Source of the DNA: a virus
Length of the DNA: 36,871 nt
Reading direction: 5' to 3' (one strand)
IMG/VR virus record: IMGVR_UViG_3300042988_000630
Location: 1-36,871 of that record
Shown: piece after piece, positions 1 through 36,871 of the stretch
Numbering within the stretch: position 1 is the stretch's first letter
Layout of the letters: each line of letters opens with the position of its first letter
The notes under the pieces: model-generated
What the model was told of the DNA's origin: nothing
Database searches by the model: none
What the model saw: the letters and a program-made list of their open reading frames with translations, nothing else
Translations under genes and position numbers: made by a program

Positions 1-699
1 CTGAAGACCGACTCCACGGGCGAGGAACGCACGCAGTTCATCGACCGCTCTGCGCTGACCGAGATGGGCCTGTCTGCGCTGTCGCCGCCGCAGATGTTTG
101 AGCAGGCCTACCGGCGCCAGGCCGAGGTCGACAAGATGCGGGCACAGACCGCCGCCGAACTGGCGAAGGAGGGCAGGGCAGAGGCCCGCGAGATTGCAAA
201 GGAAGGCCGCGCCGACGCCCGCGAGGTGGCGAAGGAAACCCGAGGCGAGGCCCGCGACGTCAGGAAGGCCGCCCGCGACCAGGGCTATGCGCTGGAGAAA
301 ATCAGCATCGAGGAACAACTGAAGCAGGCCGGCGCGACCAACAAGGTCAAGCAGGAGGTCAACGCGAAGGTCGATTTCCTGCGCAAGTCCGGCTACTCCG
401 ACGAGTTCATCAACGACGCCTTGCCGAACATCATCGGCCTGGGCGACTTCAAGAAGAAGACGAGCCCCGAGGAAGCCCGCCGCCTGGCTTTTTCGGATCG
501 CATGAAGTCCGACCCGACGTTCGCCCGCAAGTCGGCCGCCGATCAGCAGACCATCCTGGACCAGGACATGAAGCTGATCTTCGGCGGTGTCGATCCCAAG
601 ACGGCACCGTCGCCGGCTGCTAGTGGCCTGCCGCCGAAGCCGGCCGGCCAGGGCGTGCCGGTGTACGACACCAAGACGGGCACCATCGTCTACCGGTGA
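1..699 (+). CDS. Coiled-coil virion-associated protein, 5' end outside window
   Basis: The frame is open from the first base, so the gene probably begins upstream; the first internal ATG is at 64. The first third is a charged helical repeat in which units of about ten residues of the type AKEGRAEARE recur several times (about nt 160-285), which predicts a long coiled coil. The C-terminal 30 residues are Pro/Gly rich and end near VYDTKTGTIVYR. I recognise no enzyme domain. It ends just before a terminator and directly precedes the giant ejection-type protein, so a structural or ejection role is an inference from position and composition only. Confidence 0.75.
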   Translation: MKTDSTGEERTQFIDRSALTEMGLSALSPPQMFEQAYRRQAEVDKMRAQTAAELAKEGRAEAREIAKEGRADAREVAKETRGEARDVRKAARDQGYALEKISIEEQLKQAGATNKVKQEVNAKVDFLRKSGYSDEFINDALPNIIGLGDFKKKTSPEEARRLAFSDRMKSDPTFARKSAADQQTILDQDMKLIFGGVDPKTAPSPAASGLPPKPAGQGVPVYDTKTGTIVYR

Positions 700-702
700 C
701 AC

Positions 703-727
703 GGGGGCCAGGCGCCCCCTCTTTTTT
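703..727 (+). terminator. Rho-independent terminator after the coiled-coil gene
   Basis: GGGGGC (703-708) and GCCCCC (714-719) form a 6-bp GC stem with a 5-nt loop, followed by TCTTTTTT. It separates the upstream structural genes from the giant gene, which therefore needs its own promoter. Confidence 0.8.
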
Positions 728-750
728 GCCGCGCCCGGTTTCAGTTTCAA

Positions 751-777
751 ACCGCTGGCGCTAAAATCGGACCACCT
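751..777 (+). promoter_or_regulatory. Candidate late promoter, shared motif copy 1
   Basis: TGGCGCTAAAATCG (756-769), two variable bases, then CCACCT (772-777) is repeated with identical spacing at 15626-15647 in front of the lysis cassette. TAAAAT could serve as a -10 box (762-767). No good -35 hexamer lies 17 bp upstream, so an activator or a phage-specific factor may be needed. It sits between a terminator and the giant gene's start. Confidence 0.6.
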
Positions 778-803
778 ATAGAGTGGCGACCCGAGGCACA
801 CCA

Positions 804-3800
804 GTGGCGAAAAACACCTTCTTGCAGTCCCCCTTCGACAACCTGTTGCCGGAGGACGCCACCAAGGCCCCGGTGCTGCCCGGACAGCAGCCGGTAAAGG
901 CGCAAGAACTCCCCGCGATCGAGCAGCCCAAGCAAGAGCCTGACACCCGCCAGCCGAGCACCAAGGCCACCAACCTCCTGCCGCCGCCCGACTACCGGCC
1001 GATCTTCGAGGCCGCCGCCAAGGAATTCAACGTCCCGGTCAATGTCCTGATGGCGCTGGGCCACCAGGAGAGCCGCTACAACCCGAAGGCCATCGGGCCC
1101 GAGACGCAGTGGGGCCGCGCACGCGGCATGATGCAGTACCTCGATAGCACGGCATCGGGCTTGGGCATCAACCCGTTCGACCCGGGCGAAGCCATCCCGG
1201 CCGCCGCCCGTCAACTCCGCGAGCGCCTGGACAAGGGCTATTCGATGGAGGACGCGGTGAAGGAGCACTTCGCCGGTCCGAACCGCAAGCTGTGGGGTCA
1301 GAAGACCGCCGCCTACGGCCGCGAGGTCATGGAGAAGGTCGGCCGGATTGGCGAGATGCTGGGCGCCGAGCCTGCGCCCGTCGATGACCTGACCGTCTTG
1401 CAGCAGCGCCTGGACCAAGAGGAACCCGGGCGCTTCCGCGTGGTCACGCCGGAGTTGAGCCGGCAGCTATTCCGCCAGCAGGAGGTCAGCGACGCCGAGG
1501 CGATCCGCGCCATGCCGGCACCGCAGGCCGAGGCGCCAAGCCTTGCCAGCGACGTCGCCAAGATGGGCATCGGCGGTGTCTACAAGGGCATCGGCCAGTT
1601 GGTCGAGGGCATCGGCAAAATCCCGCAGATCGTCGGCGACTACACCACGACGCCGCTCTACAACCTCATCACCGGCCAGGACAAGCGTACCGGCAACCTG
1701 TTGCAGGGCCCCGCCGAGGCGATCAAGCGCTACGGCGAGAACATCCAGGGCGGCATTAGCACCGACACCAAGCAGGCCATCAAGGACTCGGCGCCAGACG
1801 GCAACCTGCTGGAGCCCTCCACGTGGACCTTCGGCAAGGCGCCGAGCGTGCGCGGCTACATGGCCCTGGGTGCTGACGTGCTGGGCGGCATGCTGCCTGT
1901 CGTGGCCGCGTCCGTCGCAACCGGTGGCGCATCGAACGCCGTCCGCATGGGCACGGCCGCCACGGTCGGCGGGGCCCAGGGAGGTGGTGCCGCATCGCAG
2001 GAGGCACGCGACGCCATCAACGACATGGCCCAGAAGGGAACGCTGGAAAAAGAGTCGGCCTACTACCGCGAACTCATCGCCAACGGCAACACGCCCGAGC
2101 AGGCACTCGCCAAGACCCGCGATGCCGCCGAGCGCTGGGCCTTCCTGCTGACCGCGCCGGTTTCCGGTGCTGGCGGCATGGCCACGAGCAAGATCATCTC
2201 GCCAGCCGAGCGCATCTTCTCGGGCGCCAACCTGCCAGCCCGCATCGCCGGCCGCGCCGGCTTGTCCGGGCTTGAGGAAGGCACACAGGAAGTCACCGAA
2301 GCGCTTCAGACCAAGCAGGGCATCAACCAGGGCGCTGGCACCAACCTCAACCCGATGGATGGCACCTTCGCCGACTTCGTGCTGGGTGCCATGGCCGGGG
2401 GCGTGCCGGGCGCAGTGGCCGGAGCCGCGAGCAAGCGGGAAGCTACCCAGCCCGAGGCTATCCAGCCCGCCGAACCTACGCCGGCCGAAACGGCGCCGGC
2501 AGCGCCTGCCGCTCCCGCAGCGCCAGTCACGGCGCCTGCGCCGCAGCCTGCACCCGGCCCGCTGTCCCGCGCCGTCGAGAACGCGGCCGAAGTCGCAGCG
2601 CCTGAGCAGCGCGTGACTGTCACGGCGCCCGAAGGCCAGATTACGGGATTCGTCGAGTCCTACCAGCAGGACGGGCAGGGCGGTTTCGCGGCCCGCGTGC
2701 TGGGCGATGACGGCCAGGTCTACAACTTCACGAGCGCCGATGGCGTCACGATCACGCCCGAGGCGCCGAAAGCCGGCCCGCTGACGGCCGCCGTTGAGGC
2801 CGTGGCCGCAACGCAGCCCGCCGCGCCCGCTCCCGTTCCCGAGCAGCCCGCCGCACCGGTCGAGGCCGCCGCCACTCCGGTGCAGGCTACCCCCGTGGAG
2901 CAGGCCGCGCCTGTTGCGCCCGCACCAGCGCCCGAAGCCGCGCTCGTCCTGGCCGACATGGACGAGGCCGCGCTGCGCGAGCGCCTGAAGTACATCGCCC
3001 GCCAGGCCAAGGACAACGGCGGCTGGAACAAGATGCTCTCGCAGGCCCGCCGCGAAGTCGAGCGCGAGATCAACAAGCGCACTGCACAGCCACAGGAGAC
3101 GAGCAATGCAGCAGTCGATACCGCTCGTGTACGAGTTCGAGATGACGGTGCCGCAAGCCCTCAAGCACCTGCGGAGGCGCAACCTGGTGAGCCTGGAGGA
3201 CGCCAGGCTGTTGCGCAGCCTGCTGATAGCGCGGCGCCCGCTGCCGCAGAAGTTCTACCCGACGCTCGAACTGATGTTCCTTCTGCGGGCCAAACCGCCG
3301 ACGTTGGCACGGCACTGACGCAACCAACCGCCGATGCGGCCGCCACGGGTAAGGGCAAGTCGGAGACGGCCGCCGAAACCGAGTTGAAGGCCGCTCAGGC
3401 GGCCTGGGCTCAGGCGCACACCAACGCGAACGGCCAGCGCCTAAAGACCGCCCGATTGGCACGCTTGCGAGAGCGCCGCAGCGAGGCCGAGCCCGGCACG
3501 CCGCTGCGCCGCGACATCGACAACGACATCGCCCAACTGGAGAAGGAAATCGGGGCTTCCCCTGAAGCCGCTCAGGCCCGCGACGAGCACGCCGGCAAGT
3601 GGTTCGGCAGCCGCGAGAAAGCCGACGCCTACCTGGCCAAGAAGAAAATCGGCGGCACCCATCAAGTCGTGCAGACCGGCAAAGTCCGGTTCGAGGTCAA
3701 ACCGAAAGGAGTTGAAGATGGCAACAACCAACGTCCCGTCGGGCAGCCCGATGGCGCAGAAGCGGTGGTCGGGCAGCAAGCCGGCCAGCAAGCCCAAGCA

Positions 3801-6800
3801 GCAGCAGCCGAAGCCGCCCCGCAAGAAGTAGTAGGGTTCGCTCAGTGGTGGGAGGGCCTGAACGCCGCCCAACAGGCCCAGGCCTTCCAGGCTGTCGGCG
3901 CGATCGGCACTGGATCGCAAGCGACCAAGGCCAGCGAACTGCCGAGCAATGGCATCACCGAACGGATCAAGGCGCTGCACGCCGGTGGCTGGCAGCCCCA
4001 AGCGCAAAATGTCCAAAACGCACCGCAAGGAGCCGCGGCAACCGAAGCTCAAGCCCCGGCAGATCAAGCGCCAGAAACAGCGCGAGGCGATGCAGCCGCC
4101 GCAGCCGCCAATGGAGTACCAGCGGATGGAAGAGCCGCCCCGGTGGAAGCCGCTGGGATAACGGCGGCCAACACCACCGAGCGCAATGCGACTGTCGCGC
4201 CGCCCGCGCAGCCAGCCGCGAACGACGCCGCCGCACCGACCGAGCCGACCCCTCCCGGTGGCGGGAAGCCCGACCTGTTTGCCGGGAACAAGATCTTCAC
4301 CGCCGACAAGGTGGAGGCCGCCCGCGCCCGCCTGCGCTCGAAGTTGAATCAGATGAACTCGGGCATCGACCCCGAGGTGGTCATCGACGGCATGACGATT
4401 GCCGGCGCCTACATTGAGGCGGGTGTTCGCAAGTTTTCGGACTACGCCGCCGCCATGACAGGCGACTTCGGCGACGCCATCAAGCCCTACCTGCTGTCGT
4501 TCTACGAGGCCGCCCGGAATTACCCCGGCATCCAGGCCGATGGCATGACCAGTGTGGAGCAGGCGAAAGCCGAGCACGCCGCACTGATGAAGACCGCCGA
4601 CACCGCGCCGGTTGCAGAGGCAATCGGCGAGACGGTCGAGAAGCCTGCCAAGCGCACCAAGAAGACCGGCGCCAAGACAGACATGACCCTGACGCAGGAT
4701 TGGGGCATGGAGCACATCGACGCCTATTCAGACGAGGGCGAGCAGGTCAAGGCCGCCTTTCTGAAAGAGGCAAAGACCTACCTGAACACGGTGGCCGGCA
4801 TCCTGGCCGAGCAGGGTTTTACCCCCCACACCGACGCCAAAGGCCGCCCGGAAAAGGCGGTGTCGGTGAACGAAAGCGGCGTGGCCACCAGTGGCGACGT
4901 CACGCTGACGCTGGACGGCCCGAACGGCATCGGCATCTACGCCCACATCGGCGGCACGTCACTGCGTGGCGCCGTGCCCACGACGGCCAGCGGCGTGTCC
5001 CTCATGGTCCGCGTGGCGCAAGGGGGCGACCGTTTTGGAGTGAAGGACCGGAACCGCTGGATGCCGGTGGACTTGTCGGCCGCTGACCTGTCAGAGTTGA
5101 TGCGGAAGGCGGTCGGCGAGTTCAAACCCAAAGGAGCGCAAGATGCAAAGCCTGTACAAACCCAGCCTGTACCCGCCCGGGATACGGCAGAAGCTGGGGC
5201 TGATGCCGCCGCTGGCGACCGAGATCGCCAACCGGTGGGCCCTGGGGTGGCCGGAGGCGGTGACGGAACTGCTGAAGGCGGGCAAGTATCTGGAAGCGCT
5301 GACGGCGCAGGAGCAGGCGGAGCGCGAGGCACTGAGCGAGCCGGGCAACAGCCACCTGGCGCGGCACGAGATCGCGCAGGAGTACGGCCTGACGCTGGGC
5401 CCGCCGACAATGCCGCCGACTTCGTAATCGACGCCGAAGACATCGGCAAAGGTGGGCTGGGCAAGAAGTACCGCGACAACGTAGCGGCCATCCGCATCCT
5501 CAAGACCATCGAAACCGACGGCCGCGTGGCCACCCCGGACGAGCGCAAGCAACTGGCGAAGTACGTCGGCTGGGGCGCCATGAAGGGCCCCTTCGACCCC
5601 GAGAACAAGCAGTGGGCCAAGCAGCATGCCGAACTGAAGGAACTGCTGTCGCCCGAGGAATTCCGCGCCGCCCGCAAGTCCACCCTGGACGCGCACTACA
5701 CCAGCCCCGTGGCGATCGGCGCCATGAATGCAGCGCTGGAGCGCCTGGGCTACAAGGGCGGCCGGATGCTGGAGCCGTCCGTCGGCGTCGGCAACTTCTT
5801 CGGCCTGATGCCGGCCGGCGTGCGCAAGGCCTCGCAGCTCTACGGCGTGGAACTGGACTCGCTGACCAGCCGTATGGTGGCCGCGCTCTATCCGAAGGCG
5901 AAGATCGCCAAGGCGACCGGCTTCGAGGACTTCCAAATCCCGTCCGAGTTCTTCGACCTGGTGCAGGGCAATCCGCCCTTCGGCAGCCAGCCCCTGGTGG
6001 ACGCCGAGCGCAGCCCGTACTCGGGCTTCTCGATCCACAACTACTTCCTGGCCAAGGGCATCGACAAGCTGCGCCCGGGCGGCATCATGCAGGTGGTGGT
6101 GTCGCACAACTTCCTGGACGCGCAGGACAACCGCGCCCGCAAGTGGATCAGCGAACGCGCCAGCCTGATCGGTGCTGTGCGCCTGCCCAACACCGCCTTC
6201 AAGGACAACGCCGGTACCGAAGTCGTCACCGACATCCTGATCTTCCAGAAGCGCGACGCCGACGGCGCCGGCCGGTCCGACGTCGTGGACGGCTGGGTGG
6301 ACGTGGTGGACCAGGTGAACACCAACCCCAAGACGGGAGAGAGCGTCACCCACAAGGTGAGCCGGGTGTTCACGCAGAAGCCGAACCTGGTGCTGGGCAA
6401 GCCGTCGGCTGGCGGCACCATGTACCGGGCCAACGAATACACCGTCGAGGCGACCGGCGACATCGGGCCCCAGCTTGACGCCTGGGTGCAGACGCTGCCC
6501 GAGGGCATCTACACGCCGATCGAGCGCAAGCCCGAGGCCGAAACCAACATGGCCGTGCCCGACGGCGTGAAAGCGGGCTCCTACTTCGTGGGCGCCGACG
6601 GCGAGATCATGCAGCGCGGCGACGACGTGCTGGGCGACAAGACCGCCCGCGCCTGGACCGCGCCGAATGCCAAGGCAGCCGAGCGCATGAAGGGCATGAT
6701 CGGCCTGCGCGATGCGCTGCGCACGCAGATGCGCCTGGAGCGCTCGCCCGATGCCGCCGAGGCCGAGATCGAGGCCAACCGCGCCACCCTGAACAAGCTC

Positions 6801-9800
6801 TATGACGCCTTCCTGAAGGCGCATGGCCACATCAACAGTCAGACCAATCGCCGCCTGTTCCTGGACGACACCGAGGCCCAACTGATCCAGGCGCTGGAGT
6901 TCGACTACGACAAGGGCATTAGCAAGGCCACGGCCGAGAAAGAGGGCATCGACCCCCGCGAGCCCAGCGCCACCAAGGCCGACATCTTCAAGCGCCGCGT
7001 GGCCTTCCCGCCGCAGGACTTCATGACCGTTGCCACGGCCAAGGACGCCCTGCTGGCATCGTTGAACTATCGCGGCAAGGTGGACCCCGCCTACATGGCC
7101 GACGTCTATGGCAAGCCCATGGACGAGATCGTCAAGGAATTGGGGGACGTCGTGTACGACGATCCGCAGGCCGGCATCGTCACCGCCGACGAATACCTGT
7201 CGGGCGACGTGAAGACCCGGCTCGCCGAGGCCAAGGCCGCCGCGCAGAGCGACCCGAAGTACAAGCGCAACGTCGAGGCCCTGGAGAAGGTCATCCCGAT
7301 CGACAAGAAGCCGTCCGAAATCTCGGTGAGCATCGGCGCAGCCTTCGTGCCCGCCGAGGTCTACGAGCAGTTTGTCAAGCACATCTCGGGCGGCAATGCG
7401 ACGGCCGGCTACATCAAGGCCACCGGCCAGTGGCTGCTGGCATTCACTGGCGGGACCGAGCCCGCGCTCAACACCGGCAAGTTCGGCACTGCGCAGATGT
7501 CGGCGCAGGAACTGTTCCAGTTGACCATGCTGGGCCGTGGCGCCGTGGTGAAGAAGACCGTGCGCAACCCGGACGGCACCACCACCACGGTGGTCATGGA
7601 GAAGGAAACCGAGGCCGCCCGCGAGAAACAGAACGCCATCCGGGCCGAATGGCAGTCGTGGCTTTGGAGCGAACCGGCCCGCGCCGATCAGATCGCGTCC
7701 ATCTACAACGACAAGATGAACCGGATCGTGAAGCGGAAGTACGACGGTTCGCACCTGTCGTTCCCCGGCATGAACCCGGCCATCAGCCTGCTGGAGCACC
7801 AGAAGAACGGCGTGTGGCGTGGCTTGCAGTCCTACCAGGTGCTCTATGACCACGTGGTGGGCGCCGGCAAGACCTTCGAGATGGCGACGCTGGCCATGGA
7901 GATGCGCCGCCTTGGCATCGCCCGCAAGCCGCTATTCGTGGTGCCCAACCACCTGACGCTGCAATGGCGCAGCGAGTTCACGCGCCTCTACCCAGGCTCG
8001 AACATTCTGGCCGCCACCCCCGAGGACTTCTCGAAGGACAACCGCGAGCGCCTGTTCTCGAAGATCGTCACGGGCGATTGGGATGCCGTCGTGATCGGCC
8101 ATTCCAGCCTGAAGAAGATCGGCCTGCCCGAGGAAACCGAGAAGGCGGTGCTGCAAGAGCAGATCGACGAGGTATCGCAGGCCATCGAGGACATGAAGCG
8201 GGCCCGGGGCGACCGCAACATCGTGCGCGACATGGAGGGCATCAAGGCCCGCCTGGAAGCCAAGATGAAGGACAAGCTCGCCGCCATCGGCAAGCGCTCC
8301 AAGGTAGTGACGTTCGACGAGTTGGGCATCGACGCGATGTTCATCGACGAGATGCACGAGTTCAAGAACCTGGCCTACAACTCCACCATGGACCGCAACC
8401 CGGGCATGGGGAACCCGAACGGCTCGGCCAAGGCCTTCGACCTGTTCGTCAAGACGCGGTGGCTGTTCGACACCTTCGGCGACAAGACCCCCTACATCAC
8501 CGCCACCGGCACGCCCGTCTCCAACTCGCTGGTGGAGATGTTCAACATGCAGCGGTACATGCAGTACCCGACGCTCAAGCGCGACGGCCTGCACGTGTTC
8601 GATGCCTGGGCCAAGCAGTTCGGCAGCGTGGAGAACGTCTACGAGGTGGCGCCGTCTGGCTCCGGCTATCGTCAGTCCACCCGGTTCGCCAAGTTCACGA
8701 ACCTGCCGGGCCTGATGAGCCTCTACAACTCGTTCGCCGACACCATCACGCTGGACGACTTGAAGGCGCAGGAGGAAGCCCAGGGAAAGCGCTTCCCGGT
8801 GCCCAAGATGGTCAACGGCAAGCCGCAGATCGTGGTGGCGCAGCGCTCGCCTGCCGTGGCCAACCTCATGGGCGTGCCCATGGCGAAGACCGACGAGGCC
8901 GGCCAGATCAAGTTCCTGGCCGACCTGAAGGCGCCGATCCAGATCACGCAGAAGCCCGACACCGGCAAGTGGACCGCAAAGGTGGGCGAGTCGCACCTTG
9001 GCGAGTTCGACACCGAGCAGGACGCCCGCCTGAAGATCGTGGAGCGGGCCATGACGCCCGAGGTCACGGTGGACCCCGAATCCATACTCGGTCGCTTTGG
9101 GCGCCTGAAGCAGTTGACCAAGGAAACCAAGGGCAAGGTCAACGCCCTGTCCCTGACCGGCGAGGCCAACAAGGCAGGTTTGGATTACCGCCTCGTTAAC
9201 CCGGCCGCCCCGGACTTCCCCGGCTCCAAGATCAACCTGGCCGTGGACAACATGGTGCGCACCTACAAGCAGTGGGATGCCGACAAGGGCACCCAGCTTG
9301 TGTTCTGTGACCTGTCCATTCCGCTGTCGGCTCGGGCCAGCTATTCGAGCAAGGCCCGCCGCCTGTACGTGCGCGACGATGCCGGCGCCGTGGAGATGAA
9401 GCGCGGCACCATGCACACGCTGGAGGGACAGGAAAGCCTGCCGTACTTCGTGGTGCAGCGGGGCGAGAAGGACGCCAAGCGCTTCGACGTCTATGACGCC
9501 GCCTCGGGCCTGCTGGTGATCCGCGACGCCCGCACCAAGCAGGACGCCGTGGACCAGGCCAACACCGCCCTGGCCGACGAGAACAAGCGCCAGCGCTGGA
9601 TCGACCGCCGCGAGGCTGCCGGCGAGATCACGCAGGAGGCCATCGACGAGTTTAACAACGAGAACGACATCGAGGCCGACGGCATCGAGGCCTTCACCCG
9701 CGAGGACATCGCGGGCGTGTCGGGCGCCGCGAAGTTCTCGGTCTACGACGACATCAAGGCCAAGCTGATCGGCAAGGGCATCCCCGAGCGCGAGATCGCC

Positions 9801-12800
9801 TTCATCCACGACTACGGCACCCCGACGGCCAAGGATAAGCTGTTCAAGGCCGTGAATACGGGCGAGGTGCGCTTCCTGCTGGGCTCCACCCCGAAGATGG
9901 GCGCCGGCACCAACGTGCAGAAGCGCCTGGTGGGCCTGCACCACATCGACGCGCCGTGGCGCCCGTCGGACCTGGAGCAGCGCGAGGGCCGCATCATCCG
10001 GCGCGGCAATGAACTCTACAACCGCGATCCCGAGGGCTTCGAGGTGTTTATCGGCCGCTACGCCACCGAGCAGACCTACGACACCCGCCGCTGGCAAATC
10101 CTGGAGCACAAGGCCCGGGGCATCGAGCAACTGCGCAACTTCGACGGCACGATCAACGAGATCGACGACATTGAGGGCGAGGCCGCCAACGCCGCCGACA
10201 TGAAGGCCGCCGCCTCCGGCGATCCGCTGATCCTGGAGGAAACCCGCCTGCGCAACGACATGCGCCGCCTGGAGCAGTTGCAGGCCGCCCATGCAGACGA
10301 TGTTCTGTCCATGAACCGCAAGGCCCGGTCCGCCGACGAATACGCCAAGACTATCGGGCCGCGCCAACTGGCCGAGGTCAACACGCTGGTGGCGGCCGTC
10401 AAGAAGAACCCCGTGGACAAGGACGGGTTCGCGCCCGTCGCCATCGACGGCAAGAAGTTCGACGCCAAGGAAGCCGCGCAGGAGGAAATCGCCCGCGCCT
10501 TCTCCGTGGTGCGCACCGGCTTGCGCGAGGAATCCATCGTGGTCTTCCGTGGCGTGGAGTTCACGCTGATGCGCAACGGCAACGTGACGCTGGCCGAGTC
10601 GCCCACCGGCACCATCGGCTCGTGGTCGGTGTCCGAGGCCTTCTCGCCAAGTGGTTTCGTGCAGCGCATGGTGAACTACGTCGGCCGCCTGCCGGCCATG
10701 TCCGACAACATCCAGGCCAGCATCGACAAGTCCGCCAAGGATGCCGTGGCGCTGCGCGAGCAGGCCAAAACGCCGTTCGGTCAGGCTGCTGACCTGGAAG
10801 CCGCCCGCGAGGAATACAAGCGCGTGCAGCGTGCCCTGCTGGCCAAGGGCCCGGCTGTGCCTGAAAGCCAGAAGCCGGCCGTGGCCGCTGGTATCGAGGC
10901 ACAGAAGGCCCGGCTGCGCGAGTTGGGGCTAGGCGAGGCCCTGGACGAGTTCTTTGCCAGTGCGGAAGACCAGCCGCGCTACTCGGTGCGCCCCGACGGC
11001 ACGCCGGACGCCGAGTTCGGCCCGTTCTACACCGAGATGGACGCGGGCACCGCCATTGTGCGCCTGATGGGCGAGCAGGCCGGTGAGGCGATCGTCACCC
11101 ATCCAGTCCTGGGCGAAATCAGCCTGGTGTACGGCGACGGCCGCGCCGGCTTGCGCCACATCGCCGACCGCCGTGGCGACGACATCCTGGGCCGGCTGCC
11201 CGACCTGCTGGCCAACGGCAAGGTCTACACCAAGCCCGGGCAGGAAACCCGCGTGTTCGTGGGCAACGACCGCGACGAGGCCGTGCTCCGGCTGGACTGG
11301 AACGGCCAGGCCAAAACGTGGCTGCTGTCGGCCTACGAAAAGTATCCCGACCTGAAGACGGGCCAAACTGCGAAGGTGTCCCGCCGCTCGCAGACAGTGC
11401 GCGAGCGTTCGGCGCCGGGGCTGTCGGTGGCGGAGGCCCGCAAGGCGATCACGACCGGCTCGGTTGGAAGCGTGGTGCGCAACCTGCTGGACAACGGCCT
11501 CATCGTGGTGCACCAGACGCCCAAGACCCTGCCCAAGCGGATTGGCCGCAACGTGCGCAATGTGCAGGCCGTGACGACGCCCGACGGGCGCGTGCACATC
11601 GTGGCCAGCGCCGTCACCCGCGAAAACGCCCGCGCCGTGCTGCTGCACGAGATGTTCCACCAGGGCGGCGAGCGCCTGATCGGCACGGCCGAGTGGGGCA
11701 AGCTGATGGGCCGCATGGCCTCCATCTACCGCCAGAGCGAGCAGTCCACCGGACGGGCCCGGGAGTTCTTTGACCGTGCCCGCGAGCGCGTGGCCGCCGC
11801 CAAGGCGCAGGGCGCGGTGGACACCCGCATGGAGGTGGAGGAATTCGCGGCCTACGCCATTGAGGAATACGAGCGTGCGCCCGACAGCCTGCCGGCCGCG
11901 ATCCGCAAGTGGGTTGAAGACCTGATCGGCGCGGTGAAGGCGTGGCTGTCGGTCCGCTACGGCAAGCAAGTCGGCCAGGTGACTCCTGCCCAACTGGCCG
12001 TTATCGCCAAACTGGCGGTGATCGACAGGGGCGCCAGCTACGGCCCCGAAATGCTCAACGGGTTGGGCACACTGTTCCCTGCCACAGACGGCGCCAACTT
12101 CTCGGTGGCCCCAGAGCAGGCCGGTGCGGTAATCGACGAGGCCAGCAACGCGCTCGACGACACCGGGCCCATCGCCAAGGACGACTACATCGGCCGCGTG
12201 GTGGGCGACCTGTCGCTGGGCGCCAAGCTGATCGTGCACCCGCGCACCGTGGCGGCCGTGCACCCTGAGTTCACGCCGGTCTACCGCACCGCCATCTCGC
12301 AGATGGAAACCCGCGACGAGATCATCTCGGACCTGGGCAAGGACGTGCGGGCCTACGACTTGCTTGAGCAGGCCGGCAAGGACAACGTGAACCGCGCCCT
12401 CGAACTAGGCCGCCTGACGTCCACCGTCTTCAGCACCGACCAACTGCGCGAGGGCGTGGAAAACACCGGCTTCCGCAAGGTGGTGGTCATCGGCGAGGAC
12501 GGGAAGCCCCAGACCGCCAAGGTGCCGGTCACGTCGCTGCTGACCAAGCCGGGCGAGTCCATCACCCTGACCGACGACGAGATCGTGGCCTACAAGGGCT
12601 TGCGGGCGATGTTCGACCGGGCCCTGGACATGATGCGCGACCAGACCCTGGACGAGCTTGGGTTCTCGGAATTCGCCGGCAAGCCGAACGCCGCGCAGGC
12701 GATCCGCGACCTCATCACCGACCAGACGCCCGCCGATCAAGCCGAGAAGCTGCGCAACATCGCCAAGTTCGTGGCCGAGATCGAGCAGGCCAAGCGGGCG

Positions 12801-15110
12801 GGCTACGTGCCCTTCAGCCGTTACGGCGACTACGTGGTGACGGTGAAGGAGAAGATCGCCGACCTGACCTTCAAGGCCGACGGCAACGGCGGCTACCTCG
12901 TCGGCGACGTGCCGGCATCCATGACCGAGGACATGCTATCGCTGGGTGCCACCCAGACCGAGGGCGGCAAGTGGTCGATTCGCGCCGAGCAAAAGAAGGC
13001 CGTGGACCGCCTGACCGAGCAGACCGTCTACTCCGCCAAGGTGGAAACCGGACTGCGCGACCTGATCCCGTCGCGCAGCGCTCAGTCGGTGGAGGACATC
13101 CCAGCCGTGCGCGAGGCGATTGAGAAGGCCCGGCGCGAGTGGGTGGGCGACAATCCGGCCCGCCGCATCGTCGCCTTCAAGAGCACCCAGCGGAAGCCTG
13201 ACGCGCCCGTGCGCCTGTCCGATGTCGATGCCCTGGCCGAGATCGCCAGTATCGACAACGCCACCTGGGACGCCGTGCGCGACAAGCTGGCCGACGCCAT
13301 CAAGTCCCGCAGCTTCCGCAAGCACTTCTTCCACTCCGACAACGTGGCGGGCTACACGGGCGACTTCGAGCGCTCGGTGGCCGACTACGTGATCGGCATG
13401 GCCGGCTACCTGTCGCGGCGCCAGCACATGAAGCGCTGGGACAACTCGGTGTCGGCCATCACCGACAAGCCGAAGCTGGCCGACTATGCGGCGAAGTACC
13501 GGCAGTACGTGAACGACCCGCAGGAGGAACTGGCGCTGGTGCGGCAGATCGGGTTCTTCGCCTACATCGCGGGTGTGATGGCCACGGCCTTCGTTAACCT
13601 GACGCAGGTGCCCATGCTGTCGGTGCCAACCCTGGCGCAGGTGGCGCCCACCTCCCTCGTGCTCAAGGAAACGGCCCGGGCCTACAAGGACGCGCTGAAG
13701 ATGCTGGGCCGCCCGACCCGGGTGGGCCTTGATATGTTCGACCCCGAGAAGGCGCCGGCCGACGTGCGCGACGCCCTGAAGGAGGCTTGGGCCGAGGGCT
13801 CCTTCGTGCCGCTCGAAACCTTTGACCTGATGATGACGGCCCGCCAGCGCAACGTCGGCGCCCGCAAGGGGGTTCGGGCCTTCAACAACGCGACGCAAGT
13901 GGTGTCGATGGCCTTCACCTTCGCCGAGCGCATGAACCGCCTGGTGACGTTCATCGCCGCCGCCCGACTGGCCGAGAAGCGGGCTGTGCAGGAGAACGCC
14001 AAGCGTGTGCTGGCCGGGGATGCCCTGGCCCGCCAGACGACGCTGGGCAAGAACTGGACGCCCAAGAACTTCGCCGAATGGGTGGTGGACGAGTCGCAGT
14101 ACCGCATGGGCAAGGCCAACCGCCCGACCATGATGCGCGGCGTGGGCTCTGCCCTCATGCAGTTCAAGGGCTTCATGCTCCAGACCTTCGAGGCCTGGTA
14201 CCGCATGGCCGCCCTGCACGGCAAGGACGGCAAGCTGGCCGCCCTGGCATCGCTGGCCAGCGTGGTGGCAATCGGTGGTATCTGGGGTCTGCCGGGCGCT
14301 GATGACCTGCGCAAGCTGATCGAGTCGATCTACCGCCAGATCACCACCCGCGACCTCGACCTGAAGACCGAGCTTCGCGCCTGGGTGGCTCGCACCTCGG
14401 GCAGCAATGCCGTCGGCCAGATGGTCACCAAGGGCGCCAGCTACCCGCTGGGCGTGGACCTGACCCGGGTGGGCCTGGGATCGGTGGTGCCGGATTCCCC
14501 GCTGGCAGCGGCCGGCATCCCGTTCGACCTGCTGGTGGGCCGCCCGAAGCGGGCCTTCGAGAAGGGCTCGACCGGCGACTACATCGGCGCGGCCGCAGAG
14601 TTCACGCCGAACTTCGCCAAGAACATGCTGGTGGCTGGTGGCTGGCGCCTCGACGGCGTGCGCGACAAGCAGGGCAACCGCATCCTGACGCCCGACGAGT
14701 TGACCGGTGCCGACATCGGCATGCGGGCCATCGGCTTCCAGCCGTCGATCGTCACCGACGTGCGCGACTACGAGTATGCCCAGCGCCGTCAGGAAACCGC
14801 CGTCGATGCGATGAAGCGCAGCTACACCAACAAGATCGCCAAGGTGATCGGCCAGATGGAGCGCACCAGTGATCCGGCCGAACTCAAGAAGCTGGATGAG
14901 CGGCTGGCGGAACTCTATGCCGAGATCGACGAGCACAACGCGAAGGCCGATCCCGAGGCTGTCATCAGGATCGGGGCGCGTGCAATCCGTAACCGCGTGG
15001 CGCGTGAGATGGAAGGCGTGAAATCGACCTGGGGCCGTGAGCGCAAGGCGGCGCGTGGTGCTGCCGAGGAACTGCGCGGGGTGTTCGGCCTAGACGAGGA
15101 CCAGGAGTAG
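804..15110 (+). CDS. Giant polyvalent ejection/antirestriction protein
   Basis: About 4,768 aa. Start: GTG at 804 with GAGG at 793-796 (7-nt spacer); an in-frame GTG at 783 lacks a clear RBS. Domains in order, with approximate residues from the 804 start: SLT-type lytic transglycosylase (64-185, catalytic Glu in HQESRY, E89); Gly/Ala-rich hydrophobic segments (253-546); small polyvalent modules joined by Ala/Pro linkers (546-1540); N6-adenine methylase (1543-1823, LEPSVGVGN at 1656, NPPF at 1723); SF2 helicase (about 2330-3110, GAGKT with K2356, DEMH from D2515, QREGRIIRRG at 3059); a nuclease-like domain resembling the phage barnase/EndoU/RelE-like group (3391-3523); zinc metallopeptidase (HEMFH, H3615-H3619); and a long C-terminal polyvalent region (from 3766) with hydrophobic stretches near 4250-4283 and 4478-4500. 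By analogy with Bcep22-like phages, it is probably packaged and injected with the DNA. Several linkers overlap small out-of-frame genes. Confidence 0.93.
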   Translation: MAKNTFLQSPFDNLLPEDATKAPVLPGQQPVKAQELPAIEQPKQEPDTRQPSTKATNLLPPPDYRPIFEAAAKEFNVPVNVLMALGHQESRYNPKAIGPETQWGRARGMMQYLDSTASGLGINPFDPGEAIPAAARQLRERLDKGYSMEDAVKEHFAGPNRKLWGQKTAAYGREVMEKVGRIGEMLGAEPAPVDDLTVLQQRLDQEEPGRFRVVTPELSRQLFRQQEVSDAEAIRAMPAPQAEAPSLASDVAKMGIGGVYKGIGQLVEGIGKIPQIVGDYTTTPLYNLITGQDKRTGNLLQGPAEAIKRYGENIQGGISTDTKQAIKDSAPDGNLLEPSTWTFGKAPSVRGYMALGADVLGGMLPVVAASVATGGASNAVRMGTAATVGGAQGGGAASQEARDAINDMAQKGTLEKESAYYRELIANGNTPEQALAKTRDAAERWAFLLTAPVSGAGGMATSKIISPAERIFSGANLPARIAGRAGLSGLEEGTQEVTEALQTKQGINQGAGTNLNPMDGTFADFVLGAMAGGVPGAVAGAASKREATQPEAIQPAEPTPAETAPAAPAAPAAPVTAPAPQPAPGPLSRAVENAAEVAAPEQRVTVTAPEGQITGFVESYQQDGQGGFAARVLGDDGQVYNFTSADGVTITPEAPKAGPLTAAVEAVAATQPAAPAPVPEQPAAPVEAAATPVQATPVEQAAPVAPAPAPEAALVLADMDEAALRERLKYIARQAKDNGGWNKMLSQARREVEREINKRTAQPQETSNAAVDTARVRVRDDGAASPQAPAEAQPGEPGGRQAVAQPADSAAPAAAEVLPDARTDVPSAGQTADVGTALTQPTADAAATGKGKSETAAETELKAAQAAWAQAHTNANGQRLKTARLARLRERRSEAEPGTPLRRDIDNDIAQLEKEIGASPEAAQARDEHAGKWFGSREKADAYLAKKKIGGTHQVVQTGKVRFEVKPKGVEDGNNQRPVGQPDGAEAVVGQQAGQQAQAAAAEAAPQEVVGFAQWWEGLNAAQQAQAFQAVGAIGTGSQATKASELPSNGITERIKALHAGGWQPQAQNVQNAPQGAAATEAQAPADQAPETARGDAAAAAANGVPADGRAAPVEAAGITAANTTERNATVAPPAQPAANDAAAPTEPTPPGGGKPDLFAGNKIFTADKVEAARARLRSKLNQMNSGIDPEVVIDGMTIAGAYIEAGVRKFSDYAAAMTGDFGDAIKPYLLSFYEAARNYPGIQADGMTSVEQAKAEHAALMKTADTAPVAEAIGETVEKPAKRTKKTGAKTDMTLTQDWGMEHIDAYSDEGEQVKAAFLKEAKTYLNTVAGILAEQGFTPHTDAKGRPEKAVSVNESGVATSGDVTLTLDGPNGIGIYAHIGGTSLRGAVPTTASGVSLMVRVAQGGDRFGVKDRNRWMPVDLSAADLSELMRKAVGEFKPKGAQDAKPVQTQPVPARDTAEAGADAAAGDRDRQPVGPGVAGGGDGTAEGGQVSGSADGAGAGGARGTERAGQQPPGAARDRAGVRPDAGPADNAADFVIDAEDIGKGGLGKKYRDNVAAIRILKTIETDGRVATPDERKQLAKYVGWGAMKGPFDPENKQWAKQHAELKELLSPEEFRAARKSTLDAHYTSPVAIGAMNAALERLGYKGGRMLEPSVGVGNFFGLMPAGVRKASQLYGVELDSLTSRMVAALYPKAKIAKATGFEDFQIPSEFFDLVQGNPPFGSQPLVDAERSPYSGFSIHNYFLAKGIDKLRPGGIMQVVVSHNFLDAQDNRARKWISERASLIGAVRLPNTAFKDNAGTEVVTDILIFQKRDADGAGRSDVVDGWVDVVDQVNTNPKTGESVTHKVSRVFTQKPNLVLGKPSAGGTMYRANEYTVEATGDIGPQLDAWVQTLPEGIYTPIERKPEAETNMAVPDGVKAGSYFVGADGEIMQRGDDVLGDKTARAWTAPNAKAAERMKGMIGLRDALRTQMRLERSPDAAEAEIEANRATLNKLYDAFLKAHGHINSQTNRRLFLDDTEAQLIQALEFDYDKGISKATAEKEGIDPREPSATKADIFKRRVAFPPQDFMTVATAKDALLASLNYRGKVDPAYMADVYGKPMDEIVKELGDVVYDDPQAGIVTADEYLSGDVKTRLAEAKAAAQSDPKYKRNVEALEKVIPIDKKPSEISVSIGAAFVPAEVYEQFVKHISGGNATAGYIKATGQWLLAFTGGTEPALNTGKFGTAQMSAQELFQLTMLGRGAVVKKTVRNPDGTTTTVVMEKETEAAREKQNAIRAEWQSWLWSEPARADQIASIYNDKMNRIVKRKYDGSHLSFPGMNPAISLLEHQKNGVWRGLQSYQVLYDHVVGAGKTFEMATLAMEMRRLGIARKPLFVVPNHLTLQWRSEFTRLYPGSNILAATPEDFSKDNRERLFSKIVTGDWDAVVIGHSSLKKIGLPEETEKAVLQEQIDEVSQAIEDMKRARGDRNIVRDMEGIKARLEAKMKDKLAAIGKRSKVVTFDELGIDAMFIDEMHEFKNLAYNSTMDRNPGMGNPNGSAKAFDLFVKTRWLFDTFGDKTPYITATGTPVSNSLVEMFNMQRYMQYPTLKRDGLHVFDAWAKQFGSVENVYEVAPSGSGYRQSTRFAKFTNLPGLMSLYNSFADTITLDDLKAQEEAQGKRFPVPKMVNGKPQIVVAQRSPAVANLMGVPMAKTDEAGQIKFLADLKAPIQITQKPDTGKWTAKVGESHLGEFDTEQDARLKIVERAMTPEVTVDPESILGRFGRLKQLTKETKGKVNALSLTGEANKAGLDYRLVNPAAPDFPGSKINLAVDNMVRTYKQWDADKGTQLVFCDLSIPLSARASYSSKARRLYVRDDAGAVEMKRGTMHTLEGQESLPYFVVQRGEKDAKRFDVYDAASGLLVIRDARTKQDAVDQANTALADENKRQRWIDRREAAGEITQEAIDEFNNENDIEADGIEAFTREDIAGVSGAAKFSVYDDIKAKLIGKGIPEREIAFIHDYGTPTAKDKLFKAVNTGEVRFLLGSTPKMGAGTNVQKRLVGLHHIDAPWRPSDLEQREGRIIRRGNELYNRDPEGFEVFIGRYATEQTYDTRRWQILEHKARGIEQLRNFDGTINEIDDIEGEAANAADMKAAASGDPLILEETRLRNDMRRLEQLQAAHADDVLSMNRKARSADEYAKTIGPRQLAEVNTLVAAVKKNPVDKDGFAPVAIDGKKFDAKEAAQEEIARAFSVVRTGLREESIVVFRGVEFTLMRNGNVTLAESPTGTIGSWSVSEAFSPSGFVQRMVNYVGRLPAMSDNIQASIDKSAKDAVALREQAKTPFGQAADLEAAREEYKRVQRALLAKGPAVPESQKPAVAAGIEAQKARLRELGLGEALDEFFASAEDQPRYSVRPDGTPDAEFGPFYTEMDAGTAIVRLMGEQAGEAIVTHPVLGEISLVYGDGRAGLRHIADRRGDDILGRLPDLLANGKVYTKPGQETRVFVGNDRDEAVLRLDWNGQAKTWLLSAYEKYPDLKTGQTAKVSRRSQTVRERSAPGLSVAEARKAITTGSVGSVVRNLLDNGLIVVHQTPKTLPKRIGRNVRNVQAVTTPDGRVHIVASAVTRENARAVLLHEMFHQGGERLIGTAEWGKLMGRMASIYRQSEQSTGRAREFFDRARERVAAAKAQGAVDTRMEVEEFAAYAIEEYERAPDSLPAAIRKWVEDLIGAVKAWLSVRYGKQVGQVTPAQLAVIAKLAVIDRGASYGPEMLNGLGTLFPATDGANFSVAPEQAGAVIDEASNALDDTGPIAKDDYIGRVVGDLSLGAKLIVHPRTVAAVHPEFTPVYRTAISQMETRDEIISDLGKDVRAYDLLEQAGKDNVNRALELGRLTSTVFSTDQLREGVENTGFRKVVVIGEDGKPQTAKVPVTSLLTKPGESITLTDDEIVAYKGLRAMFDRALDMMRDQTLDELGFSEFAGKPNAAQAIRDLITDQTPADQAEKLRNIAKFVAEIEQAKRAGYVPFSRYGDYVVTVKEKIADLTFKADGNGGYLVGDVPASMTEDMLSLGATQTEGGKWSIRAEQKKAVDRLTEQTVYSAKVETGLRDLIPSRSAQSVEDIPAVREAIEKARREWVGDNPARRIVAFKSTQRKPDAPVRLSDVDALAEIASIDNATWDAVRDKLADAIKSRSFRKHFFHSDNVAGYTGDFERSVADYVIGMAGYLSRRQHMKRWDNSVSAITDKPKLADYAAKYRQYVNDPQEELALVRQIGFFAYIAGVMATAFVNLTQVPMLSVPTLAQVAPTSLVLKETARAYKDALKMLGRPTRVGLDMFDPEKAPADVRDALKEAWAEGSFVPLETFDLMMTARQRNVGARKGVRAFNNATQVVSMAFTFAERMNRLVTFIAAARLAEKRAVQENAKRVLAGDALARQTTLGKNWTPKNFAEWVVDESQYRMGKANRPTMMRGVGSALMQFKGFMLQTFEAWYRMAALHGKDGKLAALASLASVVAIGGIWGLPGADDLRKLIESIYRQITTRDLDLKTELRAWVARTSGSNAVGQMVTKGASYPLGVDLTRVGLGSVVPDSPLAAAGIPFDLLVGRPKRAFEKGSTGDYIGAAAEFTPNFAKNMLVAGGWRLDGVRDKQGNRILTPDELTGADIGMRAIGFQPSIVTDVRDYEYAQRRQETAVDAMKRSYTNKIAKVIGQMERTSDPAELKKLDERLAELYAEIDEHNAKADPEAVIRIGARAIRNRVAREMEGVKSTWGRERKAARGAAEELRGVFGLDEDQE
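3106..3318 (+). CDS. Nested gene N1 inside the giant ORF (70 aa, unknown)
   Basis: The ATG at 3106 has AGGAG at 3094-3098 (7-nt spacer). The 70-aa product has a balanced composition, with helices rich in Leu/Arg (LKHLRRRNLVSLEDARLLRS), unlike an out-of-frame shadow. By hand count only about 7 of 70 codons end in A or T, so the GC3 bias follows this frame. Here the giant frame reads a featureless Ala/Pro/Gly/Asp/Arg stretch between two well-formed modules. The gene starts where the module ending in INKRTAQPQE finishes. Function unknown. Either a genuine overlapping gene or a former separate gene read through by a fused ORF. Confidence 0.55.
   Translation: MQQSIPLVYEFEMTVPQALKHLRRRNLVSLEDARLLRSLLIARRPLPQKFYPTLELMFLLRAKPPTLARH
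3718..3831 (+). CDS. Nested gene N2 inside the giant ORF (37 aa, basic)
   Basis: AAAGGAG at 3705-3711 precedes the ATG at 3718 by 6 nt. The product has 37 aa, ends at TAG TAG and is Lys/Pro/Gln rich (KPASKPKQQQPKPPRKK), suggesting a small basic, possibly nucleic-acid-binding peptide. It uses the same frame as N1 and N4 relative to the giant ORF. The 30 nt around its start closely match those around the N4 start (5117-5146). Function not recognised. Confidence 0.45.
   Translation: MATTNVPSGSPMAQKRWSGSKPASKPKQQQPKPPRKK
4009..4161 (+). CDS. Possible nested gene N3 inside the giant ORF (50 aa, basic)
   Basis: This frame encodes a 50-aa basic peptide rich in Lys, Arg, Gln and Pro (KPRQIKRQKQREAMQPPQ), with most codons ending in G or C. 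It occupies another Ala-rich linker of the giant protein and uses the same frame as N1, N2 and N4. Unlike them it has no clear Shine-Dalgarno sequence. An upstream in-frame ATG at 3949 overlaps a protein-like part of the giant frame and seems less likely. Weakest of the four nested candidates. Confidence 0.28.
   Translation: MSKTHRKEPRQPKLKPRQIKRQKQREAMQPPQPPMEYQRMEEPPRWKPLG
5143..5427 (+). CDS. Nested gene N4 inside the giant ORF (94 aa, unknown)
   Basis: The ATG at 5143 follows AAAGGAG (5130-5136) at 6 nt. The 94-aa product looks like a folded protein: a short Tyr/Pro-rich N-terminus, then helical segments such as TEIANRWALGWPEAVTELLK and a C-terminal SRHEI-like stretch (LARHEIAQEYGL). By hand count about 9 of 94 codons end in A or T. 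The overlapping giant frame is Gly/Ala/Asp/Arg-rich low complexity and becomes protein-like again exactly at the nested stop (ADFVIDAED). The gene lies between the module ending EFKPKG and the methylase domain. I know no function for it; strongest nested gene of the four. Confidence 0.6.
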   Translation: MQSLYKPSLYPPGIRQKLGLMPPLATEIANRWALGWPEAVTELLKAGKYLEALTAQEQAEREALSEPGNSHLARHEIAQEYGLTLGPPTMPPTS

Positions 15111-15233
15111 GATGATGGCCACCTGGGCAGCCAGAAACAGGATGCCCAGCCTGACCGCTTTCGCCTGCGACTTGCGCGAGATGAGGTATGGCCACCGGTA
15201 GGCAAGTTCGATGTCGCGGACGGGTTTGGACAT
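15090..15233 (-). CDS. Small single-pass membrane protein (47 aa)
   Basis: ATG at 15233, stop at 15090. The product has a basic N-terminal half (ISRKSQAKAVR) followed by one hydrophobic helix (LGILFLAAQVAIILLLVLV) at the very C-terminus. It begins 10 nt after the stop of the RHH gene, so the two are probably co-transcribed and coupled. Its last 21 nt overlap the end of the giant gene on the other strand. Possible roles include lysis timing or exclusion, but nothing in the sequence decides between them. Confidence 0.55.
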   Translation of the reverse strand: MSKPVRDIELAYRWPYLISRKSQAKAVRLGILFLAAQVAIILLLVLV

Positions 15234-15243
15234 GGCCGGATTA

Positions 15244-15522
15244 TCAGCGCTGGTCAATTTTGCGGACGGCTTCCTGCACGCGGCGGAACCGGATGATCTC
15301 TGCCTCGGCGGCCTTGGCCACCACGTCCCGAATGAAGGACGCCTTGGAGAAGATCACCCTGTTCTCCACAAGGTAATCAAGCTGCATCATCAGCGGCTCG
15401 GGGATCGGGGTGTTCAGGCCGATCTTGCGCGTGGGATCGCCGTGCCGCCAGGGCTCCGGGGCCGCCTTCCCCTGGCGCTTGGGCCCGGCCTTCGTTTTCC
15501 GACGGGGGTTCACGTTCACCAC
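15244..15522 (-). CDS. Ribbon-helix-helix DNA-binding protein
   Basis: The C-terminal 55 residues fit an RHH (Arc/MetJ-like) fold: a strand-like segment (RKIGLNTPIPEPLMMQLD) followed by two helices (LDYLVENRVIFSKASFIRDVV). A basic N-terminal tail (NPRRKTKAGPKRQG) precedes it. The start is uncertain: GTG codons at 15522, 15519 and 15513 are plausible, and a TTG at 15555 would extend it over two direct repeats that look like operators. It is divergent from the lysis cassette and upstream of a small membrane protein. Probably a repressor of its own operon and perhaps of the lysis promoter. Confidence 0.65.
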   Translation of the reverse strand: MVNVNPRRKTKAGPKRQGKAAPEPWRHGDPTRKIGLNTPIPEPLMMQLDYLVENRVIFSKASFIRDVVAKAAEAEIIRFRRVQEAVRKIDQR

Positions 15523-15528
15523 GGTTCT

Positions 15529-15557
15529 GCACCAATCCGCACTACATCGCACCAATC
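15529..15557. repeat. Direct repeats GCACCAATC, 20 bp apart
   Basis: GCACCAATC occurs at 15529-15537 and 15549-15557, two helical turns apart, immediately upstream of the probable GTG start of the RHH gene. RHH repressors usually bind short tandem sites, so these are candidate autoregulatory operators (inference). Confidence 0.45.
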
Positions 15558-15591
15558 AAGATGACACCGGAAGGCCTGGGACGCGAGATGG

Positions 15592-15613
15592 TCACACCAA
15601 ATTACCGGTGTGA
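15592..15613. promoter_or_regulatory. Palindromic operator candidate upstream of the lysis promoter
   Basis: TCACACC (15592-15598) and GGTGTGA (15607-15613) are perfect 7-bp inverted repeats separated by 8 bp. The element lies between the RHH gene and the late-promoter motif at 15626, about where a regulator of the divergent promoters would bind. Confidence 0.5.
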
Positions 15614-15620
15614 ATTCGTG

Positions 15621-15647
15621 ACCAATGGCGCTAAAATCGCGCCACCT
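15621..15647 (+). promoter_or_regulatory. Candidate late promoter, shared motif copy 2
   Basis: TGGCGCTAAAATCG (15626-15639), two variable bases, then CCACCT (15642-15647), matching 751-777 at 20 of 22 positions. The -10-like TAAAAT is at 15632-15637. The first start codon of the lysis cassette is about 30 nt further on. Confidence 0.6.
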
Positions 15648-15668
15648 TTCAGGGCAGCAGGGGAAACA

Positions 15669-15761
15669 ATGTCCACAAGCCACACGCAGAACCACCGATC
15701 TCCACCGTGGGCCATTGGGCTCGCACTGGTCGGCGTTCACTCATCCTGGGGGTGGCGATAA
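15669..15761 (+). CDS. Short leader ORF before the holin-like gene (30 aa)
   Basis: ATG at 15669 with AGGGG at 15659-15663 (5-nt spacer). It encodes 30 aa with a short hydrophobic patch (WAIGLALVG). Its TAA (15759-15761) directly abuts the GTG start of the next gene, which suggests translational coupling. It is the first ORF after the promoter motif. It may be a leader peptide or a small membrane-active peptide; the sequence alone does not decide. Confidence 0.4.
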   Translation: MSTSHTQNHRSPPWAIGLALVGVHSSWGWR

Positions 15762-16028
15762 GTGGACCAAAATATGTTCAACATCGCCGTCGGCCTGATC
15801 GCTTTCCTCGGTGGCTGGTGGATGAAGGTCATGTGGCAGACCCTGAAAGATTTGCAGAGAGCGGATGCGAAGTTGGCCGACAAGGTGACGTCAATCGAGG
15901 TTCTGGTGGCCGGCCAGTACATCAAGCGCGACGACTTCGAGAAGGTGGTGGACAAGGTTGCCACTGAGATTTTCGCAAGGCTCGACAAGATCGACGACAA
16001 ACTGGATCGGAAGGCGGACAAGCAATGA
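15762..16028 (+). CDS. Holin-like small membrane protein
   Basis: GTG start at 15762 preceded by a GGGGGTGG run (15748-15755, 6-nt spacer); ATG at 15774 is the alternative. It has 88 aa: one N-terminal hydrophobic helix (FNIAVGLIAFLGGWWMKVMW), then an amphipathic, charged coiled-coil tail ending in repeated Asp/Lys (DKIDDKLDRKADKQ). This one-TM, charged-tail layout is common among small holins or holin-associated proteins next to phage endolysins. It overlaps the next gene by 4 nt (ATGA). The assignment rests on topology and position, not on a signature motif. Confidence 0.6.
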   Translation: MDQNMFNIAVGLIAFLGGWWMKVMWQTLKDLQRADAKLADKVTSIEVLVAGQYIKRDDFEKVVDKVATEIFARLDKIDDKLDRKADKQ

Positions 16029-16954
16029 TGCGGTTTCGACACCTGTTCCTGATTGGCGGATCAGCCATCGTGCTGGCCGCGCTCTACCTCACTGACCCCG
16101 ACCGAGGCATCACCACGGGCATGCTGGTGCTGTCCCTCGTGACGCCGCTGCTGGCGGTGGGCTTTGTGCACCTGGCGCGGAAAGCGCTGCACGACTACCC
16201 CGAGGCCGATGCCCGCACGCTGTTCCGCAAGGCGGGCGAGCACCCCATCGGCGCCGGCTTGGCGCTGATTGCGCTGGCGATCGTGGCCTACGGGCTCATG
16301 GGCCTGTTCGGCAGTGTCGCCCGAGCCGAAGTGCCTGACCGCGCCCGGCAGCACCTGCCGACACTCGCCAACGAGATTTCCGCGCACTGGCCCAGCATGG
16401 TGAACCCGCCGTACTTCGGCGGCCTGATCGAGCACGAAAGCTGCATCACCCTGACCCACTCACGCTGTTGGAGCGCCACCAGTCGCCTCAAGACCCAGCG
16501 CGAGGAAGGCGCCGGCCTCGGGCAACTGACCCGGGCATGGCACCCGGACGGCCGCCTGCGTTTCGATGCCCTGGCCGAGATGCGCGACAACCACCCGGTT
16601 CTGCGGGGCCTCGATTGGGCCACGATCTACCAGCGCCCGGACCTGCAAATGCGGGCCGTCGTGCTGAAGGTGCGCGGTGACTACCAGGCCCTCAACGTGG
16701 TGCAGTCACCGGCCAACCGCCTGCACTTCGCCGATGCCGCCTACAACGGGGGGCTTGGGGGCGTGCAGCGCGAGCGCCGGGCCTGCCAGGTCACGCCGGG
16801 CTGCGATCCGCAGGTGTGGTTCGGTCACGTGGAGCGCACCTGCATCAAGTCGCGCCAGCCGCTGTATGGCGGGCGCAGCGCATGCGACATCAACCGGCAC
16901 CACGTCCACGACGTCATCCACGTTCGGGCGCCGAAGTACCGGGGCCTTTTGTGA
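16025..16954 (+). CDS. Membrane-anchored lytic transglycosylase (endolysin)
   Basis: 309 aa. Three hydrophobic helices lie in the first 100 residues (about 7-22, 32-51 and 76-97). They are followed by a soluble domain with an SLT-like catalytic region (GGLIEHES near 133-139, Glu 136 or 138) and later features (GAGLGQLTRAW, FADAAYNGG) typical of phage transglycosylases. It sits between the holin-like gene and Rz/Rz1 and overlaps both by 4 nt. The enzyme would cut the glycan backbone of peptidoglycan. A three-helix N-terminus is more than a signal anchor and could include a holin function. ATG at 16028 is an alternative start. Confidence 0.8.
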   Translation: MMRFRHLFLIGGSAIVLAALYLTDPDRGITTGMLVLSLVTPLLAVGFVHLARKALHDYPEADARTLFRKAGEHPIGAGLALIALAIVAYGLMGLFGSVARAEVPDRARQHLPTLANEISAHWPSMVNPPYFGGLIEHESCITLTHSRCWSATSRLKTQREEGAGLGQLTRAWHPDGRLRFDALAEMRDNHPVLRGLDWATIYQRPDLQMRAVVLKVRGDYQALNVVQSPANRLHFADAAYNGGLGGVQRERRACQVTPGCDPQVWFGHVERTCIKSRQPLYGGRSACDINRHHVHDVIHVRAPKYRGLL

Positions 16955-17451
16955 TGGTTCGAGCCCTGGCCATCGCGCTGGCCCTGGCCGTCGGCTACGG
17001 GGCGGTGATGACCTACCAGGTGGCGGCCGAGCGGCGCGACCATGCCGACACCAGGGCTGCGCATGCCGAACAACTCGCCGGGCTCGAACGGGCCGCCCGC
17101 GAGGCCGAAAAGAGCGCCCGGGCCGAAGAACGACGGCGCGTGAAGGCGCTGGAAGGGATCATCCATGATGCCGAGACGAGACTCGGGCAGGCATTGGCCG
17201 ATGCTGCTGCCGCTACTGATGCTGGTGACCGGCTGCGCCAGCGTGTCGCCGAGCTTGCCTCCGCCTGCCGTGGAGCCCCCGGCGATCCCGCCGCTTCCGC
17301 CCCAGGCACGCCAGCCCGATCCGCCGCCGATTTGCTTGCCGACGTGCAGCGCCGGCTTGACGAGGCTGCGGACGGAATTGCTCGACACGCTGACCGGGCG
17401 CGATCCGCAGGGCTCGCCTGCCAGAAAGCCCACGGGTCACTGACGCCGTAG
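16954..17451 (+). CDS. Rz: Rz-type inner-membrane spanin
   Basis: ATG at 16954 overlaps the endolysin stop (TGATG). It has 165 aa: an N-terminal hydrophobic anchor (LAIALALAVGYGAVMTY), then a long Ala/Arg/Glu-rich periplasmic coiled coil (about 25-100), a Cys (SACRGAPG) and a helical C-terminus. This is the i-spanin layout; with Rz1 it joins inner and outer membranes in the last step of lysis. The Rz1 gene is embedded within it in another frame. Confidence 0.82.
   Translation: MVRALAIALALAVGYGAVMTYQVAAERRDHADTRAAHAEQLAGLERAAREAEKSARAEERRRVKALEGIIHDAETRLGQALADAAAATDAGDRLRQRVAELASACRGAPGDPAASAPGTPARSAADLLADVQRRLDEAADGIARHADRARSAGLACQKAHGSLTP
17165..17443 (+). CDS. Rz1: Rz1-type outer-membrane lipoprotein spanin, embedded in Rz
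   Basis: ATG at 17165, entirely inside Rz in the +1 frame. A basic N-terminus and hydrophobic stretch end in a lipobox (MLVTGC, Cys24), followed by a Pro-rich segment (SLPPPAVEPPAIPPLPP). Signal-peptidase-II lipoprotein plus Pro-rich body inside an Rz gene is the classic o-spanin arrangement. It stops 8 nt before Rz. Confidence 0.85.
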   Translation: MMPRRDSGRHWPMLLPLLMLVTGCASVSPSLPPPAVEPPAIPPLPPQARQPDPPPICLPTCSAGLTRLRTELLDTLTGRDPQGSPARKPTGH

Positions 17452-17487
17452 CCCAATCCGATGGCGCGTCCTCCCCGCGCCTGACCT

Positions 17488-17517
17488 GCCCCCGCCCTGA
17501 AAAGCGGGGGCTTTTTT
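17488..17517 (+). terminator. Terminator of the lysis cassette
   Basis: GCCCCCGC (17488-17495) pairs with GCGGGGGC (17504-17511) across an 8-nt loop and is followed by six T (17512-17517). It lies about 36 nt after the Rz stop. Confidence 0.88.
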
Positions 17518-17612
17518 GTTTGTGCGCGTAGAATGCGAACGCCGGCCGGTTTCAGGGGCTTCCCGGCCCGGCGCCGCAGCGGGACAGTCGGTTAAAACTG
17601 GCCGCAGCACAT

Positions 17613-17694
17613 CACGGTGTTCTCCTTCGCTGGGGGTGTGCGGGAAGGCTGGAAGAAGCCGGTGGGGGGCGCATCCCCCCGATCCCACACCGTG
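17613..17694. other. Strongly structured intergenic segment with alternative pairings
   Basis: GGTGTGcGGGA (17635-17645) can pair with TCCCACACC (17683-17691), enclosing GGCT/AGCC (17647-17660) and GGGGGG/CCCCCC (17664-17680): a three-way-junction fold. CACGGTGT (17613-17620) is perfectly complementary to ACACCGTG (17687-17694) and would compete with the outer stem. No ORF is supported here. It may be an RNA or part of the attachment-site architecture. Confidence 0.4.
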
Positions 17695-17810
17695 CCAAAG
17701 TGTCTCACGTTTGTGCTGGTCAATGCGCTGGTCAATCGCCCGACAACACCGGGAAAAAGACGGCTTTTTCAGGGACTTGACCCGACGATGTGACGGCCTC
17801 CTCCGCTACC

Positions 17811-17838
17811 AAACCCCCGTCCCAGGGGGTTTTCTTTT
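17811..17838 (+). terminator. Terminator-like hairpin upstream of int
   Basis: AAACCCCC (17811-17818) and GGGGGTTT (17825-17832) form an 8-bp stem with a 6-nt loop, followed by CTTTT. It could insulate int from lysis transcription, or be the terminator copied from behind a host tRNA. Confidence 0.6.
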
Positions 17839-17880
17839 GGCCGAATCAGACCGGCGACCCCTGAGATTTCAAGGACTTGA

Positions 17881-17900
17881 GGTGCCAGACGGTGCCAGAC
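17881..17900. repeat. Tandem 10-bp repeat GGTGCCAGAC x2
   Basis: GGTGCCAGAC at 17881-17890 is exactly repeated at 17891-17900 and followed by a partial third copy (GGT). It lies in the int leader and may bind integrase, Xis or a regulator. Confidence 0.5.
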
Positions 17901-17982
17901 GGTCCCGAAGCGTTGCCGTTTGGTGTTGGTCAAAATGCTGGTTAGTTTCTGCTGGTCAGTGACCAACAACGGGTTGACCAGC

Positions 17983-19152
17983 ATGCCCCTGAGCGAAGCC
18001 AAGTGCCGGAACGAAAAGCCGGGCGAGAAGCAGAAGAAACTGAGCGACGGCGCCGGCCTGTACCTGCTGGTGCTGCCGACCGGTGGGAAGTCCTGGCGCC
18101 TGGGATACAGGTTCCAGGGCAAGCAGAAGGCCATCTCGTTCGGACAGTACCCGGCCGTCACCCTGGCCATGGCCCGCGAGAAGCGCGACGAGGCCAAGCG
18201 CATGCTGGCGGCCGGCCAGGAGCCCGGCGCGAAGCCCGCCCGCAGGATCGAAACTTTCGAGGAAATCGCCCGGCGCTGGCACGCCAACGAAAGCGCCGGC
18301 TGGGTGCCCGCCCATGCCGCCCGCGTGCTCAGTCGCATGGAGCGCGACGTGTTCCCGGAGATCGGCACCAGGACGCTCGATGCCATCGGGGCGCCCGACG
18401 TGCTCGACGTGCTGCGCAAGGTGGAGGCCCGGGGTGCCCTCGACATCTCGAAGCGCCTGCGCCAGTCGATCGGCGCGGTGTTCCGGTTCGCCATCGCCGA
18501 AGGCAAGGCCCGGCACAACCCGGCCGCCGATGTCTGGCAGGCGCTCAAGCCCAGGCCGAAGGTCAAGCACTTCGCCGCGCTGCGTGCCTCGGAACTCCCG
18601 GACCTGCTGGCCAGGATCAGGGCATACGACGGCCAGCACCAGACGCGGCTGGCGCTGCTGCTGACGCTGCACACGTTCGTGCGCACGTCCGAAACCCGCT
18701 TCGCTGCCTGGCACGAGTTTGAAGACCTCGACGGCCCGGCACCGCTGTGGCGCATCCCGGCCAGCCGCATGAAGATGGGGCGCGAGCACCAGGTGCCGCT
18801 ATCGCCCCAGGTGGTAGCGATCCTGCGTGAACTACGCGAGATCAGCGACGGCCCCTACCTGTTCCCGGGCGCCGGTGGCCGTAGCGTGATGAGTCAGAAC
18901 ACGATGATCTTCGCGCTGTACCGCATGGGCTACCACTCGAAGCTGACGGTGCACGGCTTCCGCAGCATGGCCTCGACGATCCTCAACGAGGCGCACTTCA
19001 ACCGTGACTGGATCGAACGGCAGTTGGCCCACGTCGAAGACAACGAGGTGCGCGGGGCCTACAACGCCGCCGAGTGGATGCCCGGCCGGCGCGAGATGAT
19101 GGCGTGGTGGTCGAACTACCTCGACGGGCAGGCTACGCGGCTCGCGGCGTGA
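17983..19152 (+). CDS. int: Tyrosine recombinase, P4-type integrase
   Basis: ATG at 17983 gives 389 aa and the usual P4-integrase opening (an MPLSEAKCRNEKPGEK-type start followed by KLSDGAGLYLLV). An upstream in-frame extension to 17920 runs over repeated binding sites and is less likely. The N-terminal arm-binding domain (about 1-90) precedes a SAM-like core-binding domain and the catalytic domain. Visible catalytic residues are Arg in FVRTSETR, HGFR, the downstream His in LAHVED and Tyr in GAYNAAEW. It integrates the phage genome by site-specific recombination, in this family often into tRNA genes. It converges with the AlpA-like gene (20-nt overlap of 3' ends). Confidence 0.92.
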   Translation: MPLSEAKCRNEKPGEKQKKLSDGAGLYLLVLPTGGKSWRLGYRFQGKQKAISFGQYPAVTLAMAREKRDEAKRMLAAGQEPGAKPARRIETFEEIARRWHANESAGWVPAHAARVLSRMERDVFPEIGTRTLDAIGAPDVLDVLRKVEARGALDISKRLRQSIGAVFRFAIAEGKARHNPAADVWQALKPRPKVKHFAALRASELPDLLARIRAYDGQHQTRLALLLTLHTFVRTSETRFAAWHEFEDLDGPAPLWRIPASRMKMGREHQVPLSPQVVAILRELREISDGPYLFPGAGGRSVMSQNTMIFALYRMGYHSKLTVHGFRSMASTILNEAHFNRDWIERQLAHVEDNEVRGAYNAAEWMPGRREMMAWWSNYLDGQATRLAA

Positions 19153-19315
19153 GGGCCTGCATCCACCTGTCGATGTCGGACTCCCGCCAGCGGACGGACT
19201 GACCACCAACGCTGACGGGGGCCGGGAACAGGCCCTGGCCGATCTTCCGGTAGATGGTGGACTTACCCATGCCCGTTCGGGCGGTAACTTCCTTCAGCCT
19301 CAAAAGGCGGTCCAT
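19133..19315 (-). CDS. alpA: AlpA-family regulator, probable excisionase
   Basis: Start ATG at 19315, with GGAG 7 nt upstream; a longer in-frame ORF to 19357 lacks support. The 60 aa carry a MerR-like winged helix-turn-helix (LLRLKEVTARTGMGKSTIYR, then a VRWRESDIDRWM wing/helix) typical of AlpA/excisionase proteins. Its 3' end overlaps int convergently. A possible promoter (TTGCCT, 18 bp, CTTATC on the minus strand) lies between it and dut. Likely role: Xis or activator of int. Confidence 0.82.
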   Translation of the reverse strand: MDRLLRLKEVTARTGMGKSTIYRKIGQGLFPAPVSVGGQSVRWRESDIDRWMQALTPRAA

Positions 19316-19381
19316 GCTGGTGCTCCGAATCGGCCTCGTGTGGGACGATAAGAGCACCAGTGGTTCTAAAAGGCAACCAGG

Positions 19382-19825
19382 TCACTGCCCTGTACTGCCG
19401 AAGCCTCCGGCTCCGCGCTCGGTGGCGCTGAGTTCATCCACCACGTCAAACTCGACCCGTGGCACCTGCACGAGCTTGGCCTGTGCGATGCGGTCGCCCT
19501 TGATCGGCTTGGTGATCCCAAAACCTGGATCGCCGTCATAGCGCAGCGATATCATCACCTCGCCCCGGTAGTCCGAGTCGATTTCGCCCGTACAGTTGCT
19601 CAGGCGAATAGCCGATTTGAACCCGTGGCCGCTGCGGCTGTGGATTTCCAGCACCCAGCCCATGGGCACCTCAAAGGCTAGGCCGGTGCGGTAGATGACA
19701 GCAACGGAATCGACCGGGTGGGGTGTGCCATCGTCAATGGCTACAAGGTCAAAGCAGGCCGCGCCCGCTGTGGCATACGCGGGTACAACTGCGTCGGGGT
19801 GAAGTTTTTGGATTTTGATTTTCAT
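19382..19825 (-). CDS. dut: dUTP diphosphatase
   Basis: 147 aa, the usual length of trimeric dUTPases. All five motifs can be followed: an AGAACFDL-type motif 1, EIHSRSGHG (motif 2), a GEIDSDYRGE-type motif 3 holding the catalytic Asp, GDRIAQ (motif 4) and the C-terminal Gly-rich RGAGGFGSTG (motif 5). It hydrolyses dUTP to dUMP and PPi, keeping uracil out of replicating phage DNA. It lies near the end of the leftward early operon; its RBS is weak. Confidence 0.93.
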   Translation of the reverse strand: MKIKIQKLHPDAVVPAYATAGAACFDLVAIDDGTPHPVDSVAVIYRTGLAFEVPMGWVLEIHSRSGHGFKSAIRLSNCTGEIDSDYRGEVMISLRYDGDPGFGITKPIKGDRIAQAKLVQVPRVEFDVVDELSATERGAGGFGSTGQ

Positions 19826-19861
19826 ACGGTTGTTTCAGTTGGTGATGGTGACGGTTCGTGC

Positions 19862-20161
19862 TCAGGACATCGCCCGCGCGACCAGGTATCCGATGCCGAT
19901 CGCTGCGCCGGCAAAGCCAACTGCGACGATGCTGGTTGCAGTAATGGTGACGGCCCAAGCAATGGCCCGCACCATGCGGCTTGCCCCATCCTCCCGTGCA
20001 GGGCCCCAGCCGCGAATGTGCAGCGCCTGGCGGACGGGCCCCGGGTGCCCAGGGCATGCTTCGTCTTTGCATCCCGGCATGGAGTGGCACCCGCCACCGG
20101 CCGGGCAGCCGGGCCCACGGTTGCAGCCATGGTTGTCGCAGTATTCGTCGCATCGGTTCAT
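19862..20161 (-). CDS. Cys-rich protein with one transmembrane helix
   Basis: 99 aa, start ATG overlapping the upstream stop (ATGA). The N-terminal 40 residues contain seven Cys at 5-6 residue spacing together with His and Gly (CDEYCDNHGC, CPAGGGC, CKDEAC), compatible with metal binding or disulfides. The C-terminal third is a hydrophobic helix (AWAVTITATSIVAVGFAGAA). I do not recognise the family. Position within the recombination/dUTPase operon suggests an early function. Confidence 0.65.
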   Translation of the reverse strand: MNRCDEYCDNHGCNRGPGCPAGGGCHSMPGCKDEACPGHPGPVRQALHIRGWGPAREDGASRMVRAIAWAVTITATSIVAVGFAGAAIGIGYLVARAMS

Positions 20162-20856
20162 GCTGCACCGCCTTCCAGCACCTTGCGGTTCCCGTCGGCG
20201 GTCATCGGCGACACGATGCCCTTCGCCTCCAGGGCCTCCAGCAGTCGGGCGGCGCGGTTGTAGCCAACCCGCAGGTGCCGTTGCACCAGGGAAATGCTCG
20301 CCCGCTGGTGCTGCACCACCACGGCCTCGGCTTGGTCCAGCATCGGGTCATCCTCGCCGCTCAACGTGGCCGGCGCTGCGATGGCGGCATCCCCGGCCAT
20401 GCTCGAAAACAGGTCGGGCTGGCCCTCGATGCTCACCTGGGTATCCTCCTGCACCAGCTTGGAAAGCTGGGCCACCTCGTCGCTGTTCGGGTAGGCCGTC
20501 ACGCTCAGGGTGAGATTGATGACGCCGCCGTCCTTCGGCTCAATGGCGAACTTGCCGACGTCCGAGCCATGGAAGTTGCACGGGCCAATGATGGCCACGG
20601 CGTTCGACACGCTGTTGAGGTACTTCACCGGCCCGAGGTACTCATTGCGCACGATCAGCGCATCGCCGCGCCACAGGAACGTTTCCAAGCCGTCATCGAA
20701 GAAGGCGCACAGGCGGCGGTCAACGGCCTTCACTTCCAGCTTGATGTCCACGGCCAGTATCTTTTCGTCTTCGGGGCCTTCCTTGCGCACGTTCAGGTGC
20801 TTTATGGTGGCCGCGCCCGACACCTTGAACGGCGGCCGGTTTGCTTCTTGGTTCAT
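20158..20856 (-). CDS. Phage protein with C-terminal FtsK-gamma winged helix
   Basis: The chosen ATG at 20856 has AAGGAGAG just upstream; an extension to 20931 is unsupported. It has 232 aa. The N-terminal 130 residues form an unrecognised mixed alpha/beta domain (AVDIKLEVKAVD, VSNAVAIIGPC). After an acidic linker (SGEDDPMLDQ), the last 60 residues match the FtsK gamma winged helix (SISLVQRHLRVGYNRAARLLEALE). In FtsK this domain reads polar KOPS sequences; here it may give sequence-specific DNA binding. Operon neighbours are Exo/RecT and dUTPase. Confidence 0.7.
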   Translation of the reverse strand: MNQEANRPPFKVSGAATIKHLNVRKEGPEDEKILAVDIKLEVKAVDRRLCAFFDDGLETFLWRGDALIVRNEYLGPVKYLNSVSNAVAIIGPCNFHGSDVGKFAIEPKDGGVINLTLSVTAYPNSDEVAQLSKLVQEDTQVSIEGQPDLFSSMAGDAAIAAPATLSGEDDPMLDQAEAVVVQHQRASISLVQRHLRVGYNRAARLLEALEAKGIVSPMTADGNRKVLEGGAA

Positions 20857-20873
20857 TCGCTCTCCTTGGTGGG

Positions 20874-21935
20874 TCAGATGGTTGCCAGCATGCGGGCGCT
20901 GGCGGCCTCCAGGTCCATGCCCAAGAGCCATTCGATCACCTTGGACTCGTGGACACGGAAGTGCAGGCTCAGGACGTCGATGATGTCGTCGTCGCTGGGC
21001 CGGTGCTCGGCTTTGGGTGTGGCAATAGCCGGCGCCAAAAAGACGGACGGCGAGACGGTCGTGCTAATCACGGCGCCGGTGTTGTCGTCGTATTCCATCT
21101 TGGTGATGGCCACGCCATGAGTCACGACATCAGCAAATTGGCTCTCGACTGGCTCCACGGAGGCCGGGGCGACTTCCACTTGGTCGGGTGTGGCCACCAC
21201 CGGCGCCGGCTTCTTCGCGGCATCAATCTCGGCACGCATGCGCTCCAGTTCCTCGCGCTCGGCACGCAAGGCGGCCTCCTGGGCGGCACGTTCGGCGGCG
21301 GCCTGGCGATCTCGCTCGGCTGCCTCGGCACGCAGGCGCTCCAGTTCGGCACGCTCGGCGGCCACGCGGGTGGCCTCGGCCTCCTGGGCTACCTGGCGCT
21401 CGCGCATGGCGCGAAGGGCGCGGAGTGCGTGATCCTTGGCGACAGTGGCGTCGGCAACAAACTCGCTGTAGCGTTCCTCTGTGACCTCGTATTCCTCCAG
21501 GTCCGCAATCGCTTCGCCGATCTCTTGGGCTGTGCTGTTCACGAAATGCGCTGCAATGGAGCCTATGCGGTCGATCTTGGCGCGGATCGCGGCGACACGC
21601 TCGCGCTCGATGCGCTCACGCTCCTGCTTCTCGCGCTCCTTGCGGGCTTCCTCGGCCTTGATCTGGTGGTCGATCGGGTCTTCTAGGGCCTCAAGCTGTG
21701 CGGTGATGGCCTTGGCCTCGCTGTCGATCAGTTGGCAGCGCTCCAGGGCCGGCGCCTTGATCTCCTTGCGCATCTTCTCCAGGCCGACCCGGATGTCGCG
21801 CAGGTGCTTGCGGGCAGCCACGGCATCCTTCATGCCGGCCGTGGTGTCCACCGGGAACAGGACGTTCTCGTAGCGCTGACGCAGTTCGCCCAGCGCCGCA
21901 GCGGTCTGGTTGTATTCGACAATCTTCACTTCCAT
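20874..21935 (-). CDS. Coiled-coil protein of the recombination operon
   Basis: ATG at 21935 is preceded by AGGAGA; the longer frame to 22085 is an Arg-rich shadow. The protein has 353 aa, and residues about 80-260 are nearly all charged helix (for example REKQERERIERERVAAIRAK and AERAELERLRAEAAERDRQ). The C-terminus has a compact domain (DDDIIDVLSLHFRVHESKV). It resembles phage proteins of unknown function next to RecT. Possibly a partner of the recombinase; not proven by sequence. Confidence 0.75.
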   Translation of the reverse strand: MEVKIVEYNQTAAALGELRQRYENVLFPVDTTAGMKDAVAARKHLRDIRVGLEKMRKEIKAPALERCQLIDSEAKAITAQLEALEDPIDHQIKAEEARKEREKQERERIERERVAAIRAKIDRIGSIAAHFVNSTAQEIGEAIADLEEYEVTEERYSEFVADATVAKDHALRALRAMRERQVAQEAEATRVAAERAELERLRAEAAERDRQAAAERAAQEAALRAEREELERMRAEIDAAKKPAPVVATPDQVEVAPASVEPVESQFADVVTHGVAITKMEYDDNTGAVISTTVSPSVFLAPAIATPKAEHRPSDDDIIDVLSLHFRVHESKVIEWLLGMDLEAASARMLATI

Positions 21936-21952
21936 GGGTTTCTCCTGTTGGG

Positions 21953-22213
21953 TCAATGGGTCAATGGTTCGGTGAGTGAGGCATCGGCGTAGACCGTTGC
22001 CTCGCAGCAGTTGCTGACGACGTGAACGTCTCTGTGAACGCCCGTGCGGCCCCAAAACTCGTAGGCGCCGACGCCGAAGTCGCACTCGATGGCGCGGCAG
22101 GCACGGCCGCAGTCTCCGCAGAACTCGCCGCTGCCGTCATCGAGGCATTCGCCCCCACCCGATCGGTGTGGGAAGCGGTAGGCGCTGCATCTGCACACAG
22201 ACTGAAGGCGCAT
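21953..22213 (-). CDS. Small Cys-rich, probably zinc-binding protein
   Basis: 86 aa with a CxxC-x3-C cluster (FCGDCGRAC) and a later CC pair (VVSNCCEATVYAD), a pattern seen in small phage zinc-ribbon proteins. The start lies 1 nt after the stop of the upstream HTH gene, so it is part of the same operon. Function unknown. Confidence 0.6.
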   Translation of the reverse strand: MRLQSVCRCSAYRFPHRSGGGECLDDGSGEFCGDCGRACRAIECDFGVGAYEFWGRTGVHRDVHVVSNCCEATVYADASLTEPLTH

Positions 22214-22214
22214 G

Positions 22215-22544
22215 TCAGCCGTCCCCCAGCAGTGTGCGAAGCTCGTCCCGAATGCCGATCACGGTGTCGCGGGCCTCCGGCTTGATGCTCTGCCACTTGG
22301 ACACCGTGGTCAGGCAGGCGGCGGCCCGCTTCATGGCGTTGCGCCATCCATCGGGCTCCGGGATTTGCTCGCCGCCCTGACGCTTGGCCCGCTCGTAGGC
22401 CAACACATCCTCTTCCCGGTACAGGATGGTGTGCTGGCCGATCACGATGAAGGCCGGGCCCACCCCCTTCGTCCGCCACTTTTGCACCGTTCGCGTGCTG
22501 ATGTTCCAGCGCTCGGACAGTTCCTTTTCGGTCAGGCGTCTCAT
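22215..22544 (-). CDS. Helix-turn-helix DNA-binding protein
   Basis: 109 aa. The first 55 residues form a MerR/excisionase-type HTH (LTEKELSERWNISTRTVQKW, then FIVIGQHTILYREEDVLAYE). The second half is helical (SIKPEARDTVIGIRDELRTL) and may dimerise. The start overlaps recT by 4 nt. It may regulate the operon or assist recombination or excision; a second Xis candidate beside AlpA. Confidence 0.75.
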   Translation of the reverse strand: MRRLTEKELSERWNISTRTVQKWRTKGVGPAFIVIGQHTILYREEDVLAYERAKRQGGEQIPEPDGWRNAMKRAAACLTTVSKWQSIKPEARDTVIGIRDELRTLLGDG

Positions 22545-23428
22545 TCGGCGGCCTCCGGGTGCTGCGCTGGCTCGTCGGGCTGCCCGGCCTCCACCGGCAC
22601 GGCGGTGCCCGTGGCCTGGATGATGTCGTGCAGGCGGGTGGAGCGCTTGGCCTCCAATTGCTTCGGTGCCGGCGCGGCGGTGATGGCCTGGCTGGCGTCA
22701 ACACCGCGCTGGTTGAACTCAAAGCCCATGGCATCGTTGTCGTGGTCGATCACGCTGTTGAGGCGGTCGGACGACGACGGCAGCAGCTTGGTGGCCCGCT
22801 TGATGGCCGACTTGATGGCGAACTGGTCATACCAGGTGGTCCAGCCCGGGCCGTTGGCGGCCTTGGACGCGGCGCGGACCTTCTCGATGTCGCGCTTGGA
22901 CATGACCTCGCGGTGCACTTCACCGTTGGCCAGCTTCACGATCACGTAGGCCGCGATCACCTCGCCCGGATCGTCGGCGCCCAGGTAGGGCTTGTGCACG
23001 ATGCGGGGCTCGTCGCCGCGCTCGAAGGCGAATTCGTCCTTCGCGTAGACGGCGGCAGCGTCCACGCTGGCCACCTCGCCCGAGTTGCGCATGGCCTTCA
23101 GCAGGCCGCGCACCATGGGCAGGAACTGCACCTTGTCCACCCAGGTTTCGCGGCCGTCGATCTTGACCTTGGTGGAGTAGATGTTGAGCACGGCCTCGCG
23201 CCCGTCGGGCATCAGGCCGTCCTGGGCGGACTTCATGCAGGCCGCGAACAGGCTGCGCCGGTCGGCCTCGATCAGCTTGGGGTTCATCTGCACGGCGGTA
23301 ATGACGGTGCGGATGAAGCGGTCGGGGTCGATGTCCTTGGGCAGGGCCTTGGCGATCTCGCCCCGCATGGGGCCTTCCAGCGTGTTGCGCAGGGCAACCA
23401 CCGGGTTCTGCTGACGTTCTTCAGACAC
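22541..23428 (-). CDS. recT: RecT-family single-strand annealing protein
   Basis: 295 aa, GTG start preceded by AGGAGA. The RecT core is recognisable: VVALRNTLEGPMRGEIAKAL, FIRTVITAVQMNP, SLFAACMKSAQDGLMPDGREA, the VQFLPMVRGLLK region and KSAIKRATKLLP. It anneals complementary single strands and pairs with the exonuclease encoded just upstream. The C-terminal 60 residues are a flexible Ala/Pro/Glu tail. Confidence 0.93.
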   Translation of the reverse strand: MSEERQQNPVVALRNTLEGPMRGEIAKALPKDIDPDRFIRTVITAVQMNPKLIEADRRSLFAACMKSAQDGLMPDGREAVLNIYSTKVKIDGRETWVDKVQFLPMVRGLLKAMRNSGEVASVDAAAVYAKDEFAFERGDEPRIVHKPYLGADDPGEVIAAYVIVKLANGEVHREVMSKRDIEKVRAASKAANGPGWTTWYDQFAIKSAIKRATKLLPSSSDRLNSVIDHDNDAMGFEFNQRGVDASQAITAAPAPKQLEAKRSTRLHDIIQATGTAVPVEAGQPDEPAQHPEAAE

Positions 23429-23460
23429 GGTTTGATCTCCTATGGTGCTGAATGGTGTGA

Positions 23461-24483
23461 TTAAGCCGCTGCGCTGATGCGCACGTTGCGGTAGGCGGGC
23501 ACCGTAGACTCGACGTAGGCGGCCGGGATCACGCTGCGGCTGATGGTCCAGCGCTCACCGGCCTCGCGGTTGTAGGCCTTGTAGACCTCGCGGTTGGTGC
23601 CGGCGCTGATCTTGTGGCCGATGGTGGTGACGCTCTTGGCCGACTCGATGATCGTCAGGATTTCCGCCTTGGCGGCCTTCTTGCGATCGTTGGCGGCCTT
23701 CTCGTCGGCGGCTGCGGCTTTGTACTCCTGGCACAACTCGACAAGGCGGGGGTTGTCGGACAGGTCACGCGAAGACCCGTCGTTGTCCACGTAGAGCCGG
23801 GCAACGGTTTCGGCGTCCTTGGTGAAGTCGGGCTCCGGTGGGGTGTTGGCCTGCACGCGCGCCCAGAACTCGCGCACCTGCTGCACGATGGCCTGGCCGA
23901 CGACACGATCACGCTCGCGCAGGATCACCTTCGGGGTGTTGCCGCCCACCAGCGGAGCGATCATGGACCACGCCATGTCGGCCACCTCAAGCTGGTGCTG
24001 CACCTGGAACTCAATGTGCGGCGGCGCTTCGATCGTCTCGCCGTCGTCAAGCCACACGCGACGGAATTGCAGGCCGTCCACGTTCTTCACCTCCATGACG
24101 CCGGGGCCGTGGGCCTCAAACATCGCCCGGGCGGACTCGTCGCCCGTGAAGCCGTCGGTGATGCCGACGATCTTGAAGTCAAAGGACGAGCCCATGCGAA
24201 GCTCGGGGATGCGCATGTAGCACTTGAAGGGCTCGACGATCAGGCCGTAATCCTCGGCGATGCCCAGGGCGATGGCGCCCTCCAGGCGGTTGCCCCACTT
24301 CATGCGGTCATTGGCCGTGAACTCCGCCTCCGGCAGCGTGCCGGCCTTGCGGTGGTGCAGTTCGTAGGCGGTGGCGTAGGGCGAGGCGCCGAACAGGGCG
24401 GCGGCCTCGGTGGATGTCAGGTCTTGCCGGCGCCAATCAAGCCATTGGGCTTCGCTGGCGGGCACCAGGGTTTCGCGTTGCAT
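23461..24483 (-). CDS. YqaJ-type phage exonuclease
   Basis: 340 aa, first gene of the leftward operon; GGAG precedes the ATG. PD-(D/E)XK nuclease elements are visible: a substrate-side ASPYATAYELHHRK, Glu in RLEGAI, Asp in GSSFDFKI and the E-x-K of GVMEVKNV, followed by FQVQHQL. It resects double-stranded ends to give 3' overhangs for RecT (lambda Exo/Bet-like pair). The C-terminal 100 residues are a helical extension (EKAANDRKKAAKAEI) beyond the minimal nuclease. Confidence 0.9.
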   Translation of the reverse strand: MQRETLVPASEAQWLDWRRQDLTSTEAAALFGASPYATAYELHHRKAGTLPEAEFTANDRMKWGNRLEGAIALGIAEDYGLIVEPFKCYMRIPELRMGSSFDFKIVGITDGFTGDESARAMFEAHGPGVMEVKNVDGLQFRRVWLDDGETIEAPPHIEFQVQHQLEVADMAWSMIAPLVGGNTPKVILRERDRVVGQAIVQQVREFWARVQANTPPEPDFTKDAETVARLYVDNDGSSRDLSDNPRLVELCQEYKAAAADEKAANDRKKAAKAEILTIIESAKSVTTIGHKISAGTNREVYKAYNREAGERWTISRSVIPAAYVESTVPAYRNVRISAAA

Positions 24484-24500
24484 GGGGTTCTCCGTTGGTC

Positions 24501-24534
24501 AATCGGTTCACTGCGGGCTTGCAGTGGTTCGATT
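24501..24534. promoter_or_regulatory. Operator-like palindrome overlapping the leftward early -10 box
   Basis: AATCG (24501-24505) and CACTGC (24509-24514) pair with GCAGTG (24521-24526) and CGATT (24530-24534); only the three intervening base pairs fail. Its right arm overlaps the minus-strand TATAAT at 24532-24537, so a bound repressor would block transcription; as RNA it would be a 5'-leader hairpin. Confidence 0.5.
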
Positions 24535-24561
24535 ATAGGACCATCGGATCGCAAAAAACAA
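24532..24561 (-). promoter_or_regulatory. Promoter of the leftward early operon
   Basis: On the minus strand TATAAT (24537-24532) lies 18 bp from TTGTTT (24561-24556). The exonuclease start is about 50 nt downstream with a good RBS. Confidence 0.7.
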
Positions 24562-24610
24562 CAGCCAAGCCTAAAAAAGTTCAGTTCCTGGTCAGGAGAA
24601 CAGGGGTAGC

Positions 24611-25171
24611 CTATTCCAAGCGCACGCTGTCGGCCGAGAACGGGCCGCGAAGGGTGTGTGTGCCGTCCTGGTATCCGCGCCGCACGGCGGCCATGGCTGC
24701 CGGGCCGTCCTGAATTTTGGTCAGGCTGAATCGGCCGAGGCTTGCCGGGTCCACCTCGCGGGGCTCGCGGCAGAAGAACACCCAGCCATCCATCCAATCG
24801 AGCGCCGTGCCTGGTGCCCGCACCTGGACCGCTCCGGCGTCCCCGGGCAGTCCATCCGGCGCCGTGGTGCGCTCGATCACGCCGGGCGCGTGCATCGTCA
24901 CCGTGCCATCGCCATTGACGACGCCGATGACCGAAACCCGCGTGCCTGTAAGGGGCTTCACTGAGACGCCCAGGGCTTCCACGACGTCATGCAGGGGCAC
25001 GCCGAAGATATTCGATAGCTGTGCGGCCTCGTCCAACTGCGCCCGTCTAGCCCCGTTGAATGTCAGGGAAAGCTGCGAGTGCCCCAGCCCCATCTTTTGC
25101 GCCAGGGAGCGCAGGGACAGGCGCTTGTCGGCCATCAGGCTCTCGAAGTAGCGACGGTTGACCTCGGACAT
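24611..25171 (-). CDS. CI-type phage repressor
   Basis: ATG at 25171 gives 186 aa; the in-frame extension to 25405 would run through the operator region and the divergent gene. N-terminal XRE-type HTH (LSLRSLAQKMGLGHSQLSLT, then QLSNIFGVPLHDVVEAL). The C-terminal half is beta-rich and vaguely S24/LexA-like (DWMDGWVFF), but I find no GDSM serine motif or clear catalytic Lys. It is divergent from a Cro-like gene, so it is the likely lysogeny repressor. Loss of the cleavage motif would mean it is not inactivated by self-cleavage. Confidence 0.8.
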   Translation of the reverse strand: MSEVNRRYFESLMADKRLSLRSLAQKMGLGHSQLSLTFNGARRAQLDEAAQLSNIFGVPLHDVVEALGVSVKPLTGTRVSVIGVVNGDGTVTMHAPGVIERTTAPDGLPGDAGAVQVRAPGTALDWMDGWVFFCREPREVDPASLGRFSLTKIQDGPAAMAAVRRGYQDGTHTLRGPFSADSVRLE

Positions 25172-25214
25172 GCTGACGCTTTTACCCCTTATGCGGTTAT
25201 CATTTTGCACCGCG

Positions 25215-25236
25215 ATGATGGTATTGCAACCATCAT
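25215..25236. promoter_or_regulatory. Operator in the divergent repressor/Cro region
   Basis: ATGATGGT (25215-25222) and ACCATCAT (25229-25236) form a perfect 8-bp inverted repeat around ATTGCA. Further half-site-like GGTTAT sequences lie at about 25193 and 25249. It lies just upstream of the rightward -10, as expected for CI/Cro binding. Confidence 0.65.
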
Positions 25237-25242
25237 TGTGCA

Positions 25243-25280
25243 TATAATGGTTATGTGAACGAACCACCGCGATTCGGTGG
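25243..25280 (+). promoter_or_regulatory. Rightward early promoter and leader hairpin
   Basis: TATAAT at 25243-25248 follows the operator; the -35 region is poorly matched. CCACCG (25264-25269) and CGGTGG (25275-25280) form a 6-bp hairpin in the leader, before the AGGAGAACC ribosome site of the Cro-like gene. Confidence 0.6.
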
Positions 25281-25301
25281 CGCCCATTCAATAGGAGAAC
25301 C

Positions 25302-25658
25302 ATGGAAATCAAAACCGAGTCGGACATCAGCGGCGTAGCGGCCAAGGCCCTGCGTGAACAGGTTGGGCTCACCCAGCGTGCGTTCTGGGAGCCCTTGGGC
25401 ATCACACAGTCCGGGGGGTGCCGCTACGAGGCGGGCCACCCCGTGCCCAGGCCGATCCGCATCCTGGTGTTCGCCAACTACGTCGCCGGACTGCGCATCG
25501 ACGCCAGCACGGCCGAAGGCGCGGCCAACCTCATGCGCCTGGGCCGCCTTCAGGCCAGCGAAGTGGCGGCCGAAGCCGAAAAGATCGGTGCCGAGATGGC
25601 CAAGGCCATCAGCGCCGTGCGCCAGGTGAACAAGCTCCTGGCCAACCTTCCCGCCTGA
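25302..25658 (+). CDS. Cro-like XRE-family regulator
   Basis: 118 aa with a strong RBS (AGGAG). The HTH spans residues 11-45 (AAKALREQVGLTQRAFWEPL, ITQSGGCRYEAG), followed by a helical C-terminus (AEKIGAEMAKAISAVRQVNK) that may oligomerise. It is divergent from the CI-type repressor and first in the rightward operon, the Cro position. Confidence 0.78.
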   Translation: MEIKTESDISGVAAKALREQVGLTQRAFWEPLGITQSGGCRYEAGHPVPRPIRILVFANYVAGLRIDASTAEGAANLMRLGRLQASEVAAEAEKIGAEMAKAISAVRQVNKLLANLPA

Positions 25659-25687
25659 GCGGCGGATCACACTCTCAAGGAGAAACC

Positions 25688-26131
25688 ATGCACATGACAG
25701 GTCTGGCCCGCTTGGGCTGCGACATCGAGGTTCGCTACACCCAAGACGGAAAGCCCGTGGGCACCCTGGCCCTGGCGTTCAACTATGGCCAGAAGGGGCA
25801 GGACGGCAACAGGCCGACCCAATGGGTCGAAGCATCCCTGTGGGGCGAGCGGGCCGAGAAGCTGTCGGAGTACCTGACCAAGGGCACGCAGATCAGCGTG
25901 ATCCTGAGCGAGCCGCACATTCAAACCTATGAACGACGTGACGGCGGGCAGGGCTTCAAGCTGGTGGCCCGGGTGATCGAACTGCAATTCGCGGGCGGCC
26001 AGCAGCAAGAGGGGCGGCAGCAGGAAAGCCAGCAGCGCCGCGCACCGGCCCCGGCGCCACGCCCGGCTCCGGCGCCGAAGCCCGCCGCCAGCACCGGCTT
26101 CGACGACATGGACGACGATATTCCGTTCTGA
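25688..26131 (+). CDS. ssb: Single-stranded DNA-binding protein
   Basis: ATG at 25688 with AAGGAG; 147 aa. OB-fold region (MHMTGLARLGCDIEVRYT, QWVEASLWGERAEKLSEYL, TKGTQISVILSEPHIQTYE), then a Gln/Pro/Ala-rich linker and the acidic tip DDMDDDIPF that recruits partner proteins in bacterial SSBs. It coats ssDNA during phage replication and recombination. Confidence 0.94.
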   Translation: MHMTGLARLGCDIEVRYTQDGKPVGTLALAFNYGQKGQDGNRPTQWVEASLWGERAEKLSEYLTKGTQISVILSEPHIQTYERRDGGQGFKLVARVIELQFAGGQQQEGRQQESQQRRAPAPAPRPAPAPKPAASTGFDDMDDDIPF

Positions 26132-26139
26132 TGTGAGCG

Positions 26140-26355
26140 ATGACATGCAAATCACGCGAGTCATCCGAACAACGGCCGCACAGCGGGGCTTACAACCTCA
26201 CGTGCCCGGCGTGCTGCACAAGGCTGGTGCTGTCGGCGTACCCCAGCAAGCCGCACGCCGCTGCGATGCTGGCGGCGATCGAGCGCCAGCCCGGGAATCC
26301 TGGCCGGGAGCAAGTCTTGGAGTCCGTGCGCCAGGCCCTGGAGAAACGCCGCTGA
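26140..26355 (+). CDS. Small protein with CPAC zinc-finger-like motif
   Basis: 71 aa. It has a CPAC motif (LTCPACCTRLVLSAYPS) and a helical C-terminus (REQVLESVRQALEKRR). The RBS is poor. An overlapping GTG-started frame (26133) also exists, but its first two thirds look like a shadow. Function unknown; small zinc-ribbon proteins of this type are frequent beside phage SSB genes. Confidence 0.6.
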   Translation: MTCKSRESSEQRPHSGAYNLTCPACCTRLVLSAYPSKPHAAAMLAAIERQPGNPGREQVLESVRQALEKRR

Positions 26356-26366
26356 GTCGTGCCGAG

Positions 26367-26501
26367 GTGGAGTTCGCCATCCTTCACGAGATCATCGACC
26401 CTTACCCGATGTCCCGTGCGCATCGGCCGGTCGGATCGTGGGAGCGGCCCGGCGCCAGCGCGTTGCTGGCCAAGGCATCGCCCTGGTACGCCCTGCTGTG
26501 A
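26367..26501 (+). CDS. Possible small ORF between the CPAC gene and ninB (44 aa)
   Basis: GTG at 26367 is one of several possible starts. The peptide (opening EFAILHEIIDPYPMSRAHRP) is protein-like, and its stop overlaps the GTG of ninB (GTGA), the coupling used throughout this operon. Without it the ninB leader would be a 140-nt gap in a tightly packed operon. No family recognised. Confidence 0.38.
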   Translation: MEFAILHEIIDPYPMSRAHRPVGSWERPGASALLAKASPWYALL

Positions 26502-26938
26502 GCGAACGCGCCAGGATCACGTGCATCGAGCCGGTACAGGCCCACAAGGCGCTGACCGGCACGGTTTGGCCCTACGTCAAGACCATGACGATGGCTGGGC
26601 ATCGCGTGATCGTGGAGGTGCGGCGCGAAACCCGCAGCCTGGAGCAGAACGCCCGCATGTGGGCCATGCTGACCGACATCAGCAGGCAAGTGGAGTGGTA
26701 CGGCCGCAGACTCTCGCCAGAGGACTGGAAGCACGTCTTCACGGCGGCCATCAGCAAGCAGGACGTGGTGCCCGGCATCGACGGTGGTTTCGTCGTGCTG
26801 GGCAAGTCCACCAGCCGCATGACGGTGGGCGAAATGGCCGAACTGCAAACCCTGATGGAGGCCTTCGGCGCCCAGCAGGGCGTGCGGTTCTCGGCGCCCG
26901 ACTACATCGACCCGGAGACGGGCGAAATCCAACGATGA
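26498..26938 (+). CDS. ninB: NinB-family recombination protein
   Basis: GTG at 26498, 146 aa. It follows the lambda NinB (Orf) pattern closely: RSLEQNARMWAMLTDISRQV, EWYGRRLSPEDWKHVFTAA, DVVPGIDGGFVVLGKSTSRM and VGEMAELQTLMEAFG. NinB/Orf binds SSB and ssDNA and helps load the annealing protein. It lies two genes after ssb and just before an HNH protein and RusA, as in lambda-type nin regions. Confidence 0.92.
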   Translation: MSERARITCIEPVQAHKALTGTVWPYVKTMTMAGHRVIVEVRRETRSLEQNARMWAMLTDISRQVEWYGRRLSPEDWKHVFTAAISKQDVVPGIDGGFVVLGKSTSRMTVGEMAELQTLMEAFGAQQGVRFSAPDYIDPETGEIQR

Positions 26939-27195
26939 ACAACAAGCTGAGTGCCCGTGAGCGGGTGCACATCGCCCGGGTCAAAGAACTGCCGTGCAGT
27001 GTCTGCGACGCGCCGGGCCCGAGCGATGCCCACCACATTGAGCAGGGGCTCCAGTTCTGTGTCGTGGCCCTGTGCAAGGACTGCCACCAGGGTTCGCACA
27101 ACGGCATCCACGGGCGCCGCGCCATGTGGCGGATCAAGCACATGACCGAGATCGACGCCCTCAACGTCACCATCGGGAGGTTGCTGAATGGCTGA
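26935..27195 (+). CDS. HNH-like nuclease (Ref/DUF968-type)
   Basis: 86 aa, ATG overlapping the ninB stop (ATGA). Metal-site residues: CSVCDAPGPSDAHHI, then CKDCHQGSHNGIHG, a Cys/His arrangement of the Ref/DUF968 HNH group. It probably cleaves or nicks DNA during recombination. It is shorter than E. coli phage P1 Ref, consisting of little more than the nuclease core. It overlaps rusA by 8 nt. Confidence 0.8.
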   Translation: MNNKLSARERVHIARVKELPCSVCDAPGPSDAHHIEQGLQFCVVALCKDCHQGSHNGIHGRRAMWRIKHMTEIDALNVTIGRLLNG

Positions 27196-27559
27196 AATCA
27201 CCCTCCCGTGGCCACCGAAGGAACTGAGCCCCAACGCCAGACAGCATTGGGCGGTCCTGGCCAAGGCTAAGAAGGCATACCGCGAGGCGTGCCACTGGCA
27301 GGCGAAGGCCCAGGGAGCCAGGCCCGTGCAGGCCGATCGGCTCGCCGTACGTTTCGTGTTCTACCCGCCGTCGCGCCGGCGCATCGACATGGACAACTGC
27401 ATCGCCCGCATGAAGGCCGGCATCGACGGTCTGGCCGACGTGCTCAGGGTGGATGACAGCCGCTGGGTGATGTCGTTCGAGATGGCCGACAGCATCGGGG
27501 GCATGGTCAAGGTTTTTTTCGCGCCTACTGGTGATAAAACAGAACCAAGTGGTCTATAA
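27188..27559 (+). CDS. rusA: RusA Holliday-junction resolvase
   Basis: 123 aa. RusA features: an N-terminal PWPPKELSPNARQHW and the acidic active-site stretch RRIDMDNCIARMKAGIDGLA followed by DVLRVDD. It cuts four-way junctions made by Exo/RecT recombination and replication. The last codons contain the next promoter-like sequence. Confidence 0.93.
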   Translation: MAEITLPWPPKELSPNARQHWAVLAKAKKAYREACHWQAKAQGARPVQADRLAVRFVFYPPSRRRIDMDNCIARMKAGIDGLADVLRVDDSRWVMSFEMADSIGGMVKVFFAPTGDKTEPSGL

Positions 27560-27686
27560 TCAAACCAGCCGAATCGGCACTCCTTGGCGGGAGTTTTGAA
27601 GTGGCCCCTCGGGGCACGTCTGCCTGCACTTCACAGGTCCGCCAACGCCCTCACGGGTGAGACGTGCGCCGAGGGGTTTTCCTTTT
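27555..27686 (+). ncRNA. Structured RNA or attenuator with terminator tail
   Basis: A -10-like TATAAT (27555-27560) is followed by a hairpin (ACTCC/GGAGT, about 27579-27594) and then a three-way junction: P1 27605-27621 with 27660-27676 (16 of 17 pairs), P2 CCTG/CAGG (27623-27637), P3 CGCCC/GGGTG (27646-27659). Four T, CC and four T follow. The 7-nt P2 loop CACTTCA (27627-27633) is perfectly complementary to TGAAGTG (27597-27603), so a pseudoknot or a competing fold is possible. An outer stem enclosing two hairpins recalls C4 antisense RNAs of phages (from memory). It precedes an HTH gene whose RBS lies just past the tail. Confidence 0.65.
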
Positions 27687-27696
27687 CGGAGGCTGC

Positions 27697-27927
27697 ATGA
27701 GCAAGCCACAGACCCAGGGCGACATGATCCTCGCCCACCTGAAGAAGCACCGGGCCATCACACCCTTGGAAGCCCTGCACCTGTACGGGTGCTTCCGCCT
27801 CGGGGCCCGCATCCTCGAACTGCGACAAGCCGGCCACGCCATCCTGACCGAGATCGTCCAGGTCACCGGCAAGAGCGGCATCAAGCACGTCGCGCAATAC
27901 CGCCTGGCGGGGAAGGGACGGCCATGA
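27697..27927 (+). CDS. Small HTH protein (HTH_39-like)
   Basis: The ATG at 27697 has GGAGG upstream; the in-frame ATG at 27664 lies inside the RNA stem. It has 76 aa, a winged HTH (MILAHLKKHRAITPLEALHL, FRLGARILELRQAGHAI) and a beta wing (HVAQYRL). This small phage family is common in early operons. Its mRNA begins behind the structured RNA, so it may be controlled by attenuation. Confidence 0.78.
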   Translation: MSKPQTQGDMILAHLKKHRAITPLEALHLYGCFRLGARILELRQAGHAILTEIVQVTGKSGIKHVAQYRLAGKGRP

Positions 27928-28037
27928 GCGCCGCCGTCGCTTTCATCGTGGGCCTGGTGGTCGGCTGCAACCTCGGCGTGGTGGTCCTGGCCCTGTGCCG
28001 GGCCTCCGCGGATCGCGGGGAAGGTGGTGCAGCATGA
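27924..28037 (+). CDS. 37-aa single-pass membrane protein
   Basis: ATG overlaps the previous stop (ATGA). Almost the whole peptide is one hydrophobic helix (AAVAFIVGLVVGCNLGVVVL) with a short charged tail. It resembles small DUF3789-type phage membrane proteins. Function unknown. Confidence 0.6.
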   Translation: MSAAVAFIVGLVVGCNLGVVVLALCRASADRGEGGAA

Positions 28038-28222
28038 TCACGAAGAAGAACGCCGACCACTGTGTCATGCGGGGTAACGTGATGACGTGCCGGCGCTGCG
28101 GCACCGAGCGGCCGGTGAAGATGCCGGTGCCTATCAGCGAGTTCACCAAGACCGTCAGCGGCTTCATCCGGGAGCACCAGGACTGCAAGCCCGCCGAAAG
28201 CACGAAAGGCGGCGCTGTATGA
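28034..28222 (+). CDS. Small zinc-finger-like protein
   Basis: 62 aa. ATG at 28034 overlaps the upstream stop. Potential metal ligands are DHCVM, CRRCG and HQDCK (a CxxC pair plus later His/Cys). It overlaps the following methyltransferase by 4 nt. No function assigned. Confidence 0.65.
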   Translation: MITKKNADHCVMRGNVMTCRRCGTERPVKMPVPISEFTKTVSGFIREHQDCKPAESTKGGAV

Positions 28223-28722
28223 GTGCCGCCAAAATCTTGGACCCCTGCTGCGGCAGCCGCATGATGTGGTTTGATCGCGCACGCCCTGATGTGATTTTTG
28301 GCGATCGGCGCAGCGAAACACTGACGGTCACTGATCGTTCGCACGGACGATCCAATGGCGTGCGCACCCTGCGAATTGAACCTGACGTGCTGCTTGACTT
28401 CCGTTCGCTGCCCTACCCGGACGAAACATTCAAGCTGGTGGCATTTGATCCACCACACCTTGTCAGGGCTGGCCCGAAGTCGTGGCTTGCCGCGAAGTAC
28501 GGTCGGCTGGGGCAGGACTGGCGCGACGATCTTCGGAGGGGTTTTGCCGAGTGCTTTCGCGTGCTGGAGTCCGATGGCGTGCTCGTTTTTAAGTGGAACG
28601 AGACACAGGTGAAGTTGTCCGATGTACTGGCCTGCACCACCGAGAAGCCACTTTTCGGGCAGGTATCCGGTCGGCATGGCCTGACGCACTGGTTGGTGTT
28701 CATGAAAGGCGGTGCGGCATGA
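28219..28722 (+). CDS. SAM-dependent DNA methyltransferase-like protein
   Basis: 167 aa. The SAM-binding motif LDPCCGSRMMWF is at the N-terminus and a DPPH catalytic-type motif lies at about residue 80 (KLVAFDPPHLVRAG), followed by RVLESDGVLVFKWNETQ. DPPY/DPPH motifs occur in N6-adenine and N4-cytosine methylases. At under 170 aa, it is a compact phage version without a separate recognition domain. It could modify phage DNA against restriction. Confidence 0.85.
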   Translation: MSAAKILDPCCGSRMMWFDRARPDVIFGDRRSETLTVTDRSHGRSNGVRTLRIEPDVLLDFRSLPYPDETFKLVAFDPPHLVRAGPKSWLAAKYGRLGQDWRDDLRRGFAECFRVLESDGVLVFKWNETQVKLSDVLACTTEKPLFGQVSGRHGLTHWLVFMKGGAA

Positions 28723-28934
28723 GCCAATCCCGCCTGACGTCCCTGGTCGAAACCTGCGCCAACATCGCCATCGGCTTCGTGGTGTCGGTCATCATCACGG
28801 CGATCGTCATGCCCGCCTACGGGCACCACGTCACCCTGGCTGAGAACATCGAGATCACGACCATCTTTACCGTCGCCAGCATCGCCAGGGGCTACATCGT
28901 CCGCAGGGCCTTCAATCGCTGGGGGCGGGCATGA
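28719..28934 (+). CDS. Two-helix membrane protein (DUF7220-like)
   Basis: 71 aa. Hydrophobic helices ANIAIGFVVSVIITAIVMPA and about 48-58 (TTIFTVASIARGYIV), ending in a basic VRRAFNRW. It matches, from memory, a widespread family of small phage membrane proteins of unknown function. It overlaps both neighbours by 4 nt. Confidence 0.75.
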   Translation: MSQSRLTSLVETCANIAIGFVVSVIITAIVMPAYGHHVTLAENIEITTIFTVASIARGYIVRRAFNRWGRA

Positions 28935-30379
28935 GGTTCGGCAGCGTTTGCAGCGGCATTGAGGCCGCATCCGTGGCATGGCATCCGCTAGGCTGGAAGG
29001 CGGCATGGTTCAGCGAGATTGAGCCATTCCCGAGCGCGGTGCTGGCGCATCACTACCCAGATACACCCAACCTGGGGGACATGAAAACTCTTCCTCGTCG
29101 TATTCTGAGCGGCGAGGTTGAGGCCCCTGACCTGTTCTGCGGCGGCACACCGTGCCAAGCCTTTTCCGTGGCCGGTCTGCGCAAGTCACTCGACGATGCT
29201 CGCGGCAGCCTTTCTTTAACATTCTGCGAAATCGCCGATGCAATTGACCATGTTCGAGGCATGCGAGGCCTCCATCCTGCCATCGTCTTCTGGGAGAACG
29301 TCCCCGGAGTCCTTAGCGCAAAAGACAACGCATTCGGGTGCTTTTTGGCTGGGCTTGCCGGCGAAGATGAGCCGCTTCAGCCACCAGGGGGAAAGTGGGG
29401 CAACGCTGGTGCTGTGCTTGGACCCACGCGGTCAGTCGCATGGCGGACCCTGGACGCCCAATACTTCGGAGTGGCCCAACGACGCCGCCGTGTGTTCGTT
29501 GTCGCAAGTGCTAGAGACGGGTTCAATCCCGCAGCGGTTCTTTTTGAGTGGGACCGCAGCCGCCGGGATATTGCGCCGAGCAGAGAGGCGGGGGAAGGCG
29601 CTTCCCACGCAACTGCACCGTGCCTTACAAGCAGTGGCAGAGGCGTAGAACGCACGGGCGACACGCGGGGGCAAGAACCGGTGGTGGCTGTTCAGGCGTC
29701 TCAATCTGGCGTCAGGGTCAACGCGACTATCGGAACCCTTGATGCGAACTACGGCAGTCGGCGGCACAACGGGGTGATGGTCCCTGTCGCCTTCGGCGGC
29801 AACAACCAGAGCGGCCCCATTGACGTGGCCACGGCCAGGAACGCATGTGCCAGCGCCAGCGGGCGGATGGACTTTGAGACCGAGACGTTCCTGGTGCAGC
29901 CAGTCACCCACTCCCTTCGCGGTGAGGGTTTTGACGCCAGCGAGGATGGCACTGGGCGGGGGACGCCATTGGTGCCCATCGCCTTCCATCCCACTCAAGA
30001 CCCCATCAGCAGCACCGAGGTGTGCCACAGCATCGGGGCGAATGAGAACGCCACGGCGGCGGTGGCGCATGTCCAGATCATGCCGACGATGACCTCTGGC
30101 GGCCCAGGCGCATCAAGCCACAACCAAGTCAGCGGGCAGATGCGCGACGCTTACATGGTACCCACGACCGCCATGCAAGTCCGCCGCCTGACGCCAGTGG
30201 AGTGCGAGCGCCTTCAGGGGTTCCCGGACGGCTATACCGCCATCCCGTGGCGCGGCAAGCCTGCCGAAAACTGCCCTGATGGACCACGCTACAAAGCCCT
30301 GGGTAACTCTTGGGCCGTTCCGGTGGTGCGGTGGATAGGGTTGAGGATTGATGCGGCTATGGCCAAAGAGCTGACGTGA
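28931..30379 (+). CDS. DNA (cytosine-5) methyltransferase
   Basis: 482 aa. Motif I FGSVCSGIEAASVAW, motif IV with the catalytic Cys (GGTPCQAFSVAG), motif VI ENV (FWENVPGV), motif VIII QRRRRVFVVA, and the C-terminal RRLTPVECERLQGFP and ALGNSWAVPV. The target-recognition part (about 230-420) is long, polar and Gly/Thr-rich (for example VAFGGNNQSGPID), a feature of phage Dcm-type enzymes. It likely protects phage DNA from host restriction. A second protein-like frame lies inside it at 29238-29648. Confidence 0.93.
   Translation: MRFGSVCSGIEAASVAWHPLGWKAAWFSEIEPFPSAVLAHHYPDTPNLGDMKTLPRRILSGEVEAPDLFCGGTPCQAFSVAGLRKSLDDARGSLSLTFCEIADAIDHVRGMRGLHPAIVFWENVPGVLSAKDNAFGCFLAGLAGEDEPLQPPGGKWGNAGAVLGPTRSVAWRTLDAQYFGVAQRRRRVFVVASARDGFNPAAVLFEWDRSRRDIAPSREAGEGASHATAPCLTSSGRGVERTGDTRGQEPVVAVQASQSGVRVNATIGTLDANYGSRRHNGVMVPVAFGGNNQSGPIDVATARNACASASGRMDFETETFLVQPVTHSLRGEGFDASEDGTGRGTPLVPIAFHPTQDPISSTEVCHSIGANENATAAVAHVQIMPTMTSGGPGASSHNQVSGQMRDAYMVPTTAMQVRRLTPVECERLQGFPDGYTAIPWRGKPAENCPDGPRYKALGNSWAVPVVRWIGLRIDAAMAKELT
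29238..29648 (+). CDS. Possible overlapping ORF inside the cytosine methyltransferase
   Basis: 136 aa in the +1 frame of the methyltransferase (ATG 29238 or 29250). The C-terminal half, SLSQVLETGSIPQRFFLSGT followed by AGILRRAERRGKALP, matches from memory a conserved 'hypothetical' sequence seen in many phages. The methyltransferase is equally well conserved here, so the DNA may code in two frames, or database copies may be shadows of the enzyme. There is no clear RBS. Confidence 0.3.
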   Translation: MQLTMFEACEASILPSSSGRTSPESLAQKTTHSGAFWLGLPAKMSRFSHQGESGATLVLCLDPRGQSHGGPWTPNTSEWPNDAAVCSLSQVLETGSIPQRFFLSGTAAAGILRRAERRGKALPTQLHRALQAVAEA

Positions 30380-30391
30380 AGGGGGCCGCCA

Positions 30392-31156
30392 ATGCACTAC
30401 TTTAAGCGAAACATCGGCGACTACCACAAGAAGGCCGGCCGCCTGACCATGCTTCAGCACGGAGCGTACACGCTCCTGATGGATGCGTGCTACGACCGTG
30501 AACGCTTCCCCACGCTTGATGAGGCCATCGACTGGTGCTGGGCATCGACCGAGGATGAAGTCAACGCGGTGAAGTTCGTCCTGGGCAAGTTCTTTGAACT
30601 GGTGGACGGCCGCTACAGGCAGGCACGCATTCAGGAAGAGATTGACGACTTCCACAGGAAGTCCGAAACCAACAGACGGATCGCGCTTGAGCGTGAAGCA
30701 AAGCGCACGAGTGCGAAACGAGACGTGCAGAAAAACGCACGAAACGTGGTCGATCCGTCACCAGACGTAAACGAACCGCCACCTAACCAAGAACCAAGAA
30801 CCAATAACCAAGAACCAGAAGATATAGAAGAAGCTGGCGCTTCCTCGGGCGGCAAGCCGGCCCGGTTCGATCCGCTGGCGCTGGAGTTGCCCGAAGCCAT
30901 TCCTCGCCAGTCCTGGCATGACTGGATCGCCTACCGCCGCAAGCGCAAGCTCTCCACCACCGAGCAAACCGCCCGGGCGCAACTCGCCAAGCTGGCGGAG
31001 TGGGCCGCAGCAGGGCACCGGGCGGCCGAGGTGATCGAGCACAGCATCACCAACGGCTGGCAGGGCCTGTTCGAGCCGAAGGCGGCAGCCCGCCGCGTGC
31101 CCGCCCGAGAGAACTTCGCGGCGATCGACTACGGCAACGGAATCCAAGACCTATGA
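30392..31156 (+). CDS. DUF1376 (YdaU-like) replication protein
   Basis: 254 aa. The N-terminal 90 residues match DUF1376/YdaU (FKRNIGDYHKKAGRLTMLQH, GAYTLLMDACYDRERFP). A charged linker follows, then a C-terminal helical domain (WHDWIAYRRKRKLSTTEQTA, AAEVIEHSITNGWQGLFEP) that in such proteins binds the origin or the helicase loader. It overlaps the DnaC-like gene by 4 nt. Likely the phage replication initiator (O-like). Confidence 0.85.
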   Translation: MHYFKRNIGDYHKKAGRLTMLQHGAYTLLMDACYDRERFPTLDEAIDWCWASTEDEVNAVKFVLGKFFELVDGRYRQARIQEEIDDFHRKSETNRRIALEREAKRTSAKRDVQKNARNVVDPSPDVNEPPPNQEPRTNNQEPEDIEEAGASSGGKPARFDPLALELPEAIPRQSWHDWIAYRRKRKLSTTEQTARAQLAKLAEWAAAGHRAAEVIEHSITNGWQGLFEPKAAARRVPARENFAAIDYGNGIQDL

Positions 31157-31914
31157 GCATGCGCCTTCACAACCCGCCCAAGACCCGCGCCGACACCTGC
31201 GAGACGCACGGCGCATTCGAGGCCCGGTGCTTCCTGGGCAACATCTGGACCAAGTGCCCGACGTGCACCACCGAGCGCGAGAACGCCGAAGCCGAGAAGG
31301 CGGAGGCCGCCAAGCGCGAGGCCAGGCTCCGGGAGTGGCAAGCCAGGATCGGCGAGTCGGGCATCCCCGAGCGCTTCCAGGACCGCACGCTGGACAACTT
31401 CGTGGCCACCACGGACGCGCAGCGCTACGCCCTGGTGTTCGCCAAGGGCTACGCCGACGGCTTCGCGCAGGTGATGAAGACCGGCAGGAGCGCCATGTTC
31501 ATCGGCAAGCCCGGCACCGGTAAGACGCACCTAGCGGCAGGCATCGGCATGCAAGTGATGCGCGAGCAGCGCCGCGCCGTGTTGTTCACGACCGTGATGC
31601 GGGCCGTGCGCCGGGTGAAAGACTCGTGGAGCCGCGACAGCCGCGAGACGGAAGGCCAGGCCGTGGCCAGCATGGTGTTCCCGGACCTGCTGATCCTCGA
31701 CGAGGTGGGCGTGCAGTTCGGCAGCGAGTTCGAGCGGAACATCATGTTCGACGTGTTGAACGAGCGCTACGAGAAGCGCCGGCCCGTGCTGCTGTTGTCC
31801 AACCTGCCCAAGGAGGAAGTCGCCGCCTACCTGGGCGAGCGCATCATCGACCGCCTGCGCGAGGACGGCGGGAAGCTTATCCCGTTCACGTGGGAAAGCC
31901 ACCGAGGCAAGTAG
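31153..31914 (+). CDS. DnaC-like helicase loader (AAA+ ATPase)
   Basis: 253 aa, ATG overlapping the previous stop. An N-terminal zinc-binding set (CETHGAFEARC, CPTCTTE) is followed by a coiled stretch and a AAA+ core: Walker A GKPGTGKT, Walker B DLLILDEVG, sensor LLLSNLP and a C-terminal Arg (DRLRED). It delivers the host replicative helicase to the phage origin, with the DUF1376 protein as initiator. Confidence 0.92.
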   Translation: MSMRLHNPPKTRADTCETHGAFEARCFLGNIWTKCPTCTTERENAEAEKAEAAKREARLREWQARIGESGIPERFQDRTLDNFVATTDAQRYALVFAKGYADGFAQVMKTGRSAMFIGKPGTGKTHLAAGIGMQVMREQRRAVLFTTVMRAVRRVKDSWSRDSRETEGQAVASMVFPDLLILDEVGVQFGSEFERNIMFDVLNERYEKRRPVLLLSNLPKEEVAAYLGERIIDRLREDGGKLIPFTWESHRGK

Positions 31915-31923
31915 GGGCATTCA

Positions 31924-31976
31924 CCTGTAAGGTGCCTGTAAGTATTCCTATTGCATAATTCCAATCACACCGGAAT
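31924..31976 (+). promoter_or_regulatory. Repeat-containing control region before radC
   Basis: CCTGTAAG is repeated at 31924-31931 and 31935-31942 (11-bp period). ATTCC (31944-31948 and 31958-31962) and GGAAT (31972-31976) add a partial palindrome. A CATAAT box lies at 31954-31959, without a good -35. It suggests a separately regulated promoter for the radC group. Confidence 0.45.
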
Positions 31977-31991
31977 CAACTTAGAGATCGT

Positions 31992-32507
31992 ATGAATGCC
32001 CCGACCGTCCAAAGCGTAGACGCCCCTGCCTACCTCAGCCCCCCCTACATCACCCCCGCCAGTGATGAGGAAATCATCGCCAAGGCCCTGAGCATCCTGG
32101 CCCGCCGCCTCGTCGATCGCTCGGTCTTTTCCTCCCCCTCCGCCGTGCGCGATTACCTGACGCTCCGCGCCGCGAACGAGCGGGACCAGCACGTCGAGCG
32201 CTTCGGCGTCATGTTCTTGGACAGCCAGAACTGCCTGATCGCGGCCGAGACGATGTTCACCGGCACGCTGAACCAGACCAGCGTGTACCCCCGCGAGATC
32301 GTCCGCGCCGCGCTGCGCCACAACGCCGCCGCCGTGATCCTGACGCACAATCATCCGAGCGGCACCGTGGAGCCCAGCCGCGCCGATGAGATGCTCACCA
32401 GGACGCTGAAGGAGGCCCTGGCCCTGGTGGACGTCCGTGTCCTGGATCACATCATCACCGCCCCAAACGACCAGAGCCTGAGCATGGCCGAGCGGGGCCT
32501 CATCTGA
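31992..32507 (+). CDS. radC: RadC-like JAB/MPN-domain protein
   Basis: 171 aa. The JAMM metal motif is intact: HNHPSGTVEPSRAD, with an upstream catalytic-type Glu region (ERFGVMFLD). It ends IITAPNDQSLSMAERGLI, the usual RadC C-terminus. The N-terminal HhH part of bacterial RadC is missing, as in most phage and island copies. The family's biochemical role is still uncertain. Confidence 0.9.
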   Translation: MNAPTVQSVDAPAYLSPPYITPASDEEIIAKALSILARRLVDRSVFSSPSAVRDYLTLRAANERDQHVERFGVMFLDSQNCLIAAETMFTGTLNQTSVYPREIVRAALRHNAAAVILTHNHPSGTVEPSRADEMLTRTLKEALALVDVRVLDHIITAPNDQSLSMAERGLI

Positions 32508-32527
32508 CCAACCACAAGGAGCCAAGC

Positions 32528-32698
32528 ATGCAAACCCGACGCTACCCCCGCACCATCGAAGAAGCCTTCGGGCCCTACGCCCGGGGCCCCATCCACGAGC
32601 CGCCCGAGCCGATGAGCCGCGCCGATCGCATCGTCATCTACGGCTGCGCCATCGCCGGCTTTGCCCTGGTGGGCTTCATGATCGCGGGGTGGGTATGA
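32528..32698 (+). CDS. 56-aa C-terminal membrane-anchored protein
   Basis: ATG at 32528 with AAGGAG upstream. It has a polar Pro-rich N-terminus (GPYARGPIHEPPEPMSRADR) and one C-terminal hydrophobic helix (VIYGCAIAGFALVGFMIAGW). It overlaps the next gene (ATGA). Unknown function; real by RBS, coupling and composition. Confidence 0.65.
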   Translation: MQTRRYPRTIEEAFGPYARGPIHEPPEPMSRADRIVIYGCAIAGFALVGFMIAGWV

Positions 32699-33096
32699 GC
32701 AGCGAAGTCGCCACCACCAAGACTTTCCAGGATCGGATGTTCGAGCGCATCCGCGACCAGATGGGCGACCTGATGACCGACGACGATCTGCGCAAGATCG
32801 TGGACACGGCGGTACAGAAGGCGTTTTTCGAGACGACCACCATCCAAGGCTCCTGGGGACAAACCCAGAGCGGACCCCCGATATTCGTGAAGATGATGGA
32901 GCAGGAGATGCGGGAGCGTGTCCGTACCCAACTGGACGAGTGGCTGAAGGCCAACGACGACAAAGTGCAGGAGTGCATCACCAAGGTGATCCAGGAGGGC
33001 ATCTTCCGGGCCATGATGAACGTTCTGGAGCAGCGCATGAACTTGCCGCTTCAGCAGTTTGCAGATCAGCTTCGCCAGAAGGGGGTGCTGGGATGA
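32695..33096 (+). CDS. Helical phage protein of unknown function
   Basis: 133 aa from ATG 32695 (ATGA overlap with the previous gene). It is mostly amphipathic helix (MFERIRDQMGDLMTDDDLRK, VQECITKVIQEGIFRAM) around a short Gly/Ser/Pro loop (GSWGQTQSGPPIF). No Cys or active-site motif; may be structural or an interaction protein. Confidence 0.72.
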   Translation: MSSEVATTKTFQDRMFERIRDQMGDLMTDDDLRKIVDTAVQKAFFETTTIQGSWGQTQSGPPIFVKMMEQEMRERVRTQLDEWLKANDDKVQECITKVIQEGIFRAMMNVLEQRMNLPLQQFADQLRQKGVLG

Positions 33097-33539
33097 CGCC
33101 GATCGCAACCGCCATCGAGGCCACCGGCACCGAAGCAAAGGTGTGCGCCGACATCGCCAGGCGCCAGCAGCAGGGCCTGGCCAAGTACGGCGTGACGGTG
33201 GCCGACAACAAGTTGACCATGCGGCAGTGGCAGCAGCACCTCTACGAGGAACTTTTGGACGCAGCGGTATACCTGCGCCGGCAGATGGACGAGACAAAGC
33301 CCATGACCCGCGACGAAGTGATCGCCCTGGCCCACCAGCAGGGCCTGGACGCGCAGCCGTGCCAAGCCCCTAACTTCATCGCCATCAAGGGCGAGGTTGC
33401 GCACGATCCGAACGAGCGCATGCGCATGGCCGCTGGCGGGCAATGCCTCATCGTGCACGACGGCCACTACTGGCAGGTCGGAACCGTGGAGGAAGTCGCA
33501 AGCTCCCTCAAGCCGCAGGAGCAAGGGGGCACAGCGTGA
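33093..33539 (+). CDS. MazG-like nucleotide pyrophosphohydrolase-type protein
   Basis: 148 aa from ATG 33093. Residues 15-65 follow the pattern of phage MazG-like helices: DIARRQQQGLAKYGVTVAD, then HLYEELLDAAVYLRRQM with the Glu/Asp set expected for Mg2+ binding. The C-terminal 60 residues are a separate small domain (CLIVHDGHYWQVGTVEEV). It could trim the nucleotide pool; the activity is inferred. Confidence 0.65.
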   Translation: MTPIATAIEATGTEAKVCADIARRQQQGLAKYGVTVADNKLTMRQWQQHLYEELLDAAVYLRRQMDETKPMTRDEVIALAHQQGLDAQPCQAPNFIAIKGEVAHDPNERMRMAAGGQCLIVHDGHYWQVGTVEEVASSLKPQEQGGTA

Positions 33540-33904
33540 GCCGTCTGCCCCTGATCGTGCAGGCCCTGACCGAGATCGGACCGATGACGTCCACCGAGTT
33601 GGCCCGTCACCTGGGAGTGGATCGGGACTGCGTGGCCAGCTACCTCAAGCGGCTGCGGTATGGATCGCCACAGGTCAAGCGGTGCGTGCGCATCGAATCC
33701 TGGGCGATGGATCAAGAGGGGCAGCGCCGCTACACCCGGGCGGTATACGCCATCGGCACGGCCCCGGATGCCAAAAAGCCGAAGGTCAACCCGACACAAC
33801 GGGGCTGGGAGTGCCGGCGCAACCTCATCAAACGCTACCGGGGCGCTTCGGTGTTCCGCCTGGGGTGGTCCGACAAGCAGGTGCTGGCCGAGGTGCGATC
33901 ATGA
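33536..33904 (+). CDS. Winged-HTH DNA-binding protein
   Basis: 122 aa, GTG overlapping the previous stop (GTGA). N-terminal winged helix (IVQALTEIGPMTSTELARHL, GVDRDCVASYLKRL), then a basic C-terminus (RRNLIKRYRGASVFR). Likely a regulator within the late part of the early operon. Confidence 0.75.
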   Translation: MSRLPLIVQALTEIGPMTSTELARHLGVDRDCVASYLKRLRYGSPQVKRCVRIESWAMDQEGQRRYTRAVYAIGTAPDAKKPKVNPTQRGWECRRNLIKRYRGASVFRLGWSDKQVLAEVRS

Positions 33905-33923
33905 TGCGCCGGGAGGACTGACC

Positions 33924-34184
33924 ATGTGGAGGCGTGTCTATGCCCCCGAGCCGCAATGGAAACTCCCTGAGTACGCCTGGGGCCAAGAGCGGGAGTTGTG
34001 CAAGCGGTGCGAGCACTACCGGGAGCGGATCGGCGGGGCCCGCACAGCCGAACGCAACACCGTGATGGTCTGCGCGCTCAACACCAGGCACAAGGGGACC
34101 GCTGACTACGGCGTGTGCATCGACATGCGCTATGGGGGCGAGTGCGGCCGCGAGGGCAAGCTGTTTCAGCCCAGTGGCGAGTGA
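33924..34184 (+). CDS. Small Cys-rich protein, putative zinc-binding
   Basis: 86 aa from ATG 33924 (GGGAGG nearby). Cys pattern: ELCKRCEHYRER, MVCALN, GVCIDM, GGECGRE, consistent with a zinc-ribbon fold. It ends just before a tRNA gene. Function unknown. Confidence 0.7.
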   Translation: MWRRVYAPEPQWKLPEYAWGQERELCKRCEHYRERIGGARTAERNTVMVCALNTRHKGTADYGVCIDMRYGGECGREGKLFQPSGE

Positions 34185-34188
34185 TTAA

Positions 34189-34282
34189 GGAAGCGTGCCA
34201 GAGTGGCTTATTGGGGCTGCCTTGAACGCAGCAGGGCGACCGCGAGGCCGCCCCGAGGGTTCGAATCCCTCCGCTTCCGCCA
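34189..34282 (+). tRNA. tRNA-Ser(UGA)
   Basis: Acceptor GGAAGCG pairs with CGCTTCC (34272-34278), then G and CCA are encoded. Anticodon stem GCTGC/GCAGC with loop CTTGAAC; anticodon TGA at 34223-34225. T arm GAGGG-TTCGAAT-CCCTC. A long variable arm (34234-34253, GCGA loop) marks a class II tRNA. It is flanked by phage genes on both sides and is not next to int, so it seems to be phage-carried. Confidence 0.93.
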
Positions 34283-34286
34283 TCAC

Positions 34287-34592
34287 CTACCGGCAGATGG
34301 CAAAGACCTCGACGGTGTGATCGTCAATTGCCCGGGCGCACGCGCACGCCTGGCACCCCAGAGGGATGCACGCCGTGTTCGCGTCCCAGATCAGCCCAAG
34401 GAACCGAGTTTCCGTCGATTGCTGGAGCCGCACACAGCCAGGTAGTCGGAAGTGGGTCTTTGCATCCCGCTTGGCGATCAACTCGTGAACCTCGATCCGG
34501 TCCACCCCGTTGCCCATGTCGCGCACGACGATCCGCTGCGCCCCCTGGGTGCTGGCAACGACGCAACTTGCGCCCTTTTCCCCCCGTCTCAC
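34287..34592 (-). CDS. Orphan minus-strand protein of unknown function
   Basis: The only minus-strand gene in the right arm. Codon use is good (mostly G/C-ending) and the sequence is protein-like (GAQRIVVRDMGNGVDRIEVH, RFLGLIWDANTACIPLGC), with Cys in CQACACARA. The start is uncertain: GTG 34592 (101 aa) or TTG 34613. It converges on the tRNA and is divergent from terS. A fold is not recognised. Confidence 0.55.
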   Translation of the reverse strand: MRRGEKGASCVVASTQGAQRIVVRDMGNGVDRIEVHELIAKRDAKTHFRLPGCVRLQQSTETRFLGLIWDANTACIPLGCQACACARAIDDHTVEVFAICR

Positions 34593-34634
34593 TGCCCAAG
34601 GCCCCCATTCCAAGCTGTTTAGTTCGATTCGCCC

Positions 34635-34680
34635 GTGATACCATTGGTTCGATGGGCGAACCAGTTGAAACTTGATTCAC
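34635..34680. promoter_or_regulatory. Palindrome in the terS/orphan divergent gap
   Basis: GGTTCG and CGAACC (about 34650-34666) form 6-bp arms with a 5-nt loop; a related TTCGAT occurs about 20 bp earlier. It may control terS and/or the divergent orphan gene. No clear sigma70 promoter was found. Confidence 0.35.
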
Positions 34681-34721
34681 CCCGGTCAACTCACCGGGAA
34701 ACGCACACGCAGGACGCAACC

Positions 34722-35345
34722 GTGTCAAAGAAGACCACCCGCCAGGCTATGCCCCAGAAAGCAGGGAAATCCACTCAGGATAATCCTGGTGTTAATACGG
34801 GGAAAACCCTTACTCCGAAGCAGCAGCGTTTCGTGGATGAGTACCTCATTGACTTAAACGCCACCCAGGCCGCTATACGAGCCGGATATGCGGCTGGATC
34901 AGCAGACGTGCAAGGAACGCGACTGCTAGGATATGCTAGTGTCATCGCCGCGATTCAAAAGGGCAACCGGCGACGCCAAGAACGCACGGAGATCACCCAG
35001 GACCGCGTGCTCCAAGAGCTTTACCGACTGGCCTTCGTGGACATCCGCAAGTTCTTCAACGCCGACGGCACGGCCAAAGCAATCACCGAACTGGACGATG
35101 ACGCAGCGGCAGCGCTGGCCGGGTTCGAGGTTATGGAGATGGGCGGTGCCGATAGCCCGTTGGCCATCACCAAGAAGTTCAAACTCAGCGAGAAGAAGGG
35201 CGCCATTGAACTGCTGATGCGCCACATGGGCATGCTCAACGACAAGCTGAAGCTGCAAGGTGATGCCGAGAACCCGCTGACGTTGCTGCTGAAGCAGGTC
35301 AACGGCACAGCGCTGCCCGTCGTGAAGGATGCCGGCGACGATTGA
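34722..35345 (+). CDS. terS: Terminase small subunit
   Basis: GTG at 34722 with AGGA 8 nt upstream; the longer frame from 34635 crosses the palindrome. It has 207 aa. A Terminase_2/XtmA-type HTH (LTPKQQRFVDEYLIDLNATQ, AAIRAGYA) and a DVRKFF-like downstream region (LAFVDIRKFFNADG) are visible. It recognises packaging sites and recruits the large subunit encoded 10 nt downstream. Confidence 0.9.
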   Translation: MSKKTTRQAMPQKAGKSTQDNPGVNTGKTLTPKQQRFVDEYLIDLNATQAAIRAGYAAGSADVQGTRLLGYASVIAAIQKGNRRRQERTEITQDRVLQELYRLAFVDIRKFFNADGTAKAITELDDDAAAALAGFEVMEMGGADSPLAITKKFKLSEKKGAIELLMRHMGMLNDKLKLQGDAENPLTLLLKQVNGTALPVVKDAGDD

Positions 35346-35355
35346 GGCCGGGCGC

Positions 35356-36871
35356 ATGACCGAAGCCGCCGAACTGGCCGCAAGGCTGTCCGATCCGATG
35401 TGGAGGCTGTCGAATCTCTACAAGATCATGATTAAGGGCGACGACGGTGCCGACGATCTTGTCATCCAGTTCAAGCCCAATCGGGCCCAGCGCCGGTTCC
35501 TGAAGCGGCTGTGGCACCGGAACATCATCCTCAAGGCCCGGCAGTTGGGTTTCACGACACTGATCGCCATCGTGTGGCTGGACCACGCCCTGTTCAATGC
35601 CAACGTGCGGTGCGGCATCATCGCTCAGGACCGCGAGGCCGCCGAGGCGATCTTCCGCGACAAGGTGAAGTTCGCCTACGACAACCTGCCGCCGACCCTG
35701 AAAGAGGCCATGCCGCTCAAGCGGGATAGCGCCACCGAGCTTCTGTTCGCCCACAACAACAGCAGCATCCGGGTGGCCACGTCGATGCGATCGGGCACCA
35801 TCCACCGGCTGCACGTGTCGGAGTTCGGCAAAATCTGCGCGAAGTTTCCCGACAAGGCCCAGGAAGTCGTGACGGGCTCCATTCCGGCCGTGCCCAAATC
35901 TGGCGTGCTGGTGATCGAGTCCACCGCCGAGGGACGGGAGGGCGAGTTCTACGAGATGACGCAGCGGGCCATCGCCATCCGCGACAGCGGCAAGGAACTG
36001 ACGGAACGCGACTACCGCATGCACTTCTACCCCTGGTTCGAGGAACCGAACTACCGCATGGACCCGTCCAAGGTCATCATGACGGACAAGGACCACGAGT
36101 ATTTCGCCGGCATTGAGGCCAAAATGGGCGTGACGATCGCGCCGGATCAACGCGCCTGGTACGTGGCCACCCGCGAGGCCGACTTCCCGAACAAGCCCGA
36201 GCGCATGTGGCAGGAGTACCCGAGCACGCCCGAAGAAGCCTTCCAGAAGTCCACCGAGGGCACCTACTACGTCAACGAACTTGCCTTGGCCCGCAAGGAA
36301 AGCCGCATCACGGTGGTGCCGTGGGAAAAGTCGGTCACGGTCAACACCTTCTGGGACATCGGCCTCAACGACGAGATGTGCATCTGGTTTCACCAGCGCA
36401 TCGGTGCTCAAAACCGGTTTGTCCGGTACTACGAGAACTTCGGCGAGGCCTTCGCCCACTACGTCAGCTACATGCAGGGCCTGGGCTACGTCTGGGGCAA
36501 GCACTACCTGCCGCACGACGGCGACACCAAGCGCCTCGGGGTGGAGAAGACCTGGACGCCCCGGCAGATGCTCGAAGACCTGGGCCTGCGCAACATCGAG
36601 ATCGTGCCGCGCATCGACCGCGTGCAGACCGGCATCCAGATGGTGCGCGACATCTTCGGGTCGTGCTGGTTCGACGAAACCCACTGCAAGACCGGCCTGC
36701 TGCGGCTGGAGAGCTACCGCAAGGAATGGGACAAGCGCCTGGCCGTCTGGAAGGACGAGCCCCGCCACGACCAGGCATCGAACGGCGCCGATGCCTTCCG
36801 CACCTTCGCCCAGGGTTACGAGCCGACCACGGGCGGCACCTGGAAACGCAAATCCTCGAACTGGAGAACCG
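35356..36871 (+). CDS. terL: Terminase large subunit, 3' end outside window
   Basis: The frame is open from ATG 35356 to the last base (505 codons seen). Motor domain: an adenine/Walker-type region (IILKARQLGFTTLIAIVWLD, with RQLGFT as an unusual Walker A), VSEFGK near the Walker B position, and STAEGREGEFYEM. The nuclease domain shows VNTFWDIGLNDEM and the acidic HDGDTK, with DQASNGADAFRTF near the end. It pumps and cuts DNA during packaging. Confidence 0.93.
   Translation, partial: MTEAAELAARLSDPMWRLSNLYKIMIKGDDGADDLVIQFKPNRAQRRFLKRLWHRNIILKARQLGFTTLIAIVWLDHALFNANVRCGIIAQDREAAEAIFRDKVKFAYDNLPPTLKEAMPLKRDSATELLFAHNNSSIRVATSMRSGTIHRLHVSEFGKICAKFPDKAQEVVTGSIPAVPKSGVLVIESTAEGREGEFYEMTQRAIAIRDSGKELTERDYRMHFYPWFEEPNYRMDPSKVIMTDKDHEYFAGIEAKMGVTIAPDQRAWYVATREADFPNKPERMWQEYPSTPEEAFQKSTEGTYYVNELALARKESRITVVPWEKSVTVNTFWDIGLNDEMCIWFHQRIGAQNRFVRYYENFGEAFAHYVSYMQGLGYVWGKHYLPHDGDTKRLGVEKTWTPRQMLEDLGLRNIEIVPRIDRVQTGIQMVRDIFGSCWFDETHCKTGLLRLESYRKEWDKRLAVWKDEPRHDQASNGADAFRTFAQGYEPTTGGTWKRKSSNWRT

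Follow-up and report, generated by a model that had tools for sequence, protein, structure and literature searches.

The closest described relatives of the protein considered here are the DarB-like giants of Bcep22-like phages and DarB of phage P1, which are virion proteins (PMC9144972); in phage JC1, the giant homologue gp69 was found in virions by mass spectrometry, with 51 unique peptides (PMC9144972). For a same-strand gene that lies wholly within another, in a shifted frame and with an internal start, the described counterpart is Rz1, which is embedded in Rz in Bcep22-like phages (PMC9144972). Searched by terms, a survey of polyvalent proteins (PMC5512222) yielded no mention of nested genes. 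A further point of reference is TnpV, a small helical protein of Firmicutes mobile elements; for TnpV of Tn4451, a role in excision has been postulated from similarity to lambda Xis (PMC3158075).

The window, by which we mean the whole 36.9-kb virus record that was analyzed, is from a DarB-type podophage, and its nearest annotated relatives are podophages (e.g., Pseudomonas phage 8P and Bcep22-like phages). It includes a 14.3-kb giant ORF (783–15110, + strand) for a DarB-like antirestriction/polyvalent protein of 4775 aa (PHROG 10089, E 0). The predicted protein encodes a lytic transglycosylase (SLT) domain (1005–1286, + strand; residues 75–168; PF01464, E 3.7e-10), an Eco57I-type adenine methylase domain (5910–6170, + strand; residues 1710–1796; PF07669, E 4.2e-6), a ResIII/SNF2-type helicase domain (7827–8369, + strand; residues 2349–2529; PF04851, E 4.3e-6), and a Helicase_C domain. 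An adenine methylase and an SNF2-type helicase are thus joined on a single polypeptide, as in DarB-like proteins, and by its PHROG assignment the giant is an ordinary member of this group that may be packaged in the virion, as in JC1, and injected. A virion protein gene borders the giant ORF; further along the window are an endolysin-like gene, a RecE-like exonuclease gene, replication genes, and a terminase-like gene.

Reading frames nested in the upstream part of the giant ORF

Four ORFs that had been proposed as small genes nested in linkers of the giant (N1 to N4) are present on the + strand, each in the +1 frame relative to the giant. N1 (3106–3318; 70 aa; codon LLR 65) is preceded by the Shine–Dalgarno (SD) sequence AGGAG (3094–3098), 7 bases 5′ of its ATG. 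N2 (3718–3831; codon LLR 16) encodes a basic protein of 37 aa and is preceded by AAAGGAG (3705–3711), and the same motif (5130–5136) precedes N4 (5143–5427; codon LLR 80), which encodes a 94-aa protein of a TnpV-like helical family that we refer to by its position as slot 4. These three ribosome sites deserve the description "textbook" that they had been given. The weakest candidate, N3 (4009–4161, within an ORF open from 3985; codon LLR 39), would encode a basic protein of 50 aa; no ribosome site was found for it. None of the four predicted proteins matches Pfam, PHROG, or NCBIfam.

The codon model was trained on the methylase-helicase part of the giant and scores the nested against the giant frame in log units; in N2 and N3, a start a little 5′ of the one listed above scores best. 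Codon LLR exceeds 8 in four of the 14 alternative-frame ORFs in the upstream part of the giant, namely N1 to N4, and in none of the 27 downstream. Over N1 and N4, the GC3 signal likewise shifts from the third position of the giant to that of the nested frame (nested 0.85 vs. giant 0.42 and 0.88–0.93 vs. 0.46–0.49, respectively), with a weaker shift over 3680–4160. The predicted switch of codon bias between frames is therefore borne out by GC3 at N1 and N4, and by the codon model at all four ORFs.

A homologue of N1 is nested in the same frame of the giant of another phage (L003), with 25 of 54 nested-frame residues identical (z 16, vs. z 2 for the giant frame), which supports N1 as a nested gene; a tblastn search of phages with N1 gave no match. 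Nested homologues of N2 are encoded in the same frame in three other phages (L007, L027, and L023). For N3, no significant homologue was detected, and its codon bias is also compatible with its not being a gene. Of the two ORFs that the original prediction had ranked as weaker, N2 is supported as a nested gene by its homologues, and N3 is a possible gene by its codon bias. Homologues of N1 to N3 are narrowly distributed. Many other giants have further nested ORFs in their upstream parts, including a second basic family with the motif LKPxKPSKQKRN.

For N4, the openness of the two frames in the window is not enough to establish coding. The giant frame over N4 has 0.91 expected stops (probability of being open 0.39), and the nested frame, given the giant, has a probability of 0.75 of being open. 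Because the window is GC-rich, it is unsurprising that both frames are open at N4, and the case for N4 therefore rests on comparison with other loci.

Slot 4, directly before the methylase domain

In the giant, N4 immediately precedes the methylase domain, and homologues (30–71% identity) were identified in 13 other sequences, in each of which the gene is in the +1 frame, just 5′ of the methylase, and starts with ATG. Across the 36 giants compared, 34 have a slot-4 ORF with a codon LLR above 8, in the +1 frame every time, and the remaining two (L039 and L024) have a weaker but homologous ORF. The gene was also found in all 13 further phage records that were scanned (BcepIL02, DC1, CSP3, JC1, PEp14, Stean, LASTA, USP_18, Mwe-JY07, Atu_ph08, PBC5, Itty13, and 8P), and is annotated on its own in none of them; in PBC5, the slot-4 frame is the tail of orf33. 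In a tblastn search of phages with N4, 8P was the sole match, and the giant segment 4269–5142 gave no match when used as a locus query. The darB gene of P1 was considered as a carrier and rejected, because it starts with the methylase and lacks the slot.

A profile of the A1 branch of slot-4 proteins identified 42 loci with relatives in bacterial and archaeal genome records, including Rhizobiales, Acinetobacter-like bacteria, Planctomycetes, many Verrucomicrobia, and one archaeal bin. At 39 of these 42 loci, the giant frame runs through the nested gene. The archaeal bin may be contaminated. Carriers of a +1 gene in the slot or nearby range from 28 to 70% GC. The A1 family also matches PHROG 938 ("endolysin"), but a lysis function was rejected because this match traces back to orf33 of PBC5, the end of which is read in the nested frame.

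Relatives of the methylase are encoded on 1284 plasmid records. Ten plasmid regions were read, and in six of them the giant frame is open across a nested +1 gene (Campylobacter jejuni, Listeria, Cohnella, Pseudomonas migulae, Streptomyces, and Rhodococcus), that of Rhodococcus belonging to another family. The slot gene is absent from the other four (a Ti plasmid, Acetobacter, Lactococcus garvieae, and Lactobacillus crispatus), and is therefore not indispensable to the methylase-helicase. The C. jejuni nested gene occurs in 212 plasmid records, under "SNF2-related protein," and that of the P. migulae type in 65, where it is often called a hypothetical protein. A search of plasmids for the A1 family with one divergent query gave no match; the plasmid genes were found instead via relatives of the methylase. 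A published Ribo-seq map of C. jejuni is of strain NCTC11168 and does not mention pTet, so that it has no bearing on the nested plasmid gene.

The slot-4 proteins fall into branches of unequal relatedness. A1 is homologous to A3 (hhalign E 1e-10) and, as judged from the profiles, probably also to A4 (E 4e-4). The link between A1 and A2, the branch of N4, is weak (E 0.007–0.02), although an A2 profile finds the P. migulae plasmid gene (E 1.7e-5), which serves as a bridging protein. An AlphaFold2 model of N4 is a helical bundle (pLDDT 88.7), as is that of an A1-family protein (pLDDT 85.5), with a similar order of helices. We treat A1 to A4 as one superfamily, with the reservation that A2 is joined to it by the shared slot, helix order, and the bridging plasmid protein. 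No relative with a solved structure was found by sequence. Searches with the N4 model returned nothing significant from BFVD and no PDB match with Z of at least 5; 2apl (DUF1896-like), which the A1 model matched at Z 7.4 (rmsd 2.1 over 64 residues), below the level trusted for helical bundles, was not seen with N4.

Two nested plasmid genes belong to TnpV (PF14198; curated cut-off 27 bits): that of Cohnella scores 106 bits (E 1e-30) and that of Listeria 27.7 bits. Among A1-family slot-4 proteins, 28 of 32 match TnpV below the cut-off, at E up to 0.1 (best 3.7e-6). Most slot-4 proteins, including N4, are below the cut-off, and N4 itself has no match to PF14198, nor did a search of the window for the family find any. 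Slot-4 proteins resemble TnpV in being small and helical, but TnpV is described as an ordinary gene, whereas slot-4 genes sit inside a methylase-helicase giant and not beside a recombinase.

Selection was estimated separately for the two frames. In the overlap, dN/dS is 0.03–0.39 for the nested frame but mostly >1 for the giant frame; downstream of the slot, the giant has values of 0.0–0.35. In counts taken over related loci, which are not independent tests, substitutions peak at the nested third position (the giant first position) in six separate groups, and the nested second position (the giant third) is the least substituted, or nearly so, in all six. Judged on these comparisons of sequences, the slot-4 nested frame is a real gene. 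N4 is thereby very strongly upheld as a nested gene, with same-slot homologues in phage, prophage, and plasmid giants and purifying selection in the nested frame; N1 and N4 both have the nested homologues whose absence would have told against them.

Origin of the overlap and alternative readings

The original prediction left two origins for the layout, either small genes fused into one readable frame or linkers that were overprinted. Stand-alone relatives of the slot-4 gene are known at two loci (L055 and L064), one being in a Corticibacter island that has no giant and the other fused to membrane helices in Pseudidiomarina. Additionally, the giant of L016 contains an HNH endonuclease gene that is likewise nested in the +1 register. 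Capture of small genes is favored because of these stand-alone relatives, the TnpV branch, the nested HNH gene, and the codon bias of the nested frame. The small gene is probably the older of the two, and the low-complexity linker of the giant its read-through; the data suggest that an old small gene was engulfed by the giant and that both products are still made. As an explanation of the whole locus, we regard it as probable that small genes were captured in the +1 register within linkers of the giant, with both kinds of product synthesized. Here, slot 4 departs from Rz1/Rz: Rz1 and Rz are a lineage-bound working pair, whereas the slot-4 gene has stand-alone relatives and the linker of the large frame looks secondary. 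To our knowledge, fully nested same-strand genes that are conserved across long distances have rarely been documented in bacteria.

Under de novo overprinting, the giant would be the older partner and its disordered linkers would have given rise to new +1 small genes. Such an origin would fit the low complexity and tolerance of the linkers, as well as the narrow distribution of N1 to N3; for slot 4, it is disfavored by the stand-alone relatives and by a Pfam family that exists outside the giant. An HNH endonuclease family nested in a similar way would also not be expected from overprinting, and the genome-like codon bias is in the nested frame, with the giant frame there appearing as the by-product. 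We consider this reading unlikely overall, and the engulfed small genes fit better.

Capture also has to be distinguished from programmed frameshifting, in which the nested frame would provide an alternative C-terminus for the upstream half of the giant and no separate protein would be made. The arrangement in PBC5 is of this form, in that the upstream frame enters the nested frame and terminates at its stop (orf33), but this frame break may be an old sequencing error. Start signals point to independent initiation: ATG is the start at 75 of 77 slot-4 loci, and SD matches of at least 4 bases precede 82% of the starts vs. 21% of control ATGs (51% vs. 4% for matches of at least 5 bases). Furthermore, a nested-frame stop is present within 20 codons before the ATG in 38 of the 77, and the stand-alone gene of L055 begins at the same Met as the nested genes. 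Frameshifting is thus very unlikely.

It is also conceivable that translation of the giant frame does not extend over the slot, in which case the long ORF would be an artefact and the locus would consist of separate genes in an operon. Some Pseudomonas-type plasmids are annotated in this manner, with the small gene called and the methylase starting after it, as in P. migulae. The openness of the giant frame is hard to reconcile with such an operon. Over 75 overlaps at related loci, which are not independent tests, the giant frame has no stops vs. 220 expected by an exact calculation in which the nested protein and local codon usage alone matter. The same holds at low GC, both in L066 (Acinetobacter-type; 0 stops vs. 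7.6 expected, p 6e-6) and in the C. jejuni plasmid (28% GC; 0 vs. 16.8). Moreover, in Verrucomicrobia, the QLDLFS-type N-terminus of the giant is encoded 5′ of the nested ATG and in the giant frame. Both frames of this same-strand pair are thus constrained, the nested frame as seen in its dN/dS and the giant frame in its avoidance of stops, and we consider separate genes highly improbable. Finally, the suggestion that the nested frame is no gene and is open merely through high GC and codon bias, as the window alone would allow, is refuted for slot 4 by homologues at 28–50% GC, dN/dS, start signals, and folded models, and retains a negligible probability.

Under the favored reading of captured small genes, linkers of the giant hold several complete small genes, all in the +1 register, which the giant frame would cross without a stop, so that a single mRNA would serve for both: initiation at the start of the giant ORF would yield the giant polypeptide, and initiation at internal ribosome sites the small proteins. 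N4 would be the representative here of an old gene that, in phages, prophages, and plasmids, occupies the leading edge of methylase-helicase giants of the DarB type. We propose, from their co-occurrence, that the slot-4 protein, as the constant neighbor of the methylase-helicase, works as a partner of that enzyme during DNA entry. The broadest form of the argument seems to us evenly poised between right and wrong: that a TnpV-like gene, nested in one register across phyla, is an overlooked partner of the methylase-helicase, and that the linkers are read-throughs of captured genes, homing endonucleases included.

Hundreds of plasmid and phage sequences contain the slot-4 gene, and most leave it unannotated, as gene callers retain one frame, by which either the small gene is dropped or the giant is shortened. 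DarB-type antirestriction would gain a candidate missing component, one that could be removed by a start-codon change that is silent in the giant frame. Capture of small genes, with read-through turned into linker, would also provide a route by which giant proteins grow.

The linker of the giant may have arisen by read-through of the small gene after stops had vanished, for which the +1 register would be favored: the G/C-rich third position of the small gene is then the first position of the giant, and stops are rare in this register because every stop codon begins with T. In the other register, giant-frame stops are frequent by calculation, and the +2 register is never used in slot 4.

Nested genes of other families

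In the compared locus L016, the giant ORF for the DarB-like antirestriction/polyvalent protein contains a +1-frame nested gene (3737-4351) for a 204-aa HNH endonuclease (PHROG 3377, E 3e-53), across which the giant frame is open; this is a mobile gene, inserted with the host frame left unbroken. The Rhodococcus plasmid pDJL2 (L103) also encodes a +1 nested gene (2539-3168; 209 aa), which belongs to a different family and is annotated as hypothetical; the giant frame, which starts with a QFDLFD motif, is open around it.

Nested ORFs outside slot 4 and a stand-alone relative

Tiny basic nested proteins sharing the motif LKPxKPSKQKRNxKK form a family in the upstream linkers of L045, L007, L006, L033, L009, and L014, in most of which they lie ~1-2 kb upstream of slot 4 (the nested-gene position directly before the methylase domain). 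Within the C-terminal part of the giant, the mutually related viruses L014 and L015 encode an additional +1 nested ORF (12383-12598 in both; 71 aa), with a codon-model log score of ~30 favoring the nested frame. In Pseudidiomarina (L064:4974-5759), a slot-4-like domain is fused to membrane helices in a stand-alone gene.

Annotation of giant loci

In phage PBC5 (L050, 7152-8279), the giant is in two pieces: the upstream frame enters the nested frame and terminates at the nested stop, as orf33, and the methylase begins as a separate orf23. This split may be a sequencing error or a real break; the "endolysin" label of PHROG 938 is inherited from it, through orf33 ending in the nested frame. In the Pseudomonas migulae plasmid pD2RT (L098), the small nested gene is annotated (3160-3465), and the annotated N-6 DNA methylase start (3795) falls within the methylase domain, even though the giant's reading frame already runs open from position 3018; the annotations conflict because the small gene and the giant overlap. 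The giant of phage Itty13 (L005, 2561-8974) lacks annotation, and two minus-strand ORFs are listed there instead as hypothetical proteins.

Follow-up and report, generated by a model that had tools for sequence, protein, structure and literature searches.

Some overprinted genes of phages, among them phiX174 E and lambda Rz1, lie completely nested within another gene on the same strand and carry their own ribosome-binding site. The gene described here, N4, shares both properties; unlike E and Rz1, it belongs to a family that turns up again and again at a single position within an antirestriction gene, in phages and in plasmids of two phyla, and that is repeatedly found free-standing. The gene that contains N4 is of the same kind as P1 DarB and the DarB-like methylase-helicase polyvalent proteins (PMC5512222), with a transglycosylase, an Eco57I methylase and a SNF2/ResIII helicase; P1 DarB differs in beginning with the methylase and in lacking a nested ORF. 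TnpV (PF14198), known from Tn4451 and conjugative elements, is like N4 a small helical protein of mobile elements, and TnpV of Tn4451 was once suggested to be an excision factor by its likeness to lambda Xis (PMC3158075). The word TnpV does not occur in the survey of polyvalent proteins published by Iyer et al. in 2017 (PMC5512222), and searching its text by words turned up no gene that overlaps another or is nested in it. In open-access full texts, neither a gene nested in a DarB-like gene nor a nested TnpV was found described, which is not proof of novelty.

N4 and the giant gene that contains it

The window, meaning the whole stretch of 36,871 nucleotides that was analysed, is part of a phage record (IMGVR_UViG_3300042988_000630). 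The features at the locus are as follows.

783 to 15110, plus strand: host giant gene, DarB-like polyvalent protein of 4775 aa (ORF list, domain search)
1005 to 1286, plus strand: SLT transglycosylase domain at the N-terminus of the giant protein, aa 75-168 (domain search)
5130 to 5136, plus strand: Shine-Dalgarno sequence AAAGGAG, 6 nt 5' of the N4 ATG (sequence; enrichment across relatives)
5142 to 5424, plus strand: host-frame linker under N4, of low complexity, poorly conserved and stop-free (translation, frame comparison)
5143 to 5427, plus strand: N4, very probably a nested gene, for a predicted five-helix protein of 94 aa (ATG to TAA, homologues, predicted structure, dual-frame constraint)
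5424 to 5520, plus strand: conserved host block IDAEDIGKGGLGKKYRDNVAAIRILK, starting at the N4 stop (host-frame translation; relatives)
5910 to 6170, plus strand: Eco57I-type adenine methylase domain of the giant protein, aa 1710-1796 (domain search)
7827 to 8369, plus strand: ResIII/SNF2-type helicase domain of the giant protein, aa 2349-2529 (domain search)

The giant protein carries an Eco57I-type methylase followed by a SNF2/ResIII helicase on one polypeptide, the arrangement by which DarB-like proteins are recognised. Among annotated proteins it is most closely related to DarB-like giant proteins, the nearest being in Pseudomonas phage 8P, and over the methylase region it shares 44-66% identity with genes whose annotation reads DarB-like or DNA methylase. 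Translated in the host frame, the DNA under N4 encodes a Gly/Ala/Asp-rich linker. The sequence-only reading of this locus had held that the host frame regains protein character exactly at the N4 stop, and the conserved DAEDIGKGGLGKKYRDN block does begin there. LPD36 has been reported as a domain preceding DarB methylases (PMC5512222); the block at the N4 stop sits where it would be expected, and is a candidate LPD36 by position only. Elsewhere the window encodes a tRNA-Ser (anticodon TGA, 34189-34282) and a separate second DNA methyltransferase (PHROG 116, 28931-30379), with a primosomal protein gene nearby (30392-31156).

N4 is read in the +1 frame relative to the 4775-aa ORF. A nested gene of 94 aa had been proposed at 5117-5427; the stop and the length were correct, and the start had taken in the leader, the ORF itself beginning at 5143. 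The AAAGGAG that had been noted 6 nt from the start lies at 5130-5136, before the ATG, and a recount of codons ending in G or C gave 85 of 94, against an earlier figure of about 85. Length was rejected as proof of N4: ORFs that overlap the giant gene and are longer than N4 occur in the ORF list of the GC-rich region 783-15110, so an ORF of this size could be due to chance. The abundance of long spurious ORFs in the gene also speaks for reading N4 as a mere out-of-frame shadow of it. Such a shadow is extremely improbable, being refuted at the sequence level by the conservation, dual constraint, Shine-Dalgarno enrichment and stand-alone copies described below.

Conservation of N4 and constraint on both frames

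Using tblastn and scans of viral and genome contigs, about 35 relatives of N4 were found with identities of 35-71%. After the viral and genome contig scans the set held 39 distinct sequences among the matches listed, 30 nested and nine stand-alone. N4-related sequences come from phage 8P, IMG/VR phages, plasmids and chromosomes. In the tblastn search the phage 8P match lay inside a 'structural protein', and the matches on Cupriavidus and Acidovorax plasmids were 'hypothetical protein' genes just 5' of an 'N-6 DNA methylase'. When these plasmids were read in three frames the methylase frame was open through N4, so each annotated pair is in fact a nested arrangement in which the host start was placed too late. 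RefSeq has here either dropped the nested gene or cut the host gene short after it. Three divergent N4-like copies in two Burkholderiales genomes (L050, L051 and L052) have one internal stop each and are likely to be decaying.

At every nested locus N4 was intact, the host frame was N4+2, and the third frame was ridden with stops (140 in all). Against an expectation derived by shuffling N4 codons among synonymous positions, the 30 distinct nested copies, a label set partly by the openness of the host frame, had no host-frame stops where 38.8 were expected, and the nine stand-alone copies had 16 where 21.1 were expected. The phage group described below is free of such labelling. Mean pairwise identity was 53% in the N4 frame versus 33% in the host frame, and in the aligned giant gene (six relatives) the top-ranked 60-codon windows in which the +1 frame was conserved above the host frame all fell at N4, the one stretch of this kind in the alignment. 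Shine-Dalgarno pairing had a median of -6.5 kcal/mol at nested N4 starts versus -2.9 kcal/mol at neighbouring ATGs (p 6e-11), and nested starts of the phage group also scored above local ATGs (p 6e-18). Locus L001 has no Shine-Dalgarno sequence before the ATG used in the alignment.

N4 thus combines a conserved, complete ORF with constraint on both frames and a start signal of its own, the properties by which an overprinted gene is recognised. Homologues, dual constraint and Shine-Dalgarno enrichment bear out the nested 94-aa gene of the sequence-only reading. The pattern that was to have spoken against it, N4-like sequence found only out of frame and broken by stops in relatives, was absent; stand-alone copies exist, and N4 contains no stops in the nested relatives. 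From these comparisons, N4 is very probably a genuine overprinted gene, nested in its host, and belongs to a family of small helical proteins that share one site and one frame.

Other nested proteins at the same site and their possible relation to TnpV

Further DarB-like genes were retrieved via their methylase, not via N4. Those on Pseudomonas, Burkholderia, Enterobacter and Methylovorus plasmids carry a different small ORF in the same place and frame (...WKILDRWALNSP...; the plasmid group), as do those of phages Itty13, PEp14, SopranoGao, Atu_ph08, VvAW1 and POI1126 (MNLxNWISQARxHWKEHxP...; the phage group). Scanning with the phage group brought up 48 distinct loci among the matches listed; nesting in the same frame was seen in 48 of 48, and no host-frame stops occurred where 58.4 were expected. 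On four Firmicutes plasmids, from Monoglobus, Cohnella, Enterococcus and R. albus, the nested protein, again in this frame, matches Pfam TnpV (E 5e-43 to 2e-7). The P1 DarB, Bradyrhizobium and Piscinibacter homologues start near the methylase and have neither the linker nor a nested ORF. No relatives came up when viral contigs were scanned with the plasmid group or with either of two single TnpV proteins.

Two loci were set apart. In Burkholderia phage JC1 (L058:2627-2965) a different same-frame ORF (MTATQLLDVLTKALQNKAPTAYRRMKADG..) occupies the nested site; its likeness to TnpV is marginal (E 0.03) and it was not counted in the family. Pseudomonas plasmid pPp1290 (L061:2534-3136) has a nested ORF and was not counted as cleanly nested, the frames of linker and methylase being mutually shifted just 3' of that ORF.

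The PHROG family phrog_938, annotated 'endolysin', ends with the nested protein (positions 2084-2185), apparently because the deposited orf33 of Sinorhizobium phage PBC5 (L071, 1-4309) runs from the giant-gene frame into the nested frame. This deposited upstream half, which continues in frame into the nested protein, is what a programmed +1 frameshift would give if the N-terminal half of the giant protein ended in N4. Such a frameshift is nevertheless very unlikely. The Met and the Shine-Dalgarno sequence are conserved at the nested start, in-frame stops lie just upstream of it in most members, the upstream stretch of the N4 frame is not conserved, and stand-alone copies start at the same Met; the fusion in PBC5 is probably a simple indel.

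Profile comparison linked the groups in three steps: N4 to the plasmid group (E 9e-7), the plasmid group to the phage group (E 7e-4) and the phage group to TnpV (E 1.4e-3), each scoring above all 60 column-shuffled controls. Direct comparisons of N4 and of the plasmid group with TnpV did not rise above the column shuffles, so the tie between N4 and TnpV rests on this stepwise chain through two intermediate groups. N4 and its 12 relatives gave no match to PF14198, and phage-group members reached at most 20.7 bits where the curated Pfam cut-off is 27 bits. N4 was therefore rejected as a TnpV member by the Pfam cut-off; it is also shorter and has its own IANRWxxGWP motif.

AlphaFold predicts N4 to be helical (pLDDT 84.7), with helices at residues 12-20, 23-35, 37-46, 49-65 and 74-81. 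The predicted helices of the phage group (3-17, 19-28, 31-51 and 56-68) match N4 in core spacing, and in both the second core helix has ten residues with a conserved proline at its start. Searches of N4 against known families (Pfam, PHROGs, NCBIfam, PADLOC and PDB sequences) gave no credible match; hits to DUF6417, DUF6415 and CARF were dismissed as weak and not common to the family. Fold searches started from either N4 or the phage group yielded nothing confident, and 2APL (P. gingivalis PG0816; Foldseek probability 0.82, E 1.4) is a fold lead only. With moderate confidence, N4, the plasmid group, the phage group and TnpV may be placed in one superfamily, the step from N4 to the plasmid group being strongly indicated by the profiles and the later steps, to the phage group and then to TnpV, moderately.

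Free-standing copies and possible functions

N4 was free-standing at nine loci. The settings include Nitrosomonadales-type integrative elements with a Toprim/PriCT primase and an integrase, and a Ralstonia plasmid on which N4 adjoins trfA. The sequence-only reading had proposed a search for stand-alone N4 next to shorter DarB-like genes. This arrangement was not found: the separately annotated plasmid copies are also nested, and the truly stand-alone ones sit in integrative elements or plasmid backbone, not beside a DarB-like gene. Four stand-alone copies compared with one another differed mainly at codon position 3; the stand-alone copies appear to be under purifying selection. The gene tree intersperses them with nested copies, and its well-supported branches require at least three switches of state, so the free-standing state looks derived within the N4 family.

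Of ten genomes in which N4 is stand-alone or its giant gene has no methylase, nine showed no DarB-like methylase; several of the ten are incomplete metagenome bins, and one has a giant gene with the MTase deleted. At L024:828-12263 a giant polyvalent protein has lost its entire methylase-helicase part in frame and kept N4. The stand-alone elements L026, L028, L030 and L031 have in common a dispersed intergenic repeat of 25 bp (CGCCGTCYCGCCAGCGCCGACTTTT) in a cassette-array-like arrangement. A conserved ORF of 53-54 aa (..IIIDGCGHKHYRQEFRFEG.GFFGRIHAA.LNWLRRN) lies 3' of stand-alone N4 at L027:3584, L028:6324 and L031:6321.

It had been suggested that N4 is a partner of the methylase/helicase half of the giant protein. 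As a dedicated subunit, chaperone, inhibitor or loading factor it would resemble the small helpers of the P1 Dar system, of which P1 DarB requires some, such as Ulx (PMC9024508). Such a partner would explain the fixed position: the nested protein directly precedes the methylase in phages and plasmids, and the linker-less proteins of P1, Bradyrhizobium and Piscinibacter lack it. On the other hand, stand-alone N4 genes seem to persist under purifying selection in genomes in which no DarB-like methylase was seen, N4 outlasted the methylase-helicase part in L024, and N4 is not restricted to genomes with a DarB-like gene (none was seen in nine of ten, some of these genomes being incomplete). The stand-alone genomes thus weaken the partner idea, which the data do not require; we regard it as a tentative reading, somewhat doubtful on these grounds.

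The distant link to TnpV, for which a role in excision has been postulated (PMC3158075), and the stand-alone copies near integrases, primases or trfA would fit a small DNA-transaction factor, either an excision/directionality factor or a replication regulator. Several observations make this unlikely. The proteins are slightly acidic (median pI 5.7, and 4.8 in the phage group), the phage copies lie inside a large gene that adjoins virion genes, and the Xis idea is based on an old homology. No Xis match appeared in the fold or profile searches, a missing match that does not exclude Xis.

Our tentative proposal is that N4 works autonomously as an accessory protein for incoming mobile DNA, made together with the DNA-entry protein and probably acting on a host protein. 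From the evidence of the sequences this would stand about level with a methylase/helicase partner and above a DNA-transaction factor, and it would explain both the escapes and the methylase-less genomes. We infer that ribosomes would start internally at the Shine-Dalgarno sequence of N4 on the giant-gene mRNA and read the +1 frame, giving a small, slightly acidic, five-helix protein. Other ribosomes would meanwhile make the DarB-like protein, passing through a disposable linker, and the common mRNA would tie N4 output to that of the DNA-entry/antirestriction protein. N4 would then probably act on a host protein during establishment of the incoming DNA. Copies seem to have become free-standing several times in integrative elements and plasmids, persisting there without a DarB-like methylase.

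Annotation pipelines exclude or mishandle nested genes, and proteins hidden at the DarB site have been largely overlooked. The family offers an extensive and testable example of two proteins encoded over long evolutionary times by the same stretch of DNA, with natural controls in the stand-alone escapes and the linker-less hosts. It would bring a component not described before into a widespread system of antirestriction and DNA entry, and would place TnpV, for which annotations as a transposase or excision factor are common, in a new setting. On balance we lean slightly towards the broader view that a nested family including N4 and TnpV has persisted over a very long period, in a single frame and at a single position, within the DarB-like DNA-entry genes that Proteobacteria and Firmicutes phages and plasmids carry, with several break-outs as free-standing genes. 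If true, this would be a case of deeply conserved prokaryotic overprinting, with an undescribed accessory protein that is co-delivered or co-expressed.
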